DNA of 64,000 bases from Trichococcus palustris (GTDB taxonomy: Bacteria > Bacillota > Bacilli > Lactobacillales > Aerococcaceae): the NCBI RefSeq assembly GCF_900114465.1, contig NZ_FOTD01000012.1, forward strand, positions 1 through 64,000, in the 5' to 3' direction. How positions within the stretch are numbered: position 1 is the stretch's first letter; each line of letters starts with the position of its first letter. The translations under genes were made by a program, and so were the position numbers. The notes under the pieces were generated by a model that saw only the letters and a list, made by a program, of their open reading frames with translations, ran no database searches and had not been told where the DNA came from. Below are positions 1-64,000 of the stretch, piece after piece.

Positions 1-17
1 AAATAGGCTGACGCCTA

Positions 18-88
18 CCGACATTCATCTCCCGCCTACTCATTGGGCTATGCCCCTATCATTCCTTGAGGCGGGAGTCTTCTGTCGG
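18..88. other. Nested long hairpin, possible IS200/IS605-type end
   Basis: Three nested inverted repeats are visible. The outer stem is CCGACA (18-23) with TGTCGG (83-88), the middle stem is CTCCCGCCT (29-37) with AGGCGGGAG (69-77), and the inner stem is GGGC (45-48) with GCCC (52-55). Symmetric 5-nt internal loops (24-28 and 78-82) separate the outer and middle stems. The fold resembles terminal structures and omega-RNA tails of IS605/tnpB elements in Lactobacillales, but no transposase lies inside the window. An element could end here with its gene to the left. The mobile-element reading is inference. Confidence 0.4.
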
Positions 89-106
89 ATTGAAGATAAA
101 ATTGTA

Positions 107-143
107 CATGGATGTTTTCGTAAACATCCATGCATTTTTTTTT
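107..143 (+). terminator. Intrinsic terminator
   Basis: A perfect 11-bp stem (CATGGATGTTT at 107-117 with AAACATCCATG at 122-132) has a TCGT loop and is followed by nine T residues (135-143). It would end transcription of a gene lying left of the window. Confidence 0.8.
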
Positions 144-224
144 GTGAACGGAGGCTTCGCCGGAGCAAGGCGGAGCGCACCCCGCTCACCTCCGACTAGC
201 CTACAGCAATCCTCCCTCCTTTAG

Positions 225-241
225 TATAGGGATAACCTATA
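225..241. promoter_or_regulatory. MET-box-like operator upstream of metE
   Basis: TATAG-N7-CTATA, here TATAGGGATAACCTATA. It fits the published MET-box (TATAG, seven bases, CTATA) attributed to MtaR/MetR-type LysR activators of methionine genes in streptococci. The same arrangement recurs at 53449-53465 before metF2-metH. The box centre lies about 66 bp upstream of the inferred transcription start, the usual position for a LysR recognition site. A second conserved block, AGTGTTAYCCTATAT (259-273), follows in both copies and may be the activation half-site. Confidence 0.7.
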
Positions 242-262
242 ATTGATTATATTTATTAAGTG

Positions 263-292
263 TTATCCTATATCCTGTTTCCGTGGCATACT
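263..292 (+). promoter_or_regulatory. Promoter of metE-metF
   Basis: An extended -10, TGG-CATACT (hexamer 287-292), lies inside TTTCCGTGGCATACTG, a stretch shared with the metF2 promoter. No good -35 hexamer exists at 17 bp, which suits an activator-dependent promoter. The predicted 5' leader is about 128 nt and shows no SAM-riboswitch or T-box features by eye. Confidence 0.55.
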
Positions 293-426
293 GGAGCAAC
301 CTTCTGATAGAAGCTGATCAGCAAATATCGGGACAATGGTAAGACATCATGTTCGCAGTGTTCCCTGATGAGTAGGGAAGGAACTTGAAATAGTAGGAAC
401 CAAAAAAATGAAATGGAGGAATCAAA

Positions 427-2703
427 ATGAACAGTTCACTAATCGGTTTTCCAAGAGTAGGCAAAGGGCGCGAGTTGAAATTCGCATCCGAAAAATATTT
501 CAGAAAAGAAATTTCGACAGAGGCGCTTGAGAAAGTCGCAAAGGATTTAAGGAAAGAGCACTGGAATCTGCAGCAATCGGCCGGTATCACCCATATCCCT
601 TCGAATGATTTTTCTTATTACGACAACTTGTTGGATGTGACTGTCTTGTTGAATGCTCTGCCCAACGGCTACAAACAGCTGGGGCTGAACGAGCGGGACA
701 CCTATTTTGCGGCTGCGCGGGGTTACCAGGGCGAAGCAGGCGACGTCAAAGCGTTGGCGATGAAGAAATGGTTCAACACCAATTACCATTATTTGGTTCC
801 TGAACTGTTCGACGATACCGAAATCAAATTGGCGGGCGACAAGCCTTTTGCCGAGTATGAAGAAGCCAAAGAAATCGACGTGCTGACGAAGCCCGTCATC
901 ATCGGCGGATTCACCTTCCTAAAACTGGCCAAATACAAAGGCTCAAAAACAATAGACGACTTTACCGACCAAGTGGCAAATGCCTACATCGCAATTCTCG
1001 ATCGGTTCAATGAACAAGGTGTGGCGTGGGTGCAGTTTGACGAACCAATCTTGGTCACCGATCTGTCCGAAGAAGATGTCGCATTGTTTGCTTCCCTGTA
1101 CGAAAAGGTGTTGGCGCACAAAGGCAACGTAAAAGTATTGCTGCAGACATACTTCGGGGATATCAGGGATAGCTACGAAGAAGTGATCGGCCTCGACTTC
1201 GATGGCATCGGGCTTGACTTTCTCGAAGGCAAGCAAACCGTGGAACTTTTGGAAACATATGGCTTTCCGGCTGATAAAACGCTGTTTGCCGGCGTTCTGA
1301 ACGGAAAGAACATCTGGAAGAGCGACTACAAGAAGGTCATCGAGTTGGTTAAAGGGCTGGGAAATTACAGCAACGACATCGTCATCAGCACTTCCTGTTC
1401 GCTGCTGCATGTTCCCTACACGTTGGAAAATGAAACCAGCCTGCCGGAGGAAGTATCCCAATATTTCGCTTTCGCGAAGGAACGACTGCAGGAAATCAAG
1501 GAACTGACGGAACTGATCGGCACTTCCGGGTATGAAGAGCAGGAAAACTATCTTGTGAATCAGCAAGTCTTTTCAGCGGATAGGGTATACGAAGACAAGC
1601 AAGTGCAAGCGGCCGTGGCAAGCTTGGCCAAAAGTGATTTTGTCAGGGACGTTCCAAGAAAAGAGCGGAGAGCGATCCAAAAAGAAAGACTGCGACTGGG
1701 CCTGTTGCCGACAACGACAATCGGCTCCTTCCCGCAAACGAAAGAGGTCAAGCAAAACCGCAGCAAATACCGAAAAGGCGACATCAGCAGAGCCGAATAC
1801 GATGAAAACATCAAAGGCTTCATAAAAGAGTGCATCGATCTGCAGGAAGAACTGGGGCTGGACGTGCTGGTCCACGGTGAATCCGAGCGCAACGACATGG
1901 TGGAATTCTTCGGCGAAAACCTGGCGGGCTACGTATTTACCGAAAAAGCCTGGGTGCAGTCCTATGGAACAAGATGCGTCAAGCCACCGATCATCTTCGG
2001 TGATATCCGACGCGAAAACCCGATCACCGTGTTCTATTCGGAATACGCGCAGAGTCTTTCCGACAAACCGGTCAAGGGAATGCTCACGGGTCCGGTGACG
2101 ATCTTGAATTGGTCGTTTCCGCGTGAGGATATTTCACTGAGGGAGATGGCTTTCCAGATCGGTCTGGCGATCCGCGAAGAGGTGCTGGATTTGGAGGAAG
2201 CGGGCATCAAAATCATCCAGATCGATGAAGCGGCTCTGAAAGAGAAGTTGCCGATCCGCAGGGAAGAGTGGGCGAGCGAGTACCTTGATTGGGCCATTCC
2301 GGCATTCCGCCTCTGCCACAGCGGGGTGCGGCCGGAGACGCAGGTGCACACGCATATGTGCTACAGCGAATTCGAAGAGATCGTAAAGGATATCGACAAC
2401 ATGGATGCGGACGTCATTTCATTCGAAGCCTCCCGTTCCAAACTGACGATCATCGATGCCTTGAAGGCGAACCAATTCGAAACGGAGGTCGGACCGGGCG
2501 TTTACGACATCCATTCGCCGCGCGTGCCGAGTGCCGAAGAGATGGTGGCGGTATTGAAGAACGCGCTGACGAAGATAGACGAGGAAAACTTATGGATCAA
2601 TCCGGACTGCGGACTGAAAACCAGAGGCATCAAAGAAACGAAAGAAAGTCTGGCCAATCTGGTGGCGGCGGCACAAATAATCAAGGACGCAATTTCGGTC
2701 TGA
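427..2703 (+). CDS. metE: Cobalamin-independent methionine synthase
   Basis: Transfers the methyl group of 5-methyltetrahydropteroyl-polyglutamate directly to homocysteine to make methionine in the cytoplasm without B12. At 758 aa it is full length, with an N-terminal barrel (about 1-390) beginning SLIGFPRVG and a C-terminal catalytic barrel (about 420-758). Expected zinc ligands are present: H643 and C645 in HTHMCYSE, E667 and C728 in NPDCGLKTRG. The start is supported by GGAGG seven bases upstream. metF follows after 16 bp, so the methyl donor's producer is co-transcribed. The operon sits behind a MET-box-like operator. A B12-dependent counterpart (metH) lies at 55.2 kb. Confidence 0.97.
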   Translation: MNSSLIGFPRVGKGRELKFASEKYFRKEISTEALEKVAKDLRKEHWNLQQSAGITHIPSNDFSYYDNLLDVTVLLNALPNGYKQLGLNERDTYFAAARGYQGEAGDVKALAMKKWFNTNYHYLVPELFDDTEIKLAGDKPFAEYEEAKEIDVLTKPVIIGGFTFLKLAKYKGSKTIDDFTDQVANAYIAILDRFNEQGVAWVQFDEPILVTDLSEEDVALFASLYEKVLAHKGNVKVLLQTYFGDIRDSYEEVIGLDFDGIGLDFLEGKQTVELLETYGFPADKTLFAGVLNGKNIWKSDYKKVIELVKGLGNYSNDIVISTSCSLLHVPYTLENETSLPEEVSQYFAFAKERLQEIKELTELIGTSGYEEQENYLVNQQVFSADRVYEDKQVQAAVASLAKSDFVRDVPRKERRAIQKERLRLGLLPTTTIGSFPQTKEVKQNRSKYRKGDISRAEYDENIKGFIKECIDLQEELGLDVLVHGESERNDMVEFFGENLAGYVFTEKAWVQSYGTRCVKPPIIFGDIRRENPITVFYSEYAQSLSDKPVKGMLTGPVTILNWSFPREDISLREMAFQIGLAIREEVLDLEEAGIKIIQIDEAALKEKLPIRREEWASEYLDWAIPAFRLCHSGVRPETQVHTHMCYSEFEEIVKDIDNMDADVISFEASRSKLTIIDALKANQFETEVGPGVYDIHSPRVPSAEEMVAVLKNALTKIDEENLWINPDCGLKTRGIKETKESLANLVAAAQIIKDAISV

Positions 2704-2719
2704 AAAGAGGTGATAGCTG

Positions 2720-3580
2720 ATGAAAATAGAATCCAAATTCCAAAAGAAAAAACCGGTGCTTTCCTTTGAAATCTATCCGCCGAAGCGGGATAAAGCGATC
2801 CAGAACATCGATGAGACGCTGGCGATCCTGAGCGAACTGGACCCTGATTTCATCAGCGTCACTTTTGGTGCAGGCGGAAGCCATACGAATAATCAGACCG
2901 TGGCGTTGGCAAAAAGGATCAAGCAGCAATACGGTATCGATCCGCTCGTGCATTTGACCTGTCTGAATTATTCAAAGTTTGAAATGTGCGAAATGCTGGA
3001 AGAACTGAAGGACGCCGATATCGACAGCATCCTTGCCTTGCGCGGGGATACAAACCCGGCAGTGGAAGCGAAAAAGGATTTCCGGTATGCCAGTGATTTG
3101 GTGAAATTCATCAAACAATACGGGGATTTTTCTATCAGCGGCGCGTGTTATCCGGAATGCCACACGGAGTCGAAGAACAAGGTTCAAGATATCAGTTACC
3201 TGAAGGGAAAAGTGGACAGCGGGGTACAACATCTGATCTCCCAGCTTTTTTTCGACAATAACGTATTCTATACGTTCCAAGAGCATATACAAATCGCCGG
3301 CATGCATGTGCCGGTCGAGGCGGGCATCATGCCGGTCATCAATAAAGCGCAGATCGACAAGATGGTGACGCTTTGCGGTGCATCTTTGCCGGAAAAATTT
3401 TCCAGAATAATGCAAAAATACGAGAACAATAAAGAAGCGCTTTTCGATGCAGGCATGGCTTACGCAATCAATCAGATTGTCGATCTGCTGGCGCATGATG
3501 TGGATGGCATCCATATCTATACGATGAACAATCCGATCGTCGCAAAAAGAATCTGCGACGGCATCAAAAATCTGATTTGA
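2720..3580 (+). CDS. metF: 5,10-methylenetetrahydrofolate reductase (copy 1)
   Basis: FAD-dependent reduction of 5,10-methylene-THF to 5-methyl-THF, the methyl donor for methionine synthase. The 286-aa single-barrel protein has the family hallmarks: LSFEIYPPK near the N-terminus (catalytic Glu), DFISVTFGAGGS, LALRGD, YPECH and GIMPV. The start has AGAGGTGA upstream and lies 16 bp after metE, so the two form one operon. A diverged paralogue, metF2 at 53.6 kb, is paired with metH. The gene ends at a bidirectional terminator shared with the convergent rpiR-type gene. Confidence 0.96.
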   Translation: MKIESKFQKKKPVLSFEIYPPKRDKAIQNIDETLAILSELDPDFISVTFGAGGSHTNNQTVALAKRIKQQYGIDPLVHLTCLNYSKFEMCEMLEELKDADIDSILALRGDTNPAVEAKKDFRYASDLVKFIKQYGDFSISGACYPECHTESKNKVQDISYLKGKVDSGVQHLISQLFFDNNVFYTFQEHIQIAGMHVPVEAGIMPVINKAQIDKMVTLCGASLPEKFSRIMQKYENNKEALFDAGMAYAINQIVDLLAHDVDGIHIYTMNNPIVAKRICDGIKNLI

Positions 3581-3591
3581 TAAGAGCACGC

Positions 3592-3640
3592 CAAAAACAC
3601 CGATTTCCCTTACTTGGGGAATTCGGTGTTTTTCATTTTT
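3592..3640. terminator. Bidirectional terminator between metF and rpiR
   Basis: Stem AAAACACCGA with TCGGTGTTTT, with an inner TTCCC/GGGGAA extension, flanked by A-rich and T-rich tracts. It lies between two convergent genes. Confidence 0.75.
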
Positions 3641-3715
3641 ATTCGCGAGTGACTGCTTCATCACATCAGGATATGGCTTTTCCTTGGAGAATGGGAAAGT
3701 TCCTGCGACAGAGAA

Positions 3716-4573
3716 TTACAATAATTCCCATTTCTTTGAAATTTCTTCTTTTCGCTTGAGGCTGTTGAGATTTTTTGTATACTCGCGGGCGTAGATGATG
3801 GAAAACAGCGTGTCCAGGATATATTCAAAAGATATTTGCGAAGAAAAGGTGCCGACTTTGAAGAAGTCGAACTCATCATAAGGCACCTCAATCACAACAT
3901 CGCATAATTGGCTCGAAATCGGTTCCGGATTGCCCGTCAGCAAGATGCAAGGTATTTTCGTTGCGTTCAAATATTTCATGATTTTCTTGTGGGCGGCTGA
4001 ATTGCCCCCGTAGCTGATGAACATCGCGCAATCCGTTTTGCCCATGCTCAGGGCATTCCAGGCAGCTTCTCCGTATTCGTCGGCAATGATCAAATGTTTA
4101 TTGATCTTGATGAATTTATTCTGATAGCTACGGGCCCGGATTTGGGAATCTCCCGTCCCGAAAAGATAAATCTGATCTGCTTTTTCGAAAAGCTCTACCG
4201 CTTTGTTCAGCTTTTCCTTGTCCAGCTTCACCAATGTCTTTCTGATCGTTTCGATCGTCAGATCCGCCATTTTCTTGGCGATGGTCATCGAACTGTCCAT
4301 CGGCAGGAAAGGGAAGTTGGGATCGACATTTGTGGGGGTGTGTTTGTTTCTTTGGATTTCATGGATCAGCGCCACCTTGAAGCTCCGGTAGCCTGAAAAA
4401 CCCAGTTTCTGGCTGAGCCGGATGATCGCTGAATGGGAAGTGAACGTATTTTCTGCAAGTTGTTGAATAACCATATCGGGGACATCATCCAAGTTAGCTA
4501 AAATGTAATCGGCAATCCTTTCTTCCGTATCCGTAAAACTTTGTTTCGCTTGTAATTTTTTCAGCAAAGTCAT
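3716..4573 (-). CDS. MurR/RpiR family transcriptional regulator
   Basis: A 285-aa sugar-phosphate-responsive regulator. An N-terminal HTH_6 domain (about 1-77, including SHSAIIRLSQKLGFSGYRSFK) is followed by a SIS sugar-isomerase-fold domain (about 120-255, with LFGTGDS and FISYGGNSAAHKKI) that should bind a phosphorylated sugar. It is divergent from the Gfo/Idh-PTS operon starting at 4864, so it probably controls that operon. The intergenic region holds a perfect 13-bp palindrome and an 8-bp inverted repeat as candidate operators. The inducer cannot be named from sequence. Confidence 0.92.
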   Translation of the reverse strand: MTLLKKLQAKQSFTDTEERIADYILANLDDVPDMVIQQLAENTFTSHSAIIRLSQKLGFSGYRSFKVALIHEIQRNKHTPTNVDPNFPFLPMDSSMTIAKKMADLTIETIRKTLVKLDKEKLNKAVELFEKADQIYLFGTGDSQIRARSYQNKFIKINKHLIIADEYGEAAWNALSMGKTDCAMFISYGGNSAAHKKIMKYLNATKIPCILLTGNPEPISSQLCDVVIEVPYDEFDFFKVGTFSSQISFEYILDTLFSIIYAREYTKNLNSLKRKEEISKKWELL

Positions 4574-4728
4574 CTTTTTCCCTCCATTATAAAACGCATC
4601 CAGTACTGATCCGTCCTGCCCATCGGAACGGTGTTTCCCTCAATATAAGCAATATCCTCGGAAAAGGCAACTGTCAGGTGGGAAAGCAGGAAACATCATA
4701 GGAGATGGCAGGATGGGCAAGTGGGTCT

Positions 4729-4774
4729 GAACATAATGTTCAGTACTTTACATGCAAAGTGGATTTGTACTGAA
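4729..4774. promoter_or_regulatory. Palindromic candidate operators in the rpiR/Gfo-Idh intergenic region
   Basis: Two overlapping symmetric elements: GAACATAATGTTC (4729-4741), a perfect odd palindrome, and TTCAGTAC (4739-4746) repeated inverted as GTACTGAA (4767-4774). They lie between divergent genes and upstream of the promoter at 4802-4830, as expected for the RpiR-type regulator's binding sites. Assignment to that regulator is inference. Confidence 0.45.
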
Positions 4775-4793
4775 AAGGAGGTCCTATCTGGCG

Positions 4794-4830
4794 TAAAAGC
4801 GTTTTCTATTTGGAATGCTTTCACTATAAT
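4794..4830 (+). promoter_or_regulatory. Promoter with overlapping cre-like site, sugar operon
   Basis: The -10 is a perfect TATAAT (4825-4830), with TTTTCT at 4802-4807 at 17-bp spacing. TAAAAGCGTTTTCT (4794-4807) matches the catabolite-response element TGNAANCGNTNNCA at all but two constrained positions and covers the -35. CcpA repression of the operon is therefore plausible. Confidence 0.5.
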
Positions 4831-4863
4831 GAGGCCATGAAAGAGAAATGGAGGAATGAATTT

Positions 4864-5880
4864 ATGTTAACAATCGCTTATATCGGCGGTGGAAAAAGTG
4901 CCCACCGTTATCACATGCCCTTTTCACTGAAAAATAAAAATATCTGCATCAAAACGATTTTCTCTCCGGTACAAGACAATGCTTGGGAAAAAGTGCCTGG
5001 TGTTCTTTACACAGAGAACATTGATGACATTTGGAACGATGATGAAATCCAATTGGTTGTGGTGTGCACGCCATCGGCCTTCCACTATGAGTATGGCAAA
5101 ATGGCCCTGGAAAAGGGGAAAAATGCTTTAGTTGAGAAACCGTTCACGAACACTTCCGCAGAAGCCAGAGAACTGTTCGCCTTGGCGAAAGAAAAGAATC
5201 TCTTTATCCAATGCTATCAAAACCGCAGATTTGATTCAGACTTTTTGACGGTTCAAAAAGTTATCGAGAGCGGTGTTTTGGGGGATATCCTGGAAGTCGA
5301 AATGCACTATGACTATTTCAGACCGGAAATTCCGGAGTCCATTACGAGTTTTTCGAAGGTGAATAGCTATCTTTACGGGCATGGCTGCCATACCATCGAC
5401 CAAGCCTTGTCTTATTTCGGCAATCCGAACAGCATCAGGTATGATGTCAGACAACTTTTAGGCAAAGGGCGTATGAATGACTATTTCGATTTGGACCTCT
5501 TCTACGATTCGAAGAAAATTTCCATCAAATCCAGCTATTTCCGTATAAAGGATCGTCCAAGCTTTATTGTCACAGGGAAAAATGGCTCGTTCGTCAAACA
5601 GACCAAAGATCGCCAAGAAGAACACTTGAAAGTATTCCATATGCCTACAAACGCCGATTTCGGGATTGATTTGCCGGAACATTACGGTGTCCTCACTTAT
5701 ATGGATGATGCGGGCCGCTACCACGAAGAGAAAGTCATTTCCGAAGTGGGAGACTACGGAAGAATCTATGCCGGCGTCTATGAGGCAATCGTCAATGGGA
5801 AAGAAAAAATCGTCAAAGATGAAGAGACCATCCGCCAAATTGAAATTTTAGAAGAAGGCATCAATACAATACAGGAATAA
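4864..5880 (+). CDS. Gfo/Idh/MocA family oxidoreductase (sugar cluster 1)
   Basis: NAD(P)-dependent sugar or polyol dehydrogenase family, 338 aa. An N-terminal Rossmann fold (IAYIGGGKSAH) carries the EKP signature (LVEKPFTNTS) with the presumed catalytic Lys, and the C-terminal substrate domain has the GHGCHTIDQ histidine/aspartate motif. I chose the ATG at 4864 because GGAGG lies just upstream and the family N-terminus begins there. An in-frame ATG at 4810 would add 18 unlikely residues. It is first in the operon with a PTS EIIC (18 bp downstream) and another Gfo/Idh. The substrate is not predictable. Oxidation of an imported phospho-sugar is inferred. Confidence 0.88.
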   Translation: MLTIAYIGGGKSAHRYHMPFSLKNKNICIKTIFSPVQDNAWEKVPGVLYTENIDDIWNDDEIQLVVVCTPSAFHYEYGKMALEKGKNALVEKPFTNTSAEARELFALAKEKNLFIQCYQNRRFDSDFLTVQKVIESGVLGDILEVEMHYDYFRPEIPESITSFSKVNSYLYGHGCHTIDQALSYFGNPNSIRYDVRQLLGKGRMNDYFDLDLFYDSKKISIKSSYFRIKDRPSFIVTGKNGSFVKQTKDRQEEHLKVFHMPTNADFGIDLPEHYGVLTYMDDAGRYHEEKVISEVGDYGRIYAGVYEAIVNGKEKIVKDEETIRQIEILEEGINTIQE

Positions 5881-5898
5881 TTTCAGGAGGTATGAAAA

Positions 5899-7221
5899 AT
5901 GGATAAATTATTGCAGATTCTAGAAGACAAATTGACTCCGATAGCAGTGAAACTGGAACAAAACCGCTATTTGACCGCTGTGAAGAACAGCTTCATGGCA
6001 GCGATGCCGCTCTTGATCATCGGTTCCTTCTTTATCTTGTTAGCCTACTTGCCGATCAATGCTTATACCGAATTCATGTTGAATACGTTCGGATCCGATT
6101 GGCAACGGATGTTTACGATCCCCAACAACATTTCCATGGCCATGATGACCGTTTACGTTGTGGTCGGAATCGGTAATGAATTGGCGCAATCGTACGGGTT
6201 GGACAGAATGGCCGGCATCTTTGCGGCGTTGGCATCCTTTTTCGTCGTCACACCAATGCACCCTTTCGCGGATGACACACTGGGAATCGGGATTCCGTTG
6301 GGGAACCTGGGCGCTGCCGGATTATTTGTCGGCATCCTGATCGCAATCATTTCGGTGGAAATCATACGCTTTACCGAAAAAATGGGTTGGAAAATCAAAA
6401 TGCCCGATTCGGTTCCGCAAAACGTATCGAAGTCCTTCTCATCCTTGATTCCGGTTGCGCTGGTCATCGTTATCTTCAATTTAGTACGCATCGGCTTTGA
6501 GCAGACCAGCTATGGCGACGTACAGACGTTCATCTTCAACAATCTGCAAACGCCATTGACGGCACTCGGCAGCACCTTGCCGGCGACCATCGTGGTACTC
6601 ATTATTGAAGGCGTTCTTTGGTCATTCGGACTGCATGGAGCGAATATTGTCGGCAGCGTGATGCAGCCGGTCTGGTTGACCTTGACTGCCGAAAATGCTA
6701 CAGCGGTTGCTGCAGGACAGGCTATCCCGCATATCGTGAACTATCAATTCTACAGCAATTTCGTCAAAGTCGGCGGCTCGGGTGCCACATTCGGTCTCTG
6801 CCTGTTGCTCCTATTCGCAGCCAAATCGAAGCAATTCAAGGCTTTGGGCAAATTATCGATCGGTCCGGAAATCTTTACGATCAATGAGTCGATCATTTTT
6901 GGGATGCCGATTGTTTTGAACCCGATCATGATCGTGCCGTTCCTTTTGACGCCGCTCGTCTTATGTATCGTTGCTTATGTTGCCATGAGTACGGGGCTCG
7001 TACCGTATACAAACGGGGTGAATATCCCATGGACCACGCCGCCGGTCATCTCAGGGTTCTTGGTTTCCGGTTGGAGAGGGGCAGCGCTGAATATCGTGCA
7101 GATCGCCCTTTCCGCAGCAATCTACTTCCCGTTCTTTAAAGTAGCGGATAATCTGGCTGTCAAAGAGGAACTGGAAAACGAAGAAGTACAGCAACTGCAG
7201 ATGGATGCTGTTGAAGCATAA
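5899..7221 (+). CDS. PTS EIIC permease, lactose/cellobiose family
   Basis: Integral membrane sugar permease of the phosphotransferase system, 440 aa with about ten hydrophobic segments. It opens with the family N-terminus (MDKLLQILEDKLTPIA) and carries LWSFGLHG, NEPIIFG-like (NESIIFGMPIVLNP) and NIPWTTPP motifs. It needs EIIA and EIIB partners, neither of which is encoded here, so it must borrow them from elsewhere. It sits between two Gfo/Idh genes (18 and 44 bp gaps) with no 6-phospho-beta-glucosidase, which is unusual for this EIIC class. The C-terminal tail is acidic. Confidence 0.93.
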   Translation: MDKLLQILEDKLTPIAVKLEQNRYLTAVKNSFMAAMPLLIIGSFFILLAYLPINAYTEFMLNTFGSDWQRMFTIPNNISMAMMTVYVVVGIGNELAQSYGLDRMAGIFAALASFFVVTPMHPFADDTLGIGIPLGNLGAAGLFVGILIAIISVEIIRFTEKMGWKIKMPDSVPQNVSKSFSSLIPVALVIVIFNLVRIGFEQTSYGDVQTFIFNNLQTPLTALGSTLPATIVVLIIEGVLWSFGLHGANIVGSVMQPVWLTLTAENATAVAAGQAIPHIVNYQFYSNFVKVGGSGATFGLCLLLLFAAKSKQFKALGKLSIGPEIFTINESIIFGMPIVLNPIMIVPFLLTPLVLCIVAYVAMSTGLVPYTNGVNIPWTTPPVISGFLVSGWRGAALNIVQIALSAAIYFPFFKVADNLAVKEELENEEVQQLQMDAVEA

Positions 7222-7265
7222 AAAATAAATAAAAATGCAAAGAATCGAAAAAAGGGGTCATTTAT

Positions 7266-8243
7266 ATGAAGCTTGCAATACTAGGATCGGGACAAATCGT
7301 CATGGATTTTCTGACGATGGCGAAAGATTTGCCTGATACGGAATTAGTCGCCATATTCGGCATCGAAGCAGAGCGGCCGAAAATGGAAGACCTGAAAAAT
7401 ACATACGGCATCGGAAAAGTATTCACGGACTACGAAGAGGTTTTGAAAGATCCGGCCAACGATACTATCTATGTCGGCCTGCCCAATCATCTCCATTATG
7501 CTTTCACGAAACAAGCCTTATTGAACGGGAAAAACGTGATCTGCGAAAAACCGTTCACGATCAAGTCCGCTGAATTGATTGAACTGAAGGAAATTGCCGC
7601 AAGCAACAAGCTGATTTTGATCGAAGCGATCACGACGCGCTACCTATCCAATTATCTGGCAATCAAAGAGCAGATCCCTCAGCTGGGGGACCTGAAGATC
7701 ATCGAGTGCAACTACTCCCAGTACTCATCTAGGTATGACGCCTTCAAGAACGGTGAAGTATTGCCTGCCTTCAGTCCGAAAGCGGGCGGCGGAGCCTTGA
7801 TGGACATCAATATCTACAATATCCATTTTGTCGTCGGCATCCTTGGGAAACCTGACTCGGTTAAGTATCTGGCAAACGTCGAGAGAGGGATTGATACATC
7901 CGGTATCCTGTTGCTGGAGTACCCAATCTGCAAAGTCGTCTGCATCGGCGCGAAGGATTCGGCGGCGCCGATCCGTTCGATCATCCAGGGCGACAAAGGT
8001 TCTGTCGTGTTGAATGGGCCAGCCAATATCTGCAATTCCTTTGAGGTGAACATGAATGGGCAGGAGAGCCAAGCAGTGGACAAGAAGGTCCATCCGCACC
8101 GGATGTACGAGGAATTCTGTGAATTTGCGCGGATGATTGCCGAAAAGGATTTTGCGAAAGCCAAGGAAATGCTGGAGCAAAGCCAAGTCGTGATGGAAAT
8201 CGCCGAAGAAGCGCTGGCAGGAGCCGGGATAACGTTAGGCTGA
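7266..8243 (+). CDS. Gfo/Idh/MocA family oxidoreductase (sugar cluster 2)
   Basis: A 325-aa NAD(P)-dependent oxidoreductase: Rossmann motif AILGSGQIVMDF, catalytic-type CEKPFT, then the C-terminal substrate domain with GGGALMDINIYNIHFV, where the canonical His/Asp pattern is shifted. It has AAGGGG upstream of the start. Third gene of the operon, followed by a strong terminator-like hairpin. It is related to, but clearly diverged from, the enzymes at 4864 and 8904, so the three probably act on different intermediates. Confidence 0.88.
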   Translation: MKLAILGSGQIVMDFLTMAKDLPDTELVAIFGIEAERPKMEDLKNTYGIGKVFTDYEEVLKDPANDTIYVGLPNHLHYAFTKQALLNGKNVICEKPFTIKSAELIELKEIAASNKLILIEAITTRYLSNYLAIKEQIPQLGDLKIIECNYSQYSSRYDAFKNGEVLPAFSPKAGGGALMDINIYNIHFVVGILGKPDSVKYLANVERGIDTSGILLLEYPICKVVCIGAKDSAAPIRSIIQGDKGSVVLNGPANICNSFEVNMNGQESQAVDKKVHPHRMYEEFCEFARMIAEKDFAKAKEMLEQSQVVMEIAEEALAGAGITLG

Positions 8244-8269
8244 TTTCATTGACTTGAGTATAAAAAAGG

Positions 8270-8319
8270 AGGACCTGCACGCTGGCGAACAGCGATCAAA
8301 TGCAGGTTCTCTCATTTTT
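8270..8319 (+). terminator. Terminator-like hairpin after second Gfo/Idh gene
   Basis: ACCTGCA (8273-8279) pairs with TGCAGGT (8301-8307) across a 21-nt loop, followed by TTCTCTCATTTTT. The T tract is interrupted, so partial read-through to the UPF0303 gene is possible. Confidence 0.55.
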
Positions 8320-8407
8320 ATAAACAAGGTTCTACAGTTTTTGCAACGCTAAAATAAGATCGTTGACCGGTTGATTTTCTGGTTACGGATGGAAGGGTAG
8401 TGTGATA

Positions 8408-8851
8408 ATGGATAAAGCCAATGTATTGAATCTAGAAACAGAGCTGCAATTTGAAAAATTTACACATGCGCTAGGATTGGAAATTGCGCAAAGTATCGTT
8501 GAGAAAGTGAAAAAAAGATACGTGAAGACGGTAGGCATAAGAATTGTGCACAATGATCTGTTGATTCTGCATTATTTGATGGACGGAAGAAAAGAGAGCC
8601 CTTGGCTGAACCGAAAAGAAAAGACGGTGTTGGAGAGCGGCCACAGTTCGCTGTATGTTTTTCTATCTTCGGATGAAGTGCCGGAATATAAAGAGTGGGA
8701 GAGCGATGAAGCATATGCCATCTGCGGAGGCGGATTCCCGATCATCGAGAATGGTCAAGTCACAGGTGCTATTTGCGTTTCCGGGTTGGAGCATCTCGAT
8801 GATCACACATTGATCGTCGAATCGATAGAAGAAGTGTTGGCAAGTGCCTGA
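8408..8851 (+). CDS. UPF0303 / GlcG-HbpS-like protein
   Basis: A 147-aa protein of the UPF0303 group within the haem-degrading-domain superfamily (GlcG/HbpS fold). Visible are the N-terminal helix LETELQFEKFTHALGLEIAQ, a central beta region, and the glycine-rich GGGFPI followed by GQVTGAICVSGL. The biochemical role of these small proteins is unsettled. They often sit beside sugar or polyol catabolic genes, as here. ATG 8408 is preferred over GTG 8402 because GGAAGGG is 9 bases from the former and too close to the latter. Confidence 0.8.
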   Translation: MDKANVLNLETELQFEKFTHALGLEIAQSIVEKVKKRYVKTVGIRIVHNDLLILHYLMDGRKESPWLNRKEKTVLESGHSSLYVFLSSDEVPEYKEWESDEAYAICGGGFPIIENGQVTGAICVSGLEHLDDHTLIVESIEEVLASA

Positions 8852-8903
8852 TGGAAGCCGCAAGCATTCTCTGTAAAAGATAAAGAACGGGGGCAAATGG
8901 AAT

Positions 8904-9806
8904 ATGAAAGTTGGCGTCATCGGAATCGGGAACATTGCGCAGAAAGCGTATTTGCCTGTCATGGCAGAAATGCGGGATGCTGTGGAGTGGCATCTCTGCT
9001 CCCGGAACAGGGAAAGGCTGGAAATAGTCGGAAAGAAATACGGTTTCGAACAGCTGTATACAGATGTTGATGAGTGGATGGACAGCGGCATCGAGGCTGC
9101 TTTTGTGCATGTGGCGACGGCCGCCCACGGGAAAGTAATCCGTAATTTGTTGGAACGGGGAATCTCGGTCTATGTAGACAAACCAATCAGCGACGACCTG
9201 AACGAAGTGAGACAGCTGATCGAACTGGCGGACGCGAAGGATTTGATGCTGACAACGGGATTCAATCGCCGCTTTGCGCCGATGATCAGTCAATTGAAGG
9301 GGATACCCGACAAAAATATGATCTTCATCCGGAAGGACCGGATCAACTTGGCTGAGCCAGTCCGTCATGCTGTTTATGATTTGTTCCTGCACATCGCAGA
9401 TGCCGCGCTGTATTTACTGGATGAAGAGATCCTCTCGGTGCAATCGAAGATCATCGAAAAGGACGGCAATCTGAAGCGGATCTGGATGCAGCTGGAAACG
9501 AATACGACCAGCTGTTTTGTTTCGATGAACTATGAAGCGGGCGCCAATCAGGAAGTGATGGAGGTCCAGAGCCCGGATGGTATTGTGCGGGTCGTGGATT
9601 TGGCCGACATGACCATCCAGAAACAGGATGCGACCCAGCTTGCCGGTTTTGGCGACTGGGAAGGGACGTTGCGCAAACGCGGCTTCGAACCGCTGATCCG
9701 TGATTTTATCGAGGGAGTCGCGCAGAAGGAAAATCCCGTCTCTACCGATTCTACTTATCTGAGCCATTCCCTCTGCGAGAAAATCCTGCATGACAACGGA
9801 TATTGA
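8904..9806 (+). CDS. Gfo/Idh/MocA family oxidoreductase (sugar cluster 3)
   Basis: A 300-aa protein with Rossmann motif GVIGIGNIAQKAYLP. A DKP variant of the usual EKP signature (VYVDKPISDD) keeps the catalytic-type Lys. The shorter C-terminal domain has FLHIADAALYLL, in which a His lies at the conserved position. It starts 52 bp after the UPF0303 gene with GGGGG upstream. It resembles virulence-factor MviM-type members more than inositol dehydrogenases. It is probably part of the same sugar-processing system. Substrate unknown. Confidence 0.85.
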   Translation: MKVGVIGIGNIAQKAYLPVMAEMRDAVEWHLCSRNRERLEIVGKKYGFEQLYTDVDEWMDSGIEAAFVHVATAAHGKVIRNLLERGISVYVDKPISDDLNEVRQLIELADAKDLMLTTGFNRRFAPMISQLKGIPDKNMIFIRKDRINLAEPVRHAVYDLFLHIADAALYLLDEEILSVQSKIIEKDGNLKRIWMQLETNTTSCFVSMNYEAGANQEVMEVQSPDGIVRVVDLADMTIQKQDATQLAGFGDWEGTLRKRGFEPLIRDFIEGVAQKENPVSTDSTYLSHSLCEKILHDNGY

Positions 9807-9854
9807 TAATTTTTCCGCTGTAAATATAGAAGGGTGATCTGCTCTCTTAATAAC

Positions 9855-9903
9855 TAAAAAAAAATAAAAATGCTCGCTGTAGAATGGAAATTACAGCGGG
9901 CAT
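9855..9903 (-). terminator. Terminator of the cupin operon (minus strand)
   Basis: TGCTCGCTGTA (9871-9881) pairs with TACAGCGGGCA (9892-9902). On the minus strand it is followed by a long T-rich tract (A-run at 9856-9870 on the plus strand). It also lies downstream of the convergent Gfo/Idh gene. Confidence 0.75.
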
Positions 9904-9916
9904 ATCGTCGTTTTCT

Positions 9917-10330
9917 CTATTGCTGAAGGTTATCATACAACTCATCCGAAACGGGTTCCAGCCATTCGGGCGTGCCGGCAGTAATCGCGACATGCTCAAA
10001 CCAACTGTCTTTGGCGGCACCGTGCCAATGTTTTACACCATCATGCGTAACGATGACATCGCCCGGTTCCAAATGTTGGGCAGGCTTGCCGTCTTCCTGA
10101 TACCAACCTTCTCCGCCTGTGACCAATAGGATTTGATAGCCGTTACGATGGATATGCCAGTTGTTGCGGCAGCCGGTTTCGAAGGTTACGTTACCAACCC
10201 CAACGTTCACTTCGGGATCAGCCACCAGTGATTTCAGATAGCTTTGACCGACAAAGTATTGTGCGTAAGCTGTATTCTTTTCCCCAACCGGGAAAATGAC
10301 GCCATTTTTTACTTCTTCGTTTTTGGACAT
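9917..10330 (-). CDS. Cupin-domain protein
   Basis: A 137-aa single-domain cupin. Motif 1 is NNWHIHRNGYQILLVTGGEGWY and motif 2 is HLEPGDVIVTHDGVKHWHGAA, which supplies the usual metal-binding His/Glu set. These small cupins are often encoded with carboxymuconolactone-decarboxylase-like proteins, as here (19 bp after that gene). The start at 10330 is fixed by AGGAGGAAG. An in-frame extension further upstream runs into the neighbouring gene and lacks a ribosome site. Role not established, possibly stress or quinone/aldehyde metabolism. Expression is probably controlled by the divergent MerR protein. Confidence 0.87.
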   Translation of the reverse strand: MSKNEEVKNGVIFPVGEKNTAYAQYFVGQSYLKSLVADPEVNVGVGNVTFETGCRNNWHIHRNGYQILLVTGGEGWYQEDGKPAQHLEPGDVIVTHDGVKHWHGAAKDSWFEHVAITAGTPEWLEPVSDELYDNLQQ

Positions 10331-10349
10331 AAATTCTTCCTCCTGTAAT

Positions 10350-10667
10350 TTAATCTTTGTATATTTCTTTGGCGATGTTGAAGGCCGACCATGCTTTTGG
10401 CCATCCGACATAGAAGGCAAGCTGGGTGATGATTTCGGCAACTTCCTCCTTGGTCACGCCGTTTTCCTTCGCCTTGTTCAAATGGAACGGGAGCTGCTCG
10501 AAGTTTCCGCCTGTGATCAATGCCGTAACGGTGACGATGGAACGATCGCGTGGAGAAAATTCTTTTTCCCGTGACCACACTTCTCCAAACAAGACATCAT
10601 CATTTAGCTCGGCGAATTTGGGTGCAAAATCCCCTAAGGCATCTCTGCCCGCTGTTACTTTTGCCAT
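10350..10667 (-). CDS. Carboxymuconolactone decarboxylase family protein
   Basis: A 105-aa CMD-family (AhpD-like fold) protein with the typical sequence SPRDRSIVTVTALITGGNFEQLPFHLNKAKENGVTKEEVAEIITQLAFYVGWPKAWSA-. The redox CxxC/CxxxH pair of AhpD is absent (LPFH instead of CxxxH), so it is closer to non-peroxidase CMD proteins. First gene of a minus-strand pair with the cupin. Its promoter has the 19-bp spacer typical of MerR control. Physiological substrate unknown. Confidence 0.88.
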   Translation of the reverse strand: MAKVTAGRDALGDFAPKFAELNDDVLFGEVWSREKEFSPRDRSIVTVTALITGGNFEQLPFHLNKAKENGVTKEEVAEIITQLAFYVGWPKAWSAFNIAKEIYKD

Positions 10668-10697
10668 ATAATCATCCTCCTTTTCTATTATGATTAC

Positions 10698-10728
10698 ATC
10701 ATACGACTTGAAGTGTACTTTAAGTCAA
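10698..10728 (-). promoter_or_regulatory. MerR-type 19-bp-spacer promoter for CMD-cupin operon
   Basis: Reading the minus strand, TTGACT (10723-10728) and TATGAT (10698-10703) are separated by exactly 19 bp. That spacer contains the imperfect dyad CTTAAAGTACACTTCAAG. Over-long spacers with a central dyad are the mark of MerR-activated promoters. The merR gene starts 80 bp away, in the opposite direction. Confidence 0.75.
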
Positions 10729-10807
10729 GGCAGAGGTCTGAAATTTTTTGTGCTTCATCTAAAAGAACCTGTGCTATAGTAGCTGTATAAAATGGAGGTG
10801 GGATTTC

Positions 10808-11221
10808 ATGCCCTATTCAATTGGAGAATTTTCGAAAATAATCGGCATCCCGACGTCTACGCTTCGCTACTATGAGAATGAAGGTCTGCTGAAGCCGGAC
10901 CGTGATGAAAATAACTTGCGCGTCTATACAGACGATGACATCGGATGGACAACATTCCTTTTGCATCTGAAAGGCACGGGCATGTCGATGGCGGAACTGA
11001 AACAATACACCGCGTGGCGTGCGGAAGGGGATGCGACGATGCAGGCGCGGATGGATCTGCTGGAGAAGAGGCATCAGCTTTTGCAAGAGAATATCCAGGC
11101 ATTGATCCAGAACCTTGATGTGCTTGAAAGGAAAATCAATTTCTATGAAAATCGCCTAAAAGGGAAGAAATATGCCTTCGCCTTCAAATCGGACCAAGAA
11201 AAGAATAGTAGCGAAGAATAA
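10808..11221 (+). CDS. MerR family transcriptional regulator
   Basis: A 137-aa regulator with winged HTH YSIGEFSKIIGIPTSTLRYYENEGLL at the N-terminus and a long dimerising helix (about 70-120). There is no cysteine-rich metal loop. The C-terminus resembles redox/aldehyde or stress-responsive YfmP/AdhR-like members that need no metal. It is divergent from the CMD-cupin operon and probably activates it by untwisting the 19-bp-spacer promoter. Its own promoter has TGC-TATAGT near 10779. GGAGGTGG precedes the start. Confidence 0.92.
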   Translation: MPYSIGEFSKIIGIPTSTLRYYENEGLLKPDRDENNLRVYTDDDIGWTTFLLHLKGTGMSMAELKQYTAWRAEGDATMQARMDLLEKRHQLLQENIQALIQNLDVLERKINFYENRLKGKKYAFAFKSDQEKNSSEE

Positions 11222-11247
11222 GCTTGCTGATTGGCAGGCTTATTTTT
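11219..11247 (+). terminator. Terminator after merR
   Basis: AAGCTTGC pairs with GCAGGCTT (one G-U) and is followed by ATTTTT. It separates merR from the next MerR-type promoter. Confidence 0.55.
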
Positions 11248-11252
11248 CCCCC

Positions 11253-11283
11253 TTGACTTAACCTTAACGTTAAGTTGTATGCT
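11253..11283 (+). promoter_or_regulatory. Second MerR-type 19-bp-spacer promoter (DUF3737 operon)
   Basis: TTGACT (11253-11258) and TATGCT (11278-11283) are 19 bp apart. The spacer holds the dyad AACCTTAACGTTAAGTT centred on ACGT. The dyad differs from the one upstream of the CMD gene, so a different MerR paralogue, or relaxed recognition by the neighbouring one, may be involved. Confidence 0.75.
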
Positions 11284-11311
11284 GAGAATGCATAAGAAAG
11301 GGGTAACAAAT

Positions 11312-12175
11312 ATGAAACAGATCAATCAAGGTTTATTCACGGGCGAACGTGCCTTATTCAAAGCGAGAGATCTAAAGATCAGCAATTCCGTTTTTGCGGA
11401 TGGGGAGTCTCCCTTAAAGGAAAGCAGCGACATCTTGCTCGACAACGCTATCTTTCGTTGGAAATATCCGTTGTGGTATTCGAGGAACATTACGGCAAAC
11501 AACATCACGTTGGTGGACACGGCGCGCTCCGGCATTTGGTATACCCATGATATAACGATCACGGACAGTATGATCCAAGCGCCGAAGACATTCAGAAGAG
11601 CCAGCGATATTTCTTTGGAACGTGTGGAATTACCCAATGCGCAAGAAACTTTCTGGAACTGCAAAAATATAACGCTGAAACAGGTAAACGCAGCGGGCGA
11701 CTATTTTGCCATGAACAGTGAAAACATCAGCATCGAAGATTTTTCCCTATCGGGCAATTATGCTTTTGATGGTGCGAAGAATATAGAAGTCAAAAATGCT
11801 AAATTGATCTCAAAGGATGCTTTCTGGAACTGCGAGAACGTGGTCGTAAGGGATTCGACGATCATCGGCGAATATCTGGGCTGGAATTCCAAAAATATCA
11901 CCTTCATCGACTGTATCATCGAGAGCAATCAAGGCATGTGTTACATGGAAGATTTGAAGATGGAAAATTGCACGATCATCAATACGGACTTGGCGTTTGA
12001 ATACTCGACGGTCGACGTTCAAGCAACCACAACCATAGACAGCATCAAAAATCCGATCAGCGGCACGATAACGGCTGCAGGTGTAGGCGAATGGATTTTG
12101 GATGATCCCGAAATCGCTGCCGATAAAACGAAATTTCATCTAGCGGAGGAACCGGAATATGCCATTCGATTTTGA
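11312..12175 (+). CDS. DUF3737 family right-handed beta-helix protein
   Basis: A 287-aa cytoplasmic protein made of repeating short strands (ITANNITLVDT, ISLERVELPNA, ITLKQVNAAGD, IEVKNAKLISKD, VVVRDSTIIGE), the pattern of a pentapeptide/pectate-lyase-like beta-helix. No catalytic function is established for DUF3737. ATG 11312 follows AAAGGGG. An upstream in-frame reading from 11231 would run through the promoter and is rejected. The 3' end overlaps the PatB-type gene by 17 bases, showing translational coupling. Expression is expected to depend on a MerR activator. Confidence 0.85.
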   Translation: MKQINQGLFTGERALFKARDLKISNSVFADGESPLKESSDILLDNAIFRWKYPLWYSRNITANNITLVDTARSGIWYTHDITITDSMIQAPKTFRRASDISLERVELPNAQETFWNCKNITLKQVNAAGDYFAMNSENISIEDFSLSGNYAFDGAKNIEVKNAKLISKDAFWNCENVVVRDSTIIGEYLGWNSKNITFIDCIIESNQGMCYMEDLKMENCTIINTDLAFEYSTVDVQATTTIDSIKNPISGTITAAGVGEWILDDPEIAADKTKFHLAEEPEYAIRF

Positions 12176-13334
12176 CCAGATCATCGACAGAAGGAACACA
12201 AACTCTTACAAGTGGGATGTCAAAGCGGATGAATTGCCGATGTGGGTAGCGGACATGGATTTTCAGACGGCACCTGCTATCGTAAGGACCATTGAGGAGC
12301 GGCTAAAACAAGGCACTTTCGGCTACAATACCGTCCCTGAGAGTTTTCAGGAGAGCATCATCCGGTGGTGGCAAACGCGGCACCAGTTTACGATGAAAAA
12401 GGAATGGATACTCTATTGCACGGGTGTCGTTCCGGCCATTTCTTCAATTGTGCGCAAAATGACGGAGATAGGCGACAATGTTGTCGTCTTATCGCCTGTA
12501 TATAACATTTTTTATAACTCCATCTTAAACAACCAAAGGAACGTATTGGCAAGTGAATTGCGTTATGAAGAGGGCGCTTATGCCATCGACTACGAAGACT
12601 TGGAAGAAAAAATGGCTCGCAGTACAACCTCGCTGTTCATTTTTTGCAATCCTCATAATCCGATCGGAAAAGTGTGGGACCGGCAAGCGCTGGAGCGGAT
12701 AGCCGATTTGTGCATCAAGCATAACGTTCTGATAGTAAGCGACGAAATCCATTGTGATTTGACGCATAGTGGCCACACCTATACGCCATTTGCATCCATT
12801 TCCGAGGAAATAGCTGACCAAACGATCACTTGCCTTGCGCCGACAAAAGCGTTCAATATCGCCGGGCTGCAAACAGCGGCTATCGTCATCCCGAACCCGG
12901 AAATCAGAAAGCTTGTGGACAGGGGGATCAACACGGACGAGGTCGCAGAACCGAATACTTTTGCGATCCAAGCGGCTGAAGCGGCTTTTAACGAGGGGGA
13001 AGAATGGCTGGAGGAACTACGCGGCTATTTGGAGCGAAACAGAAAAGCATTGACGGAAATATTGGAGCGGTTTGTGCCGGAAGTCAGTGTCGTGCAGGCA
13101 GAGGCGACTTATTTAGCCTGGATCGATTGTACAGCAATCACAAGCGACACAAAAAAATTATGTGCGTTCATCAGAGAGAAGACCGGGCTGTACTTATCTG
13201 AAGGGGATATTTTCGGCGGAAACGGAGCCCGTTTTGTCCGCTGGAATTATGCTTGTCCCAAAGCGCTCCTGGATGACGGCATCCAGAGATTCGTCAAAGG
13301 GGTTGCGTTGTACAAAAAAGAGGGAGCCCGATGA
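12159..13334 (+). CDS. PatB/MalY-type PLP-dependent C-S lyase or aminotransferase
   Basis: A 391-aa fold-type I PLP enzyme. It has the family signature MWVADMDFQTAPAIV, a glycine/aromatic cofactor site and the Schiff-base lysine in LAPTKAFNIAGLQTA. FCNPHNPIGKVW and FVRWNYACP are also typical of cystathionine beta-lyase MalY/PatB. It cleaves cystathionine or cysteine conjugates to pyruvate, ammonia and a thiol in the cytoplasm. It starts inside the end of the DUF3737 gene, preceded by GAGGAACCGG. Exact substrate is open. Sulphur amino-acid metabolism is most likely. Confidence 0.92.
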   Translation: MPFDFDQIIDRRNTNSYKWDVKADELPMWVADMDFQTAPAIVRTIEERLKQGTFGYNTVPESFQESIIRWWQTRHQFTMKKEWILYCTGVVPAISSIVRKMTEIGDNVVVLSPVYNIFYNSILNNQRNVLASELRYEEGAYAIDYEDLEEKMARSTTSLFIFCNPHNPIGKVWDRQALERIADLCIKHNVLIVSDEIHCDLTHSGHTYTPFASISEEIADQTITCLAPTKAFNIAGLQTAAIVIPNPEIRKLVDRGINTDEVAEPNTFAIQAAEAAFNEGEEWLEELRGYLERNRKALTEILERFVPEVSVVQAEATYLAWIDCTAITSDTKKLCAFIREKTGLYLSEGDIFGGNGARFVRWNYACPKALLDDGIQRFVKGVALYKKEGAR

Positions 13335-13394
13335 CATGGATGCATCGGACAGTATCCAGTCCCCACAAAACGAAGAAGAAAGGGATGAACATAT

Positions 13395-13748
13395 ATGAAA
13401 GCAGACATGAGAATAAAGTCTGACGTCTATTCGATTACCTTGAACAACACAAAAGCCGCCAAAGATTTTGCGGCTATGATGCCCATCACGTTAACTTTGG
13501 AGGACTACGCGGGCTCTGAGAAAATCAGCGATTTACCTTCAAGGCTTGATAGGAGCGATTCGCCGGCCGGCACCGATGCGAAGAAAGGGGACATCGCCTA
13601 CTATGCACCATGGGGAAATATAGCTTTATTCTATGGGGATGCAAGGTTTGCCCATGGATTAGTAGCACTAGGGAAAATAGATGAAGGAAGCAAAATGCTG
13701 TCTTTATACGGCAATCGCTTCGAGGCGACATTTGAGATTTCTGAATAG
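13395..13748 (+). CDS. Cyclophilin-like fold protein
   Basis: A 117-aa protein of the cyclophilin-like beta-barrel group (PF18050-type), with SITLNNTKAAKDFAAMMPITLTLEDYAGSEKISDLP, GDIAYYAPWGNIALFYGD and a C-terminal LVALGKIDEG. These proteins lack proline-isomerase residues, and their function is unknown. It lies 60 bp after the PatB-type gene and is probably the last gene of the MerR-controlled operon. AAAGGGATG sits about 11 bases upstream of the start. Confidence 0.82.
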   Translation: MKADMRIKSDVYSITLNNTKAAKDFAAMMPITLTLEDYAGSEKISDLPSRLDRSDSPAGTDAKKGDIAYYAPWGNIALFYGDARFAHGLVALGKIDEGSKMLSLYGNRFEATFEISE

Positions 13749-13852
13749 AAACATATCAAATTATGAATGAAATCGATGATTGCTTGAAAAGAAATTGATC
13801 AGAAACGGACAGGGAAGTTCCTGAGGCACCCTATCAAGAAAAGCATGCAAAA

Positions 13853-13893
13853 AAAGAGGCACAATCGAAGTGAACCTTCGATTGTGCCTCTTT
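13853..13893. terminator. Bidirectional terminator between cyclophilin-like gene and tRNA-Val
   Basis: AAAGAGGCACAATCGAAG pairs with CTTCGATTGTGCCTCTTT across a TGAAC-type loop, flanked by an A-run on the left and T residues on the right. It serves the plus-strand operon and the minus-strand tRNA. Confidence 0.85.
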
Positions 13894-13904
13894 GTAAGTT
13901 ATGA

Positions 13905-13976
13905 TGGTCCCTACTGGGATTGAACCAGCGACCCCTACCATGTCAAGGTAGTGCTCTCCCGCTGAGCTAAGGAACC
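13905..13976 (-). tRNA. tRNA-Val (GAC)
   Basis: On the minus strand a complete 72-nt cloverleaf can be drawn. The acceptor is GGTTCCT with AGGGACC and discriminator A. There is a GCTC D-stem, an anticodon stem CTACC/GGTAG with loop TTGACAT (anticodon GAC, Val), and a T-arm GCTGG-TTCAATC-CCAGT. CCA is not encoded. An extended -10, TGC-TATAAT, lies about 35 bp upstream (ATTATA at 14010-14015 on the plus strand). No integrase or duplicated tRNA end was seen. Confidence 0.95.
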
Positions 13977-14248
13977 GGGGAAATGTAACACGTCATGTGC
14001 GTATATTTTATTATAGCACAAATTTCGGACAAGTGAAGAGGGAATAGAAAAAAATCAATAAAAGGAGCGGAAAATAGATCAGAACCGGTCTCTTATGCAA
14101 CGAGGAACAGCCATAAGGCACAAGCAAAGAGGGTGCGCACAAGGGCTGATGTTCCTTGTCCGCGGAATCTCCGATAAAGCATGCAATCCAGGCATGAAAC
14201 GGTTATACTGGAAAAGGATAAGCAAATAGGAAAGTTTTGGAGGTTGCT

Positions 14249-14773
14249 ATGGATAATAATGATATATTAATCCGTCTGCGCTATGCGCTGGACATCAAGG
14301 ATGCGGATATGGTCGAAGTCTTCCGCCTCGGCGGGGTCGAAACGACGAAGGAAGAAGTCCAAAAAATGCTGTTGAACCCGAAGAAGAGCGGCGCAACGGA
14401 AAAGGATGACGAGGAGTTCTCGGACAATGTGGATCGGCTTGTCTGCGATAATCACAAACTGGAATCCTTCCTGAACGGGCTCATCACTTCCCAACGAGGA
14501 AAACCGGAACCTAAGCCAGGCGAAGCGGAAACAAAGCCGGCAATGGTTCTGAACGAGGGGAACGTCAATAACATCCTACTGAAAAAAGTGAAGATCGCTC
14601 TCTCGCTTACAAGCGAGGACATGCTTGGAATTCTGGAATCGGCCGGTGTCACGATCTCAAAAAGCGAGTTGAGTGCCGTTTTGCGGAAAGAAGGGCAACG
14701 GAATTACAAACAATGCGGGGATCGCTATGCGAGGAACTTCCTGAAGGGTTTGGCGATGCGCTACCGGGGCTGA
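14249..14773 (+). CDS. DUF1456 (YehS-like) family protein
   Basis: A 174-aa cytoplasmic protein made of two related DUF1456 modules (about 1-65 and 100-165). Each begins with a helix such as NDILIRLRYALDIKDADMVEVFRLGG or NNILLKKVKIALSLTSEDMLGILESAG. They are joined by a Pro/Glu-rich linker (GKPEPKPGEAETKP). Function unknown. ATG 14249 follows TTGGAGG with 6-base spacing. The gene is monocistronic with a strong terminator. Confidence 0.88.
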   Translation: MDNNDILIRLRYALDIKDADMVEVFRLGGVETTKEEVQKMLLNPKKSGATEKDDEEFSDNVDRLVCDNHKLESFLNGLITSQRGKPEPKPGEAETKPAMVLNEGNVNNILLKKVKIALSLTSEDMLGILESAGVTISKSELSAVLRKEGQRNYKQCGDRYARNFLKGLAMRYRG

Positions 14774-14796
14774 TAATTAAATAGCTTCAGAACGAA

Positions 14797-14852
14797 GAAG
14801 GAGAGCCAGCAATCATGGAAATGACTGCTGGCTCTCCTTCTGTTTTTGTTTT
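14797..14852 (+). terminator. Terminator after DUF1456 gene
   Basis: A perfect 15-bp stem GAAGGAGAGCCAGCA (14797-14811) with TGCTGGCTCTCCTTC (14826-14840), followed by TGTTTTTGTTTT. Confidence 0.85.
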
Positions 14853-14891
14853 CTTCAGCCTAGTAACGATTGGACGAAATCGGCTGACAGC

Positions 14892-15818
14892 TTACGGATT
14901 CATGCTCATCCAGCTGTCCAGATGATGGATGCCGATGCCGCTGAATGCGCGGTTTTTACTGAAGTATTGTCTGACGAGGTTTAATTCATTGTACATGTAG
15001 GTGCTGCCTTCTTCGAAGAAGGTTACATAAGTCGGATCACCAACGTTTTCCGTTTCCACAGCAATGGTTGCACTGGCATTGTATTGCTTAGCCAAAGTCA
15101 TTTCCGCTGCAGCGAGTTGATTGATGCCGTTGGCTCCGGCGGCGGTATCCCTGTATGCCATGATGGTCACAGTCTTGATGTTATTGAAGATCCATGCGGC
15201 AAGATTTCCTGTTCCGTATCCTGTGCTGTAAGAGACTTCGTTAAACCAGAAGGGAATATCGATACCCAAATTCAAGGACAAGTTGCTGGCGGCATTTTTC
15301 GCATTCAACAAGAAATCCTGATAGCGGTTCAATACGGCATTTGGATCAGTGTTGTATCCGGTGCTATAGTGATAGGGCTCTACATCAAGATGGATTCCCT
15401 TGAACTGGGCCGCGACGGCAGAGTTGGCCTGATAATCCGCAACCCAAGCGAAGAAGGCGTCCTGATACACGCCACCATTTTCCATAACCCAATCCGGAGA
15501 TCCGTCCAAGGCATGAACAGCAATGTTGTTGGCGGATGCTCTGCTGATGAAATCCTGGTAATAGGAATAGTCCAGATTGTAATTGACCTGCAAATAAACG
15601 GTGGTGACATGGTTATTTACCAAGAATGTGAGGATGTTATCCGAATTGTAAGTGATTTCGTTCGTATCCCAAAGCCAAGTAGAATACCCTTGAGGACTTG
15701 TACTTGTAGCGGCGCTGCTATTTTTGTTGGATGCGGCCTGTGCAATACTTGTTGGCGTAAAGAGAAGTGCGATGAACAGAATGATCAGGATAAGTTTCAT
15801 TGATTTCATTGGCTTCAT
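14892..15818 (-). CDS. Secreted GH18-like TIM-barrel protein
   Basis: A 308-aa exported protein. A signal peptide (about 1-28, LILIILFIALLFTPTSIAQA-A) is followed by a single barrel-like domain. GIHLDVEPYHY resembles the DxxDxE strand of GH18-type hydrolases, and VTIMAYRDTA resembles their MAYD strand. Only part of the canonical acid motif (D-x-E) is present. I infer a carbohydrate-active or amidase-like role at the cell surface, and no close family can be named. GAGGT lies 8 bases before the start. It faces away from the polysaccharide genes beginning at 16166. Confidence 0.7.
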   Translation of the reverse strand: MKPMKSMKLILIILFIALLFTPTSIAQAASNKNSSAATSTSPQGYSTWLWDTNEITYNSDNILTFLVNNHVTTVYLQVNYNLDYSYYQDFISRASANNIAVHALDGSPDWVMENGGVYQDAFFAWVADYQANSAVAAQFKGIHLDVEPYHYSTGYNTDPNAVLNRYQDFLLNAKNAASNLSLNLGIDIPFWFNEVSYSTGYGTGNLAAWIFNNIKTVTIMAYRDTAAGANGINQLAAAEMTLAKQYNASATIAVETENVGDPTYVTFFEEGSTYMYNELNLVRQYFSKNRAFSGIGIHHLDSWMSMNP

Positions 15819-16165
15819 GCGTCATACCTCATATTCATATTTTTTTATTTATTATACCATTGTTAGCGAAATCAAAATAGAGACAATATAGCTTTTTTAT
15901 AGAAAATTTTTCTTCGGTCCGCCCAGTTTTTTCGAAGCCTATCTTTCTGTGGGCAGCATGTCCTGTCATTTAAACAGCTCATTTGGGAAACCTTAAAATA
16001 TTTTGAGAAGCCAATTATTTATCCAATGGGAAAATAATTGGTTATTTCGAATTACGTGTATTGAAATTCATTTTAATAATGATAAGATAACTATCGTATT
16101 ATTAAAATGAATCAAAAAGTTTAGAACATATTGTTCAAGGCCTTTTTGTTTCGAGGGGAAATAAG
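15819..16165. other. Intergenic region with two large inverted repeats
   Basis: No gene is seen here. The region holds CCAATTATTT/AAATAATTGG around 16013-16042, and a perfect 14-bp inverted repeat TTCATTTTAATAAT (16067-16080) with ATTATTAAAATGAA (16098-16111). An attenuator-like hairpin follows (AAAAAG...CTTTTTG, 16114-16147) with GAACATATTGTTC inside. The last lies directly upstream of the ribosome site GAGGGGAAA of the next gene. Confidence 0.6.
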
Positions 16166-18340
16166 ATGAAAAAAAAAATGAACAGAAGGAAACAGCTTGT
16201 CGCAACACTGGGCATTTTGTTGATCGCATCGGTAGCCCTTGCCTACTTTTTGATTCAGAACGGTGCGGCAGCGGCAAAAGAGGCTGCCGTCTATAAAGAA
16301 GCCGGGTTATCCTTTGTGTCGAAAACGGAAGGCAAAGATTTTTATGTCTACAAGGATGAAAAATGGGAAAAGACGTTCCTGAAAGGCGTCAATATCGGTG
16401 CCGCAAAGCCGGGCTATTTTCCCGGGGAACTCGCCATCACGAAGGAGGAATATTTGCGTTGGTTCCGGTACATCAGCGAAATGAATGCCGAGGTGATCCG
16501 GGTATACACAACCTTGGAACCTGCTTTTTATGATGCCTTGTATGAATATAACAAGGAGGCCGCAAAGCCGCTCTATCTTATGCAGGGTGTGTGGATCAAC
16601 GAAGCAGATATCGCCGAACTGCAGGATGCCTATGCGGAAGACGGAAAAATTAAAAACGACTTCATCAATGATGCCAAGGACTTGGTGGATATTTTCCACG
16701 GGAATGCCGTTCTTCCTAAAAAAGCCGGCTTTGCGAGCGGCGAGTACACGAAGGACATTTCGCAATATGTCATCGGTTGGATTTTAGGGATTGAATGGGA
16801 TCCGGATTTTGTGGATACGACAAATGCGAACAACCCTGACCGAACGAGCTATTCAGGAGAATACACCTATACAGAGAATGCATCACCGTTTGAGACATTT
16901 CTGTGCGAGGTGGGCGATGCGGTTCTGACGTACGAAGCCAACAAATACCAGACAACGCGGGCATTGGGCTACGCGAACTGGGTAACGACCGATATGCTGA
17001 AGCATCCGAGCGAGCCCTATGAGAAGGAGGATAGGGCGGTCGTTAATACGGAACATATCAAGGCACAGAAAAAATTTTTGCCGGGACTGTTTGCCTCCTA
17101 CCACATTTATCCGTACTATCCTGATTTCCTGAGCTATCAGAAGGATTATGTCACCTTTGTGGATGAGGAAGGTAAAGTCAACACCTATCGTGCCTATTTG
17201 CGGGATCTGATGAAGCAACACACCATACCGGTCCTTGTTGCCGAATTTGGGGTTCCCGCATCGAGGGGAAAAGCCCACGAAAGTCTATACTCCGGCTATA
17301 ATCAAGGCCAACATGACGAGACGGAACAGGGGGAGATTGTGGCCGATCTCCTTGGGGATATCTATGCGGAAGGCTATTGCGGCGGACTGGTCTTTACTTG
17401 GCAAGATGAGTGGTTTAAACGGACCTGGAACACGATGGACTTCGATTTAGCCAACAGACGCGCTTACTGGTCAAATCCGCAGACGAACGAGCAGGAATTC
17501 GGGCTGATGGCTTTTGACCCAGGCGAGAAAGAGAGCATCTGCTATGTTGACGGCGATATTTCGGATTGGGCAGAGGACGAACCGATTTCCAAAACGAAAG
17601 ATGGCTCCTTGTATGTGAAGTCGGATGAGAAATATGTCTATGTGCTCGCTAAGACAACGGATTTCACATTCGGGGAAGATACTTTGTATATCCCGGTTGA
17701 TTCATTGGGCGGACAAGGAAATGCGGTTGATGCCAGCAATGGTCTGCAGTTTAAGCGGCCGGCGGACTTTCTGATCAAGATCAACAGCAAAGATGATGCC
17801 CGGATACTGGTGGATGCCTATTATGACTCCTTCTATTATCTGTATGCCGAAAAGTTGAAAATGATCGAAAAAAATGCGGATTATACAGTCGCAGGAGCGG
17901 GTATCTTCAATCCGATTTATCATTGCCTTTCGAGGGAGATCTATCTGCCTGAAGATCAAACAACCGTGCCTTTTTCAAAGTACGAGACCGGCAAATTGAG
18001 CTATGGCGATGCCAATCCTGAACACGATGCGTATAATTCGCTGACAGATTTTTCTGTGAAGGACGGGAATATCGAAATCAGGATCCCATGGCAGCTTTTG
18101 AATGTCATGGATCCTTCAACAAAATCGATCATGGGGGATCTCTACAAAAATAATGGCGTCACAGCCGAACAGACCGATAAGATGTATTTCGGCATGGGCG
18201 TCGTAAAAAGCGGAGAAACAGCACATTCCGAAATCGCCATGAATGCCTATTCGTGGGATTCATGGGATCTGCCGACCTATCATGAAAGGCTGAAGCCGTC
18301 CTATTATATCCTGCAGAATCTCTTCGAAAAGCTGCAGTAA
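16166..18340 (+). CDS. Membrane-anchored glycoside-hydrolase-like protein of polysaccharide locus
   Basis: A 724-aa protein. An N-terminal positively charged stretch and one membrane segment (about 12-33) anchor it outside. A TIM-barrel glycosidase-like domain follows (about 70-430), with LKGVNIGAAKPG, IGWILGIEWDP and PVLVAEFGVPAS. The last two are in the positions of the acid/base and nucleophile Glu of clan GH-A enzymes. The C-terminal half (about 455-720) begins CYVDGDISDWAEDEPI and looks like a CBM9/DOMON-type sugar-binding sandwich. It lies directly upstream of the signalling and synthase genes, so I infer trimming or release of their polysaccharide. A terminator separates it from them. 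Confidence 0.72.
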   Translation: MKKKMNRRKQLVATLGILLIASVALAYFLIQNGAAAAKEAAVYKEAGLSFVSKTEGKDFYVYKDEKWEKTFLKGVNIGAAKPGYFPGELAITKEEYLRWFRYISEMNAEVIRVYTTLEPAFYDALYEYNKEAAKPLYLMQGVWINEADIAELQDAYAEDGKIKNDFINDAKDLVDIFHGNAVLPKKAGFASGEYTKDISQYVIGWILGIEWDPDFVDTTNANNPDRTSYSGEYTYTENASPFETFLCEVGDAVLTYEANKYQTTRALGYANWVTTDMLKHPSEPYEKEDRAVVNTEHIKAQKKFLPGLFASYHIYPYYPDFLSYQKDYVTFVDEEGKVNTYRAYLRDLMKQHTIPVLVAEFGVPASRGKAHESLYSGYNQGQHDETEQGEIVADLLGDIYAEGYCGGLVFTWQDEWFKRTWNTMDFDLANRRAYWSNPQTNEQEFGLMAFDPGEKESICYVDGDISDWAEDEPISKTKDGSLYVKSDEKYVYVLAKTTDFTFGEDTLYIPVDSLGGQGNAVDASNGLQFKRPADFLIKINSKDDARILVDAYYDSFYYLYAEKLKMIEKNADYTVAGAGIFNPIYHCLSREIYLPEDQTTVPFSKYETGKLSYGDANPEHDAYNSLTDFSVKDGNIEIRIPWQLLNVMDPSTKSIMGDLYKNNGVTAEQTDKMYFGMGVVKSGETAHSEIAMNAYSWDSWDLPTYHERLKPSYYILQNLFEKLQ

Positions 18341-18365
18341 ATCGATATACAAATACAAATGAAAT

Positions 18366-18413
18366 GAGAAGGCCAGTATTCCGTTTGTCGGATTTTGGCC
18401 TTCTCTTTTTTTT
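18366..18413 (+). terminator. Terminator after glycosidase-like gene
   Basis: GAGAAGGCC (18366-18374) pairs with GGCCTTCTC (18397-18405), followed by eight T residues. Confidence 0.85.
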
Positions 18414-18508
18414 GTAGCGTGCCATAAGGGGAAATTGGAAGGTCGTTGCGTGAAAAACAGCATATATATTTTTGGAATTAACATTCGAAAAGTTATCACT
18501 ATTTAAAG

Positions 18509-18538
18509 TGACTTTTTTAGGCAACGCTATGTTATAAT
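18509..18538 (+). promoter_or_regulatory. Promoter of the signalling-synthase operon
   Basis: An extended -10, TGT-TATAAT (hexamer 18533-18538), has TGACTT (18509-18514) at 18 bp. The leader to the next start codon is about 50 nt. Confidence 0.6.
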
Positions 18539-18601
18539 TCTGTTTATTGAGTAAATAAAATAGCATAAAATTAATAGAGAAATATATCGAGGTATAAACT
18601 T

Positions 18602-20566
18602 ATGGAAAATCAATTGAGTAGCATGGGAATTACAGATGACGTATATAGACTAGGGGATGTCGAAAGCCAGTACAATACGTATCTGATGATAGATAGTGGG
18701 GAAGGGATTCTGATCGATCCCGGATCAGCGTTGGGTTTTGAAAGGGTTTTCTCTGAGCTGGTAAGCATCATACCTTTGGAAAAGATCAAGTACGTAATCG
18801 TGCATCACCAGGGGCCGGATTGTTGCGCCAGTCTTCCTCTGTTTGAGCAAAGAGGCTTGCAGGCGACTGTGGTAACCCTTGGGATAACGGCCGATTCTTT
18901 GCAATTTTATGGGGTCACATCGCCTATTTATAGCGTAAATGAGGAAGGTTTCAAACTGACGTTGTCATCGGGGCGGGAACTTCTGTTTCTGACGCTGCCC
19001 TCGGTGCACGTTGCCGGGGCCATGCTGACATACGACAGCGGATCGAAGACACTCTTCTCGAGTAATCTGTTTGGGCCAACCATAAACAGCCGGAGCGGGT
19101 TACCTGCGGAAGCAGGTACTCTTGCACAATACCCGCACACTGGCGCGATGGTGGGGTCGGTAATTGAGAAGCTGCTGCGTTTGGATATCGCAAGAATTGC
19201 CCCTCAAAACGGGGAAGTGATCGACCAGGATGTAAAGACGTACATCAAAAAAATGCGGGATTGTGATACTAGCAACCACAGCGAGCAAAGACTCTCGGCA
19301 TCAGGCAGCTATTTGAACGCCTGCAACCGGGTGATAAAGCGGCTTTATACCATCTATGAACCGGAAAAGGTAGCGGCGGTACTGAAAAGAGAAGGCGTCC
19401 TGTTGGATGAACAGACGGGGCTGGTCCGGGATTTTGATGCAACCGGGCGAGAGTCTTGGAATAGATTGTTTGAAGTATTGTTCAGTGAACAAGGGATCCG
19501 CGTCTTGCAAATACTGGAACCCTTGGTGCAGACCATAGAAAAGGAGGACGATATTCCGATACCGGATCTCCTGCATTCCAAACTGTTGAAGAGGGACAGG
19601 AAAATTAAAGAAATCAACGACAAGTACCGGAAGCTGGAGGCGTTCAATCAGAACCTGGTGAATAGCATCGAAAAAATCCAGGACAAGTTCATCCGTTGCC
19701 CCAACACCGGTCTATTCAATGAACTGTTCTTTCAGGATTTCATGAAGACGGCGGGCAACGATTTTCCCGAGGGTGCCCTGTTTCTGATCGATATAGATAA
19801 CTTGGCGGACATCCGATTGCATTATGGAACCAAGTATAGAGATGAAACCATGAAAAATCTTGCTTATCTATTGAAACGGGAAAAAGGAAAAATGCATCGG
19901 CTATTCAAAATAGAGGATTCGTTGTTCGCCTACTTCATTCCGGAGACAAATGGGAATGAAGCCCAATCCCTGGCGGAACAAATCAGAACAATGGTTGCGC
20001 AATCGGATATCTTCAGAGAAAAAATCACCTTATCCATTGGCCTGGTTCTCTTTAAAGAGCTTGGCGAGCAGGTGAGGACACCGGAATGCATTTCCGAATT
20101 CCTCCATAATAGTGCGTTCAACCGTTTGAGGATAGCCAAAATAAATGGGAATACGGTATGCGGTGCATCATCTGCGGAAATGGACGGGAGTCTCGTCAAA
20201 ACGGTACTGCTTGTGGATACGGATGACATGAACCTGGAGCTCATGAAGAGTGCGTTTGAGAAGGATGGCATCAAGGTGTACACCGCAAACGACGGCGTCG
20301 CGGCACTCGCGATAACCGATACGGAAAAGATTGATTTGATCATTTCCGAGCTGATGCTTCCCAAGATGGACGGCTTGTTGTTGAAGGAGAATCTGTCCTT
20401 CTATTCCGAACGGGAAAAAATTCCGTTCATTCTGATTTCTCATAAGAAGGATAAGCCAACGATGGAGAGGGCGCTCCTGGTGAATGTGACCCATTATTTC
20501 AAAAAACCATACATGTTCACGGAACTCATCGGTATCGCAAAAAACAGATTGAAAGGCGGTATCTGA
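18602..20566 (+). CDS. ODP-type metallo-beta-lactamase / degenerate GGDEF / receiver protein
   Basis: A 654-aa cytoplasmic signalling protein. Residues about 10-215 form a flavodiiron/ODP-type metallo-beta-lactamase fold, but ligands are lost: the HxExDH motif reads H69-Q-G-P-D73-C74, the SxDxFG motif reads SSN155LFG, and the last His is N203 (PQNGE). H136 remains. A coiled coil (about 325-362) leads into a GGDEF-like domain (about 365-520) that keeps NTGLFNELFF but has FKIEDSLF in place of RxGGDEF. Residues 532-652 are a receiver domain whose phospho-acceptor Asp is E583 (DLIISELMLPKMDG). It is probably a regulatory protein for the synthase encoded 1 bp downstream. Ligand unknown. Confidence 0.85.
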   Translation: MENQLSSMGITDDVYRLGDVESQYNTYLMIDSGEGILIDPGSALGFERVFSELVSIIPLEKIKYVIVHHQGPDCCASLPLFEQRGLQATVVTLGITADSLQFYGVTSPIYSVNEEGFKLTLSSGRELLFLTLPSVHVAGAMLTYDSGSKTLFSSNLFGPTINSRSGLPAEAGTLAQYPHTGAMVGSVIEKLLRLDIARIAPQNGEVIDQDVKTYIKKMRDCDTSNHSEQRLSASGSYLNACNRVIKRLYTIYEPEKVAAVLKREGVLLDEQTGLVRDFDATGRESWNRLFEVLFSEQGIRVLQILEPLVQTIEKEDDIPIPDLLHSKLLKRDRKIKEINDKYRKLEAFNQNLVNSIEKIQDKFIRCPNTGLFNELFFQDFMKTAGNDFPEGALFLIDIDNLADIRLHYGTKYRDETMKNLAYLLKREKGKMHRLFKIEDSLFAYFIPETNGNEAQSLAEQIRTMVAQSDIFREKITLSIGLVLFKELGEQVRTPECISEFLHNSAFNRLRIAKINGNTVCGASSAEMDGSLVKTVLLVDTDDMNLELMKSAFEKDGIKVYTANDGVAALAITDTEKIDLIISELMLPKMDGLLLKENLSFYSEREKIPFILISHKKDKPTMERALLVNVTHYFKKPYMFTELIGIAKNRLKGGI

Positions 20567-20567
20567 T

Positions 20568-23432
20568 TTGAAAATGGAAGCACATTTGATCATTATCCTC
20601 ATCTTCGGGATCATTGCTGTGACGGGTATGCTGGTTGCATTGACTTTCTTCAGAAAGAGAAGGCATGATCTGGAAAAAGAAGAAACCGCAGCAATGGACC
20701 GCTTCATCATCAATGGCCTTTTTGGAGCCGATACATCCCTTTCCAAAAAAGACGGTAGACGGTTCATCGAGCGTTTCACTGCTTTGAAACAGAGTGTGGC
20801 CACCGATGGGGAGATGGAAAGCCAATTCAGTGCCATCGTTGCATCTTGCGGATTGGATGCATACTACATGAAGCGGCTGAAGTCCAAGTTGAAATTCAGG
20901 AGAATCGAAGCCGGCGTCTATTTAGGCATCATCGGTACGGAGGCTGCCCGGGAGGCCCTTGAACAGGCCGTTGGACGGGAAAAACATTATTCAGCAAGGC
21001 TGTATCTCATCAGTTCGTTGGTAGATATCGGAAATCCGGAATCGATACCGAACATTGCAAAGACCATTCTGGATGCGCCGGATTGGTACCGCGAAAAAGT
21101 GCGGGAAATGCTGTACGAGTTCGGAACAGACTGCTTTGATCATTTCGCTGAAATAAAAGACAGCGCCCGAAAAGAATACAAAGAACTGATCATCGGTTTC
21201 GCAGAAATTTACCCGGTCAGCAACCTGATAGATTACTTGAGAGGGCTTACAAGGGATCAGGAAGAAGAGGAGAGCATCCGCTATAAAGCCACGACTGTCT
21301 TGACGAAAATCTATGCTCTAGAAACGGATCGGCCCGAGTTTATGAATCACGCGGATCCCTATATACGGGGCATTGCCGTCCAGGGATTGGGTTCCAATCC
21401 ATCCGTTGTCAATTTGTTGCGGTTGATCCCGCTGCTCGCGGACGAAGAAATGGGAAGCCATGCACATGCGGCTATAGCCAAAATCATCGCGGCAAAACCA
21501 CCGCAAGTCTGCATTCTGGCCGAAGAGTTCCATAAATATGAAGATGATGGGGTCAGGAGCAGCCTGGCTGAGCTGATTTCAAAGCGGATCGACTACATGA
21601 TGCTGAAGGTGTCGGCGGACAATGCGGGCGAATTCAGAGCCATCCTCAAGGAAATCATGCGGAGAGGACACAACAGCAGCATCATCGGTTTTCTGAATAA
21701 AAATAGGGACAGCAACCTTGAATCGGCAATCATCCCCATCCTCAAGGAAGTGTTTGAGGAGAGCCCAGCCGTGAAAAAGGAATACCGCATCTATTTGGAC
21801 GATTGGCTGCTGAAGAAATGCGATCTGACCAGATACGTATCCAAAAACAATAGGAAGGAAGAAACGCACAACAAGTGGGTAGTGGCCTATCTCTATTTCC
21901 TGGTTTTTGTATTGCTGTTCAGCTTTCCGGCCGTATATGCCCTTCGTCACCGGGAACTGCTCATGACGATGACGTTATTCGAACAATTGAAGGTTTATGT
22001 GGTCGACTTCAACTATTACCTGATCTACTACACTACCGCGGTGAACGGTGTCTATCTGTTCCTGCTGTTTTGTTCCTTTATCGGGGTCACGAAGCAAGCG
22101 AAATATTGGAACCTGAAGAAGCTGCCTTTTTTATTCAGAAAGAAGATGCTGCCTTCGGTTTCGATCATCGCACCGGCCTTCAATGAGGAAGCGACCATCA
22201 TCGAAAGCGCCAATTCGCTCCTTAATCTGAGGTACCCCGACTATGAACTCATCATCGTCAACGACGGTTCAAAGGACAGCACCCTCGAAACCCTGATCCA
22301 ATACTTCAAGCTTGAAAAAGTGGATGTGAGGGTGGATGAGAAGCTGAAGGCGATGCCGATCAGGGGGATCTATCGGAACGCATCCAGACCCAAATTGACG
22401 GTTGTGGACAAAGAGAACGGCGGCAAGGCGGATTCCCTGAATACGGGTATAAACATCTCCTCAAAAGACTATTTTTGCGGCATCGATTCCGATTCACTGC
22501 TGGAGACGGATGCGCTGCTCAAATTGACTTCGCTGTTGGTTGATGAAGAAGTGGAGTGTCCCGCAATGGGCGGAAACATCTTCCCCATCAATGGTTGCGC
22601 CGTTGATAACGGGACGCTTACAAGCCTCAATATACCCGACAATCATGTGGCAAAACTGCAGACGATCGAGTACATCAGGGCCTTCATGGCTGGCCGGGTC
22701 GGCTGGGCGCAGCTGAATTGCCTGTTGATCATTTCCGGAGCCTTCGGGTTGTTCAAAAAGGACCGCATCATCGAAATCGGCGGCTATCTCACCAGTAGCG
22801 GAAAATACAACAAGAATACCGTTGGCGAGGATATGGAACTGGTGGTTCGGTTGAACCGCCATATGCTGGAACAAAGCCAAAAATTCAAAATAAAATATGT
22901 CTACAACGCCAACTGTTGGACAGAGGTGCCCGAAAGTTTCAGGGTGCTGAAAAGCCAACGGGACAGATGGCACAGAGGGCTCATCGATATCTTGACCTTC
23001 CACCACGAGCTTATCGGCAACCCAGACTACGGGAGGGTCGGGATGATCGCGATGCCTTACTTCTTCATCTTCGAGATGATGGGGCCGCTTGTGGAGATCC
23101 AAGGCTATATCATGGTGGCGTTGGCGGCTGTATTGGGATTGTTGAACCAAGAAATCGCCCTGCTGCTTTTTGCATCCACGATCCTGATGGGGATCCTGAT
23201 TTCTGTTTCTTCCCTTTATCTGGCGGAAAAGGAATCGGATTATTTCAGCTTCAAGGAGCTGGCAATACTTGTGCTCTATGCCTTTATGGAAAATTTCGGG
23301 GCAAGGCAGTTGATCAGCTTATGGCGGGTGACGGGATACCTCAATTCCTTGAAAAAACCGAAGGGCTGGGGCAAGATGGAGAGAAAAGGATTCGCCGGCA
23401 AGACCAGCACTGCAGATTTCCCGAATGCTTAG
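20568..23432 (+). CDS. HEAT-repeat / family 2 glycosyltransferase membrane fusion (polysaccharide synthase)
   Basis: A 954-aa membrane protein. A membrane helix (about 5-28) is followed by a cytosolic alpha-helical region (about 70-425) of HEAT-like repeats (ARLYLISSLVDIGNPESIPNIAKTIL, YIRGIAVQGLGSNPSVVNLLRLIPLL). Two membrane segments (about 437-460, 480-505) precede a processive GT2 domain (about 525-800) with VNDGSKDS, GIDSDS, GEDMEL and the SQRDRW (QxxRW) motif. C-terminal membrane helices complete a PgaC/hyaluronan-synthase-like layout. It makes a beta-linked polysaccharide from a UDP-sugar, product unknown. The start is TTG 20568 with AGGCGG about 10 bases upstream, or ATG 20574. HEAT repeats may be the docking site for the upstream regulator. 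Confidence 0.88.
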   Translation: MKMEAHLIIILIFGIIAVTGMLVALTFFRKRRHDLEKEETAAMDRFIINGLFGADTSLSKKDGRRFIERFTALKQSVATDGEMESQFSAIVASCGLDAYYMKRLKSKLKFRRIEAGVYLGIIGTEAAREALEQAVGREKHYSARLYLISSLVDIGNPESIPNIAKTILDAPDWYREKVREMLYEFGTDCFDHFAEIKDSARKEYKELIIGFAEIYPVSNLIDYLRGLTRDQEEEESIRYKATTVLTKIYALETDRPEFMNHADPYIRGIAVQGLGSNPSVVNLLRLIPLLADEEMGSHAHAAIAKIIAAKPPQVCILAEEFHKYEDDGVRSSLAELISKRIDYMMLKVSADNAGEFRAILKEIMRRGHNSSIIGFLNKNRDSNLESAIIPILKEVFEESPAVKKEYRIYLDDWLLKKCDLTRYVSKNNRKEETHNKWVVAYLYFLVFVLLFSFPAVYALRHRELLMTMTLFEQLKVYVVDFNYYLIYYTTAVNGVYLFLLFCSFIGVTKQAKYWNLKKLPFLFRKKMLPSVSIIAPAFNEEATIIESANSLLNLRYPDYELIIVNDGSKDSTLETLIQYFKLEKVDVRVDEKLKAMPIRGIYRNASRPKLTVVDKENGGKADSLNTGINISSKDYFCGIDSDSLLETDALLKLTSLLVDEEVECPAMGGNIFPINGCAVDNGTLTSLNIPDNHVAKLQTIEYIRAFMAGRVGWAQLNCLLIISGAFGLFKKDRIIEIGGYLTSSGKYNKNTVGEDMELVVRLNRHMLEQSQKFKIKYVYNANCWTEVPESFRVLKSQRDRWHRGLIDILTFHHELIGNPDYGRVGMIAMPYFFIFEMMGPLVEIQGYIMVALAAVLGLLNQEIALLLFASTILMGILISVSSLYLAEKESDYFSFKELAILVLYAFMENFGARQLISLWRVTGYLNSLKKPKGWGKMERKGFAGKTSTADFPNA

Positions 23433-23544
23433 CTGAACGGAAGGCACAAGTTTTCACCGATATGTAACAAACGAAGCCGCTCATGTGTGGTAGAATGAGC
23501 AGAGCCCTGAATATTTAGTCGGGCACATACTAGGAGTGATGACC

Positions 23545-24006
23545 ATGACATTGTCTTTTGAAGAAAAAAAAGCTATTTTTGACGACTATAAAGAACTGAC
23601 GCCTGTACCCGTATCGATGAACCGCCTCAACTATCATTTTAAGGCCAGCGCGGTGGATCATACCATCGTCGTCCGTTTCTTGCACCCGAACGGAAATGCC
23701 TTTATCTACGCAGGCTATCTGCCCAAGGAAGAAACAGCTAAAGGCTATCTTTCCGTTCTGGATGCCGACGAAGCGGAAATCCGCGAATTGGTTGAGAAAG
23801 CCATCGATTATTTGAAAAAAACGGAGGATGGCTATGTTGAAGGCTATTCGGAATTATGGTTTGACCAAACCGGGGATGTTCTGCGGTTGACGTATGATAA
23901 TCCGATGTGGTCTGTATCCTTGCCGAATGGTACGATAGAAGGCGTCTTCAAATCCAAAGAAGCGGCTATCGGCTACTTGATGGATGAGAACTTTTTCGAG
24001 GGATAA
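23545..24006 (+). CDS. Uncharacterised 153-aa acidic protein
   Basis: Not recognised. It is a soluble, acidic protein starting MTLSFEEKKAIFDDYKEL, with a predicted mixed alpha/beta fold, no Cys pairs and no membrane segment. ATG 23545 is chosen because TAGGAG lies 8 bases upstream, while earlier in-frame GTG/ATG codons sit on top of that site. It has its own extended -10 (TGG-TAGAAT near 23489) and a strong terminator, so it is monocistronic between the synthase and a secreted beta-propeller gene. A link to the polysaccharide locus is only positional. Confidence 0.7.
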   Translation: MTLSFEEKKAIFDDYKELTPVPVSMNRLNYHFKASAVDHTIVVRFLHPNGNAFIYAGYLPKEETAKGYLSVLDADEAEIRELVEKAIDYLKKTEDGYVEGYSELWFDQTGDVLRLTYDNPMWSVSLPNGTIEGVFKSKEAAIGYLMDENFFEG

Positions 24007-24048
24007 GCACCGGAAAAACGGATCTGTTTTCCTTGACTCTCTTGGCAA

Positions 24049-24093
24049 TCAAAAAATGCCCAATCCCTCATTTTCCGGGGTTGGGCATTTTTT
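24049..24093. terminator. Bidirectional terminator
   Basis: AAAAAATGCCCAATCCC pairs with GGGGTTGGGCATTTTTTT. It is placed between the convergent genes at 23545 and 24178. Confidence 0.85.
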
Positions 24094-24177
24094 TGTCTTC
24101 AGGCTTAGCGGGATAGCTGGTATCCTTTGCTATCAGGGGTTTCAAATCCGCCGAGCATGCACCGGAAGCTGGAGGAA

Positions 24178-25170
24178 TCATTTCAGCTGTTCCGCCAAAG
24201 CCTCCAAGCTGCGACCCGCGGCGATGCCGATGGTCCATTTATCGTCGAAGGAAGTCTGGCCATAATACAGTTGAACGCCGTCCGGTTTGATGATCATACT
24301 GGAACGATAGATTCTGGATCCATCAAGGTCTGCTTTGTTGCCGGTGTTCGACAACAGGTGTTTTTCTGCAGTGAAATGGATGCCGTCAGTGGATGTGCTG
24401 TAGCGAAGCTCGCCGCCTATATCCGCACGATTTTTCCGATTGAGGTTCAACATATAGTAAACCCCATCGACTTTCATGACGTCTGGATGCCAGGAATGAA
24501 CGGCCTCGCCATTTGCGGTTATTTTGTTGAAAGGGCCCCAATTCTTGCCGTCCGTGCTCTCGCTGTAAAGGACATACCAGTCGCGCATGACCCACATCTT
24601 GTAGATGCCATCCTCAAAAATGATGGAAGGGGAAATCAATTGCAGTTTGTCGCCCGACGACACTGTCATCGCTTCCGGATCGGTCCAGTCTTTGCCATCC
24701 GAAGAGGTGATGCGATAGAGCGTTTCCTGGGAAGCATCTTTGGAAATTTTTACAAACTCACGGTACCACAGCTCCAACCTTGATGTGGAGGGGTTATAGA
24801 ACAAGTGTCCATCTGAGTTATAAGAATGCAGCCCTTTTTTTGGTGTCGGCACCAAAGGGTTGCTGGCGCCAGCAGGGACTTGCCAATTAATCCCATCATT
24901 ACTGGCGACGATGCAGGGGTTCTCTGTCTGATCGTTTTCATATGGATAAGGCGTGAATGCCATCCAATATTTATAGCCGTGCCATTTCTCGTCGAATTGG
25001 GCAATGGATGGGTGTGTCGCTTGGTGGGCTTTGCCGTTCCAATTTGTGCCGTCATCATAGGGTGTCGGAATCGGCAGGAACTGTGACGAGCTGGCGGCCT
25101 GCTTGGGAAGCGCGCCGATGCCGAACGTTAGGCTGAGGGTTAAAAGAATTAAAAAGAAACTTTTTTTCAT
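24178..25170 (-). CDS. Secreted five-bladed beta-propeller glycosidase-like protein
   Basis: A 330-aa exported protein with signal peptide (about 1-26, KKSFFLILLTLSLTFGIGALPKQA). A GH43/GH32-like propeller repeats the pattern 'SDGKDWTDPE', 'STDGKNWGPF', 'STDGIHFTAE', with THPSIAQFDEKWHGYKYWMAFTPYP giving an early acid. The start at 25170 follows GCAGGAGGACATC. An in-frame extension to 25203 lacks a ribosome site. Likely acts on, or binds, extracellular glycans near the polysaccharide locus. Catalytic activity cannot be confirmed from motifs alone. Confidence 0.78.
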   Translation of the reverse strand: MKKSFFLILLTLSLTFGIGALPKQAASSSQFLPIPTPYDDGTNWNGKAHQATHPSIAQFDEKWHGYKYWMAFTPYPYENDQTENPCIVASNDGINWQVPAGASNPLVPTPKKGLHSYNSDGHLFYNPSTSRLELWYREFVKISKDASQETLYRITSSDGKDWTDPEAMTVSSGDKLQLISPSIIFEDGIYKMWVMRDWYVLYSESTDGKNWGPFNKITANGEAVHSWHPDVMKVDGVYYMLNLNRKNRADIGGELRYSTSTDGIHFTAEKHLLSNTGNKADLDGSRIYRSSMIIKPDGVQLYYGQTSFDDKWTIGIAAGRSLEALAEQLK

Positions 25171-25497
25171 GTGATGTCCTCCTGCATTCAGACGGATGGC
25201 CATCTGAAGCTAATATAATCGACGTTGGTAACGTTTGCTGGTTTAGTTTGCGACTTTCTATAAGTATTCTTGCATATTTCTTTTTCGAAATCAATACGGT
25301 AGAATCGACTTTAGAAGGAACTGCTGTTTTTTAATGGAAACAGCATAATATTGCACTACATAATGAATGGATGCCGGATATTCCGGCAAACTCATTGCAA
25401 ATAAGCAAATGATTCTTATTGGAATATGCTGACTTTCGATACGAGGATCGATTGTTTGTAGTATAATTGGATTTAAATTTGATATCACAAGGAATGG
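25171..25497. other. Gene-free intergenic region
   Basis: Contains the 5' region of the minus-strand propeller gene and the promoter of the glycosylation operon (TATAAT at 25462-25467, no clear -35). No conserved RNA motif or gene was seen. Confidence 0.5.
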
Positions 25498-26496
25498 ATG
25501 AGAAAAATAATGGGAAAAATTACGATATTGGTTCCTGCCTACAATGAGGAGGCCGTTATTGAGAAAATGTACGAAAGATTGAATGAAGTCTGCGCAAACT
25601 TGAACCGACACACCTTCGAGTTCCTGTTTGTCAATGACGGCAGCCGGGATCGGACACTCCAGCTCGTTAAACAGCTGAAAGAGAAAGATGATAGGGTCCA
25701 ATATGTGGATCTGTCGCGTAATTTCGGCAAAGAGGCGGCCATGATTGCCGGCCTTGACTATACCCAAGGGGATGCGGTCATCATCATCGACGCAGATCTG
25801 CAACAGCCACCGGAACTTTTTGAAGAGATGATCCATTGGTGGGAAGAAGGCTATGATGATGTCTATGCCGTAAGGAAGGAAAGAGAAGGCGAGAGCTGGC
25901 TAAAGAAATGGACTTCCCGGAAGTATTACCATTTGCTTCAAAAAGTATCCCAACAGGATGTCTATCCTCAAGTGGGCGATTACCGTCTGTTGGACAAAAA
26001 ATGCATCAATGCCCTTAAGCAACTGAGGGAACGGGAACGCTATACGAAAGGGTTGTACAGTTGGATCGGCTTCAAGAAGAAAGAAATATCCTATGTGGCC
26101 CAGCCAAGGGTTGCCGGCGAAACCAAATGGAAGTTTTCCAGTTTGCTGAAGCTTGCGATCGACGGCATCACTTCCTACAGCACCGTGCCTTTAAAAGTTT
26201 GGTCGATCGTCGGCATCATCATCTCTCTTTTCGGGTTCATCGTTTTGGCGATTGAAGTGATAAAGACTTTGATTTTTGGCTCAAACGTAGCCGGGTATAC
26301 TTCACTGTTTGCCGGAATCTTTTTTCTGGGAGGCATCCAGCTTATTTCGTTGGGGATCATCGGGGAATACCTAGGGCGGGTCTTTATCGAAACAAAAGAG
26401 CGTCCGTTGTATTTCATTCAGGAATATTCCGAGTCGGATCAGGTGGAAAACGAGCCTGGACAAAGGTCGGAAATCCGAAATGGCAGAGGTGATTAA
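25498..26496 (+). CDS. csbB: GtrB/CsbB-type undecaprenyl-phosphate glycosyltransferase
   Basis: A 332-aa GT2 enzyme. It has ITILVPAYNEEAVIEKMYERL, FVNDGSRDRTL, IIDADLQQPPELFEEM and the conserved region up to GDYRLLDKK, followed by two C-terminal membrane helices (about 232-255 and 265-290). It transfers a sugar from UDP-sugar to undecaprenyl phosphate on the cytoplasmic face. First gene of a three-gene operon with gtcA and yfhO. In Bacillus and Listeria such sets decorate lipoteichoic or wall teichoic acids. The donor sugar is not predictable. AAGGA lies close to ATG 25498. Confidence 0.92.
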   Translation: MRKIMGKITILVPAYNEEAVIEKMYERLNEVCANLNRHTFEFLFVNDGSRDRTLQLVKQLKEKDDRVQYVDLSRNFGKEAAMIAGLDYTQGDAVIIIDADLQQPPELFEEMIHWWEEGYDDVYAVRKEREGESWLKKWTSRKYYHLLQKVSQQDVYPQVGDYRLLDKKCINALKQLRERERYTKGLYSWIGFKKKEISYVAQPRVAGETKWKFSSLLKLAIDGITSYSTVPLKVWSIVGIIISLFGFIVLAIEVIKTLIFGSNVAGYTSLFAGIFFLGGIQLISLGIIGEYLGRVFIETKERPLYFIQEYSESDQVENEPGQRSEIRNGRGD

Positions 26497-26502
26497 GGCG
26501 GC

Positions 26503-26919
26503 ATGGAGAGGTTGAAAAATTTATATGAAAAATTTGAAGAGGTCATCAGCTATTTGATTTTTGGCGGACTTACGACAGCCGTCAATATCGCTGTGTTCTT
26601 TCTGTGCAATACGATACTGGGAATGAATTATTTGGTCGCTAATGCGATCTCCATCGTCGTTTCCATCCTCTTTGCTTTTTTCACGAATAAAAAATATGTT
26701 TTTAAGACGAAAACACCTACGTTCAAGGAAAGCTTCCTTGAGTTCATCCGATTTTGCACCTTCCGCTTGCTCTCGGCCGTGTTCGACATGCTCAGCATGT
26801 GGATTTTGGTTGACGGGATCCATTTTGATGCCAACGTGGCAAAGATAGCGACACAGTTCATTGTGGTCGTATTAAACTACGGCTTCAGCAAATGGTTCAT
26901 TTTTAAGCAGAGGGGATGA
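26503..26919 (+). CDS. gtcA: GtcA/GtrA family flippase-like membrane protein
   Basis: A 138-aa GtrA-family protein with four membrane segments (VISYLIFGGLTTAVNIAVFFLC, NAISIVVSILFAFFTNKKYVF and two more). It ends in the family motif FVVVLNYGFSKWFIFK-. It is thought to flip lipid-linked sugar to the outer leaflet. It lies six bases after the GT2 gene and six before yfhO, fitting translational coupling of the three-component glycosylation system. Confidence 0.92.
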   Translation: MERLKNLYEKFEEVISYLIFGGLTTAVNIAVFFLCNTILGMNYLVANAISIVVSILFAFFTNKKYVFKTKTPTFKESFLEFIRFCTFRLLSAVFDMLSMWILVDGIHFDANVAKIATQFIVVVLNYGFSKWFIFKQRG

Positions 26920-26925
26920 TCAGGC

Positions 26926-29694
26926 ATGTTTGAAGAAAAAAATGTGACAAAGAAAACAGCTGTCTATTATACCGGCCTATTTTTAGTGATGACGGCCCTC
27001 ATCTACGGGTACTTTGTGAGGGAACAGAAGTCATTCATTTGGGAAGGCGACGGTTTTTCACAGCATTATCTCGTCTTTAAGGATTACTTGAGCATGTGGC
27101 GAGGATTTTTAAGCCATCCAACGCAAGGATTCCCTTTTTGGGATTGGAACATCGGCTTGGGGTCTGACGTCATCGCCTCTTACGGCTATTATGTGATCGG
27201 GGATCCGTTCGTCTATCTCGGCCTGCTGTTTCCGGAAGGTATGACGGAATTAGCTTATCATGTGTTAGTACTGGCTCGTGTGTACGTGGTCGGCTTGGCT
27301 TTCTTGGCCTTCTGTCGGCAAGTGAAGATAAAAAATCCAGGCGCCTTGTTTGGAAGCATCCTCTACACATTCACTTTTTACGTGGTTTTGAATGTGGTCA
27401 GGCATCCGTTCTTTCTCCTGCCGATGATCAGTTTTCCCTTGTTGTGTCTGGGGATGGACCGGATTCTACGGGGCGGATCGAACAGCGCCTTTATTTTGGC
27501 CGTTTTTTTCAGCGCCTTCAGCAATTTTTATTTCTTTTACATGCTGACGGTGTTGGTCTTTATTTTTGCGATCACCCGCTATTTCAATCTGAATGGCATC
27601 AAGGAATGGAAAAGCATCTTCGGGTATGTTTGGCGGGCCCTTTATTCCTATACCATCGGGGTGCTGATGGCCGGTATCCTTTTGGCTCCCGTTGTCTGGG
27701 GATTTTTGCATTCTTCCAGACAACCGGGGGAATTCGCTGCCGGGTTGAAGTTTTATCCGTTTGGATATTATCTGGGCTTGGTTACAAACCTCTTGGTCAC
27801 AGAACGATTCTTATGGACAGTCTTTGGCTTCGCCGCCTGTACGGTGCTGTTGGCCCCCTTGCTGTTTCTGTGGCGCAAGAAAATCGGCTACATCACAGCG
27901 AACCTGTCGGTATTTGCCGTCATCCTGCTGCTGCCGGCTTTTGGTTCCATGATGAACGGTTTTTCGGGACCCTATAACCGCTGGACTTTCGCGATCCCGC
28001 TCTTTATTTCGGCTGGATCGGCGATACTATTCAATGAACGGTTTAACCTGACACGTTCTGAACTGAAGGCGATGGGGCTTTCGGCAGTTGTGTTCAGTTC
28101 GATTCCGCTCGTGGTTGCCGCTGGAAATGTGGTTCCGTTTCGGTTTGCCTATATCGCCCCGGTTATCCTCGCTTGGTTGATGTGGGCGCTGCTGGTCTGG
28201 GCATACTGGCGAAACCGATCCGGCTGTTTAAGCAGCAATGCGAAGACCACCATTTCCATTGCGCTGGTGGTATTGGCAATGGTAAATTTGATCTTCAATG
28301 CGCGTGATTATTATCAGGAAAATGGTAAAAACGAGGCCGCGACTCTTTTGGATTATGGCACAGTGGATGAAAGGTATAAAGAGACATTTGGCGGCGCAGA
28401 GCAGCTGATCAAAGACCCGGGAATCTATCGGATAGGCGTGACCTCCAAAGATAACAACTTCAAAAATCAGATGGCTTTGCTGAACCTGATGGGGATGAAT
28501 TCCTATCTTTCCGTTACCAACGGGGCGGTTGCCGATTTCGCGAAGCAACTGGAAAATAATCAATTTCAATTGATCCAACCCGTCCGGTGCGGATTTGATG
28601 ATCGCCGAATCATCAATAACCTGTTGGGTGTAAAGTATATTTTGACAGAAGCCGGGAATGCCAAATATCTGCCTGACGGCTATAAAGTGGTTCAACAGAC
28701 CGGCGATGGCAAAGGCGCGTTTGTCGTTGCGCAGAGCGATCAGGCCTATCCCTTTGCCTATGCGGAATCGGTGTACCTTTCAACGGAAGAGTTCGAAAAA
28801 TACAATCCGGTGGAAAAAGAAGCCTTCCTGTCCTACGGGATCGTGCTGGAACCGACAGAGAAGGATACGGCGGCATTATCGCCATTTGAAGGGAAACTGG
28901 ATGTCAAGACTGCGGCTTTTTCATTGGCATCGTCTGATCCGGAAAAAGTGCAAATTTCCGGAGATACGATCACGGTCAAAGATGGTGGAGGCACAATCGA
29001 GTTGCTGCTGAACGATCCGCAAGAATTAGCGAACGCAGAGGTGTATGTGCATTTGAAAGGTTTGCATTTCGAACCGAATTCCCAAGACAACTACGGCTGG
29101 ACGTCAACCGGCTTTGCCGCACTGGTGTCCTTTGCGGATCTGACCAAAGAGGTCGACCAAAGCGATATATTGGACTTCAGTTCCTATTTCCACCGCGATA
29201 ACATGCTGTTCAACATGGGGAGCCAAGGGGATACAGTGTCGTCGGGTTCCCTAAGCCTGCAGTTGAATGCTACAGGCACGTACAAAATAGACGACATTAA
29301 AATCTATGCGTATCCGTTTGATGGACAGTACGCCGCCCGCGTATCAGAAAAACAGGCGAATGCCTTGGCTATCAAGACTTTTGCGGATACCAAAGTAAGC
29401 GGAACGATCACGCAGGCTAAACCGAGCGTGCTCACGACCTCCATCCCTTATACTCCCGGATGGAAAGCGGAAGTCAATGGCAAAGCGGTCGGAACGGTGA
29501 AGGTGAACTACGGATTTATCGGCATTCCGCTGTCTGCGGGGGAATCGGAAGTTACGCTGACTTACCAAACGCCGTTCCTGAAAATAGGGGCCGTACTCTC
29601 CATTTCCGGCCTTCTCCTGCTGTTTTGCAATCAACGCTTTTGGAACAAGAAAAGACAATCATCTTTACCCCAGCAAGAGAAGGAACACGTTTAA
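26926..29694 (+). CDS. yfhO: YfhO family membrane glycosyltransferase
   Basis: A 922-aa GT-C-type membrane protein. An N-terminal membrane helix is followed by the extracytoplasmic loop carrying WEGDGFSQHYLVFKDYL (conserved acidic residues), about a dozen membrane segments to about residue 460, a large extracellular domain (about 470-890) and a final membrane helix. In the CsbB-GtcA-YfhO model it moves the sugar from undecaprenyl phosphate onto teichoic-acid polymer outside the cell. It closes the operon. The 3' end overlaps one arm of a direct repeat that flanks a structured element. Confidence 0.92.
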   Translation: MFEEKNVTKKTAVYYTGLFLVMTALIYGYFVREQKSFIWEGDGFSQHYLVFKDYLSMWRGFLSHPTQGFPFWDWNIGLGSDVIASYGYYVIGDPFVYLGLLFPEGMTELAYHVLVLARVYVVGLAFLAFCRQVKIKNPGALFGSILYTFTFYVVLNVVRHPFFLLPMISFPLLCLGMDRILRGGSNSAFILAVFFSAFSNFYFFYMLTVLVFIFAITRYFNLNGIKEWKSIFGYVWRALYSYTIGVLMAGILLAPVVWGFLHSSRQPGEFAAGLKFYPFGYYLGLVTNLLVTERFLWTVFGFAACTVLLAPLLFLWRKKIGYITANLSVFAVILLLPAFGSMMNGFSGPYNRWTFAIPLFISAGSAILFNERFNLTRSELKAMGLSAVVFSSIPLVVAAGNVVPFRFAYIAPVILAWLMWALLVWAYWRNRSGCLSSNAKTTISIALVVLAMVNLIFNARDYYQENGKNEAATLLDYGTVDERYKETFGGAEQLIKDPGIYRIGVTSKDNNFKNQMALLNLMGMNSYLSVTNGAVADFAKQLENNQFQLIQPVRCGFDDRRIINNLLGVKYILTEAGNAKYLPDGYKVVQQTGDGKGAFVVAQSDQAYPFAYAESVYLSTEEFEKYNPVEKEAFLSYGIVLEPTEKDTAALSPFEGKLDVKTAAFSLASSDPEKVQISGDTITVKDGGGTIELLLNDPQELANAEVYVHLKGLHFEPNSQDNYGWTSTGFAALVSFADLTKEVDQSDILDFSSYFHRDNMLFNMGSQGDTVSSGSLSLQLNATGTYKIDDIKIYAYPFDGQYAARVSEKQANALAIKTFADTKVSGTITQAKPSVLTTSIPYTPGWKAEVNGKAVGTVKVNYGFIGIPLSAGESEVTLTYQTPFLKIGAVLSISGLLLLFCNQRFWNKKRQSSLPQQEKEHV

Positions 29695-29828
29695 ACAGAG
29701 TGCGATGAATTGCGTTTAGACACCCGGACGTTGGAAAAAATGGCTTTTCGTTCACCTCTTTTGTGGACGAAAGCCCGTTTCGAAACGGGAGTGGTGTCTG
29801 CAATTCAGAACACGTTTACGATGAATTG
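29683..29828. repeat. Structured element flanked by direct repeats downstream of yfhO
   Basis: GAACACGTTTA plus CGATGAATTG occurs contiguously at 29808-29828 and as two blocks (29683-29693 and 29704-29713) on the left. Between the repeats is a long fold. TGAATTGC (29706-29713) and AGACACC (29718-29724) pair with the contiguous GGTGTCT-GCAATTCA (29793-29807). They enclose a hairpin GGCTTTTCGTTCAC/GTGGACGAAAGCC (29742-29775) and CCCGTTTCGAAACGGG (29774-29789). It could be a MITE-like insertion or a structured 3' UTR RNA. No open reading frame lies inside. Confidence 0.6.
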
Positions 29829-29843
29829 TTAGGAAATGCGAAC

Positions 29844-29876
29844 GAGGCTAGGACTTTTGTCCAGCCTCTTTTTTTG
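29844..29876 (+). terminator. Terminator of the csbB-gtcA-yfhO operon
   Basis: GAGGCTAGGAC pairs with GTCCAGCCTC, followed by seven T residues. Confidence 0.85.
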
Positions 29877-29974
29877 TTGGGAAAAGCGGTCCATGGATTT
29901 TTCCATTTTATAAAATTTGGAGTATGATGAAGGCAGAGATAATTGGTTGCTGCGCGCAATAGGAGGGATGAACG

Positions 29975-30898
29975 ATGACAGAACATACCCATGCACCTAG
30001 CCATCCGGAGGGTCTGAATAGCGTAAAAGGAAAAAATTTGATCATCACCATGGTCCTGAAGATTGTGCTGACCATTGCCGAAGTGTTGGGCGGCTGGTTT
30101 TCCGGCAGCTTATCGCTGCTTTCCGATGCACTCCACAATCTTAATGATGTATTGTCCATCGTCATCAGTTGGTTTGCCGTCAAGATGGCAGAAAAAAAAC
30201 ACGATAAGAAAAACACCTTCGGCTACAGACGAGCCACCATCATAGCCGCAGTCATCAATGCTACCCTACTGATCATCATGTCCCTTTTCCTTTTCCGGGA
30301 AGCTTATTTTAAATTCATCCAGCCAGAGAAAATAAATGCACTGATAGTCATCGTGATCGCCGCAATCGGGATTGTCCTCAATGCAGTGGGCGTATACCTG
30401 CTCCATAAGAGTTCAGGAGGCGACTTGAACATGCGGGCGGTATACCTGCATTTCCTGAGCGATGCCCTCTCCTCGGTCGGGGTAATGGTCGGCGGAGTAG
30501 TCATCTATTACTTCAAGGCCTATTGGATTGATCCTGCATTGACGGTGATGATTGGACTGTACATCCTCAAGGAAAGCTATGAAATATTGAAAGAGTCGGT
30601 AAACATCCTGATGCAGGGAACACCGGAAAATGTGGACATCGATGAAATAGCGGAGGAACTCGAAAAGATGGAGGCGATAAAGAACATCCATCACGTCCAC
30701 ATCTGGGCCTTGGACGAGCACACGCTCTTCTTCGAAGCCCACGTAAATCTGCAAAATGATATTTTGGTCAGTGAACTATCCGACGTCTATGAAGAGCTGG
30801 AACAGGTATTGAAAGGGCGTTTCGGTGTGACCCACTTGACGATCCAGTTCGAATATAACTGCTGCGGGGATGCGGGCAGGGTAATCGATAAAGAATAG
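29975..30898 (+). CDS. CDF family zinc/divalent-cation efflux transporter
   Basis: A 307-aa cation diffusion facilitator (ZitB/CzcD type). Six membrane segments contain the metal site motifs LLSDALHNLNDVLS (HxxxD variant: SDALHNLND) and HFLSDALSSVGV. A His-containing cytoplasmic N-terminus (TEHTHAPSHPEG) and a C-terminal ferredoxin-like cytoplasmic domain (about 210-300, HHVHIWALDEHTLFFEAHV) complete the family layout. It exports Zn2+ or similar ions by proton antiport. AGGAGGG precedes the start. Monocistronic. Confidence 0.92.
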   Translation: MTEHTHAPSHPEGLNSVKGKNLIITMVLKIVLTIAEVLGGWFSGSLSLLSDALHNLNDVLSIVISWFAVKMAEKKHDKKNTFGYRRATIIAAVINATLLIIMSLFLFREAYFKFIQPEKINALIVIVIAAIGIVLNAVGVYLLHKSSGGDLNMRAVYLHFLSDALSSVGVMVGGVVIYYFKAYWIDPALTVMIGLYILKESYEILKESVNILMQGTPENVDIDEIAEELEKMEAIKNIHHVHIWALDEHTLFFEAHVNLQNDILVSELSDVYEELEQVLKGRFGVTHLTIQFEYNCCGDAGRVIDKE

Positions 30899-31205
30899 GA
30901 GGAGCATAACCAAGAGATAAGAAATCCGGTAACGTTGATTTCCTGCCTCTTGGTTTTTATCGTATTTTTTTATTATGAAGAGAGAGCATAGGGAAGAACA
31001 GGCATCCATCAGCGCGTAGATTAAAAAATAGCCGAAATCAGTTGCCGCCATGCAATGGCAGGGCCATCTGTGATATGATGGGAGGCGACAATCTTTCATC
31101 GGAACAAACGAAAACAGTGTGAGATGAGGGGGCCTTTTTCGCGGATACTGCTTATACAACAGGTGCGTGAAGAGAGACAGATGAAAAAAATAGGGATGTG
31201 TACAA
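30899..31205 (+). other. Intergenic region: terminator and recQ promoter
   Basis: AACCAAGAG (30908-30916) with CTCTTGGTT (30947-30955) plus TTTAT forms the CDF gene's terminator. Near 31073-31078 a TATGAT preceded by TG, with TGCAAT 17 bp upstream, may be the recQ promoter. Nothing else was recognised. Confidence 0.5.
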
Positions 31206-33395
31206 GTGGAAGTTCGGGAACAATTACATAAGACATTGAAAAAATATTTCGGCTATGACAGCTTCCGGGAAGGACAGGAAGCATTGATCACCCAAATACT
31301 GAACGGCAAGGATGTACTGGGGATCATGCCGACAAGCGGCGGGAAATCGCTCTGTTATCAGCTTCCGGCGTTGCTGCTGGATGGGATGACGATTGTCGTT
31401 TCTCCGCTCCTTTCTTTGATGAAGGATCAGGTGGACAGCTTGCGGGATATGGGGATCGCCGCGGCCTATTTGAACAGTTCCCTGGATCGGCAAGAACTTT
31501 TGCAGCTGATGGACGATATCCGCTACGGCAATATCAAAATGCTGTACATCGCGCCGGAGCGCATTGAGAACGAATATTTCCTGTCGGCGGTCAGGCAAGT
31601 AAACGTGCCCTTGCTGGTGGTCGATGAAGCCCACTGCATTTCGCAATGGGGGAGCGATTTCCGGCCATCCTATCAAGGCGTGGCGCGGCTTTATGACCTG
31701 TTGGGGAAACGGCCGGTTGTGGCGGCCTTCACTGCGACGGCGACAAAAGAGGTGCAGGAGGACATTCTGTTCCAACTGAGACTGCAACAGCCTTTCCAAA
31801 TCGTGACGGGCTTCGACCGCAGTAATCTGGAATTCATCGTGGAAAAACCGGCGGATAAAATGCGCTTTTTGCTGAGCGACTTGAATCCGAACGACTCAAG
31901 CATCATCTACTGCTCCACGCGCAAAAACGTCGAGTCCGTCCATAAGAAATTGGCGCAGAAAGGCTTCGCCGCAACGCTCTATCACGCCGGCTTGCCGGAA
32001 GCAGAGCGGCAAGCGAATCAAGAAGCCTTCCTGCATGACCGCAAGCCGGTCATGGTCGCCACGAATGCTTTCGGGATGGGGATCGACAAAAGCAATGTCC
32101 GGACCGTATACCATTACAATATGCCCAAAAATATCGAAAGCTATTACCAGGAAGCAGGGCGGGCGGGGCGTGACGGCGAAGAATCGCGCGTCATCCTGCT
32201 GTTCTCGGTGCAGGATATCATCATCAATAAATTATTGAACAGTAAGACAAACGACGGAGAAGCGACGAACAAGTTGAACAAAATGATCAACTATTGCTAT
32301 ACGAACCAATGCCTGCGGGCCTACATCCAGGAGTATTTCGGCGAGGTCATCGCCACTCAGGACTGCCAGCATTGTTCGAACTGTCTGAACAAAGCGGAAC
32401 AGAAGGACATCACGGAAGAGGCCCAAAAAATCCTTTCCTGCGTCGTACGGATGCGCGGGCGCTACGGCATCCAAAAAATCATCTCGGTTCTGCAGGGAAG
32501 CAAGCAGAAAGGCATCACGGACTACGGCTTGGACAAGCTGAAGACGTATGGGCAGATGAGCAAATACAGCGACCAGGCCTTGCGGGAGATGATCGGCGTC
32601 CTGATTGCGGATGAGTATCTGCAGGTCGTCGGCGATCAGTATCCGCTCGTCCAGGTCACGCAGAAGGCGCTGAGCGTCCTGAAGGAAGGCGGGAAGGTGG
32701 CCATGTCCTATGCTTTGGAGGAAACGGGCGACAGGGCGGCGAAGCAGACCGGCAAAGGGCTCTACGATACCGGCTTGTTCGACCGCTTGCGCCAATTGCG
32801 CATGGAATTGGCAAGCGAACACGGGATTCCCTCCTACATCGTCTTTTCGGATGTGGCGTTGCATGATATGGGCAGGCTTTTCCCGACGACCGCGGAGGAA
32901 TTTCTGCAAGTTTCCGGTGTCGGCGAGACGAAGCTGGAGCGTTACGGGAAGCCCTTTATGGAACTCGTCGCGGACTATCTGCAGGAATTTCCCGAGGCAA
33001 AAAAAGAGTTGCAACAGAAAAAACGGGAGCGGGAAGAGCAACTGAAGGATTCAGAGGGTACGGACAGTGCACCTGCAAGGGCGAAAAGGCAGAGTACAGG
33101 CGCCACCTACGACGAAACCTACCGCCTTTACCAGGAAGGCCGTTCGCTCGATGAAATCGTCGCTCTTCGCGGCATGTCCAAGATGACCATCGAAAATCAT
33201 TTTGTCTACATGGCAAGAAACAAAAGCCATGACATTCGGCTATCCGATTTTGTGACGCAGGAACAGGTGGACACTATCTTAAGCGTGGCCGAGGAACAAG
33301 AGGGTAATTATTTGAAGCCGATCAAAGAGGCTTTGGGGGAAACGTACACCTATTTCCAAATTTCGTTGGCGTTGGCTTCCCAAAACAGATCCTGA
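31206..33395 (+). CDS. recQ: RecQ family ATP-dependent DNA helicase
   Basis: A 729-aa 3'-5' DNA helicase for recombination and fork repair. Superfamily 2 core (about 1-340): Walker A MPTSGGKSLCYQ, VVDEAHCISQWG, AFTATAT, and FGMGIDKSNVRTVYHYNMPKNIESYYQEAGRAGRDG. A zinc-binding/RQC region has cysteines in CYTNQCLRAYIQEYFGE...CQHCSNC. An HRDC domain (about 520-595) and a C-terminal helical module (about 630-729, TYRLYQEGRSLDEIVALRGMSKMTIENH) follow. The start is GTG 31206, since the nearby ATG is out of frame. It is longer than E. coli RecQ because of the extra C-terminal module. Confidence 0.95.
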   Translation: MEVREQLHKTLKKYFGYDSFREGQEALITQILNGKDVLGIMPTSGGKSLCYQLPALLLDGMTIVVSPLLSLMKDQVDSLRDMGIAAAYLNSSLDRQELLQLMDDIRYGNIKMLYIAPERIENEYFLSAVRQVNVPLLVVDEAHCISQWGSDFRPSYQGVARLYDLLGKRPVVAAFTATATKEVQEDILFQLRLQQPFQIVTGFDRSNLEFIVEKPADKMRFLLSDLNPNDSSIIYCSTRKNVESVHKKLAQKGFAATLYHAGLPEAERQANQEAFLHDRKPVMVATNAFGMGIDKSNVRTVYHYNMPKNIESYYQEAGRAGRDGEESRVILLFSVQDIIINKLLNSKTNDGEATNKLNKMINYCYTNQCLRAYIQEYFGEVIATQDCQHCSNCLNKAEQKDITEEAQKILSCVVRMRGRYGIQKIISVLQGSKQKGITDYGLDKLKTYGQMSKYSDQALREMIGVLIADEYLQVVGDQYPLVQVTQKALSVLKEGGKVAMSYALEETGDRAAKQTGKGLYDTGLFDRLRQLRMELASEHGIPSYIVFSDVALHDMGRLFPTTAEEFLQVSGVGETKLERYGKPFMELVADYLQEFPEAKKELQQKKREREEQLKDSEGTDSAPARAKRQSTGATYDETYRLYQEGRSLDEIVALRGMSKMTIENHFVYMARNKSHDIRLSDFVTQEQVDTILSVAEEQEGNYLKPIKEALGETYTYFQISLALASQNRS

Positions 33396-33432
33396 ACGTT
33401 CCTGACCAGCGATGGAAGGAAGAAGATAACGC

Positions 33433-33479
33433 AAAAACCAAAACGATTCCCTGGAAATGGGAATCGTTTTGGTTTTTTG
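33433..33479 (+). terminator. Terminator after recQ
   Basis: AAAACCAAAACGATTCCC pairs with GGGAATCGTTTTGGTTTTTT, a perfect 18-bp stem with an A/T-rich base. Confidence 0.85.
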
Positions 33480-33613
33480 CGTTTCCTGGGTGATACAAGG
33501 GATTCGGAAAATTGTTATTGCAAGTGGCTATTTGATATAATGAAAGAAAGAGAGCGGTTACTTTTTATTTGTTGTCGCATCCGATTGGGGTTACACAACG
33601 GAGGGTGTTTCTT

Positions 33614-35347
33614 ATGAAAAAGATACGTCAAATCATCATAGCAGGACTGTTTGGCCTCGCTTGTTTAGCGCCCGAAAGGGCAATTGCTTCTGAAGGGACG
33701 GGCACTAATCCAATCGTCAGTGACAGTGCGTTTGGCATAAACGTAACGGAAATATTGCAGGATAGGAGTCGGGCTGTTCCTTCAGGATCAGAGGCTGCAG
33801 TCATCGAAGCGGGAAGACAGGTAAGGCATACGATCAAAACGTTCGAAAAGCTGATCTCAAGGACGGAGCCGGTAAGCTGGGACGATGCATCTGCCGCAGC
33901 GCCCGTTGTTTCCTATCAAACATACATGCAAAATCGCGGCTGGCAAAATGAGGTGAGCAATGGCGCAATCGGTGGGATAATCGGGCAGGAGCTGCAAATG
34001 GAAAGCATTCGGATCCAATTGAAGAACTTGCCTTATGCCGGTTCGATTTCCTATCGCACGCTTGCGCAAGGTGCAGGATGGTCGCCGTTTGTCTCGAATG
34101 GAACCCTTAGCGGAACGGAAGGCGTGGGGGGACGGCTGGAAGCCATCGAAATGAAATTGACCGGGGAAATGGCTTTACAATATGATGTCTACTATCGCGC
34201 CTATGCGCAAAGATTCGGGTGGCTGGACTGGTCCCTGAACGGCGAAACGGCAGGGACGGAAGGATTCGGCTACCGCTTGGAGGCCGTTGAAGTATTGCTG
34301 GTCAAAAAAGGCGCTACCGTTGCCGGGGCGACCGAAAATCGGTTCGTTAAGCGGACCGAACCGCTCCTTTCCTATGCAAGCTACCTCCATAATGAGGGGT
34401 GGCAAAATCCGGTATTCAATGCGGAACTCAGCGGTACGGCCGGGCAAACCAAGCAATTGGAAGGGCTCACCGTGCAATTGTCCTCGCAGCCCTACTCCGG
34501 TTCCATTACCTACCGCACCGATGTCCAGGATTACGGTTGGCTGGATTGGGTGAAGGATGGCGGACAAGCCGGCATGCCGGGGACGGGCAAAGGCCTGGAA
34601 GCCATCGAGATAGCCTTGACCGATGAAATGGCAACGCAATATGATGTCTATTATCAAGTATACGTGCAGAACATCGGCTGGCTGGATTGGGCGATGAACG
34701 GGGCAGTTGCCGGAACGGAAGATTACGGCTATGCCCTGGATGGCTTGCAAATCCAATTGGTGCCGAAAGGCGGGGCTGCACCGGGAAGTCTGGCCACACC
34801 TTTCATGAAAAAAATCCCGGAAAAGGCAGCGGAACCCGAGGTCGCCGAAACGCCCGAAAGCCCAGAAACGGCGGCAGCTCCAGCGCTTCCGGAACTTCCG
34901 GCCGTTCCAAGCGGTCCCGATTGGAACGTACGGGATGGCTATTTCAAAACGGACTATGGAACGCAATATTATGTGGGGAGCAGCTATATCATCGTCAGCC
35001 TGAGCTATCAGACGGTTTGGGCTTACATAGGCAACGATGAAATTGTCGAGGCCCCCGTCATCACGGGAAGGCCGTCCATGCCTACGCCAAGAGGGCTGTT
35101 CTATATCCAACCATCCAAGGAATCCCCGTCCGTTTTGATTGGGGAGGATTATAAATCGCCGGTCCAATACTGGATTCCATTTTTAGGGAATTCATACGGA
35201 CTGCATGATTCCCCTTGGCAAACGAGCGGATACGGAGGCGAACTCTATCAAACCCTCGGCTCGCACGGCTGCGTCAATACACCCTATTACGCCGTCGAAA
35301 CGCTGTATAACACATTCCCAATCGGGACACCGGTCGTTGTGTATTAG
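33614..35347 (+). CDS. Secreted ChW-repeat L,D-transpeptidase (YkuD domain)
   Basis: A 577-aa exported protein with signal peptide (about 1-28, IIIAGLFGLACLAPERAIA-S). Six clostridial hydrophobic-with-Trp (ChW) repeats in two triplets (about 95-235 and 250-395) have GWQNEVSNG, GWSPFVSNG, GWLDWSLNG, GWQNPVFNA, GWLDWVKDG and GWLDWAMNG. A Pro/Glu-rich linker (about 405-440) and a C-terminal YkuD catalytic domain follow, with SHGCVNTP carrying the nucleophilic Cys. It should cross-link or modify peptidoglycan. The ChW repeats probably anchor or bind glycans. ACGGAGGGTG precedes ATG 33614. An in-frame upstream start at 33569 would precede the signal peptide. Confidence 0.93.
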   Translation: MKKIRQIIIAGLFGLACLAPERAIASEGTGTNPIVSDSAFGINVTEILQDRSRAVPSGSEAAVIEAGRQVRHTIKTFEKLISRTEPVSWDDASAAAPVVSYQTYMQNRGWQNEVSNGAIGGIIGQELQMESIRIQLKNLPYAGSISYRTLAQGAGWSPFVSNGTLSGTEGVGGRLEAIEMKLTGEMALQYDVYYRAYAQRFGWLDWSLNGETAGTEGFGYRLEAVEVLLVKKGATVAGATENRFVKRTEPLLSYASYLHNEGWQNPVFNAELSGTAGQTKQLEGLTVQLSSQPYSGSITYRTDVQDYGWLDWVKDGGQAGMPGTGKGLEAIEIALTDEMATQYDVYYQVYVQNIGWLDWAMNGAVAGTEDYGYALDGLQIQLVPKGGAAPGSLATPFMKKIPEKAAEPEVAETPESPETAAAPALPELPAVPSGPDWNVRDGYFKTDYGTQYYVGSSYIIVSLSYQTVWAYIGNDEIVEAPVITGRPSMPTPRGLFYIQPSKESPSVLIGEDYKSPVQYWIPFLGNSYGLHDSPWQTSGYGGELYQTLGSHGCVNTPYYAVETLYNTFPIGTPVVVY

Positions 35348-35481
35348 CGGATGAAGTCGCAATCAAAAGATGGGAACGGCGGCCGGAAATTGTGAGAATT
35401 TGCTGAAGAAACGCCGGAAAAATACATACGGCCGGAAATCCTGTTATACTGTAGAAAATAAGTGGATCGAAAGAGGTATAT

Positions 35482-36933
<1,452 letters not shown>

Positions 36934-37362
36934 TCAAGAAAGTAAGAAAAGCGGTCCAAGCCCGCCCTGCCTCGAATTAGGAAACACTGTGACCTATTCG
37001 GTCAAGTGTATCATGCCTCTAAGCGATTAAAATCGCAAGAGTCATGACAATTTAGGAAATCTGGCCCTGCAACTTTCTCTTCGGTCACCTTATACTGGTA
37101 CTCTAAGGAATGAATTCCTAAGAGTACCATGCAAATGAGCATACTGCGCAATGGGTCAGATTTGTCTGATTTCCGAGAGGCAGGCTTGGACCGCTGGACA
37201 TCATATGATGGCGTTAAACAATTAAAGAACCTGTTAAAAACCTTCGGTGATGCGCTTTTACACTCAAAAAAAATTATACTTTCCTTAGCTATAGAAGAGG
37301 GCTGCAAATCATGGAAACTGATTTGCGGCCCTCTTCTATTTTGAATGCAATTGTTTCCTTGC
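36934..37362. other. Gene-free region with a run of inverted repeats and a terminator
   Basis: Three successive imperfect hairpins occur: ACACTGTGACC/GGTCAAGTGT (36984-37009), TCATGCCTCTAAGCGATT/AATCGCAAGAGTCATGA (37011-37047), and GGTACTCTAAGGAAT/ATTCCTAAGAGTACC (37097-37128, one mismatch, 2-nt loop). A strong terminator stem AGAAGAGGGCTGCAAATCA/TGATTTGCGGCCCTCTTCT (37293-37337) serves the minus-strand GNAT gene or both strands. Short readings on either strand here look non-coding. Confidence 0.6.
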
Positions 37363-37638
37363 CTATTTCTTTACGTCCGAATACCGTTCTGGATTTTTTT
37401 TGAATACGGATTTGGCATAAGGGCACAGCGGATCAATTTTTCTGTTTTCTTCCCTGGCCATTTCCACCACTGCATCAACGAGCTGCCCTGCAATCCCTTG
37501 GCCGCGGTAATCATCATCGACAAAGGTGCTGGTGATGCAGATGTATCCCTCATCATCTAAGGTATAGTCGATTTCCGCTATCAATACGCCATTTTCATCT
37601 TTCTTGTAGAAACGTGATCTTTCCTTTTCAAAATCCAT
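37363..37638 (-). CDS. Small GNAT-fold N-acetyltransferase
   Basis: A 91-aa protein of the short GNAT group (PF14542, YjdJ/human GTLF3B-like). It has AEIDYTLDDEGYICITSTFVDDDYRGQGIAGQLVDAVVEMAREENRKIDPLCPYAKSVFKKNPE-, including the acetyl-CoA pyrophosphate loop RGQGIA and the conserved CPYAKSVF tail. Such proteins acetylate small amines or unknown substrates. AAGGAACCT lies upstream of the start on the minus strand. Monocistronic. Confidence 0.88.
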   Translation of the reverse strand: MDFEKERSRFYKKDENGVLIAEIDYTLDDEGYICITSTFVDDDYRGQGIAGQLVDAVVEMAREENRKIDPLCPYAKSVFKKNPERYSDVKK

Positions 37639-37868
37639 AACTAGGTTCCTTTCTAATGCTTACTGTATTTCAGAGTGCCACTGGGGAACGGAATGAGAAC
37701 CCTTACTTTATTCTTTCATTATAAGGATATGCGTTTATTTAATCAAAAAATTTGAAGCGGGACAAATACTGTGCCAATCTTTAGGCCAGAAAACGGACCA
37801 ATGTTATAATGCAGACAGTGATTTTGGGTACGTTATGCTAAATGACCACAGATGAGGAGACCGGTTAT

Positions 37869-39236
37869 ATGATTTTAGAGGAAAGAATAAAACGTTTGAA
37901 TGACAAGGGGGTTGTGCAGGCACCCTACGTTGTCTATTGGATGCAGAGCTCCCAAAGAGCGGAGGACAACCATGCTCTTGAGTATGCGATCAGCCAAGCC
38001 AACGCGCTGGAAAAGCCGCTGCTCGTCTATTTCGGCATTACGGACAGCTTTCCCGAAGCCAACGAACGGCACTATTATTTTATGCTGGAGGGCTTGAAGG
38101 AAGTCAATGCGGCATTGGCGAAGAGGGGAATCGGCATGCTGATCAGGCACATTTCCCCGGAAAAAGGCGCACTGGAAATAGCTTCCTTTGCGGCCCTGAT
38201 GGTTGTCGACAGGGGCTATCTGAGGGTTGAAAGGCAGTGGCGGGAATTCTTAGCGCAAAAGGCCGCATGCCCGGTCATTCAGGTTGAGACTAACGTTATC
38301 GTGCCGGTGGAGGCTGCTTCCCCGAAAGAAGAGTACTCCGCCTACACGCTCAGATTGAAGCTCAACAAACAGCTCGAGAGATTCATCCTGCCACTCAGCG
38401 AGCGGACAGTGAAACACCCGTCCATCCAGCTGGAACTGCCGTTCGAGGCGTACGCGGTTGAAGACATCGACAAAGCCAACGCCGGTCTCGACATCGACAG
38501 AACGGTGAAACGGGTGCCGTTCTACCAAGGCGGGACAAGCCAAGCGAAGGCAATGCTGGAGGATTTTATCGAAAATAAACTGGCCCGATACAGCGAACTG
38601 AAGAACCAACCAGGCGAAGAATACACTTCCGGGTTGAGCCCGTACCTTCATTTTGGGCAAATTTCGCCGCTGTACATATACGACAGGTTGCTTTCCGAGG
38701 AAGGTGAAGGCAAAAAAGTATTTTTGGAGGAATTGATCGTCAGGCGGGAGTTGGCCATGAACTTTGCCTTCTATAACGAAAAGTATGATTCCTATGAAGC
38801 CATGCCGGATTGGGCAAAAAAAACGCTTGATAAGCATTTGACCGACCAGCGGGATTACCTCTATACATGCGGGGAACTGGAACGTTCCAGGACACATGAC
38901 GACTATTGGAATGCCGCTCAAACGGAGATGGTGCTGACCGGCAAGATGAACGGATATATGCGGATGTACTGGGGGAAGAAAATTTTGGAATGGAGCAATA
39001 CCCCTGAAGAAGCCTTCAATCGGGCCATCCAGCTGAACAATAAATACAATCTGGACGGCAGGGATCCCAACGGCTATGCCGGGGTGGCCTGGTGCTTCGG
39101 CAAGAATGACCGACCTTGGGGAGAGCGGGCCATCTTCGGCATGGTGCGCTATATGAACGACAAAGGCCTGAAACGGAAGTTCGATATGGACAAATATCTG
39201 GAAAAAGTCGCAGCGTTGCAACGGCAGTCTGGATGA
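37869..39236 (+). CDS. phr: Class II cyclopyrimidine-dimer photolyase
   Basis: A 455-aa flavoprotein that repairs UV cyclobutane dimers with light. An N-terminal alpha/beta antenna domain (VVYWMQSSQRAEDNHALEYAI) and an FAD-binding helical domain follow the class II pattern: GLSPYLHFGQISPLYIYD, HDDYWNAAQTEMVLTGKMNGYMRMYWGKKILEWS, and DPNGYAGVAWCFGKNDRPWGERAIFGMVRYMN. Class II enzymes are common in archaea and eukaryotes but patchy in bacteria. ATG 37869 (MILEERIK) follows GAGGAGA. The in-frame 37842 start lacks a site. Confidence 0.93.
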   Translation: MILEERIKRLNDKGVVQAPYVVYWMQSSQRAEDNHALEYAISQANALEKPLLVYFGITDSFPEANERHYYFMLEGLKEVNAALAKRGIGMLIRHISPEKGALEIASFAALMVVDRGYLRVERQWREFLAQKAACPVIQVETNVIVPVEAASPKEEYSAYTLRLKLNKQLERFILPLSERTVKHPSIQLELPFEAYAVEDIDKANAGLDIDRTVKRVPFYQGGTSQAKAMLEDFIENKLARYSELKNQPGEEYTSGLSPYLHFGQISPLYIYDRLLSEEGEGKKVFLEELIVRRELAMNFAFYNEKYDSYEAMPDWAKKTLDKHLTDQRDYLYTCGELERSRTHDDYWNAAQTEMVLTGKMNGYMRMYWGKKILEWSNTPEEAFNRAIQLNNKYNLDGRDPNGYAGVAWCFGKNDRPWGERAIFGMVRYMNDKGLKRKFDMDKYLEKVAALQRQSG

Positions 39237-39320
39237 TTGCTTAGTGCGCAAAAATCCGTTCGCGGGTGGCAATCTCTTCGCCGACGGTCTATACTGTTAA
39301 AATAGAAAGTGGTGAAATAG

Positions 39321-40412
39321 TTGAGACCAATCGTTACTTATGAAGAGCTAGAAAAGGACAAGGCGGATAAGTCCATCCTATTCGTGGATGTCCGCAGTCC
39401 AAAGGAATACGCAAAAGCGACCATTCCGGGAGCCGTGAACATACCGGTGCTGGATGATGAAGATCGGAAAGAAGTCGGCACCCTCTATGTTTCGGGACGG
39501 ATCGACGAGGCGAAAATGTATGGCATCAACGCCATCGCGCCCCGCCTGCCGGAAATGTTCGCACGCTACCAGGGGTATGTTAAGGCATACGATCGGGTAG
39601 TCATTTTTTGCAGCCGCGGCGGATTCCGCAGCAACTCAATCTTTTCCTTGCTGAAGTCTCTGGGGATGGATGTCTACCGGTTGGAAGGCGGCTATAAAGG
39701 CTACCGGAATCATATCAATAAACAGGTACCGATGCTGTTCGAAAAGGTCCGGTTCGTCACCCTGTACGGCAATACCGGCAGCGGCAAGACCGCCATCCTG
39801 CACGAGCTGAAAGAACGCGGAGCGAACATCCTTGATCTGGAAGGCTGCGCCAACCACCGCGGCTCCCTATTGGGAAGCGTCGGTCTGGAGCGGAAAGAGC
39901 CCAATAGCCAAAAAATGTTCGAAAGTCTCCTGGTGGATACGGCCAAAAACTGGCAGCAACCTTTGATCGTCTTCACGGAAGGCGAAAGCAAACGGATCGG
40001 CAAAGTGGTGTTGCCCCCTGCACTTGTGGATGCGATGCGAAGAGGCAGGAACATCAAAATCGAGGCTTCACTGGATTACCGCATCGGACTGTTGAAACAG
40101 GATTATGTGCATGGAAACAAAGAGGAAATCAATCAAGCGCTCGATGGGCTGAAACAGTACGTGAACGCCGAGCGTGTGGAGGGCTACAAGGCCAGTATTC
40201 TCCAAAATGATTTCGAGGCCGTAATCGAAGATCTGTTGCTGAGCTATTATGACCCCCGCTACAATTACAACAAAAAAGAGTATGTTGCGGATTTCCACAA
40301 CGAATCGCCTACCAAAACGGCCGAAGCCATTCTGGAATGGGCAAAAAATATAGAGTACGAAACGGATACGGACCAAACTCAGGAAATGGGTCTATCGAAC
40401 CCTCCCGTATGA
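39321..40412 (+). CDS. selU: tRNA 2-selenouridine synthase
   Basis: A 363-aa enzyme (SelU/MnmH) that swaps sulphur for selenium at the wobble 2-thiouridine of tRNAs using selenophosphate. The N-terminal rhodanese domain (about 1-130) has the catalytic Cys in VIFCSRGGFRS. The C-terminal P-loop domain has LYGNTGSGKTAIL and IVFTEGESKRIGKV. The start is TTG 39321 (RPIVTYEEL) after AGTGGTGA. TATACT near 39289 is a likely -10. The selenophosphate source, selD, is encoded 6 kb downstream on the other strand, so both halves of this selenium pathway are within the window. Confidence 0.93.
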   Translation: MRPIVTYEELEKDKADKSILFVDVRSPKEYAKATIPGAVNIPVLDDEDRKEVGTLYVSGRIDEAKMYGINAIAPRLPEMFARYQGYVKAYDRVVIFCSRGGFRSNSIFSLLKSLGMDVYRLEGGYKGYRNHINKQVPMLFEKVRFVTLYGNTGSGKTAILHELKERGANILDLEGCANHRGSLLGSVGLERKEPNSQKMFESLLVDTAKNWQQPLIVFTEGESKRIGKVVLPPALVDAMRRGRNIKIEASLDYRIGLLKQDYVHGNKEEINQALDGLKQYVNAERVEGYKASILQNDFEAVIEDLLLSYYDPRYNYNKKEYVADFHNESPTKTAEAILEWAKNIEYETDTDQTQEMGLSNPPV

Positions 40413-40821
40413 GTGTGATGAAGACCGCCTTTAGGTGCGGTGTGAGAGGGAGCTGTCTCATATCGAGATAGCCCCATTCTTGCGTTTTGTTGGGTATGGA
40501 GGATTGTGTAGTTCCGATCGGCATAACCCGCCGAAAGCTTTCCGGCGGGTTAAAATACAGTGTTCTCCACAGAATAATCCGCCGAAGGTTCGACGGAAGG
40601 TTATTATCGCGATGGAGCAATCAAAAAAACCGTCGCCGACTTTTCGGAAGGTTTTTCCGACAGGATCTGCGCCAAATACCCCGCCGCCGCGATCCCCGAT
40701 CCGGTGGCGACCGAAAACAGAGAATGCAGGAATTCTCGAATGGAACATTCCTGAATAACCTGGCTTAGAAATCTGAGAATAGCAAAAAAGGGTTGACTCA
40801 ATTAGAGACAGACCCTACTCA
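40413..40821. repeat. Region of three degenerate GC-rich palindromic repeats
   Basis: A gene-free stretch with three related hairpin units about 48-54 bp apart. AACCCGCCGAAAGC-TTTCCGGCGGGTT is at 40525-40551, AATAATCCGCCGAAGG...GGTTATT at 40573-40605, and CGCCGACTTTTCGG...TTCCGAC at about 40632-40660. CAGGAAT/ATTCCTG follows at 40730-40755. Read in-frame on either strand the units give repeated 'PPK-FRRV' or 'RR-FGGL' peptides, but no credible gene. Probably a decayed repeat or insertion after selU. Confidence 0.5.
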
Positions 40822-40850
40822 TTGACTTAAGACTCATCCCTATCGATAAA
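40822..40850 (+). promoter_or_regulatory. Promoter of the ABC exporter operon
   Basis: TTGACT (40822-40827) and GATAAA (40845-40850) lie at 17-bp spacing. A second TTGACTCAATTAG lies 30 bp upstream and could be an operator half-copy. Confidence 0.5.
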
Positions 40851-40881
40851 TTCAAAAAAAAAAAAAGAAGAGAGCGAAATC

Positions 40882-42636
40882 ATGATTAATAGTTTCAAAA
40901 AATATACCTGGTTTTTCAAGTTGCGCTGGAAAAGCTACACGTTTGGTGTTTTAGCGTTGATCATTTGTGCCATCCTGCAGGTCCTTAACCCTAAAATCAT
41001 CGGGACGATTATTGACGGCTTTATAGCGGGAACGTTAACCTGGCAGACCTTGCTTTTTTGGACTGCCCTGATACTTATTTCTTCCCTGGCAATGTACGCT
41101 TTACGATACGGATGGCGGATGGCTTTGTTCGGAAACTCGACCTTGATTGAGTCCATCCTGCGTAATCGTCTGTTTTCTTTTTTCACGCGAATGGATTCAG
41201 AATTCTTTCAGAAATATCGTACAGGCGATTTGATGGCCCATGCCACCAATGACTTGGCCGCCATTCGCTTTGTTGCCGCGGATGGTGTTTTGACTTTAAC
41301 GGACGCCATCTCACTGGGCGGAATAACCCTCTTTTCCATGTTCTTTTTCATCGATTGGAAACTGACGCTCTTCGCCATTTTACCCCTTCCTATTCTGATC
41401 ATTGTTTCCACCTATTTAGGAAAACAGATCCATTCCCGCTATCGGGGTGCCCTAAAATCTTTCTCATCCATGAACGACCACGTTCAGGAAAGTGTAACGG
41501 GCATGAAGGTGCTGAAGACACTTGGCGAAGAAAAAGAGGATTTGTCCGCTTTTAAAAAGAACACGCAAAAGGTTGTAGCCGAAAATCAACGGGTATACAA
41601 ATTAAAAGCGGCTTTAAACCCAAGTATAGAAATCATTATGGGGGCCACTTATGTGATTGCCTTATTGGTTGGTGGGAATTACGTTCAAATTGGGCGTATT
41701 TCGATTGGCGATTTAGTGGCCTTCATTAGTTATATCGGCATGATGCAGTGGCCATTATTGGCAGTGGGCGGACTTATTAACACGCTGGAACGCGGAAGTG
41801 CGGCTTACGATCGGGTAGAAGCTTTACTAGCCTATACACCTGCGATTGTGGAGGTGGAATCTCCCTATCATCAAGCACTCAATGGCGATATCACTTTTGA
41901 TATCCAATCCTTCACTTATCCGGGTGCTGCGCAACCAACTTTAACGGATGTCTCTTTCCACTTAGAGGAAGGGAAAATGCTGGGTGTTGTGGGCAGGACC
42001 GGATCGGGGAAGAGCACGTTGTATAAACTGTTGCTGCGTGACTATGATCAGTATGAGGGAAGGATTTCATACGGGGATATCGATATAAAAGAGTATGCTT
42101 TGCAGTCGCTCAAAGAAGGAATGGCGATCGTTCCGCAAGAGAATTTTCTGTTTTCAACCACGATCCGCGAGAATATCCGCTTTGGAAATCCGCAGTTGTC
42201 CCAAGAAGAAGTAGAAAAATATGCGAAGTTGGCCAACGTTCATGAGGACATCCTGAGCTTTCCGGAAGGGTACGATACGGAAGTTGGCGAACGAGGCGTT
42301 TCTTTATCCGGTGGCCAAAAACAGCGCATTGCGATTGCGCGCGCTCTAGCGGTAGGACCGGAATGCCTCATTTTGGATGATTCCTTATCGGCCGTGGATG
42401 CTCAGACAGAAGAAGCAATCTTAGAGTCCTTAAAACAAGAGCGGCGCCATAAAACTACGATCATTTCTGCCCATCGCATCAGTTCCATCATGCACGCGGA
42501 TGAAATCATTGTAATGGAAAAAGGCAACATCGTGGAACGCGGTACTCACCAACAGTTAATAGCAATGAACGGGTGGTATGCGGATATGTATCAAAAGCAA
42601 CAACTGGAGAAAAAATTAGACGGGGAGGCAGTATAG
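40882..42636 (+). CDS. Heterodimeric ABC exporter subunit 1 (EfrA/LmrC/YheI-like)
   Basis: A 584-aa fused membrane/ATPase half-transporter. Six membrane helices (about 15-310) are followed by a nucleotide-binding domain with Walker A GRTGSGKST, Q-loop, signature LSGGQKQR and Walker B CLILDDSLSAVD. The residue after Walker B is Asp rather than catalytic Glu, as in the non-canonical partner of heterodimeric exporters such as BmrC/LmrC. It pairs with the next gene, whose GTG start overlaps this stop codon. Likely multidrug or peptide export. GAGAGCG precedes the start. Confidence 0.93.
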   Translation: MINSFKKYTWFFKLRWKSYTFGVLALIICAILQVLNPKIIGTIIDGFIAGTLTWQTLLFWTALILISSLAMYALRYGWRMALFGNSTLIESILRNRLFSFFTRMDSEFFQKYRTGDLMAHATNDLAAIRFVAADGVLTLTDAISLGGITLFSMFFFIDWKLTLFAILPLPILIIVSTYLGKQIHSRYRGALKSFSSMNDHVQESVTGMKVLKTLGEEKEDLSAFKKNTQKVVAENQRVYKLKAALNPSIEIIMGATYVIALLVGGNYVQIGRISIGDLVAFISYIGMMQWPLLAVGGLINTLERGSAAYDRVEALLAYTPAIVEVESPYHQALNGDITFDIQSFTYPGAAQPTLTDVSFHLEEGKMLGVVGRTGSGKSTLYKLLLRDYDQYEGRISYGDIDIKEYALQSLKEGMAIVPQENFLFSTTIRENIRFGNPQLSQEEVEKYAKLANVHEDILSFPEGYDTEVGERGVSLSGGQKQRIAIARALAVGPECLILDDSLSAVDAQTEEAILESLKQERRHKTTIISAHRISSIMHADEIIVMEKGNIVERGTHQQLIAMNGWYADMYQKQQLEKKLDGEAV

Positions 42637-44426
42637 TGGACACAAAAAAACAAACTGCTTTTTCATATAAAGAATCCTGGAACATTCTACTGAGTATGTT
42701 CCGTTTTGCCAAACCTTATCGATTCCTTTTCGTCGTTTCCTTTGTGTCTCTGGCATTCGCTTCAGCCATTGCCGCCTATTTGCCTATTGTTATTCAGCGG
42801 TACATTGATGATGATTTAGCGAATGGAACAGCCACACTAGCGCTTACGATTCGTGTGGTCATCTTTTATGCGGTACTGACCATCCTCAAAGCGGGATTTT
42901 CATACGTGAAGGATTTTCTCTTCAATACGGCATCAGAAAGAACCGTGGGGAACATCCGGGAGCAAATGTATGAGAAGGTCGTTTCCCTGGGTATGCGCTA
43001 CTTTGATCAGACGCCTGCTGGCACTGTGGTTTCGAGGGTAACCAATGACACGGAGACCATTAAAGAATTTTGGACGGTCTTTTTGAATATTTCTAATGGC
43101 TTATTCAATGTCATTGCGATTACGATTGCCATGTTCGTCCTGAATTGGCGGATGGGGCTTGTCTTCTTTTTATTCGCGCCTTTCATTGTTTGGATGGCTG
43201 GAATCTATCGAAAGAAAAGTACGCTTGTCTATGGCCACATGCGAAAAATACTCGGTCAGCTGAACGCCAACTTGAGTGAATCCATCAGCGGCATGAGCAT
43301 CATCCAGAAATATCACCAAGAAGTGCGCTTGATGGATGAGTTCAGCGACATCAACCAAGAATATGTGGCCGCTCGTCGTTCCATGTATAGCATGAACGCC
43401 TTGTTGCTGGCGCCAGCAATCAATGTCATTGAATCGGTCGCTCTCGTAGCGGTGCTGCTTATTTTTGGCTATCAAGATTGGAGCCAGAATACAGTTGACA
43501 TCGGCCTGGTGTATGCTTTTACAGCATATTCCCGTTCCTTCTTCCAGCCCATCAGCCAGATGATGAATAGCCTGAGTTCCTTGCAGGATGGCATTGTTTC
43601 TGGAAACAGGGTTCAGGAATTGATGAAAAGCGAAGAACTTGCGCCGCAAGCTAATCCCGAAATCGAGGGGAGCATTACGGAAGGGCATATTTCCGTAAAA
43701 AATCTCAATTTCTCCTACGATGGCAAGAAACCCGTGTTGCGCAACATCAGCTTTGAAGTGAAGCCAGGGGAGACGGTGGCGTTGGTCGGTCAAACGGGAT
43801 CGGGAAAAAGCTCCATTATCAACGTCCTGATGCGTTTTTATGAATATCATGAAGGAGACATCACCATTGATGGTTATTCCTTGAAGGATATCTCGATCGA
43901 AGAAATCCGGACGAAGATGGGGCTCGTTTTACAGGACAGTTTTTTATTCTATGGAAATATCGCGGATAATATTCGCATGCACAATGCTGCCTATACAGAG
44001 GCGGATATCAAGCAGGCTGCTGCATTTGTCTATGCCGATGATTTCATCTCGGAAATGGAGAATGGCTATGCTTCGAAGGTAGTGGAACGAGGCGCAAGCT
44101 TATCCGCAGGGGAAAGGCAGTTGATCAGCTTTGCGAGAACGATCCTGCGCTCCCCAAAAATTCTGATCCTTGACGAAGCGACAGCCAATATCGACACCGA
44201 AACGGAAGAGAAAATCCAAAAAGCTTTAGCCAACATGCGGAAAGATCGAACGTCTTTAATTATCGCCCACCGTTTGTCGACTATTAAAGATGCGGATCAA
44301 ATTTTGGTTTTGAGCAACGGGGAAATTGTCGAGCGAGGCAACCACGATGAATTGGTTGAGAAAAAAGGCATTTATTATGACATGTATCAATTGCAAACGT
44401 ACCAGGAAAAGACGGGTGAATTGTAA
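42636..44426 (+). CDS. Heterodimeric ABC exporter subunit 2 (EfrB/LmrD/YheH-like)
   Basis: A 596-aa half-transporter with six membrane helices (about 25-330) and an ATPase domain. Walker A is GQTGSGKSS, the signature is a variant LSAGERQL, and Walker B ILILDEATANID carries the catalytic Glu. The two subunits thus form one canonical and one degenerate ATP site. The start is GTG 42636 within TAGTG, overlapping the upstream stop by one base, with GGGGAGG seven bases before. Substrate unknown. Confidence 0.93.
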   Translation: MDTKKQTAFSYKESWNILLSMFRFAKPYRFLFVVSFVSLAFASAIAAYLPIVIQRYIDDDLANGTATLALTIRVVIFYAVLTILKAGFSYVKDFLFNTASERTVGNIREQMYEKVVSLGMRYFDQTPAGTVVSRVTNDTETIKEFWTVFLNISNGLFNVIAITIAMFVLNWRMGLVFFLFAPFIVWMAGIYRKKSTLVYGHMRKILGQLNANLSESISGMSIIQKYHQEVRLMDEFSDINQEYVAARRSMYSMNALLLAPAINVIESVALVAVLLIFGYQDWSQNTVDIGLVYAFTAYSRSFFQPISQMMNSLSSLQDGIVSGNRVQELMKSEELAPQANPEIEGSITEGHISVKNLNFSYDGKKPVLRNISFEVKPGETVALVGQTGSGKSSIINVLMRFYEYHEGDITIDGYSLKDISIEEIRTKMGLVLQDSFLFYGNIADNIRMHNAAYTEADIKQAAAFVYADDFISEMENGYASKVVERGASLSAGERQLISFARTILRSPKILILDEATANIDTETEEKIQKALANMRKDRTSLIIAHRLSTIKDADQILVLSNGEIVERGNHDELVEKKGIYYDMYQLQTYQEKTGEL

Positions 44427-44464
44427 GTCATATAAAAACATATTCAAAAGACGCATATAAAACG

Positions 44465-44525
44465 AAAAGCACCTCCTTGAATGGTTACGATAAAACGTAC
44501 CCGTTCAAGGAGGTGCTTTTTATAT
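44465..44525. terminator. Bidirectional terminator between ABC operon and selenium cassette
   Basis: AAAAGCACCTCCTTGAA (44465-44481) pairs with TTCAAGGAGGTGCTTTT (44504-44520), flanked by A and T tracts. The class V aminotransferase stop codon lies at its right arm. Confidence 0.85.
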
Positions 44526-45659
44526 AAAGGCAAGCTGACGCAATGCATCCGCGCCATAATCCATTTCGGCCAGCGTGTTGAACGTTGAAAAGCTGAAGCG
44601 CACCATCCCTTGACGCTCCGTTCCGAAAGCTGTGTGGATCAAGGGCGCACAATGGGCTCCCGGACGGACCGCGATGTCGAAGTCCATGAAAAGGGCATCG
44701 CTGAGATCGCCGGAAGACCAGTCCGCCAGATTGAGGGAAACGACCGGGGCGCGGCGATGCTTCTCATCGAAGCAACCGTACAGCGTGATGCCCGGGATAT
44801 CCTTGATTTTTCCGTAGAACCTGCGGGTCAGCTGGTCCAAACGGCTGCCGATTTCCGCTATGCCGATGTGTTGGACGTGGGCGATGCCCGCATCGAGACC
44901 GGCCAGGCCATGGACGTTCTGGGTTCCCGCTTCAAAGATGGCCGGGAAATCCAGGGGCATTTTTTTATCGAAGGAATGGAATCCGCTGCCGCCCGTGAAG
45001 ACAGGCCTGAAAGCCAACGGTTTCTCCCCGAGGCAGATGCCGCCGGTTCCTTGGGGGCCGTACAGGCCTTTGTGGCCGGTGAAGCAAAGGACATCGATGT
45101 GTTGCCGCCGCATAGCGATGTCCAATATGCCGGCGCTCTGGGAAGCGTCGACGATGAACAGCAGATCGTTTTTGCTGCAGAAATCGCCGATCCGTTCCAA
45201 ATCTACGGCGTTGCCGGTGACGTTGGAGGCATGGTTAACTACGACCGCCCGGGTATTGGTCTGCAGTAGCGCGGCAAATTCCGGGTAGCTAAGCTTTCCT
45301 TGTTCGTCGATGGACACGAAGGAAAGTTCGGCCCCTTGCTCTTCCAACTGATAAAGGGGGCGCAGGACGGAATTGTGCTCAGTGACGGTCGTGATGATAT
45401 GGTCTTCCGGCGTCAGCAGGCTTTTGAGGACCATGTTCAGTGCCGCGGTGGCGTTGGCTGTGAAGGCGACAGTTGACGCACCGAATAAGTCCGCTGTTTT
45501 GCTACGGACCGATTCGGTCAACCGCAAGGCATTCAATGAGGCGGTATGGCTGCCTCTGGCGGGGTTGCCCAATTGCCCGTCTGCGATGGCATGGAAGACG
45601 GCTTGGGCGACGGCATCCGGTTTTTTCAAGGTTGTTGCGCTGTTATCGAAATAATACAT
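44520..45659 (-). CDS. Class V aminotransferase / cysteine desulfurase-like protein of selenium cassette
   Basis: A 379-aa PLP enzyme of the SufS/CsdB type. It starts MYYFDNSATTLKKP, has the PLP lysine in CFTGHKGLYGPQG and a catalytic-type Cys in RPGAHCAPL, and can liberate S or Se from (seleno)cysteine. It is the last gene of the minus-strand order selD-yedF-DUF3343-this gene. This set is described for organisms using SelD outside selenocysteine synthesis. Likely role: selenium delivery to SelD or a carrier. The gap to the DUF3343 gene is 6 bp. Confidence 0.92.
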   Translation of the reverse strand: MYYFDNSATTLKKPDAVAQAVFHAIADGQLGNPARGSHTASLNALRLTESVRSKTADLFGASTVAFTANATAALNMVLKSLLTPEDHIITTVTEHNSVLRPLYQLEEQGAELSFVSIDEQGKLSYPEFAALLQTNTRAVVVNHASNVTGNAVDLERIGDFCSKNDLLFIVDASQSAGILDIAMRRQHIDVLCFTGHKGLYGPQGTGGICLGEKPLAFRPVFTGGSGFHSFDKKMPLDFPAIFEAGTQNVHGLAGLDAGIAHVQHIGIAEIGSRLDQLTRRFYGKIKDIPGITLYGCFDEKHRRAPVVSLNLADWSSGDLSDALFMDFDIAVRPGAHCAPLIHTAFGTERQGMVRFSFSTFNTLAEMDYGADALRQLAFI

Positions 45660-45665
45660 ATCATC

Positions 45666-45938
45666 TCATCCCTCCCACTCTGTCACAAATTTTTTGCGGT
45701 TTTCGAAGCGGACTTCGTAGCAGCCGTCCAGGGATACATTCTGCCCGGAAAGGAGCATTCGGATTTCGGATAGCTCTGCCAAAATGGTCTGGAGCACCAA
45801 TCCGCATCCAGCCGAAAGCTGTTCCGGCATGGGGATCAGGCGGCACGCATAGCCGGCGGCAAGCACGCTTGCTTCCGCCGCCGCAGCTGCCTGCGAAGTG
45901 GGGAAGGCGATGATGCCGTAGTGTCTGCGGTCGATCAT
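45666..45938 (-). CDS. DUF3343 putative Se/S carrier protein
   Basis: A 90-aa protein of the DUF3343 group, known from selenium-related clusters with SelD and YedF. It begins with RRHYGIIAFPTSQAAAAAEASVLAAG and has the conserved short motif SAGCGL, whose Cys is the likely Se/S-carrying residue. It overlaps the end of yedF by 4 bases (ATGA-type junction), showing tight coupling. Function as a carrier is inferred from family context. Confidence 0.85.
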   Translation of the reverse strand: MIDRRHYGIIAFPTSQAAAAAEASVLAAGYACRLIPMPEQLSAGCGLVLQTILAELSEIRMLLSGQNVSLDGCYEVRFENRKKFVTEWEG

Positions 45939-46579
45939 GGGGATACCGTTTTATAGGTGCGCTCGATTTCAACGATACGGTACATATTGGTGATCTCCCC
46001 GACGGCAAACTTCTCCTTGAGCCCATAAAATTCCACGCAGATGCCGCAGGTCAGGATCTCCACACCTTCAGCGGCCATCGCTTTCAGGTCGTCCAGAACG
46101 GGTGAACCTTCAGCGGTCAACTGGGCGCCCGCATTGTAGCAAAGGATTTTTTCGGGCAAAACTTCCTGTTCCGACAAGGCGAAAATGAAGCTTTTCATCA
46201 AAGTTTGCCCCAGTTCATCGGCACCGCTGCCGATGCTAGCGCTGTTCAAAATGACGACATAGCCGTTCTCTGCGTGTTCCGCAACTTGTGCGGCTGCTCC
46301 TTTTGCTTCGGAAGGAGTCGCTTTGCTTTCGACTCCCGATCCGGTTGCAGCAATACCCTCGCCGGCCGAGGCTGTGAGGGTCACTTCATATAATTGGTCG
46401 TTGATTTTATCGATATGGCTGCCGATTTTCAACTGTTCCGCCATCTTGGCCAAATTTTGCGTCGCGATTTCATTGTCCACGCTGACAAGGATATCCTCGC
46501 CGGCATGTTCTTTCAGCGCCCGTTTGGTCAAAATGACGGGCATCGGGCAGGCTTGTCCCACTGCATCTATTTTTTTCAT
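45935..46579 (-). CDS. yedF: Selenium metabolism protein YedF (TusA-DsrE-like)
   Basis: A 214-aa two-domain protein. The N-terminal TusA/SirA-like domain has the CPxP motif (DAVGQACPMPVILTKRAL). An Ala/Gly-rich linker (about 75-100) joins a DsrE-like domain (about 105-205) with ILTCGICVEFYGL. The family marks non-selenocysteine selenium use (selenium-dependent molybdenum hydroxylases or selenouridine). It probably hands selenium or sulphur as a persulfide/perselenide. It lies 25 bp after selD, with GGAGGAGG before its start. Confidence 0.93.
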   Translation of the reverse strand: MKKIDAVGQACPMPVILTKRALKEHAGEDILVSVDNEIATQNLAKMAEQLKIGSHIDKINDQLYEVTLTASAGEGIAATGSGVESKATPSEAKGAAAQVAEHAENGYVVILNSASIGSGADELGQTLMKSFIFALSEQEVLPEKILCYNAGAQLTAEGSPVLDDLKAMAAEGVEILTCGICVEFYGLKEKFAVGEITNMYRIVEIERTYKTVSP

Positions 46580-46604
46580 CTTAATTCCTCCTCCTTAATG
46601 TAAA

Positions 46605-47636
46605 TCAAAGTTCAACCGCGATTTTTATATCGTCTTTTGCCGTCACTTCGCCGATGATCCCGCAAGGCAGACCCAAAGCTGCGACTTTTGCCAGAAGCGA
46701 CGTTGCAGCATCGGCAGAGACACTCACCAACAGTCCGCCGGAAGTCTGCGGATCGAAAAGGATTTCTTCAAGGGCGTAGTCATCCATGCGGAAGGCCACA
46801 TCCTGCGCCAGATGGTTCCGGTTCCGCTGGCCGCCTGCTGTCGTGAGGAACTCCTTGGCCCCCTCGTAGGCTCCGGGAAGGCAAGGGATGCTGTCGGCAT
46901 AGAGCGTCGCTGAAAACTTATCGGACAGCATCTCGGAAAGATGACCCAACAAACCGAAACCGGTGACATCGGTGCAGCTGTGGACCTCATAGCCGCGCAG
47001 AATTTCCGCTGCGTAGCGGTTAAGGGTGGTCATGGATTTCGCCGCAAAATCAAACGAATCCTGTTCCATTTCGCCCGCGCTGTAGGCGGTGGTGATGATG
47101 CCCGTGCCCAAAGGTTTCGTCAGCAGCAGGACATCGCCCTCTTCGCAGGTGTCATTGCGGTAAATACGGTCGGGATGCACTTTCCCCAGGACCGAAAGCC
47201 CGTATTTGGGTTGGGGGTCGTGGATGGAATGGCCGCCCACCAGGACACCGCCTGCTTCCTGCACTTTCCTTGCCCCGCCTGCCAATATCTTGGCCAAGAT
47301 GGCAGTTGATTTCGTTTCCGGCCAGCAAACGATGTTCATGGCGGTCAAGACTTCCCCGCCCATGGCAAACACATCGCTCAGCGCATTGGTCGCCGCTATC
47401 TCCCCGAAGAGGGTGGCGTCAGCCACCATAGTGGGAAAGAAATCCAGCGTCTGGATCATGGCCATATCATCGTTTATCCGAAAGACCGCTGCATCGTCGG
47501 AAGAGTCGAAGCCGACCAAAAAGTCGGGATGTTCCTGTTTAGGCAGCTGGCTCAGCAGCTCGCCTAAAACGCCGGGACCGATTTTGGCGTTGCAGCCACC
47601 GCATATAAATAATTCTTCCATTAATTCCTTCTCCAT
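46605..47636 (-). CDS. selD: Selenide, water dikinase
   Basis: A 343-aa enzyme that makes selenophosphate from selenide and ATP. The catalytic Cys and Lys are in CGGCNAKIGPG (a Cys form, no in-frame TGA). DSSDDAAVF, SDVFAMGGEVLTAMNIV and GGHSIHDPQPKYGLSV are AIR-synthase-fold ATP-binding motifs, and DPQTSGGLL is near the C-terminus. GGAGGAAGAAC precedes ATG 47636. First gene of the selenium cassette. No selA, selB or tRNA-Sec is seen in the window, so selenouridine (SelU at 39.3 kb) is a visible use of the product. Confidence 0.95.
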   Translation of the reverse strand: MEKELMEELFICGGCNAKIGPGVLGELLSQLPKQEHPDFLVGFDSSDDAAVFRINDDMAMIQTLDFFPTMVADATLFGEIAATNALSDVFAMGGEVLTAMNIVCWPETKSTAILAKILAGGARKVQEAGGVLVGGHSIHDPQPKYGLSVLGKVHPDRIYRNDTCEEGDVLLLTKPLGTGIITTAYSAGEMEQDSFDFAAKSMTTLNRYAAEILRGYEVHSCTDVTGFGLLGHLSEMLSDKFSATLYADSIPCLPGAYEGAKEFLTTAGGQRNRNHLAQDVAFRMDDYALEEILFDPQTSGGLLVSVSADAATSLLAKVAALGLPCGIIGEVTAKDDIKIAVEL

Positions 47637-47667
47637 GTTCTTCCTCCGATTTCATGTTTTTAGTTTT

Positions 47668-48183
47668 CGGAGACCCGTGACTTCAGTCGTGGGAGGAGAA
47701 AACGCTCGGCCCACCGGGCCGAAGGTCCTCCTTTTTCTCCGAACTCCTTTCTTTTACTTTTGGGGAACTCCTGTTTGGGTGCCCCGCTTGAAAAGCGGTA
47801 TAATGGTGCTGAGGAAAAGAGGTGAAACGCGGCGATTTTCCAACCACCGCACATCGAAAAACCGTAAGCGCCCAAACCTGAATTCCAGGAGAAAACCGTT
47901 ATGTGGGCAACGCTCACTCAAGGCACTCGCTGGAGACCGCACCACCAAGGCGCTGAATCCGAACGGCCATCGATTCGGTACCGCTCCGGCATGTCCGGTG
48001 CGGTAAGGGCGAAGTCAACCGTCCTGCGGGGGCAACCCCGGATATTCCGTCACATTAAGGCAGGAGCGTCTCCGGATGCGTCCGCACTGCCAGACAGGAA
48101 TAAGCCTAAAGGGCGCTTGCGAAACAAGCGCTCCCGTCGCACAACGACGGAGGCAAGCCCGTGACTTCAGTCATGGGTAGTTG
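47668..48183 (+). mobile_element. Relic of an IS200/IS605-type (IS1341/tnpB-like) element
   Basis: Two near-identical palindromes in the same orientation bound the region: CCCGTGACTTCAGTCGTGGG (47674-47693) and CCCGTGACTTCAGTCATGGG (48158-48177). The second is followed by TAGTTGAC, the form of the right end of tnpB-carrying IS605-family elements in Bacillota. No intact tnpA or tnpB remains, and translations in all frames give only short, unconvincing readings. The relic begins about 30 bp upstream of the selD start codon. Decay product or non-autonomous derivative. Confidence 0.6.
48111..48178 (+). ncRNA. Candidate omega-RNA-like fold at the right end of the IS relic
   Basis: Three consecutive hairpins occur: GGGCGCTTG (48111-48119) with CAAGCGCTCC (48125-48134), CCGTCG (48134-48139) with CGACGG (48145-48150), and CCCGTGACT (48158-48166) with AGTCATGGG (48169-48177). 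Such a chain ending at the element's right boundary is the layout of TnpB guide RNAs, whose guide begins just past the end (from about 48180). No TnpB is encoded here, so activity would need a protein supplied in trans. Speculative. Confidence 0.35.
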
Positions 48184-48283
48184 ACCGATAAATAGATACT
48201 ATTTATTATATACCTATTGGAGCGCAGTTCTATCATCGAATCGATATTTTTTTCGGGAACAGGGTACCGATGAGCGCTATACT

Positions 48284-48340
48284 AAAAAAGAAAGAGTCTG
48301 GAGCCTCGTCAGAAATACTCTGACTGGCTCCAGACTCTTG
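48284..48340. terminator. Terminator of uraA
   Basis: AAGAGTCTGGAGCC pairs with GGCTCCAGACTCTT across a 20-nt internal loop. On the minus strand it is followed by TTCTTTTTTAG. Confidence 0.8.
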
Positions 48341-48348
48341 TTGTTGGA

Positions 48349-49635
48349 TTATAGATCAGCTACGTTTTGGTCTGATTCGTTCATCAGACCGGCTTTGTCG
48401 AACAGGTAGAATAATAAGCTCAACACGATGCCGACGACACTCGCAAGGACCATCCCTTTTAATTCGATGCCGGCAAAGTTTACGGCAATGCCGCTTAGAC
48501 CCGTAACAAAAACGATGGAAGTCAAAATCAAATTCTTGGATTTGCTGTAATCCACGTTTGATTCGACCAACAGACGCAAACCACTGGTACCGATCATGCC
48601 GTAGAGCAGGAACGTAACCCCGCCGATGACATCACCGGGGATCGTGGAGATCAAAGCAGCCAAGGGCCCGAAGAAGGACATGAACATGGAGAAGATGGCG
48701 GCACCGGCGATAACGCGAACGCTGTATACGCGGGTGATGGCCATAACGCCGATGTTTTCGCCATAAGTCGTTGTCGGAACCCCGCCGATCAAACCGGACA
48801 AAGCGGATGCGAAGTAATCCGCAAACAACGAACGGTGCAAGCCGGGATCTTTCAGCAAGTCACGGCCGATGACGTTGGAAGTGACGACTTGGTGACCGAT
48901 ATGTTCAGAAGTCAGAACCAAAAGAACCGGTAACATGGTCAAAATAGCATTCATATCAAATTTTGCCAATTGGAAATGAGGCATCGTAAACAGGGCTGTC
49001 TGCATCACGGGAGTGAAATCAACCATGCCGAATGCGATTGCCGATAGGTAACCAACGACGATTGCAATCAAAATAGGGATTGTCGATAAAAAGCCTTTAA
49101 ATAAGACCGAACCTAAAACCGCTGTGCCCAAAGTGATGAAAAAGACAGCGAAATCCTGCGCTGTGGCAGTATCGGTCATCAAGTTAGCGCCGATGGAACC
49201 ACCTTTGACGGTAAGGCTCGCCAGCTCCAACCCGATCAAGGCAACCACGGCACCCATCGCTGCCGGCGGAAGCACAACATCAATCCATTTCGTGCCGACG
49301 CGTTTAACGACAAGGGCTAAAATACAACCGATGATGCCAAGGACAACGAAACCGCCTTGCGCATAGGCAAAGCCTTGGTGGGCGATGATGATACTGGTGG
49401 GGCCTATGAAAGCGAAACTCGAACCAAGATAGGCAGGGGATTTCCCTTTCGTGATAAAAATGAATAATAGCGTCGCGACCCCGTTCATCAATAGAACAAT
49501 GCTCGGATCAATTCCGAAAATGATGGGTACGAGAACAGAAGCGCCGAACATAGCGAAAGTATGTTGCAAACTTAGTGGAATCAATAGGTTTGCAGGTACT
49601 TTTTCGTCAACCTGAATAATTTTTTTTGAAGACAT
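48349..49635 (-). CDS. uraA: Uracil permease
   Basis: A 428-aa nucleobase:cation symporter-2 membrane protein with about 14 hydrophobic segments. Family motifs are LSLQHTFAMFGASVLVP, SSFAFIGPTSIII, LVLTSEHIGHQV (substrate-binding Glu) and GGVPTTTYGENIGVMAITRVYSVRV. It imports uracil. The 5' leader carries a PyrR-type attenuator, which supports uracil rather than xanthine as substrate. ATG 49635 has AGGAGG nine bases upstream. Monocistronic. Confidence 0.95.
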   Translation of the reverse strand: MSSKKIIQVDEKVPANLLIPLSLQHTFAMFGASVLVPIIFGIDPSIVLLMNGVATLLFIFITKGKSPAYLGSSFAFIGPTSIIIAHQGFAYAQGGFVVLGIIGCILALVVKRVGTKWIDVVLPPAAMGAVVALIGLELASLTVKGGSIGANLMTDTATAQDFAVFFITLGTAVLGSVLFKGFLSTIPILIAIVVGYLSAIAFGMVDFTPVMQTALFTMPHFQLAKFDMNAILTMLPVLLVLTSEHIGHQVVTSNVIGRDLLKDPGLHRSLFADYFASALSGLIGGVPTTTYGENIGVMAITRVYSVRVIAGAAIFSMFMSFFGPLAALISTIPGDVIGGVTFLLYGMIGTSGLRLLVESNVDYSKSKNLILTSIVFVTGLSGIAVNFAGIELKGMVLASVVGIVLSLLFYLFDKAGLMNESDQNVADL

Positions 49636-49654
49636 CTCCAAATTCCTCCTATGG

Positions 49655-49760
49655 GCACAAAAAAAAGCCCTTGAATTTTAATATTCGCAAAAGGACCTAA
49701 GGTATCAAATATTCGATTTGTTACCCTTTTTAATCTCTCGGGATTATTTTAAAGGACTCT
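49655..49760 (-). promoter_or_regulatory. PyrR-dependent attenuator in the uraA leader
   Basis: Reading the minus strand from 49760, the leader has AGAGTCCTTT...AATCCCGAGAGATT...AAAAGGG (49760-49721). This stem-loop matches the PyrR-binding consensus (TCC-N-GNGAG in the loop region). Downstream, GTCCTT pairs with AAGGGC and is followed by eight T residues (49695-49659), an intrinsic terminator just before the ribosome site. UMP-bound PyrR would favour termination. Confidence 0.75.
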
Positions 49761-49769
49761 GCATTGCTT

Positions 49770-49798
49770 ATTTTAGCAATAATCGGGACGGAATACAA
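49770..49798 (-). promoter_or_regulatory. uraA promoter
   Basis: On the minus strand TTGTAT (49793-49798) and TAAAAT (49770-49775) are spaced by 17 bp, directly upstream of the PyrR leader. Confidence 0.65.
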
Positions 49799-50094
49799 CA
49801 ATAATGAGTACTTAAATCACCAAATTTTCAATGCTCCAGAACAAGAAATAAATGAAAAGGCTTCACCTTTTGGAACAGGCTAAATAAATGCAAAGTTCGA
49901 TAGGCGTCATTCTTTACAATCCTGGGAACCGGTTGTACGATTAAGGCAAGAAATAAGAAGCGCAAGGGTTGGCATCTGTGGAGGCTTCTTCTTGTCCGGA
50001 TGAATAAGGCTGAACGGTGTTAGGGTCAGTTCCCGGCTTTTGAAACGAATCCTGTAATTTTTAAAGGCAAGATAGATAATGAGGAGGAATTATT
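49799..50094. other. Gene-free region between uraA promoter and VOC gene
   Basis: No gene, repeat or RNA motif was recognised. The right end carries GAGGAGGAA, the ribosome site of the VOC gene. Confidence 0.5.
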
Positions 50095-50976
50095 ATGCAA
50101 AAGATTGTTCCGCACCTTTGGTACGACAAAGAGGCTGTGGAGGCCGCGACTTTCTATACCTCGCTTTTCCCCGAATCGGAAATAGTAAAGACTACGAAAA
50201 TCTATGACACACCTTCAGGGACCGCCGAGACGGTGACCATGAAACTGGCGGGCCAGGACTTCATGGCGATTTCAGCCGGGCCTTTCTTCACATTCACGCC
50301 GGCCATCTCGCTGCGGGTGGATTGCAATTCCGAAGAGGAAGTCAGCTTTTTATGGGGAAAACTCTCGGAAGGCGGCAGTGTTTTGATGCCCCTTGATGCC
50401 TACCCTTTCAGCGCCAAATACGGCTGGACAACAGACAAGTACGGCCTGTCCTGGCAAATCATGTACGTCGCCGACAGGGAGATTACGCAAAAAATCACGC
50501 CGACGCTGATGTTCACCGGCAAAAACGCAGGGAAAGCGGAAGAGGCCATTTATTTCTATATATCGGTCTTCAACGATGCGGAAGTCGAGGGCATGGACTA
50601 CTATGGCGTAAAAGAAGAGCTCGATGCTCCGGGGACAGTCCGTCATGCTGCGTTCCAGCTTGAGGGACAAACATTTGCGGCGATGGATAGCGCCTATAAG
50701 CATGAATTTACATTCAATGAAGCCATTTCTTTCATCGTGAATTGCGAAACGCAGGACGAAATTGATTATTTCTGGGAAAACCTGTCCTTTGTCCCCGAAG
50801 CCGAGCAATGCGGGTGGCTCAAAGATAAGTACGGGGTCTCCTGGCAGATCGTTCCGGACATCATGGCGGACATGCTTCAAACGGAAGATGCCGGGAAGCT
50901 GAAACGCGTCACGGAAACTTTCCTGAAGATGAAGAAGTTCGATATCGCTGCCCTGAAAAAAGCCTATGCAGGATAG
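50095..50976 (+). CDS. Double VOC-domain (PhnB-like) protein
   Basis: A 293-aa protein of two tandem PhnB/3-demethylubiquinone-methyltransferase-like VOC domains (about 1-130 and 140-265). Each opens with a version of PHLWYDKEAVEAATFYTSLFPESE or PTLMFTGKNAGKAEEAIYFYISVFND and closes with DKYGLSWQIM or DKYGVSWQIV. No methyltransferase motif is present. These proteins bind small molecules or metals, and function is unknown. GAGGAGGAA gives a clear start. Monocistronic. Confidence 0.88.
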   Translation: MQKIVPHLWYDKEAVEAATFYTSLFPESEIVKTTKIYDTPSGTAETVTMKLAGQDFMAISAGPFFTFTPAISLRVDCNSEEEVSFLWGKLSEGGSVLMPLDAYPFSAKYGWTTDKYGLSWQIMYVADREITQKITPTLMFTGKNAGKAEEAIYFYISVFNDAEVEGMDYYGVKEELDAPGTVRHAAFQLEGQTFAAMDSAYKHEFTFNEAISFIVNCETQDEIDYFWENLSFVPEAEQCGWLKDKYGVSWQIVPDIMADMLQTEDAGKLKRVTETFLKMKKFDIAALKKAYAG

Positions 50977-51119
50977 AATTTTCCCATGGATTTTTACGGT
51001 TGCTCCTTGCTTTTCCAAATAATGCGATGCCGAAACCCTATCATTTCAATCGGATGGGGTTTCTTTTTGGGGTGGAGAGGTCCGCTGTTGCAGCCAAGGC
51101 AGAGAAAGGTTGATAGGGG

Positions 51120-52211
51120 ATGGAAAAGAGGGACATCGGCCACGAGCGCTCAGCGAATCAGCTGCTCAGCGGGAATCACTGTGACAGCGTCGCGGAAACC
51201 GTCAGGTGGATGGGGGCCATCCAGGCGCAGGATTATGCGCAGGCTCTCTGGGCAATCGGGGCGCGCATGCCCGGAACGACAAAAGCTGAAATCGAAAAGG
51301 CGATCGCCGAAAAACAAATTGTCCGCACGTGGCCGATGCGGCATACCATCCATTTTGTCGCCAGAGAAGACCTCAGGTGGATGCTGGATGTATCCGCAAC
51401 AAGGATGCTGAAGCAAAAAAAGGGGCGTATGCTTCAACTCGGTTTGGATGAGGGGCAACTGGAAAAAAGCCTGGAACTATTCCAGCGGGAACTGAGATCG
51501 CGTGGGCCGTTGAAACGCTCGGAAATGCGCCGCGTGTTGGAGTCAGCCGGCATTGATACGGCGAATCAACGGTTTTATCATATTCTCTGGTACGCGGCAC
51601 AGAGCGGCTTGATCTTCATTGGGCCGATGCGAGACAGCCAACAAACCTTTCTGCTGGTGGATGATTGGGCCGAGGATGGCCCCCCGCTCGCGCGCGAGGA
51701 AGCCCTCCATCGATTGGCTGTCCGATATGTGACGAGTCACGGTCCGGCGACCATCCCAGATTTTTCCTGGTGGGCAGGTTTGACGCTGACGGAGGCCAGA
51801 ACGGGCATCCATTCGGCAAGGCCGGAACTTTTTGCGGAAGAACGGGATGGCCGGGAATTTTGGCGGTGCGTCCATTCTCCGGATGCGAAACGGAATGCCG
51901 CGACGGATTTGCGTTTTTTGCCCAATCTGGATGAATACCTGATCGGCTACAAAGTCCGGAGTGACGTGCTGCCGCCGGAACGGTACGCCAAAATAGCTTC
52001 CGAAGCAAACGGACTGTTCCGACCGGTGCTCCACGACGGACAAGTCATCGGTAACTGGAAACCGGCAGTCCATAGAGGGGTTGTCGCTTTGACGATTCGG
52101 CTGGCCGAACCTTTCAAAGGCGCAGCAAAACGGATGGAGGAAGAAGCCGAGCGCTACAGCCATTTCATCGGCTTGCCGATGTCATCGGTCAAAATAGAAA
52201 ACCTTCGTTGA
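51120..52211 (+). CDS. Winged-helix DNA-binding protein (AlkX/HTH_42-like)
   Basis: A 363-aa protein of the winged helix DNA-binding family PF06224, related to YcaQ/AlkZ DNA glycosylases. It has VRWMGAIQAQDYAQALWAIGARMPGTTKAEIEKAIAEKQIVRTWPMRHTIHFVAREDLRWML near the N-terminus and FLPNLDEYLIGYKVRSDVL in the C-terminal half. Glycosylase activity on interstrand cross-links is proven only for YcaQ/AlkZ members carrying a QxQ/QxD motif. Here QAQD (about residues 35-38) is present. AAGGTTGATAGGGG precedes the start. Confidence 0.85.
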   Translation: MEKRDIGHERSANQLLSGNHCDSVAETVRWMGAIQAQDYAQALWAIGARMPGTTKAEIEKAIAEKQIVRTWPMRHTIHFVAREDLRWMLDVSATRMLKQKKGRMLQLGLDEGQLEKSLELFQRELRSRGPLKRSEMRRVLESAGIDTANQRFYHILWYAAQSGLIFIGPMRDSQQTFLLVDDWAEDGPPLAREEALHRLAVRYVTSHGPATIPDFSWWAGLTLTEARTGIHSARPELFAEERDGREFWRCVHSPDAKRNAATDLRFLPNLDEYLIGYKVRSDVLPPERYAKIASEANGLFRPVLHDGQVIGNWKPAVHRGVVALTIRLAEPFKGAAKRMEEEAERYSHFIGLPMSSVKIENLR

Positions 52212-52512
52212 ATGAAAAAGGTGATGAGTCTGAACTAAATTAGCCGCTCCCGCAAAGAAAGGCTTGAATGAATGTAAATGTTCGATAGAATGGATTACAG
52301 AAAAGAAATTTTTTCAGCGCCAGAATAAAGCGATACAAAAAAGGATAATATTATAGTAGAAACAGAAAATTCCTTCCCCACCCTGAAATAGCTGGCTGGA
52401 GAAGGACGGCGTTACATAAAATAAAAAGGAGGAAATGCCGCACCGAATTGTCTCCCGACAAAAGTGGGACAAAATGGACACAGATATTTGTGACGTGGGT
52501 GGCAGCAAAAAG

Positions 52513-53427
52513 ATGACTTTAAAACAACTACGCTATATGATGGCAGTCGCTCAGTACAAATCGATCAATGAGGCAGCCAAAAAGCTGTTCATTTCGCAGC
52601 CGAGCCTTTCCAACGCAATTAAGGAATTGGAGGCGGAAATCGGCCTGGAACTCTTCACTCGGACGGCCAAAGGGATCACGCTGACCGCTGAAGGAACGGA
52701 ATTCCTGAAATACGCCCAACAGGTCATCGAACAGGCGGAGCTATTGGAACAACGTTACCTAGATAAAAAACCGGCGAAGCAGCTGTGCTCCATCTCCACT
52801 CAGCATTACGCCTTCGCAGTCACCGCTTTCGTCAATATGATCAAACGCAGCGCTGCCGATGAATACAAATTCACCTTGCGGGAAACCCGCACGCATGAAA
52901 TCATCCAGGACGTCAAGAATCTGCAGAGTGAAATCGGCATCCTCTATCTCGATTCCTTTAACCGCAAAGCGCTCCAAAAAATCCTTCTGGAAAACCATAT
53001 TGAATTCCATCCGCTCTTTGAAGCCTCGCCGCACGTTTTTGTGAGCGTCAAACATCCTTTGGCAGGCAATGAAACGGTGACATTGAAGGAGCTGGAGGAC
53101 TACCCTTATCTTTCCTTTGAGCAGGGCGAATATAATTCGTTTTATTTCTCGGAAGAGATCCTCAGCACCGTATTCCACAGAAAGAGCATCCTAGTCAGTG
53201 ACCGTGCGACTTTGTTCAACCTCGTGATCGGTCTGAACGGCTATACCATCTCCACCGGTGTCCTCAATGCGGATCTGAACGGCACGGACATCGTTTCCGT
53301 TCCATTGGCTGTGGATGAGCGCATGGTGATCGGCTGGATCGCCAATAAGAAAGCCCGACTCAGCGTCCAAGGGGAAGCCTACATCGAAGAGCTGCAGGCG
53401 GTCATCCGTTCCTATAAGCTGCAATAG
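52513..53427 (+). CDS. LysR family regulator, probable MetR/MtaR/CmbR-type
   Basis: A 304-aa LysR-type activator. HTH at about 1-60 (LKQLRYMMAVAQYKSINEAAKKLFISQPSLSNAIKELEAEIGLELF), then a periplasmic-binding-like effector domain (about 90-300). It has the length of CysB/CmbR/MtaR regulators of sulphur amino-acid genes, whose effectors are O-acetylserine or homocysteine. It lies 22 bp upstream of a MET-box-like operator that precedes metF2-metH. I chose ATG 52513 because the domain begins there. In-frame ATGs at 52435 (AGGAGG only two bases away) and 52474 would add atypical residues, so the start is uncertain. Confidence 0.88.
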   Translation: MTLKQLRYMMAVAQYKSINEAAKKLFISQPSLSNAIKELEAEIGLELFTRTAKGITLTAEGTEFLKYAQQVIEQAELLEQRYLDKKPAKQLCSISTQHYAFAVTAFVNMIKRSAADEYKFTLRETRTHEIIQDVKNLQSEIGILYLDSFNRKALQKILLENHIEFHPLFEASPHVFVSVKHPLAGNETVTLKELEDYPYLSFEQGEYNSFYFSEEILSTVFHRKSILVSDRATLFNLVIGLNGYTISTGVLNADLNGTDIVSVPLAVDERMVIGWIANKKARLSVQGEAYIEELQAVIRSYKLQ

Positions 53428-53448
53428 AATATGCGACCATAGTTGCGA

Positions 53449-53465
53449 TATAGCCAATACCTATA
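53449..53465. promoter_or_regulatory. MET-box-like operator upstream of metF2-metH
   Basis: TATAG-N7-CTATA. The box centre is 54 bp upstream of the CATACT -10, identical to the metE copy. AGTGTTACCCTATAT (53483-53497) is the second conserved block. Confidence 0.7.
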
Positions 53466-53486
53466 ACTGAATATAATATTTTAGTG

Positions 53487-53516
53487 TTACCCTATATATT
53501 TTTTCCGTGGCATACT
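53487..53516 (+). promoter_or_regulatory. Promoter of metF2-metH operon
   Basis: Extended -10 TGG-CATACT (hexamer 53511-53516) within TTTCCGTGGCATACTG, identical to the metE promoter core. No good -35, so activation is expected. The leader is about 80 nt. Confidence 0.55.
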
Positions 53517-53606
53517 GATACAAATGAAATCATTCACATAAAAGAGCTACTGGAAAGTGCCGACAAAGGATGACACAGGAAAAAGAAATCAAGGGGTGCA
53601 TTATAT

Positions 53607-54500
53607 ATGAAAATTAGGGATATGCTTGCAAAGGGGAACCCAACGGTGTCCTTCGAAATATTTCCGCCAAAGAGTACATATCCATTGGAGACCGTATTCG
53701 AGACCATGGATAGTCTGAAGGATCTGAATCCCGATTTCATTTCCGTAACCTATGGTGCAGGCGGGTCGACCAAGGGGAATACGGTTGACATAGCCTCAAG
53801 GATCAAGAAGGATTTCGGCATAGAAGCCATCGCCCATCTAACCTGCTGCACTTCATCAAAGGAAGGGATCCAGGAGACGCTTGCGTCCATAAAGGAAAGC
53901 GGCCTGGAGAACATCCTCGCCTTAAGGGGAGACATACCGGAAGCCCTTCAGAACGATAAAAACTGGAATCCCCAGTATCGCTATGCCTCCGAATTGATTG
54001 ACGAAATCAAAGCTTTCGGCGATTTCTCCATTGGGGCAGCCTGCTATCCTGAGGGACACGTGGAATCGAAGAACATGGTGGATGACCTGAAAAACCTGAA
54101 GCGCAAGGTCGATCACGGCGCCGATTTCCTGATCACCCAGCTCTTCTACGACAATGAGCTCTTCTACCAGTTCAGGGAAAAAATGGAACTCGTAGGGGTG
54201 GATAAACCTGTCATAGCAGGCATACTGCCGGTTCTGAACATCAAACAGGTGAAACACATCCAGAAGATATCCGGCTGTAATCTGCCGCCTAAATTCTTGC
54301 GGATCCTGGACAGATACGAACACGATCCCCAATCACTGCAGGAGGCCGGGATCGCCTACGCTGTCGACCAGATCATCGATCTGCTGTCTTATGGCGTGGA
54401 TGGCGTCCACATCTATACGATGAACAAACCGGATCCGACAAGACGGATCATGGAGAGCATCTGTTCCGTGCGGCAGGCTGCATGCAAAGCGGTGAAATAA
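53607..54500 (+). CDS. metF: 5,10-methylenetetrahydrofolate reductase (copy 2)
   Basis: A 297-aa MTHFR that supplies 5-methyl-THF. Motifs: VSFEIFPPKSTYP, FISVTYGAGGSTKGNT, LALRGDIPE, YPEGHVESK, GADFLITQLFYDN, GILPVLN. It differs substantially from copy 1 at 2720, so the duplication is old or one copy was acquired. It is first in the operon with the MetH-reactivation gene (1-bp gap) and metH, and is therefore tied to the B12-dependent branch. GGGGTGC precedes the start. Confidence 0.95.
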   Translation: MKIRDMLAKGNPTVSFEIFPPKSTYPLETVFETMDSLKDLNPDFISVTYGAGGSTKGNTVDIASRIKKDFGIEAIAHLTCCTSSKEGIQETLASIKESGLENILALRGDIPEALQNDKNWNPQYRYASELIDEIKAFGDFSIGAACYPEGHVESKNMVDDLKNLKRKVDHGADFLITQLFYDNELFYQFREKMELVGVDKPVIAGILPVLNIKQVKHIQKISGCNLPPKFLRILDRYEHDPQSLQEAGIAYAVDQIIDLLSYGVDGVHIYTMNKPDPTRRIMESICSVRQAACKAVK

Positions 54501-54501
54501 G

Positions 54502-55167
54502 ATGATGACGGACCTCAAGCAAGTTGCAAAGTACTTGGGCTACGGCAGCCACGTACCCGAAGAAAAAACCATGGCTGACATGGTTTCCATCGCGAATGCA
54601 TTGGAAAAATCAGTGAGGGCCGGTTGGACGTACGGTAACTATATCCTTGAACAGGATGAAACGGGCCCGGTGATACTGGCGGACACCGCAGTGGAACTCC
54701 ACGGGAAGAGCATAAAAAGGACGCTCAAGAACTGCAAAGAAGTCTATATCATGGCCTGTACCTTGGGAGCCAAGGGAGACAGGCTGATCGAGCTTGAAAA
54801 GATGATGTCCACCACCCAGGGGATGATAGCAGATGCCTGTGCTTCGGTGCTCGTCGAAGCCTATGCGGACCTCTGCCAAAAGGAAATCGAGGCGAAACTG
54901 CCCGAAGGCAGCACGCTTACCTTCCGATATGCACCCGGATATGGGGACCTTCCCCTGGCTACGAATAAAGAGATACTGGAGCTGCTGAAGGCCGAAAAGA
55001 GGATAGGGATTCATCTTACGGATTCTATGCTCATGACGCCGAGAAAATCCATTGTTGCCATACTGGGAGTGCTGGAGAACAAGGAATACAAGGGCAAGAA
55101 TCATAGATGCGGAAACCAAAGCTGTGACGAGTGCGAATTGAGCGACGGTTGCCCTGCGAGGAACTAA
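54502..55167 (+). CDS. Stand-alone methionine synthase activation-domain protein
   Basis: A 221-aa protein corresponding to the C-terminal reactivation domain of large MetH enzymes. It has LEKSVRAGWTYGNYIL, KEVYIMACTLGAKGDRLIELEKMMSTTQGMIADACASVLVEAYAD, FRYAPGYGDLPLATNKEIL, and a C-terminal Cys cluster CGNQSCDECELSDGC. It should restore inactive cob(II)alamin MetH by reductive methylation. The downstream metH lacks this domain, so the two proteins together equal one full MetH. The terminal Cys set could bind metal or an Fe-S cluster (inference). Confidence 0.9.
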   Translation: MMTDLKQVAKYLGYGSHVPEEKTMADMVSIANALEKSVRAGWTYGNYILEQDETGPVILADTAVELHGKSIKRTLKNCKEVYIMACTLGAKGDRLIELEKMMSTTQGMIADACASVLVEAYADLCQKEIEAKLPEGSTLTFRYAPGYGDLPLATNKEILELLKAEKRIGIHLTDSMLMTPRKSIVAILGVLENKEYKGKNHRCGNQSCDECELSDGCPARN

Positions 55168-55185
55168 GGAAGGTTAGGGATAAAC

Positions 55186-57567
55186 ATGGATCTATTGAAA
55201 AATATTGGAGAGGGCCTAATCCTCTTCGATGGAGCGATGGGGACGATGCTCCAGAACTACGGCATGAAGCCAGGCCAGAATCCGGAAGCGTTGAACCTGG
55301 AGGACCCGGAGCTCATCGCGCGGATACACAAGGAATATGTCGAAGCGGGAGCCCAGCTTTTGACCAGCAACACCTTCGGGGCCAATGCGTATAAGCTGTA
55401 CGAGACAGGCTACTCCGTGAAGGAAGTGGTGGAGGCGGCTGTAACGCTTGCCAAAAAAGCCGCTGCAGGGACGGAAACGTTAGTGGCTTTGGACATAGGA
55501 CCGATCGGCAAGATGATGAAACCGATCGGCCTCCTCACATTCGAGGAAGCCTACGACCTATTCCGCGAGCAGGTGGAGGCAGGTGCCGCTGCGGGCGCGG
55601 ACGTCATCCTCATCGAGACGATGTCGGATCTGTCGGAGATGCGGGCTGCGGTCCTTGCGGCAAAGGAACATTCCGGGCTGCCGGTGTTTGCGACAATGAC
55701 CTTTTCCGAGGACGGCAATACATTGACCGGGACAGAACCCGAAATCATGGCCATTTCCCTGGATGCCCTGGGAGTCGACGTGCTCGGAGTCAACTGCTCG
55801 CTGGGGCCAAAGGAACTAGTGCCGATTATTGAGCGGATCTTGAAAGCAACCAACACACCCGTGATGGTGCAGGCAAATGCCGGCATTCCCGTGACGGAAG
55901 GCGGCATTGCGCGCTATTCCGTCACCTCGGAGGATTTTCTTGAAAGCGCGAAGGATTTTGCGGCGATGGGCGTTTCCGTCATCGGCGGATGCTGCGGCAC
56001 CACGCCGGCATACATCAAGGATCTGAAGGGTGCTGCAACATACTTCCGGAAGCGGGAACAACAGGAATTGGGCAGCTATGTCTGCTCCGCACAAAAGAAG
56101 GTCCGCCTTGATGGAAAGGTAACCCTGATCGGGGAACGGATCAATCCTTCCGGGAACAAGAAGCTGAAGGAACAGTTCATGGCAGGGAATCCAATGGCTG
56201 CCGTACGGGTTGCCTTCGAACAGGTACAGAATGGAGCGGAAGTCCTAGATGTGAACACATCCCTTCCAGGAGTGGATGAACCCGGCTATATGAAGGAAAT
56301 TATCGACGGCATGAGCGGCCTTGTGGAAGCGCCACTGCAGTTCGACTCGACAAATCCGGATGTTTTGGAGATGGCCCTTCGCCGCTATAGCGGTGTTGCC
56401 ATCGTGAACTCGGTCAACGGTGAAGAAGAATCCATGACTGCCATCTATCCTATCGTCAAGAAATACGGCGCCTTTGTGGTGGCGTTATGCTTGGATGAAC
56501 AAGGAATACCTGACGATGCGGCCGGCAGGGCAAAAGTTGCCGGAAAGCTGATCGGACGAGCGAAGGATTACGGCATAGATGAAGGCAGACTTCTGATAGA
56601 CTGTTTGGTCCTCACCGCATCAGCCCAGCAGAAAGCCGTCATGGAGACGCTGAAAGCCATGAGATGGGTCAAAGAACATTCTAGGTCCTTGACCACCTTA
56701 GGGCTGAGCAACGTGTCCTTCGGGCTGCCGTTCAGGGCGCTGATCAACCGCACCTATTTCGCCATGGCCCTTACATCGGGCCTGGATACCGTCATCATCA
56801 ATCCCGGAGCGGCCGGCATAGTGGACACACTGAAGGCCTTCAATGTTTTGGCGGGACATGACGAAGGAGCAATGGAATACATAGCATACAACAGCGATGC
56901 GGCACCAAAGGCGGATGGACCGAAGAAGGCAGTCGGTCCGCGCACATTCAAGGACATCTTGCTTGAAGGGGATAAGAATGGCATCGCGGAGGCGACAAAG
57001 GAACTTCTCATCAATGAGGAGCCGCTGTCGGTCATCGATAACCACATCGTCCCCGCTCTGGATGAAGTGGGAAAACTCTACGAGAAGAAGGACATATTCC
57101 TGCCGCAGCTCATCCGGAGTGCGGAGACTGCGGGTGTGGCTTTTGAGATCCTGAGAGGGAAACTCACCGAAGGGCATAAGAAGCTGGAACCGAAAGGAAC
57201 CATCGTCATGGCGACCGTCAAGGGAGACATCCACGACATAGGGAAGAATCTGGCCAAGGTCCTCCTTGAGAGCTACGGGTATGACGTGATCGATTTGGGC
57301 AAGGATGTTCCGATAGAAAAAATCGTCGAAACGGTCAAGGAAAGAAAAGTGAAACTAGTCGGCCTATCCGCCCTGATGACGACCACTGTCGTTTCCATGG
57401 AGGAAACCATCGCGGCGCTGAGGAGAGAGAATCTGCCGGTGAAGGTAATGGTCGGTGGAGCGGTGCTCACCGAAAAATATTCCAAGACCATAGGCGCGGA
57501 CTATTACAGCAAGGATGCCCGAGCGGGCGTTCTGGTGGCAGAAGAAGTATTCCGTCAGGAAAAATAA
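55186..57567 (+). CDS. metH: Cobalamin-dependent methionine synthase, split form
   Basis: A 793-aa enzyme in four parts. The homocysteine-binding barrel (about 1-295) has zinc cysteines in VNCSLGPKE and GGCCGTTPAY. The pterin-binding domain (about 310-560) has IGERINPSGNKKLKEQ and FDSTNPDVLE. The B12 cap helices are at about 585-670. The B12-binding domain (about 675-793) has GDIHDIGKNL, whose His is the lower cobalt ligand. The usual reactivation domain is absent and supplied by the preceding gene (18 bp gap). It transfers methyl from 5-methyl-THF to homocysteine via methylcobalamin. No cobalamin riboswitch was seen. Confidence 0.96.
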   Translation: MDLLKNIGEGLILFDGAMGTMLQNYGMKPGQNPEALNLEDPELIARIHKEYVEAGAQLLTSNTFGANAYKLYETGYSVKEVVEAAVTLAKKAAAGTETLVALDIGPIGKMMKPIGLLTFEEAYDLFREQVEAGAAAGADVILIETMSDLSEMRAAVLAAKEHSGLPVFATMTFSEDGNTLTGTEPEIMAISLDALGVDVLGVNCSLGPKELVPIIERILKATNTPVMVQANAGIPVTEGGIARYSVTSEDFLESAKDFAAMGVSVIGGCCGTTPAYIKDLKGAATYFRKREQQELGSYVCSAQKKVRLDGKVTLIGERINPSGNKKLKEQFMAGNPMAAVRVAFEQVQNGAEVLDVNTSLPGVDEPGYMKEIIDGMSGLVEAPLQFDSTNPDVLEMALRRYSGVAIVNSVNGEEESMTAIYPIVKKYGAFVVALCLDEQGIPDDAAGRAKVAGKLIGRAKDYGIDEGRLLIDCLVLTASAQQKAVMETLKAMRWVKEHSRSLTTLGLSNVSFGLPFRALINRTYFAMALTSGLDTVIINPGAAGIVDTLKAFNVLAGHDEGAMEYIAYNSDAAPKADGPKKAVGPRTFKDILLEGDKNGIAEATKELLINEEPLSVIDNHIVPALDEVGKLYEKKDIFLPQLIRSAETAGVAFEILRGKLTEGHKKLEPKGTIVMATVKGDIHDIGKNLAKVLLESYGYDVIDLGKDVPIEKIVETVKERKVKLVGLSALMTTTVVSMEETIAALRRENLPVKVMVGGAVLTEKYSKTIGADYYSKDARAGVLVAEEVFRQEK

Positions 57568-57583
57568 GATTATACATTTTATG

Positions 57584-57640
57584 AAGACTCACGCCTCCCC
57601 AACCCGAAACGGTCGGAAGGCGTGAGTCTTATTGTTTGTA
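57584..57640 (+). terminator. Terminator after metH
   Basis: AAGACTCACGCCT (57584-57596) pairs with AGGCGTGAGTCTT (57618-57630), followed by ATTGTTTGTATATTTT. Confidence 0.75.
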
Positions 57641-57760
57641 TATTTTACAAAGACGGGCAGAAACTGTAAAATAGAAATGGAAGCGGTTGCTGTTTTGTCG
57701 GCGATGTTAGGGAACCGCAAAAGGATGGGACCATCCGATTTTGAAAAGGGGTAGAAAAAA

Positions 57761-58237
57761 ATGGGTTATATCAAGAGCCACGTCAAAAAAAGCATCTTCA
57801 TCAATGCACCGGTTGAAAAAGTAAGTCGCTATTTAGGGACCCCCGAAAACTGGGCACAGTTCCATGACAATCTCTCCGGCATCAAACCGATCAGCGGAAA
57901 AGGCGGGCTGGGTTCGGTATTCAAGGCGGATTATGCCATGGCTGAGGAACACGGGCCGGTGGAAATTCTCATCACCCAGTCGGACCTGGCCCCCGAAGGA
58001 TTCATATTGAAGTCGGCAGTCAGTGTGGATACGATGGATCCAGCGGAAGATTCATATGTCAGACAAAGTTATATTGGAGTCGCAAAGGAGAACGGGACCG
58101 AATTTACCTTCGAGGAAGTTCAAAATGTTCCGATTGAAAGGTTCGGCGGCCGTTTCGACAAGGAATCCTATCAAGCATTGCGCGAAAAAAGCTCCGAAAA
58201 ACTGATGGAAACGATCAAAAAAAGTTGTGAAGCCTAA
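57761..58237 (+). CDS. SRPBCC (START-like) family protein
   Basis: A 158-aa protein with SRPBCC architecture. It has VKKSIFINAPVEKVSRYLGTPENWAQFHDNLSG at the N-terminus and a C-terminal amphipathic helix (RFDKESYQALREKSSEKLMETIKK), forming a hydrophobic ligand pocket. Ligand and role are unknown. GGGGTAG lies upstream of the ATG. Monocistronic between terminators. Confidence 0.85.
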   Translation: MGYIKSHVKKSIFINAPVEKVSRYLGTPENWAQFHDNLSGIKPISGKGGLGSVFKADYAMAEEHGPVEILITQSDLAPEGFILKSAVSVDTMDPAEDSYVRQSYIGVAKENGTEFTFEEVQNVPIERFGGRFDKESYQALREKSSEKLMETIKKSCEA

Positions 58238-58276
58238 CCGTAAGAGAAAAGGCAACGGGAAATAACAAATATGCAC

Positions 58277-58313
58277 AAAAAAGGAAAATCCATAGTGAAT
58301 TTTCCTTTTTTCC
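58277..58313. terminator. Bidirectional terminator
   Basis: AAAAAAGGAAAAT pairs with ATTTTCCTTTTTT. It sits between the convergent SRPBCC and YwaF-like genes. Confidence 0.8.
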
Positions 58314-59059
58314 TATTTTTTGTTCCCACGTCTTCTGAGAGCCAGTTCCCAAGGAGCGTAAAGGACGAACCAAGTGAAAAAGAAAACGAGGATGACTGGA
58401 ATCAAATAGCCAGGGGAGCCGAACCACTTCTCGAAAAGAATCAATATTGTTCCTTTTTCGGCATAATTCAGAAACAGATAATTGCTTCCCAATAGTGGAT
58501 TAATGAAGTACACAAATCCCGCGAAAACTAGGAAGAGGGCGATGCATTGCGGCAGTCGCCGGACATTCGGACGAAACCCGTCACCGAATACAAAAAGCAA
58601 CGGAATCAGAATCAACAACGTGTGCGTCATTGCGAATTCGAAGAATCGGAAACTGAGCAGCGGATAGGGTCCCAAGTTGGGATAGGTCATTGCGGCGATT
58701 GCCCCGGGCAAACTCAGGCTGTAAGAAAATTCCTTCAGCACGAGCTTATTTGATGCAACGGCTGCAGTTTCCAAGATGACCGAAAAGCCGCAAAGATGCA
58801 ACGGCAGCAACCTCAAAATATAGGCCGGGTATCCCATGCCGGTGACCCAAAGCCACCGGGAGAAGTAGACCGCAAGCATCAAAACCGTTGCCGTCCATTT
58901 TATCTTTCGCTTTCCGGCATCCGTTTGTCTGCGGTAGATGTAGATGACGAGCAAGATGGTTGCGGTTGAGACGGCAAGTAAACTCAAGTGAGTCAGGCTA
59001 AAGGTTTTTACGCCCATTCCGGACGGTAAATCCGATTTGAAGAGCCAAAAGTAAGCCAT
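58313..59059 (-). CDS. YwaF/TIGR02206 family integral membrane protein
   Basis: A 248-aa protein with about seven membrane helices. Motifs are LRLLPLHLCGFSVIL, YFINPLLGSNYLFLNYAEKGT and FFTWFVLYAPWELALRR, typical of the TIGR02206/YwaF (TMEM164-like) family. Function is unknown. The His in PLHLCG and Asn in NPLLGSNY are conserved family positions. No close operon partner. The stop codon lies at the edge of a bidirectional terminator. Confidence 0.88.
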   Translation of the reverse strand: MAYFWLFKSDLPSGMGVKTFSLTHLSLLAVSTATILLVIYIYRRQTDAGKRKIKWTATVLMLAVYFSRWLWVTGMGYPAYILRLLPLHLCGFSVILETAAVASNKLVLKEFSYSLSLPGAIAAMTYPNLGPYPLLSFRFFEFAMTHTLLILIPLLFVFGDGFRPNVRRLPQCIALFLVFAGFVYFINPLLGSNYLFLNYAEKGTILILFEKWFGSPGYLIPVILVFFFTWFVLYAPWELALRRRGNKK

Positions 59060-59266
59060 GGTCAGGACTCCTTTGCGGGATAGCGGAAATCAAGCGGATC
59101 AAAGAGACCTCTGCTGGGGGGATTTGTTTCTTTAGCCTCATTTTACCGCTTGCCGTCATCCGGCGCCACTTTCACACATTGCAGCCTCTTTTCAGCGCAG
59201 TACCGTTCTGTATGGGGTCAGAATGAACAGCCATCAAATATCAAGACTTAGTCTGGAGGAAAAAAC

Positions 59267-60048
59267 ATGGATGCCATCGACAAGAGGAAATCAGTACGAA
59301 CTTACGCCAAACAGCCCCTTTCAGCCGAACAGCTGGAAGGGATCCGAGCGCTGCTCGACCAAGAGTATCCAGGTCCAATGGGAACCCGCCGCAGCTTTGA
59401 ATGGGTCGGGCAGGGTGGGAACGGGGATGCCATCAACACCCTAGGCTTCATCACCGGGGAATTTGGCGCTATCGTCGGCTGGGCTGGCGAAGAACCGGAT
59501 GCGCTTGTCGATTACGGGTATGTGCTGGAAGGCATCGTGTTGCAGTTGGTGGACAGGGGTTTGGGGACGTGCTGGGTGGGGGGAACCTTTTCGAGGAAAG
59601 GCGTCATAAAGCCATGAAGGAAGACAGGAGCGGCGATTTGCACATACCCGCCATCGTTACAGTAGGCGAAGCGGGGGAAGGCTTCAATGTTGCGAATCTG
59701 TTGCTGTCTTCAAAGAAAAAGAAACGGAAAGACTTCAATGAATTGTTTTTTGGGGAAGATGGCCGGAAAATAGAGGACAGCGGGAAAATAAAAATCCTGG
59801 AGGGCGTCCGTTGGTCCCCATCTTCGATGAACAGCCAACCGACTAGGGTGATCTGGGAGGGCAATCAGGTCCATTTCTTTTGCAAGGAAGGCGGAATGAA
59901 CGTGCACTACATAGACGTCGGAATTGCCATGAGCCACTTTTTCCTCCGCGCCAGCCAAGCTGGGCTAAAGGGGAAATGGACCAAAATCCGTCATCATCCC
60001 AAGGCAAAGGGGCGCTATGTCGCGACATTCATGATCGAAAACGAGTGA
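59267..60048 (+). pseudogene. Nitroreductase-family protein with frameshift
   Basis: Two adjacent frames together make one TM1586-type nitroreductase of about 260 aa. The first (59267-59617) gives MDAIDKRKSVRTYAKQPLS...GTCWVGGTFSRKGVIKP and stops. The continuation in the -1 frame (from about 59608) reads AMKEDRSGDLHIPAIVTVGEAGE...WSPSSMNSQPTRVIW...VGIAMSHFFLRASQAGLKG. One base (an A within ATAAAG at about 59607-59612) appears missing. Without a true slippery heptamer, disruption or a sequence error is likelier than programmed shifting. FMN-dependent reductase activity would be lost. Confidence 0.8.
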
Positions 60049-60100
60049 ACCAGGGCAACGGCGCAAAAAAAGAGCATAACAAGAAATAGGTCTGGAACAG

Positions 60101-60130
60101 TTGGGTACGGAAAAAGATGCGTGCTATAAT
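60101..60130 (+). promoter_or_regulatory. Promoter of the SHOCT/radical-SAM operon
   Basis: TTGGGT (60101-60106), an 18-bp spacer, and TGC-TATAAT (hexamer 60125-60130). Confidence 0.65.
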
Positions 60131-60194
60131 GGAGTTAACAAATGCTAGCGTTTCCAAATGTGCGCTGGCGCTTGCATAGAGGAGGGGGATCGGG

Positions 60195-60455
60195 ATGCAT
60201 CCATTTTATGATTCCGTCAGTCAATTGCTGCGGGAAGAGAATACATGGTGGCTGGGATTGGCATCCATGTTTATGTACCTTCTTTTCTGGGCAATCGTCA
60301 TCATCATTGTGCTGAGGATCTTCAAGAAGTATTATGCAAGGACGGAACATCAGCGGGCAAAAGAGGACACCGCCATGTCGATCCTCCGGGAAAGATATGC
60401 TAGGGGCGAAATCGATGCCGAGGAATTCAAGCAAAAGAAAGCCGATCTCGAGTAG
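60195..60455 (+). CDS. Small SHOCT-domain membrane protein
   Basis: An 86-aa protein with one membrane helix (about 18-42, WWLGLASMFMYLLFWAIVIIIVL). A short charged cytoplasmic tail ends with a SHOCT motif (AMSILRERYARGEIDAEEFKQKKADLE). SHOCT tails are thought to mediate oligomerisation. AGGAGGGGG precedes the start. First gene of a probable three-gene operon with two radical-SAM genes, 36 bp upstream of the first. It could localise them at the membrane (inference). Confidence 0.82.
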   Translation: MHPFYDSVSQLLREENTWWLGLASMFMYLLFWAIVIIIVLRIFKKYYARTEHQRAKEDTAMSILRERYARGEIDAEEFKQKKADLE

Positions 60456-60491
60456 TCAACCGGCAACAGGAGCCAACATCAGAGGTGCGTT

Positions 60492-61394
60492 ATGAAATTG
60501 CGTTCATTGGTACCATTATCTTATTTTGGGATAACGACCATCCTATTCAACAGAAAAGATCCGCTTGTCGGCTCCATCATCCTCACCGATAAGTGCAATT
60601 TGGCTTGCAAGCATTGTGCGGTCAGCAATATCACCTCCATCCTCTATCCGCATCCGCAGATAAAAGCAGAGATGCAGAAAATGTACGCGGAGGGGGTAAG
60701 GATCCTCTTTTTTTATGGCGGGGAGCCGTTCCTGTGGCGAGATCATGGGCTCACGTTACGGGACTTGGTGATAGAGGCAAAACAACTAGGCTTTTTGCTG
60801 GTGAACGTCGTCACCAACGGAACCATCCGGGTCGATTTGCCGGAAGCGGACTTGGTGATGGTCAGCTTGGACGGCGGAAGGGAAAAGCATAACGAAATCC
60901 GTGGCGATACCTACGATACCATCATCGGAAACATCCAGAGCGCCTCTGCAAAGAATGTCTGCCTATACATGGCAATCAACCAGATCAACAAAGGCGAGAT
61001 GGAAGAGGTCTGTGAGGTCGCTAAACAGCCGGGAAATGTCAAAGCCGTTTCCTTCAACTTCCACACGCCCTATCCCGGAACAGAACGGTTGAAGCTGAGC
61101 AGGGAGGAGAAGCAGGACTGCGCCGATCGGATTGCGCGTCTGATCGATGAGGGGTATCCGATCTTGAACTTGAAAAGCGCCCTGCCTTATATCGTGAACA
61201 ACACCTTCCCGACCCCCTGTAACCAATGCGTGGTCATGGAAAATGGACAGCAATGGGTGTGCGGCCGCTGCATCGACATCGAAGGGCTTTGCGAAGAATG
61301 CGGCTTCTTTTTCGCCGCCGAATTTGCGCTCCTCTTCAGCGGGAATGCGAGGGTGATGCTGGATATGTTCAAGACCTACATGAAATATATTTAG
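60492..61394 (+). CDS. Radical SAM protein with C-terminal cysteine cluster
   Basis: A 300-aa radical-SAM enzyme. The [4Fe-4S]-SAM motif is C35xxxC39xxC42 in TDKCNLACKHCAV, followed by FFYGGEPFLW, VVTNGT and MVSLDGG-, the standard barrel strands. The C-terminus carries additional cysteines (PCNQC, WVCGRC, LCEECGFF) suggesting auxiliary clusters in a short SPASM-like region. Closest in style to MoaA/HpnH-like proteins, but no product can be assigned. It is co-transcribed with the next radical-SAM gene (11-bp gap). No precursor-peptide gene was found nearby. Confidence 0.85.
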   Translation: MKLRSLVPLSYFGITTILFNRKDPLVGSIILTDKCNLACKHCAVSNITSILYPHPQIKAEMQKMYAEGVRILFFYGGEPFLWRDHGLTLRDLVIEAKQLGFLLVNVVTNGTIRVDLPEADLVMVSLDGGREKHNEIRGDTYDTIIGNIQSASAKNVCLYMAINQINKGEMEEVCEVAKQPGNVKAVSFNFHTPYPGTERLKLSREEKQDCADRIARLIDEGYPILNLKSALPYIVNNTFPTPCNQCVVMENGQQWVCGRCIDIEGLCEECGFFFAAEFALLFSGNARVMLDMFKTYMKYI

Positions 61395-61405
61395 GGGGTG
61401 TCAAA

Positions 61406-62659
61406 ATGCTACGGACATCATTGCTGCGGGTCTTTCTTAGCCGCTCCACTAAGCCTTTTATATTTGAAGGCAACTATTCGAACAGCCTGGACTTCGAAAC
61501 GCTGGATGATCTGGGGTTGTATGTGCACATCCCATTCTGCCGATCGTTATGCAGTTTTTGTCCCTACTGCAAGGTCGTCCACAACCGGCCGCAGGCGGAT
61601 GCCTATAAAATAGCGCTGTTGAAGGAAATCGATCTGGTCTGCAAGCAGATGACCGGGAAGAAACAGGCGACCAGCCTGTATTTCGGCGGAGGGACACCGG
61701 CGATGATGCTGGATGATCTGAAGGATATCGTCGCAAAGCTGAAGGAATACTTTGTCGTGACAGGCGGGATAGGCGTGGAGCTCCATCCGAGCGACATCAC
61801 CCAACGGAACCTGGATAAATTGAAGGCAGCCGGGGTATCGATGGTGAGCATCGGCATCCAATCCTTCAACGACGATTGCATCCGCAAACTGGGCAGGAGG
61901 AGCGACAATTTCGCCGAAAAGATCCAACTTGTAAAAGAGAACGGTTTCGCCGTCATCGATGTTGATTTGATCTTCGCCATCCCGGGACAGACGGATGAGA
62001 TATTGGCGAACGACATCCGGACGGCCTTCGCAAGTGGGGCAACGCAAGTATCGACCTATCCCTTCATCGACTTCACCTTCGCCGACAACGCATACAAGCC
62101 GATGAGCGAGGAAGTGAAGAGGCGGATGCTGGAAAACCTCACGGCGTACTGCCATGAAATCGATGTCGAGCGGACATCGGTGTGGACCTTCGCAAAAAAG
62201 GATACGGAGAAATATTCATCCGTCACGCGCGACGCTTTTTTGGGGTTCGGCGTTTCGGCGACGACACTGCTGAAGGACATCTTCAAAATCAATACCTTTT
62301 CGATAGAGGACTACATAAACCGGATCGAGGCCGATTCCTTGCCGACGTCCTTGACGCTCCCTTTCACGAAAAGGCAGCGGGCGGTCTATTACCTGTTCTG
62401 GGGCTCCTATTCCATGAAAATAAACGAAGATAAATTCGCAAAAATAATCGGCACGCCATTGGACAGGATGTTCGGCAGCGAACTTTTCATCGCATCGAAG
62501 CTGGGCTACCTCAGAAAAAACGGGCATGTCTATGAGCTAACGGATAAAGCGGCCTATCTTTACCACGACATCGAGCAGGCCTATACGACCGCCTATATCG
62601 ATAAGATGTGGAACGTATCGCGGAAACAGGCGTTTCCGGATCAGATCATTTTAAAGTGA
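61406..62659 (+). CDS. HemW/HemN-like radical SAM protein
   Basis: A 417-aa radical-SAM protein of the coproporphyrinogen-oxidase-like group. It has LYVHIPFCRSLCSFCPYC (CxxxCxxC), TSLYFGGGTPAMM, GVELHPSDIT, MVSIGIQSFNDD and DLIFAIPGQTDEIL, then a C-terminal HemN-like region. The motif lacks the YCDF form typical of HemW (here FCPYC), so haem chaperone activity is doubtful. ATG 61406 follows AGGGGGTG. An in-frame extension to 61226 would overlap the upstream gene. Forms an operon pair with the preceding enzyme. Confidence 0.85.
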   Translation: MLRTSLLRVFLSRSTKPFIFEGNYSNSLDFETLDDLGLYVHIPFCRSLCSFCPYCKVVHNRPQADAYKIALLKEIDLVCKQMTGKKQATSLYFGGGTPAMMLDDLKDIVAKLKEYFVVTGGIGVELHPSDITQRNLDKLKAAGVSMVSIGIQSFNDDCIRKLGRRSDNFAEKIQLVKENGFAVIDVDLIFAIPGQTDEILANDIRTAFASGATQVSTYPFIDFTFADNAYKPMSEEVKRRMLENLTAYCHEIDVERTSVWTFAKKDTEKYSSVTRDAFLGFGVSATTLLKDIFKINTFSIEDYINRIEADSLPTSLTLPFTKRQRAVYYLFWGSYSMKINEDKFAKIIGTPLDRMFGSELFIASKLGYLRKNGHVYELTDKAAYLYHDIEQAYTTAYIDKMWNVSRKQAFPDQIILK

Positions 62660-62734
62660 TTTTCAGATTTTTCAGTCATTGCAACCCCTGATTATAGTAT
62701 AATGAGTGGAATGAACACAGGAAGGGCGATGCAG

Positions 62735-63448
62735 ATGACTGAAAATGTATTATATCAACATCAAACATTAGGCGATTTAATGGCGGGCGTATTTGAAGGG
62801 ACACTGACTTTCGAGGAATTGTTGAAACATGGCGACATGGGGATCGGCACGTTCGACGATTTTGAAGGGGAATTGATTCTGCTGGATGGCGTAGCCTACC
62901 AAGCGCGCGAAGACGGTGCCATCCTGCCGGTCAGCCCGGAACAGACGACGCCACATGCGGCGGTCACATTCTTCAACCCGGATCGTGAATACCAGATCAA
63001 CCAACCGATGACATTGAAGAAAGTTCGCTCCGACATCGTGAAACGCGTCCGCAGCAAAAATGTTTTTTCGGTCGTCAAGATTACGGGACATTTTGAATAT
63101 ATCCATACCCGCGCCGTCCCGAAACAACAAAAACCCTATCCCCGTCTGATCGAAGCGACCCGAGTCCAGCCTGAATTCGAAAAATACGATTTGGATGGCA
63201 CGGCCATCGGCATTTTTACGCCGGAGCTTTTTGACGGCGTTGCAAAGGGCGGATTCCATTGCCATTTCATCAGCGATGATCGTACGTTCGGGGGCCATAT
63301 TTTGGACTACATCGTTGATGGCGCAAAATGCGAGATCCAAACCATCGAAAGCATCGTCCAGCACTTTGCTGTCCATGATGATGAATTTCTGGACAAAGAC
63401 ATCCATTACCATAACCTGGCGGCTGAAATGGAAGAAGCAGAAGGATAG
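62735..63448 (+). CDS. budA: Alpha-acetolactate decarboxylase
   Basis: A 237-aa zinc enzyme converting 2-acetolactate to acetoin. Motifs: MAGVFEGTLTFEELLKHGDMGIGTFDDFEGELILLDG, KVRSDIVKRVRSKNVFSVVKITGHFEYIHTRAVPKQ, GGFHCHFISDDRTFGGHILDY (metal histidines). It diverts pyruvate-derived acetolactate away from branched amino acids and limits acidification. No acetolactate synthase is adjacent. ATG 62735 has AGGAAGGG eight bases upstream, while earlier in-frame ATGs are too close to or before that site. Confidence 0.95.
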   Translation: MTENVLYQHQTLGDLMAGVFEGTLTFEELLKHGDMGIGTFDDFEGELILLDGVAYQAREDGAILPVSPEQTTPHAAVTFFNPDREYQINQPMTLKKVRSDIVKRVRSKNVFSVVKITGHFEYIHTRAVPKQQKPYPRLIEATRVQPEFEKYDLDGTAIGIFTPELFDGVAKGGFHCHFISDDRTFGGHILDYIVDGAKCEIQTIESIVQHFAVHDDEFLDKDIHYHNLAAEMEEAEG

Positions 63449-63469
63449 AGAAAAGCCCAAAAAATAAAG

Positions 63470-63522
63470 AAAGTTGCTGGTTTTCAAGGTCAAGGACCTT
63501 GAGAATCAGCAACTTTTTGTTT
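63470..63522. terminator. Bidirectional terminator between budA and carbonic anhydrase
   Basis: AAAGTTGCTGGTTTTCAAGG pairs with CCTTGAGAATCAGCAACTTT, flanked by A-rich and T-rich tracts. Confidence 0.85.
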
Positions 63523-63561
63523 TTATAATAGGGAGGCTAGGGCAAAGAAACGATGGTCATG

Positions 63562-64000
63562 TCAGCCATTTGCCAAGTGGAACTCGCTCGTCTCAGTGTC
63601 ATAGATGAACACTTCGCCGGTTTCGATGATATAGTGCCAGCCGCTCACTTGCATTTTCCCTGCAGCTACCTTTTCACGGATGTAAGGGAAAGTCATCAAA
63701 TGCTTCAATTGTTCCACAACATTCCCCTGTTCCATCATCCATGCCCGGGCGCCGGGTTCACTCGCAGGAATTTCCTTCAGGACGCGATCCCTGACCGGAT
63801 GGATCAGCTCCAACCATTTCTTCGTATGCGGCAAGTGATTCAATTCTTCCGTAGGATTCAGGCAAGCCGCACATCCACCGCAGTTCGAATGGCCGCAGAT
63901 GATGATGTTTTCGACGCCCAACGCAAGCACCGCATATTCGATGGCGGAGGTTGTCGCCACATATTCTTTGGTTTCCCGATAAGGTGGGGCTATATTGGCT
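63562..64000 (-). CDS. Beta-class carbonic anhydrase, 5' end outside the window
   Basis: The visible 145 residues are the C-terminal part. They run from ANIAPPYRETKEYVATTSAIEYAVLALGVENIIICGHSNCGGCAACLNP to a normal stop. HSNCGGC supplies the zinc His and Cys of beta-carbonic anhydrases, and the N-terminal Cys-x-Asp-x-Arg part lies beyond position 64000. It interconverts CO2 and bicarbonate. Frame continuity to the window edge shows the GTG near 63960 is not the true start. The last gene of the window, reading in from the right. Confidence 0.93.
   Translation of the reverse strand, partial: ANIAPPYRETKEYVATTSAIEYAVLALGVENIIICGHSNCGGCAACLNPTEELNHLPHTKKWLELIHPVRDRVLKEIPASEPGARAWMMEQGNVVEQLKHLMTFPYIREKVAAGKMQVSGWHYIIETGEVFIYDTETSEFHLANG

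Follow-up and report, generated by a model that had tools for sequence, protein, structure and literature searches.

A degenerate ODP-GGDEF-REC protein linked to a HEAT-repeat glycosyltransferase in Trichococcus palustris: a possible non-enzymatic adaptor

Synthase-dependent polysaccharides are usually taken to be under the control of c-di-GMP. The closest described systems include PelD of the Pel system, found in Pseudomonas and Bacillus cereus, which is a degenerate GGDEF protein encoded together with a polysaccharide synthase and which binds c-di-GMP through an intact RxxD motif. In the excerpt of the PelD paper that we draw on (PMC7112168), the pel operon is described as having other genes, and there is no mention of ODP, REC or a HEAT-repeat subunit; the same excerpt notes that streptococcal PelD, from species for which c-di-GMP use is not known, lacks that degenerate domain. 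Likewise, the Listeria PssA-E cluster directs exopolysaccharide synthesis and requires a degenerate GGDEF protein, PssE, which is an I-site c-di-GMP receptor and for which the excerpt of PMC4125290 mentions no ODP, REC or HEAT domain. The ODP domain is known from sensors of Treponema denticola and Thermotoga maritima, whose output is chemotaxis. The Treponema ODP works with a chemotaxis-system partner, according to an excerpt of PMC7666581, and this provides a precedent for an ODP that acts with a partner. Finally, PgaC/IcaA, hyaluronan synthase and BcsA share a membrane GT2 fold with DxD, ED and QxxRW motifs.

The locus that we describe here resembles each of these systems in part. It lies in a 64,000-nucleotide stretch of Trichococcus palustris DNA, which is referred to as the window. 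As in the Pel and Pss systems, a degenerate GGDEF protein is encoded beside a presumed polysaccharide synthase, but the window protein lacks the I-site and carries ODP and REC domains as well. Its ODP domain is related to the Treponema and Thermotoga sensors (phmmer 6e-18 to 6qrq), whose matched PDB chains of about 253 aa have a diiron site and no GGDEF or REC domain, whereas the site in the window protein has been lost. The synthase has the same membrane GT2 fold and motifs as PgaC/IcaA, hyaluronan synthase and BcsA, but differs from them in having a HEAT solenoid in front and no PilZ match. The original prediction knew of no described system with this composition, and we likewise found no ODP-GGDEF-REC plus HEAT-GT2 system in the open-licence PMC literature.

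The locus consists of three plus-strand genes, each of which was confirmed, at the positions originally predicted, as an open reading frame with Pfam domains or fold matches, and we have high confidence in this gene layout and domain content. The first gene, GHl (16166-18340), encodes a membrane-anchored, glycosidase-like protein with a GH-A-like barrel and a beta-rich C-terminal part. The second (18602-20566) encodes a soluble protein of 654 aa with ODP, GGDEF and REC domains, and the third (20568-23432) encodes HEAT-GT2. The predicted 1-bp spacing between these last two genes was also found: ODP-GGDEF-REC ends at 20566 and HEAT-GT2 starts with a TTG codon at 20568; an ATG in the same frame follows at 20574. 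A terminator-like hairpin followed by a T run is present on the plus strand 3' of GHl at 18366-18413 (fold of 18360-18420, -25.5 kcal/mol, z -6.9); it was not among the elements listed by a pattern scanner. Given its location between the GHl and ODP-GGDEF-REC genes, the operon probably comprises only ODP-GGDEF-REC and HEAT-GT2, and the case for a three-gene operon is weakened. Divergent to the GHl gene, on the minus strand, is LIP (14892-15818), which encodes a secreted protein of 308 aa.

We examined the conserved sites of the ODP-GGDEF-REC protein domain by domain. Pfam matches ODP (18602-19276; PF19583, 120 bits against a cut-off of 27.2), GGDEF (19697-20176; 41 bits against 23.8) and Response_reg (20189-20563; 69 bits against 30.2), so the ODP fold is recognized by profile; no TM segment was predicted. 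Most metal ligands of the ODP domain, an oxygen-binding diiron type, are gone. Its HxDxD motif reads HQGPD, with the middle Asp missing, H136 is kept, a later Asp is N155 and PQH reads PQN; we take these positions (HxDxD, H, D and QH) to have the metal-ligand roles that they have in flavodiiron proteins. The ODP ligand set has been called unusual (excerpt of PMC7785958). In the GGDEF domain, the GG[DE]EF signature of an active diguanylate cyclase is replaced by EDSLF, and the RxxD I-site positions read GKMH, while the first Asp of the metal site (DID) is kept. The receiver domain has Glu583 in place of the conserved phospho-acceptor Asp and retains the KKP lysine. The orthologues of two sister species, 57 and 56% identical to the window protein, also have Glu at the acceptor position and have likewise lost their ODP sites (HPGPE and HQSSV; Asn; PRT and PRL), and the one in G063 additionally lacks the remaining His, equivalent to H136. 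As judged from these motifs, all three active sites of the window protein very probably are lost, in agreement with the original description of the control protein as possibly enzyme-dead.

The synthase, by comparison with known enzymes, is of a processive type. Pfam matches HEAT-GT2 to HEAT_2, Glycos_transf_2 and Chitin_synth_2, and its structural model (pTM 0.75) contains, in order, a TM helix, an alpha-solenoid at about residues 60-417, further TM helices, the GT2 domain and C-terminal TM helices, with TM segments predicted within residues 435-508 and 838-886. The sequence features expected of a processive membrane GT2 are all present, namely DxD (DSDS 640), ED (GED 753), Q(Q/R)xRW (QRDRW 797) and the C-terminal TM helices. 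When the GT2 model was compared with known structures using VIA, the best match was PcManGT, a mannosyltransferase (Z 25.7), with hyaluronan synthase level with it (Z 25.1 over about 382 residues), and BcsA reached Z values of up to 23.3. The PgaC_IcaA model (TIGR03937) scored 115.9 bits, far below its cut-off of 422.3, which places HEAT-GT2 outside that family. By analogy with GT2 domains of the hyaluronan and cellulose synthase type, HEAT-GT2 would be expected to polymerise and export a polymer.

GHl has a single N-terminal TM segment and no Pfam match, and Pfam and PDB sequence searches with it gave nothing useful. An AlphaFold2 model built from a 25-row alignment (pTM 0.86) was matched best, by both Foldseek and VIA, by the GH157 entry 9g4n, which contains bound laminaritriose (Z 28.5, 2.5 A, 297 residues). 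A further two GH157 entries (Z 25.0-25.2) score no better than GH2 glucuronidases (about 25), and the VIA matches are compatible with other GH families. E210 and E360, candidates for the two catalytic Glu of a GH-A glycosidase, are located beside or in barrel strands 202-207 and 356-361 and are invariant in 25/25 aligned relatives. No Pfam family is matched at E 0.01 by 24 of these 25 relatives, and the remaining one matches GH113 with an E value of 0.0093. GHl thus looks like a putative glycosidase with a GH-A-like fold. LIP also has no Pfam match. Its relatives, with 42-48% identity by blastp, are found in 11 of the best 80 of at least 567 GHl-containing stretches (L040, L043, L045, L046, L053, L054, L056-L059 and L063), near GHl, HEAT and GT2 genes. 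LIP is present in G063 (L024) and was not found in the G060 stretch (L025). It is probably part of the GHl/HEAT/GT2 system.

We used the GHl search of genome contigs, which returned at least 567 confirmed stretches, as the main source of related loci. In total, 92 loci were examined: the best 80 of these stretches, to which ten loci from the window's family and two from G230's class were added. GT2 is present in 78 of these 92 loci, fused to HEAT in 8 and unfused in 70. Profiles built from the HEAT part of a fused protein and from a separate HEAT protein each end at a set of 74 ORFs, and the two sets have 73 in common; Pfam found HEAT in all four separate proteins that were scanned. These results indicate that two genes, in most cases found side by side, have been fused in HEAT-GT2. 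Every fused HEAT-GT2 gene with visible upstream sequence (9/9, the window and 8/8 others) is directly preceded by a gene for a degenerate GGDEF-REC protein, and ODP is present in eight of the nine upstream proteins, Heliophilum being the exception. The fused pair was seen in genomes of the window's genus, in Heliophilum together with two genomes of its class, in two Clostridia and in one Mycoplasmatota MAG. The neighbourhood singled out in the original prediction therefore recurs across distant Bacillota and one Mycoplasmatota MAG, and we regard the linkage of the regulator gene to fused HEAT-GT2 genes as conserved with high confidence. Among the 70 unfused GT2 loci, drawn from the set that includes the best 80 of at least 567, none has an ODP gene among the four preceding or the three following genes; beyond these counted neighbours, the ODP profile also matches lone proteins in L075 (259 aa) and L027 (246 aa). 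GHl is present in the fetched stretch of seven of the nine fused loci (the window and six others) and was not found in 19 kb around the pair of G230 or on the 5.6-kb contig of G512.

The distribution of the pair was also assessed in larger sets of genomes. An even sample of 398 Bacillota genomes contained GT2 in 30, fused to HEAT in three (G000, G230 and G125), and in what is apparently the same draw no genome other than these three had a match spanning GGDEF-REC; such large draws may miss matches, since few candidates were scored per genome (three for regulator searches, two for GT2). G125 is apparently the Heliophilum of L042, with the same gene order, and was counted once. Matches to ODP that did not cover GGDEF-REC were obtained in G096, G129, G140, G243 and G268, and are free-standing proteins of 242 aa in G268 and G140 and a protein of 241 aa in G129. 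Within the class of G230 (82 genomes), four genomes have the fused gene and three of these have the regulator gene; the fused gene of the fourth, G499, is cut off at a contig start and was left out of the nine. Searches of small classes (5 and 17 genomes) gave nothing useful. An A4 search of 398 genomes of the window's own class, with three candidates scored per genome, matched the window only. We also built a GT2 tree of 73 rows, rooted at the midpoint and omitting L030, L032, L033, L085, short rows and rows without a HEAT neighbour. The fused GT2s form one group (support 100/99), in which G512 and Heliophilum are the neighbours of the window's genus (97/94); the unfused GT2s of that genus's own family lie apart from it in the tree. 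Within the window's genus, 3 of 13 genomes carry the pair, with the frame open and the genes adjacent in all three. Taken together, the rarity in the window's class, the tree and the few carriers in the genus suggest that the pair was gained horizontally.

Given this conserved linkage, we compared the sites of the nine upstream proteins. The GGDEF motif is degenerate in all nine, none having GG[DE]EF, and the REC acceptor is Glu in eight, with Asp in G230 only. In contrast to the three members from the window's genus, the five ODP-containing members from outside it (G230, G512, L077, L096 and L060) all keep the ODP ligands, which makes a diiron sensor the probable ancestral state; that the ancestral input was oxygen or redox (O2, NO or redox state) has, in our estimate, an even chance of being correct. 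We then considered what lies upstream of the 66 separate HEAT genes in the loci that include the best 80 of at least 567. REC-bearing genes occupy this position in 26 cases, compared with about 3.2% of other ORFs; GHl does so in 33 cases, a figure biased by the fact that most loci were found through GHl, and the remainder comprise 3 LIP genes, 2 other genes and 2 contig edges. The REC-bearing genes encode lone REC (8), REC-REC (3) and REC-GGDEF-REC (15) proteins. Among the eight lone RECs, the acceptor is Asp in five, Glu in the two from Desulfosporosinus and Asn in L028. In the 18 proteins with two RECs, the last REC has Asp, and the residue in the first REC is not constant (L048 has Gln, L091 has Glu, and both L099 and L114 have Asn). 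The 15 GGDEF proteins have GGEEF in twelve cases, SGDEF in one and altered motifs in two (SGEKF and GGDVF). As these upstream genes were picked for having REC, the shared REC proves nothing alone, and as a REC gene is absent upstream of half the separate HEAT genes, control by REC is not universal in the family.

We propose, with a probability of about 0.5, that the ODP-GGDEF-REC protein is a non-enzymatic adaptor that gates the synthase by docking on its HEAT solenoid. The locus would thus encode a synthase-dependent exopolysaccharide system in which HEAT-GT2 makes a surface polymer, and GHl at the surface, probably together with LIP, may trim or release this polymer outside the cell. The REC/pseudo-GGDEF part would dock on the cytosolic HEAT solenoid and gate GT2. 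In the relatives, iron together with O2, NO or redox state would provide the input through ODP, whereas in the window's lineage, given that the ODP site, GGDEF motif and REC phospho-acceptor have all been lost, the protein would be a constitutive scaffold or would answer to another ligand or partner. Direct contact with HEAT, as put forward in the original prediction, is suggested by how strictly the regulator gene accompanies the fused gene and by the lone REC genes upstream of eight separate HEAT genes, and these lone RECs, together with a REC that is dead but retained in the fused clade, point to REC and HEAT as the site of contact. There are observations that fit this proposal less well. 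Linkage may reflect co-regulation only, and GHl, not REC, is directly upstream of 33 of the 66 unfused HEAT genes, subject to the bias described above. In addition, the ODP domain of the window protein is 43-46% identical to those of its own genus and 45% identical to the intact ODP of G230, and this equal divergence suggests relaxed constraint.

We weighed four other explanations against the adaptor proposal. The degenerate GGDEF domain might activate the synthase as a receptor for c-di-GMP, in the manner of PelD and Listeria PssE, where I-site binding controls the Pel and Pss polymers (excerpts of PMC7112168 and PMC4125290). We consider this highly improbable. An R..D I-site is present in none of the nine clade members, as opposed to 10 of the 15 REC-GGDEF-REC proteins encoded upstream of separate HEAT genes. 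Moreover, Pfam searches of 13 genomes of the window's genus for GGDEF, EAL and PilZ found that in the window genome (G000) and in G063 the degenerate GGDEF is the only GGDEF over the cut-off, with no EAL or PilZ match; a second, sub-threshold GGDEF match in G000 is GdpP, a c-di-AMP phosphodiesterase. In the third carrier, G060, which has the triad, additional GGDEF (four) and EAL (three) matches lie elsewhere in the genome, and there is no PilZ match. For the window genome, where the I-site is altered and these partners are absent by Pfam, we judge c-di-GMP control to be very unlikely and reject it, and to this extent the original suggestion is supported.

The dead sites could instead mark a decaying relic, whose control has been lost and whose synthase is constitutive, and the loss of all three domains' sites in the three genus members, in which ODP diverges fastest, would be expected in that case. 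Nevertheless, the frame is open and the genes are adjacent in each of these genomes, and the coil is 82-96% identical among them. We estimated dN and dS from the G063/G060 pair only, since dS is saturated or nearly so in pairs with the window. The values for this pair are 0.127 and 0.993 for the whole gene (dN/dS about 0.13), 0.192 and 1.645 for the dead ODP domain (about 0.12, with dS near saturation), 0.018 and 0.357 for the coil (0.05), 0.095 and 0.815 for the degenerate GGDEF, and 0.061 and 0.518 for the degenerate REC. This is moderate evidence, from one species pair, that the gene is under purifying selection, and a relic is accordingly unlikely. To the same degree unlikely is an action through some other bound nucleotide or partner, such as GTP on the pseudo-GGDEF or a histidine kinase at the Glu-receiver, in place of HEAT gating: the retained DID Asp and KKP lysine would suit it, but it leaves the strict link to the HEAT-GT2 fusion unexplained. 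Co-transcription alone could also hold the two genes together while the protein serves a different target, so that linkage would imply no contact. This we regard as quite unlikely, given that the linkage is 9/9 over several classes even though GHl can be absent, as in the 19 kb around the pair of G230.

If the adaptor proposal is correct, it would link oxygen or redox state to matrix production without recourse to c-di-GMP, and the clade would offer a natural series, from intact ODP to all sites dead, for studying how a sensor turns into a scaffold. The HEAT solenoid is the likely control surface of a GT2 family seen in 30/398 Bacillota genomes, in three of them as the HEAT fusion, and one branch pairs HEAT-GT2 with an oxygen-sensor-type protein whose GGDEF is dead in every one of its nine members seen. 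A wider reading, which we put forward tentatively and think somewhat doubtful, is that a Bacillota family of HEAT-gated GT2s is switched post-translationally by HEAT-docking receiver-type proteins, that one clade with a diiron O2-type sensor forms a direct oxygen-to-polysaccharide switch requiring neither c-di-GMP nor phosphorylation, and that the window's lineage has become a pure pseudo-sensor scaffold.

Several additional features were observed at the related loci and genomes. Bacillaceae-type loci (L091, L092, L094, L101-L103, L106, L111, L112 and L116) contain REC-GGDEF-REC, HEAT and GT2 genes, a GHl gene of ~1020-1115 aa, a lone REC and a REC-bearing gene of ~960 aa, which is a hybrid histidine kinase in L101; a weak Hpt match is present in the REC-GGDEF-REC proteins of L101 and L107, and these loci appear to hold a dedicated relay for a synthase. 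Ruminococcus-type loci (L061, L068, L071, L072, L074, L075, L079, L080 and others) have GHl in two or three paralogous copies placed around HEAT and GT2, and an upstream gene of ~730-755 aa, with an HD_5 domain in that of L061. In the window's family, VTC, DUF4956 and CotH-kinase genes precede GHl/HEAT/GT2 in L026 (121-3004) and L027 (11680-14554), as named by Pfam for L026 and through look-alike ORFs for L027. In G019, G018 and G010 of the same family (L030, L032 and L033), the unfused GT2/HEAT genes are split or have in-frame stops and are close to an EF-Tu-like gene, named by eye. Other species of the window's genus (G060, G061, G065-G067 and G069-G071) have several genes for GGDEF and EAL proteins, for the most part located on a single contig, and the window genome is without them. 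Further along the window, at 25498-29694, PgfS-like GT2, GtrA and YfhO-family genes form a glycosylation-type cluster.
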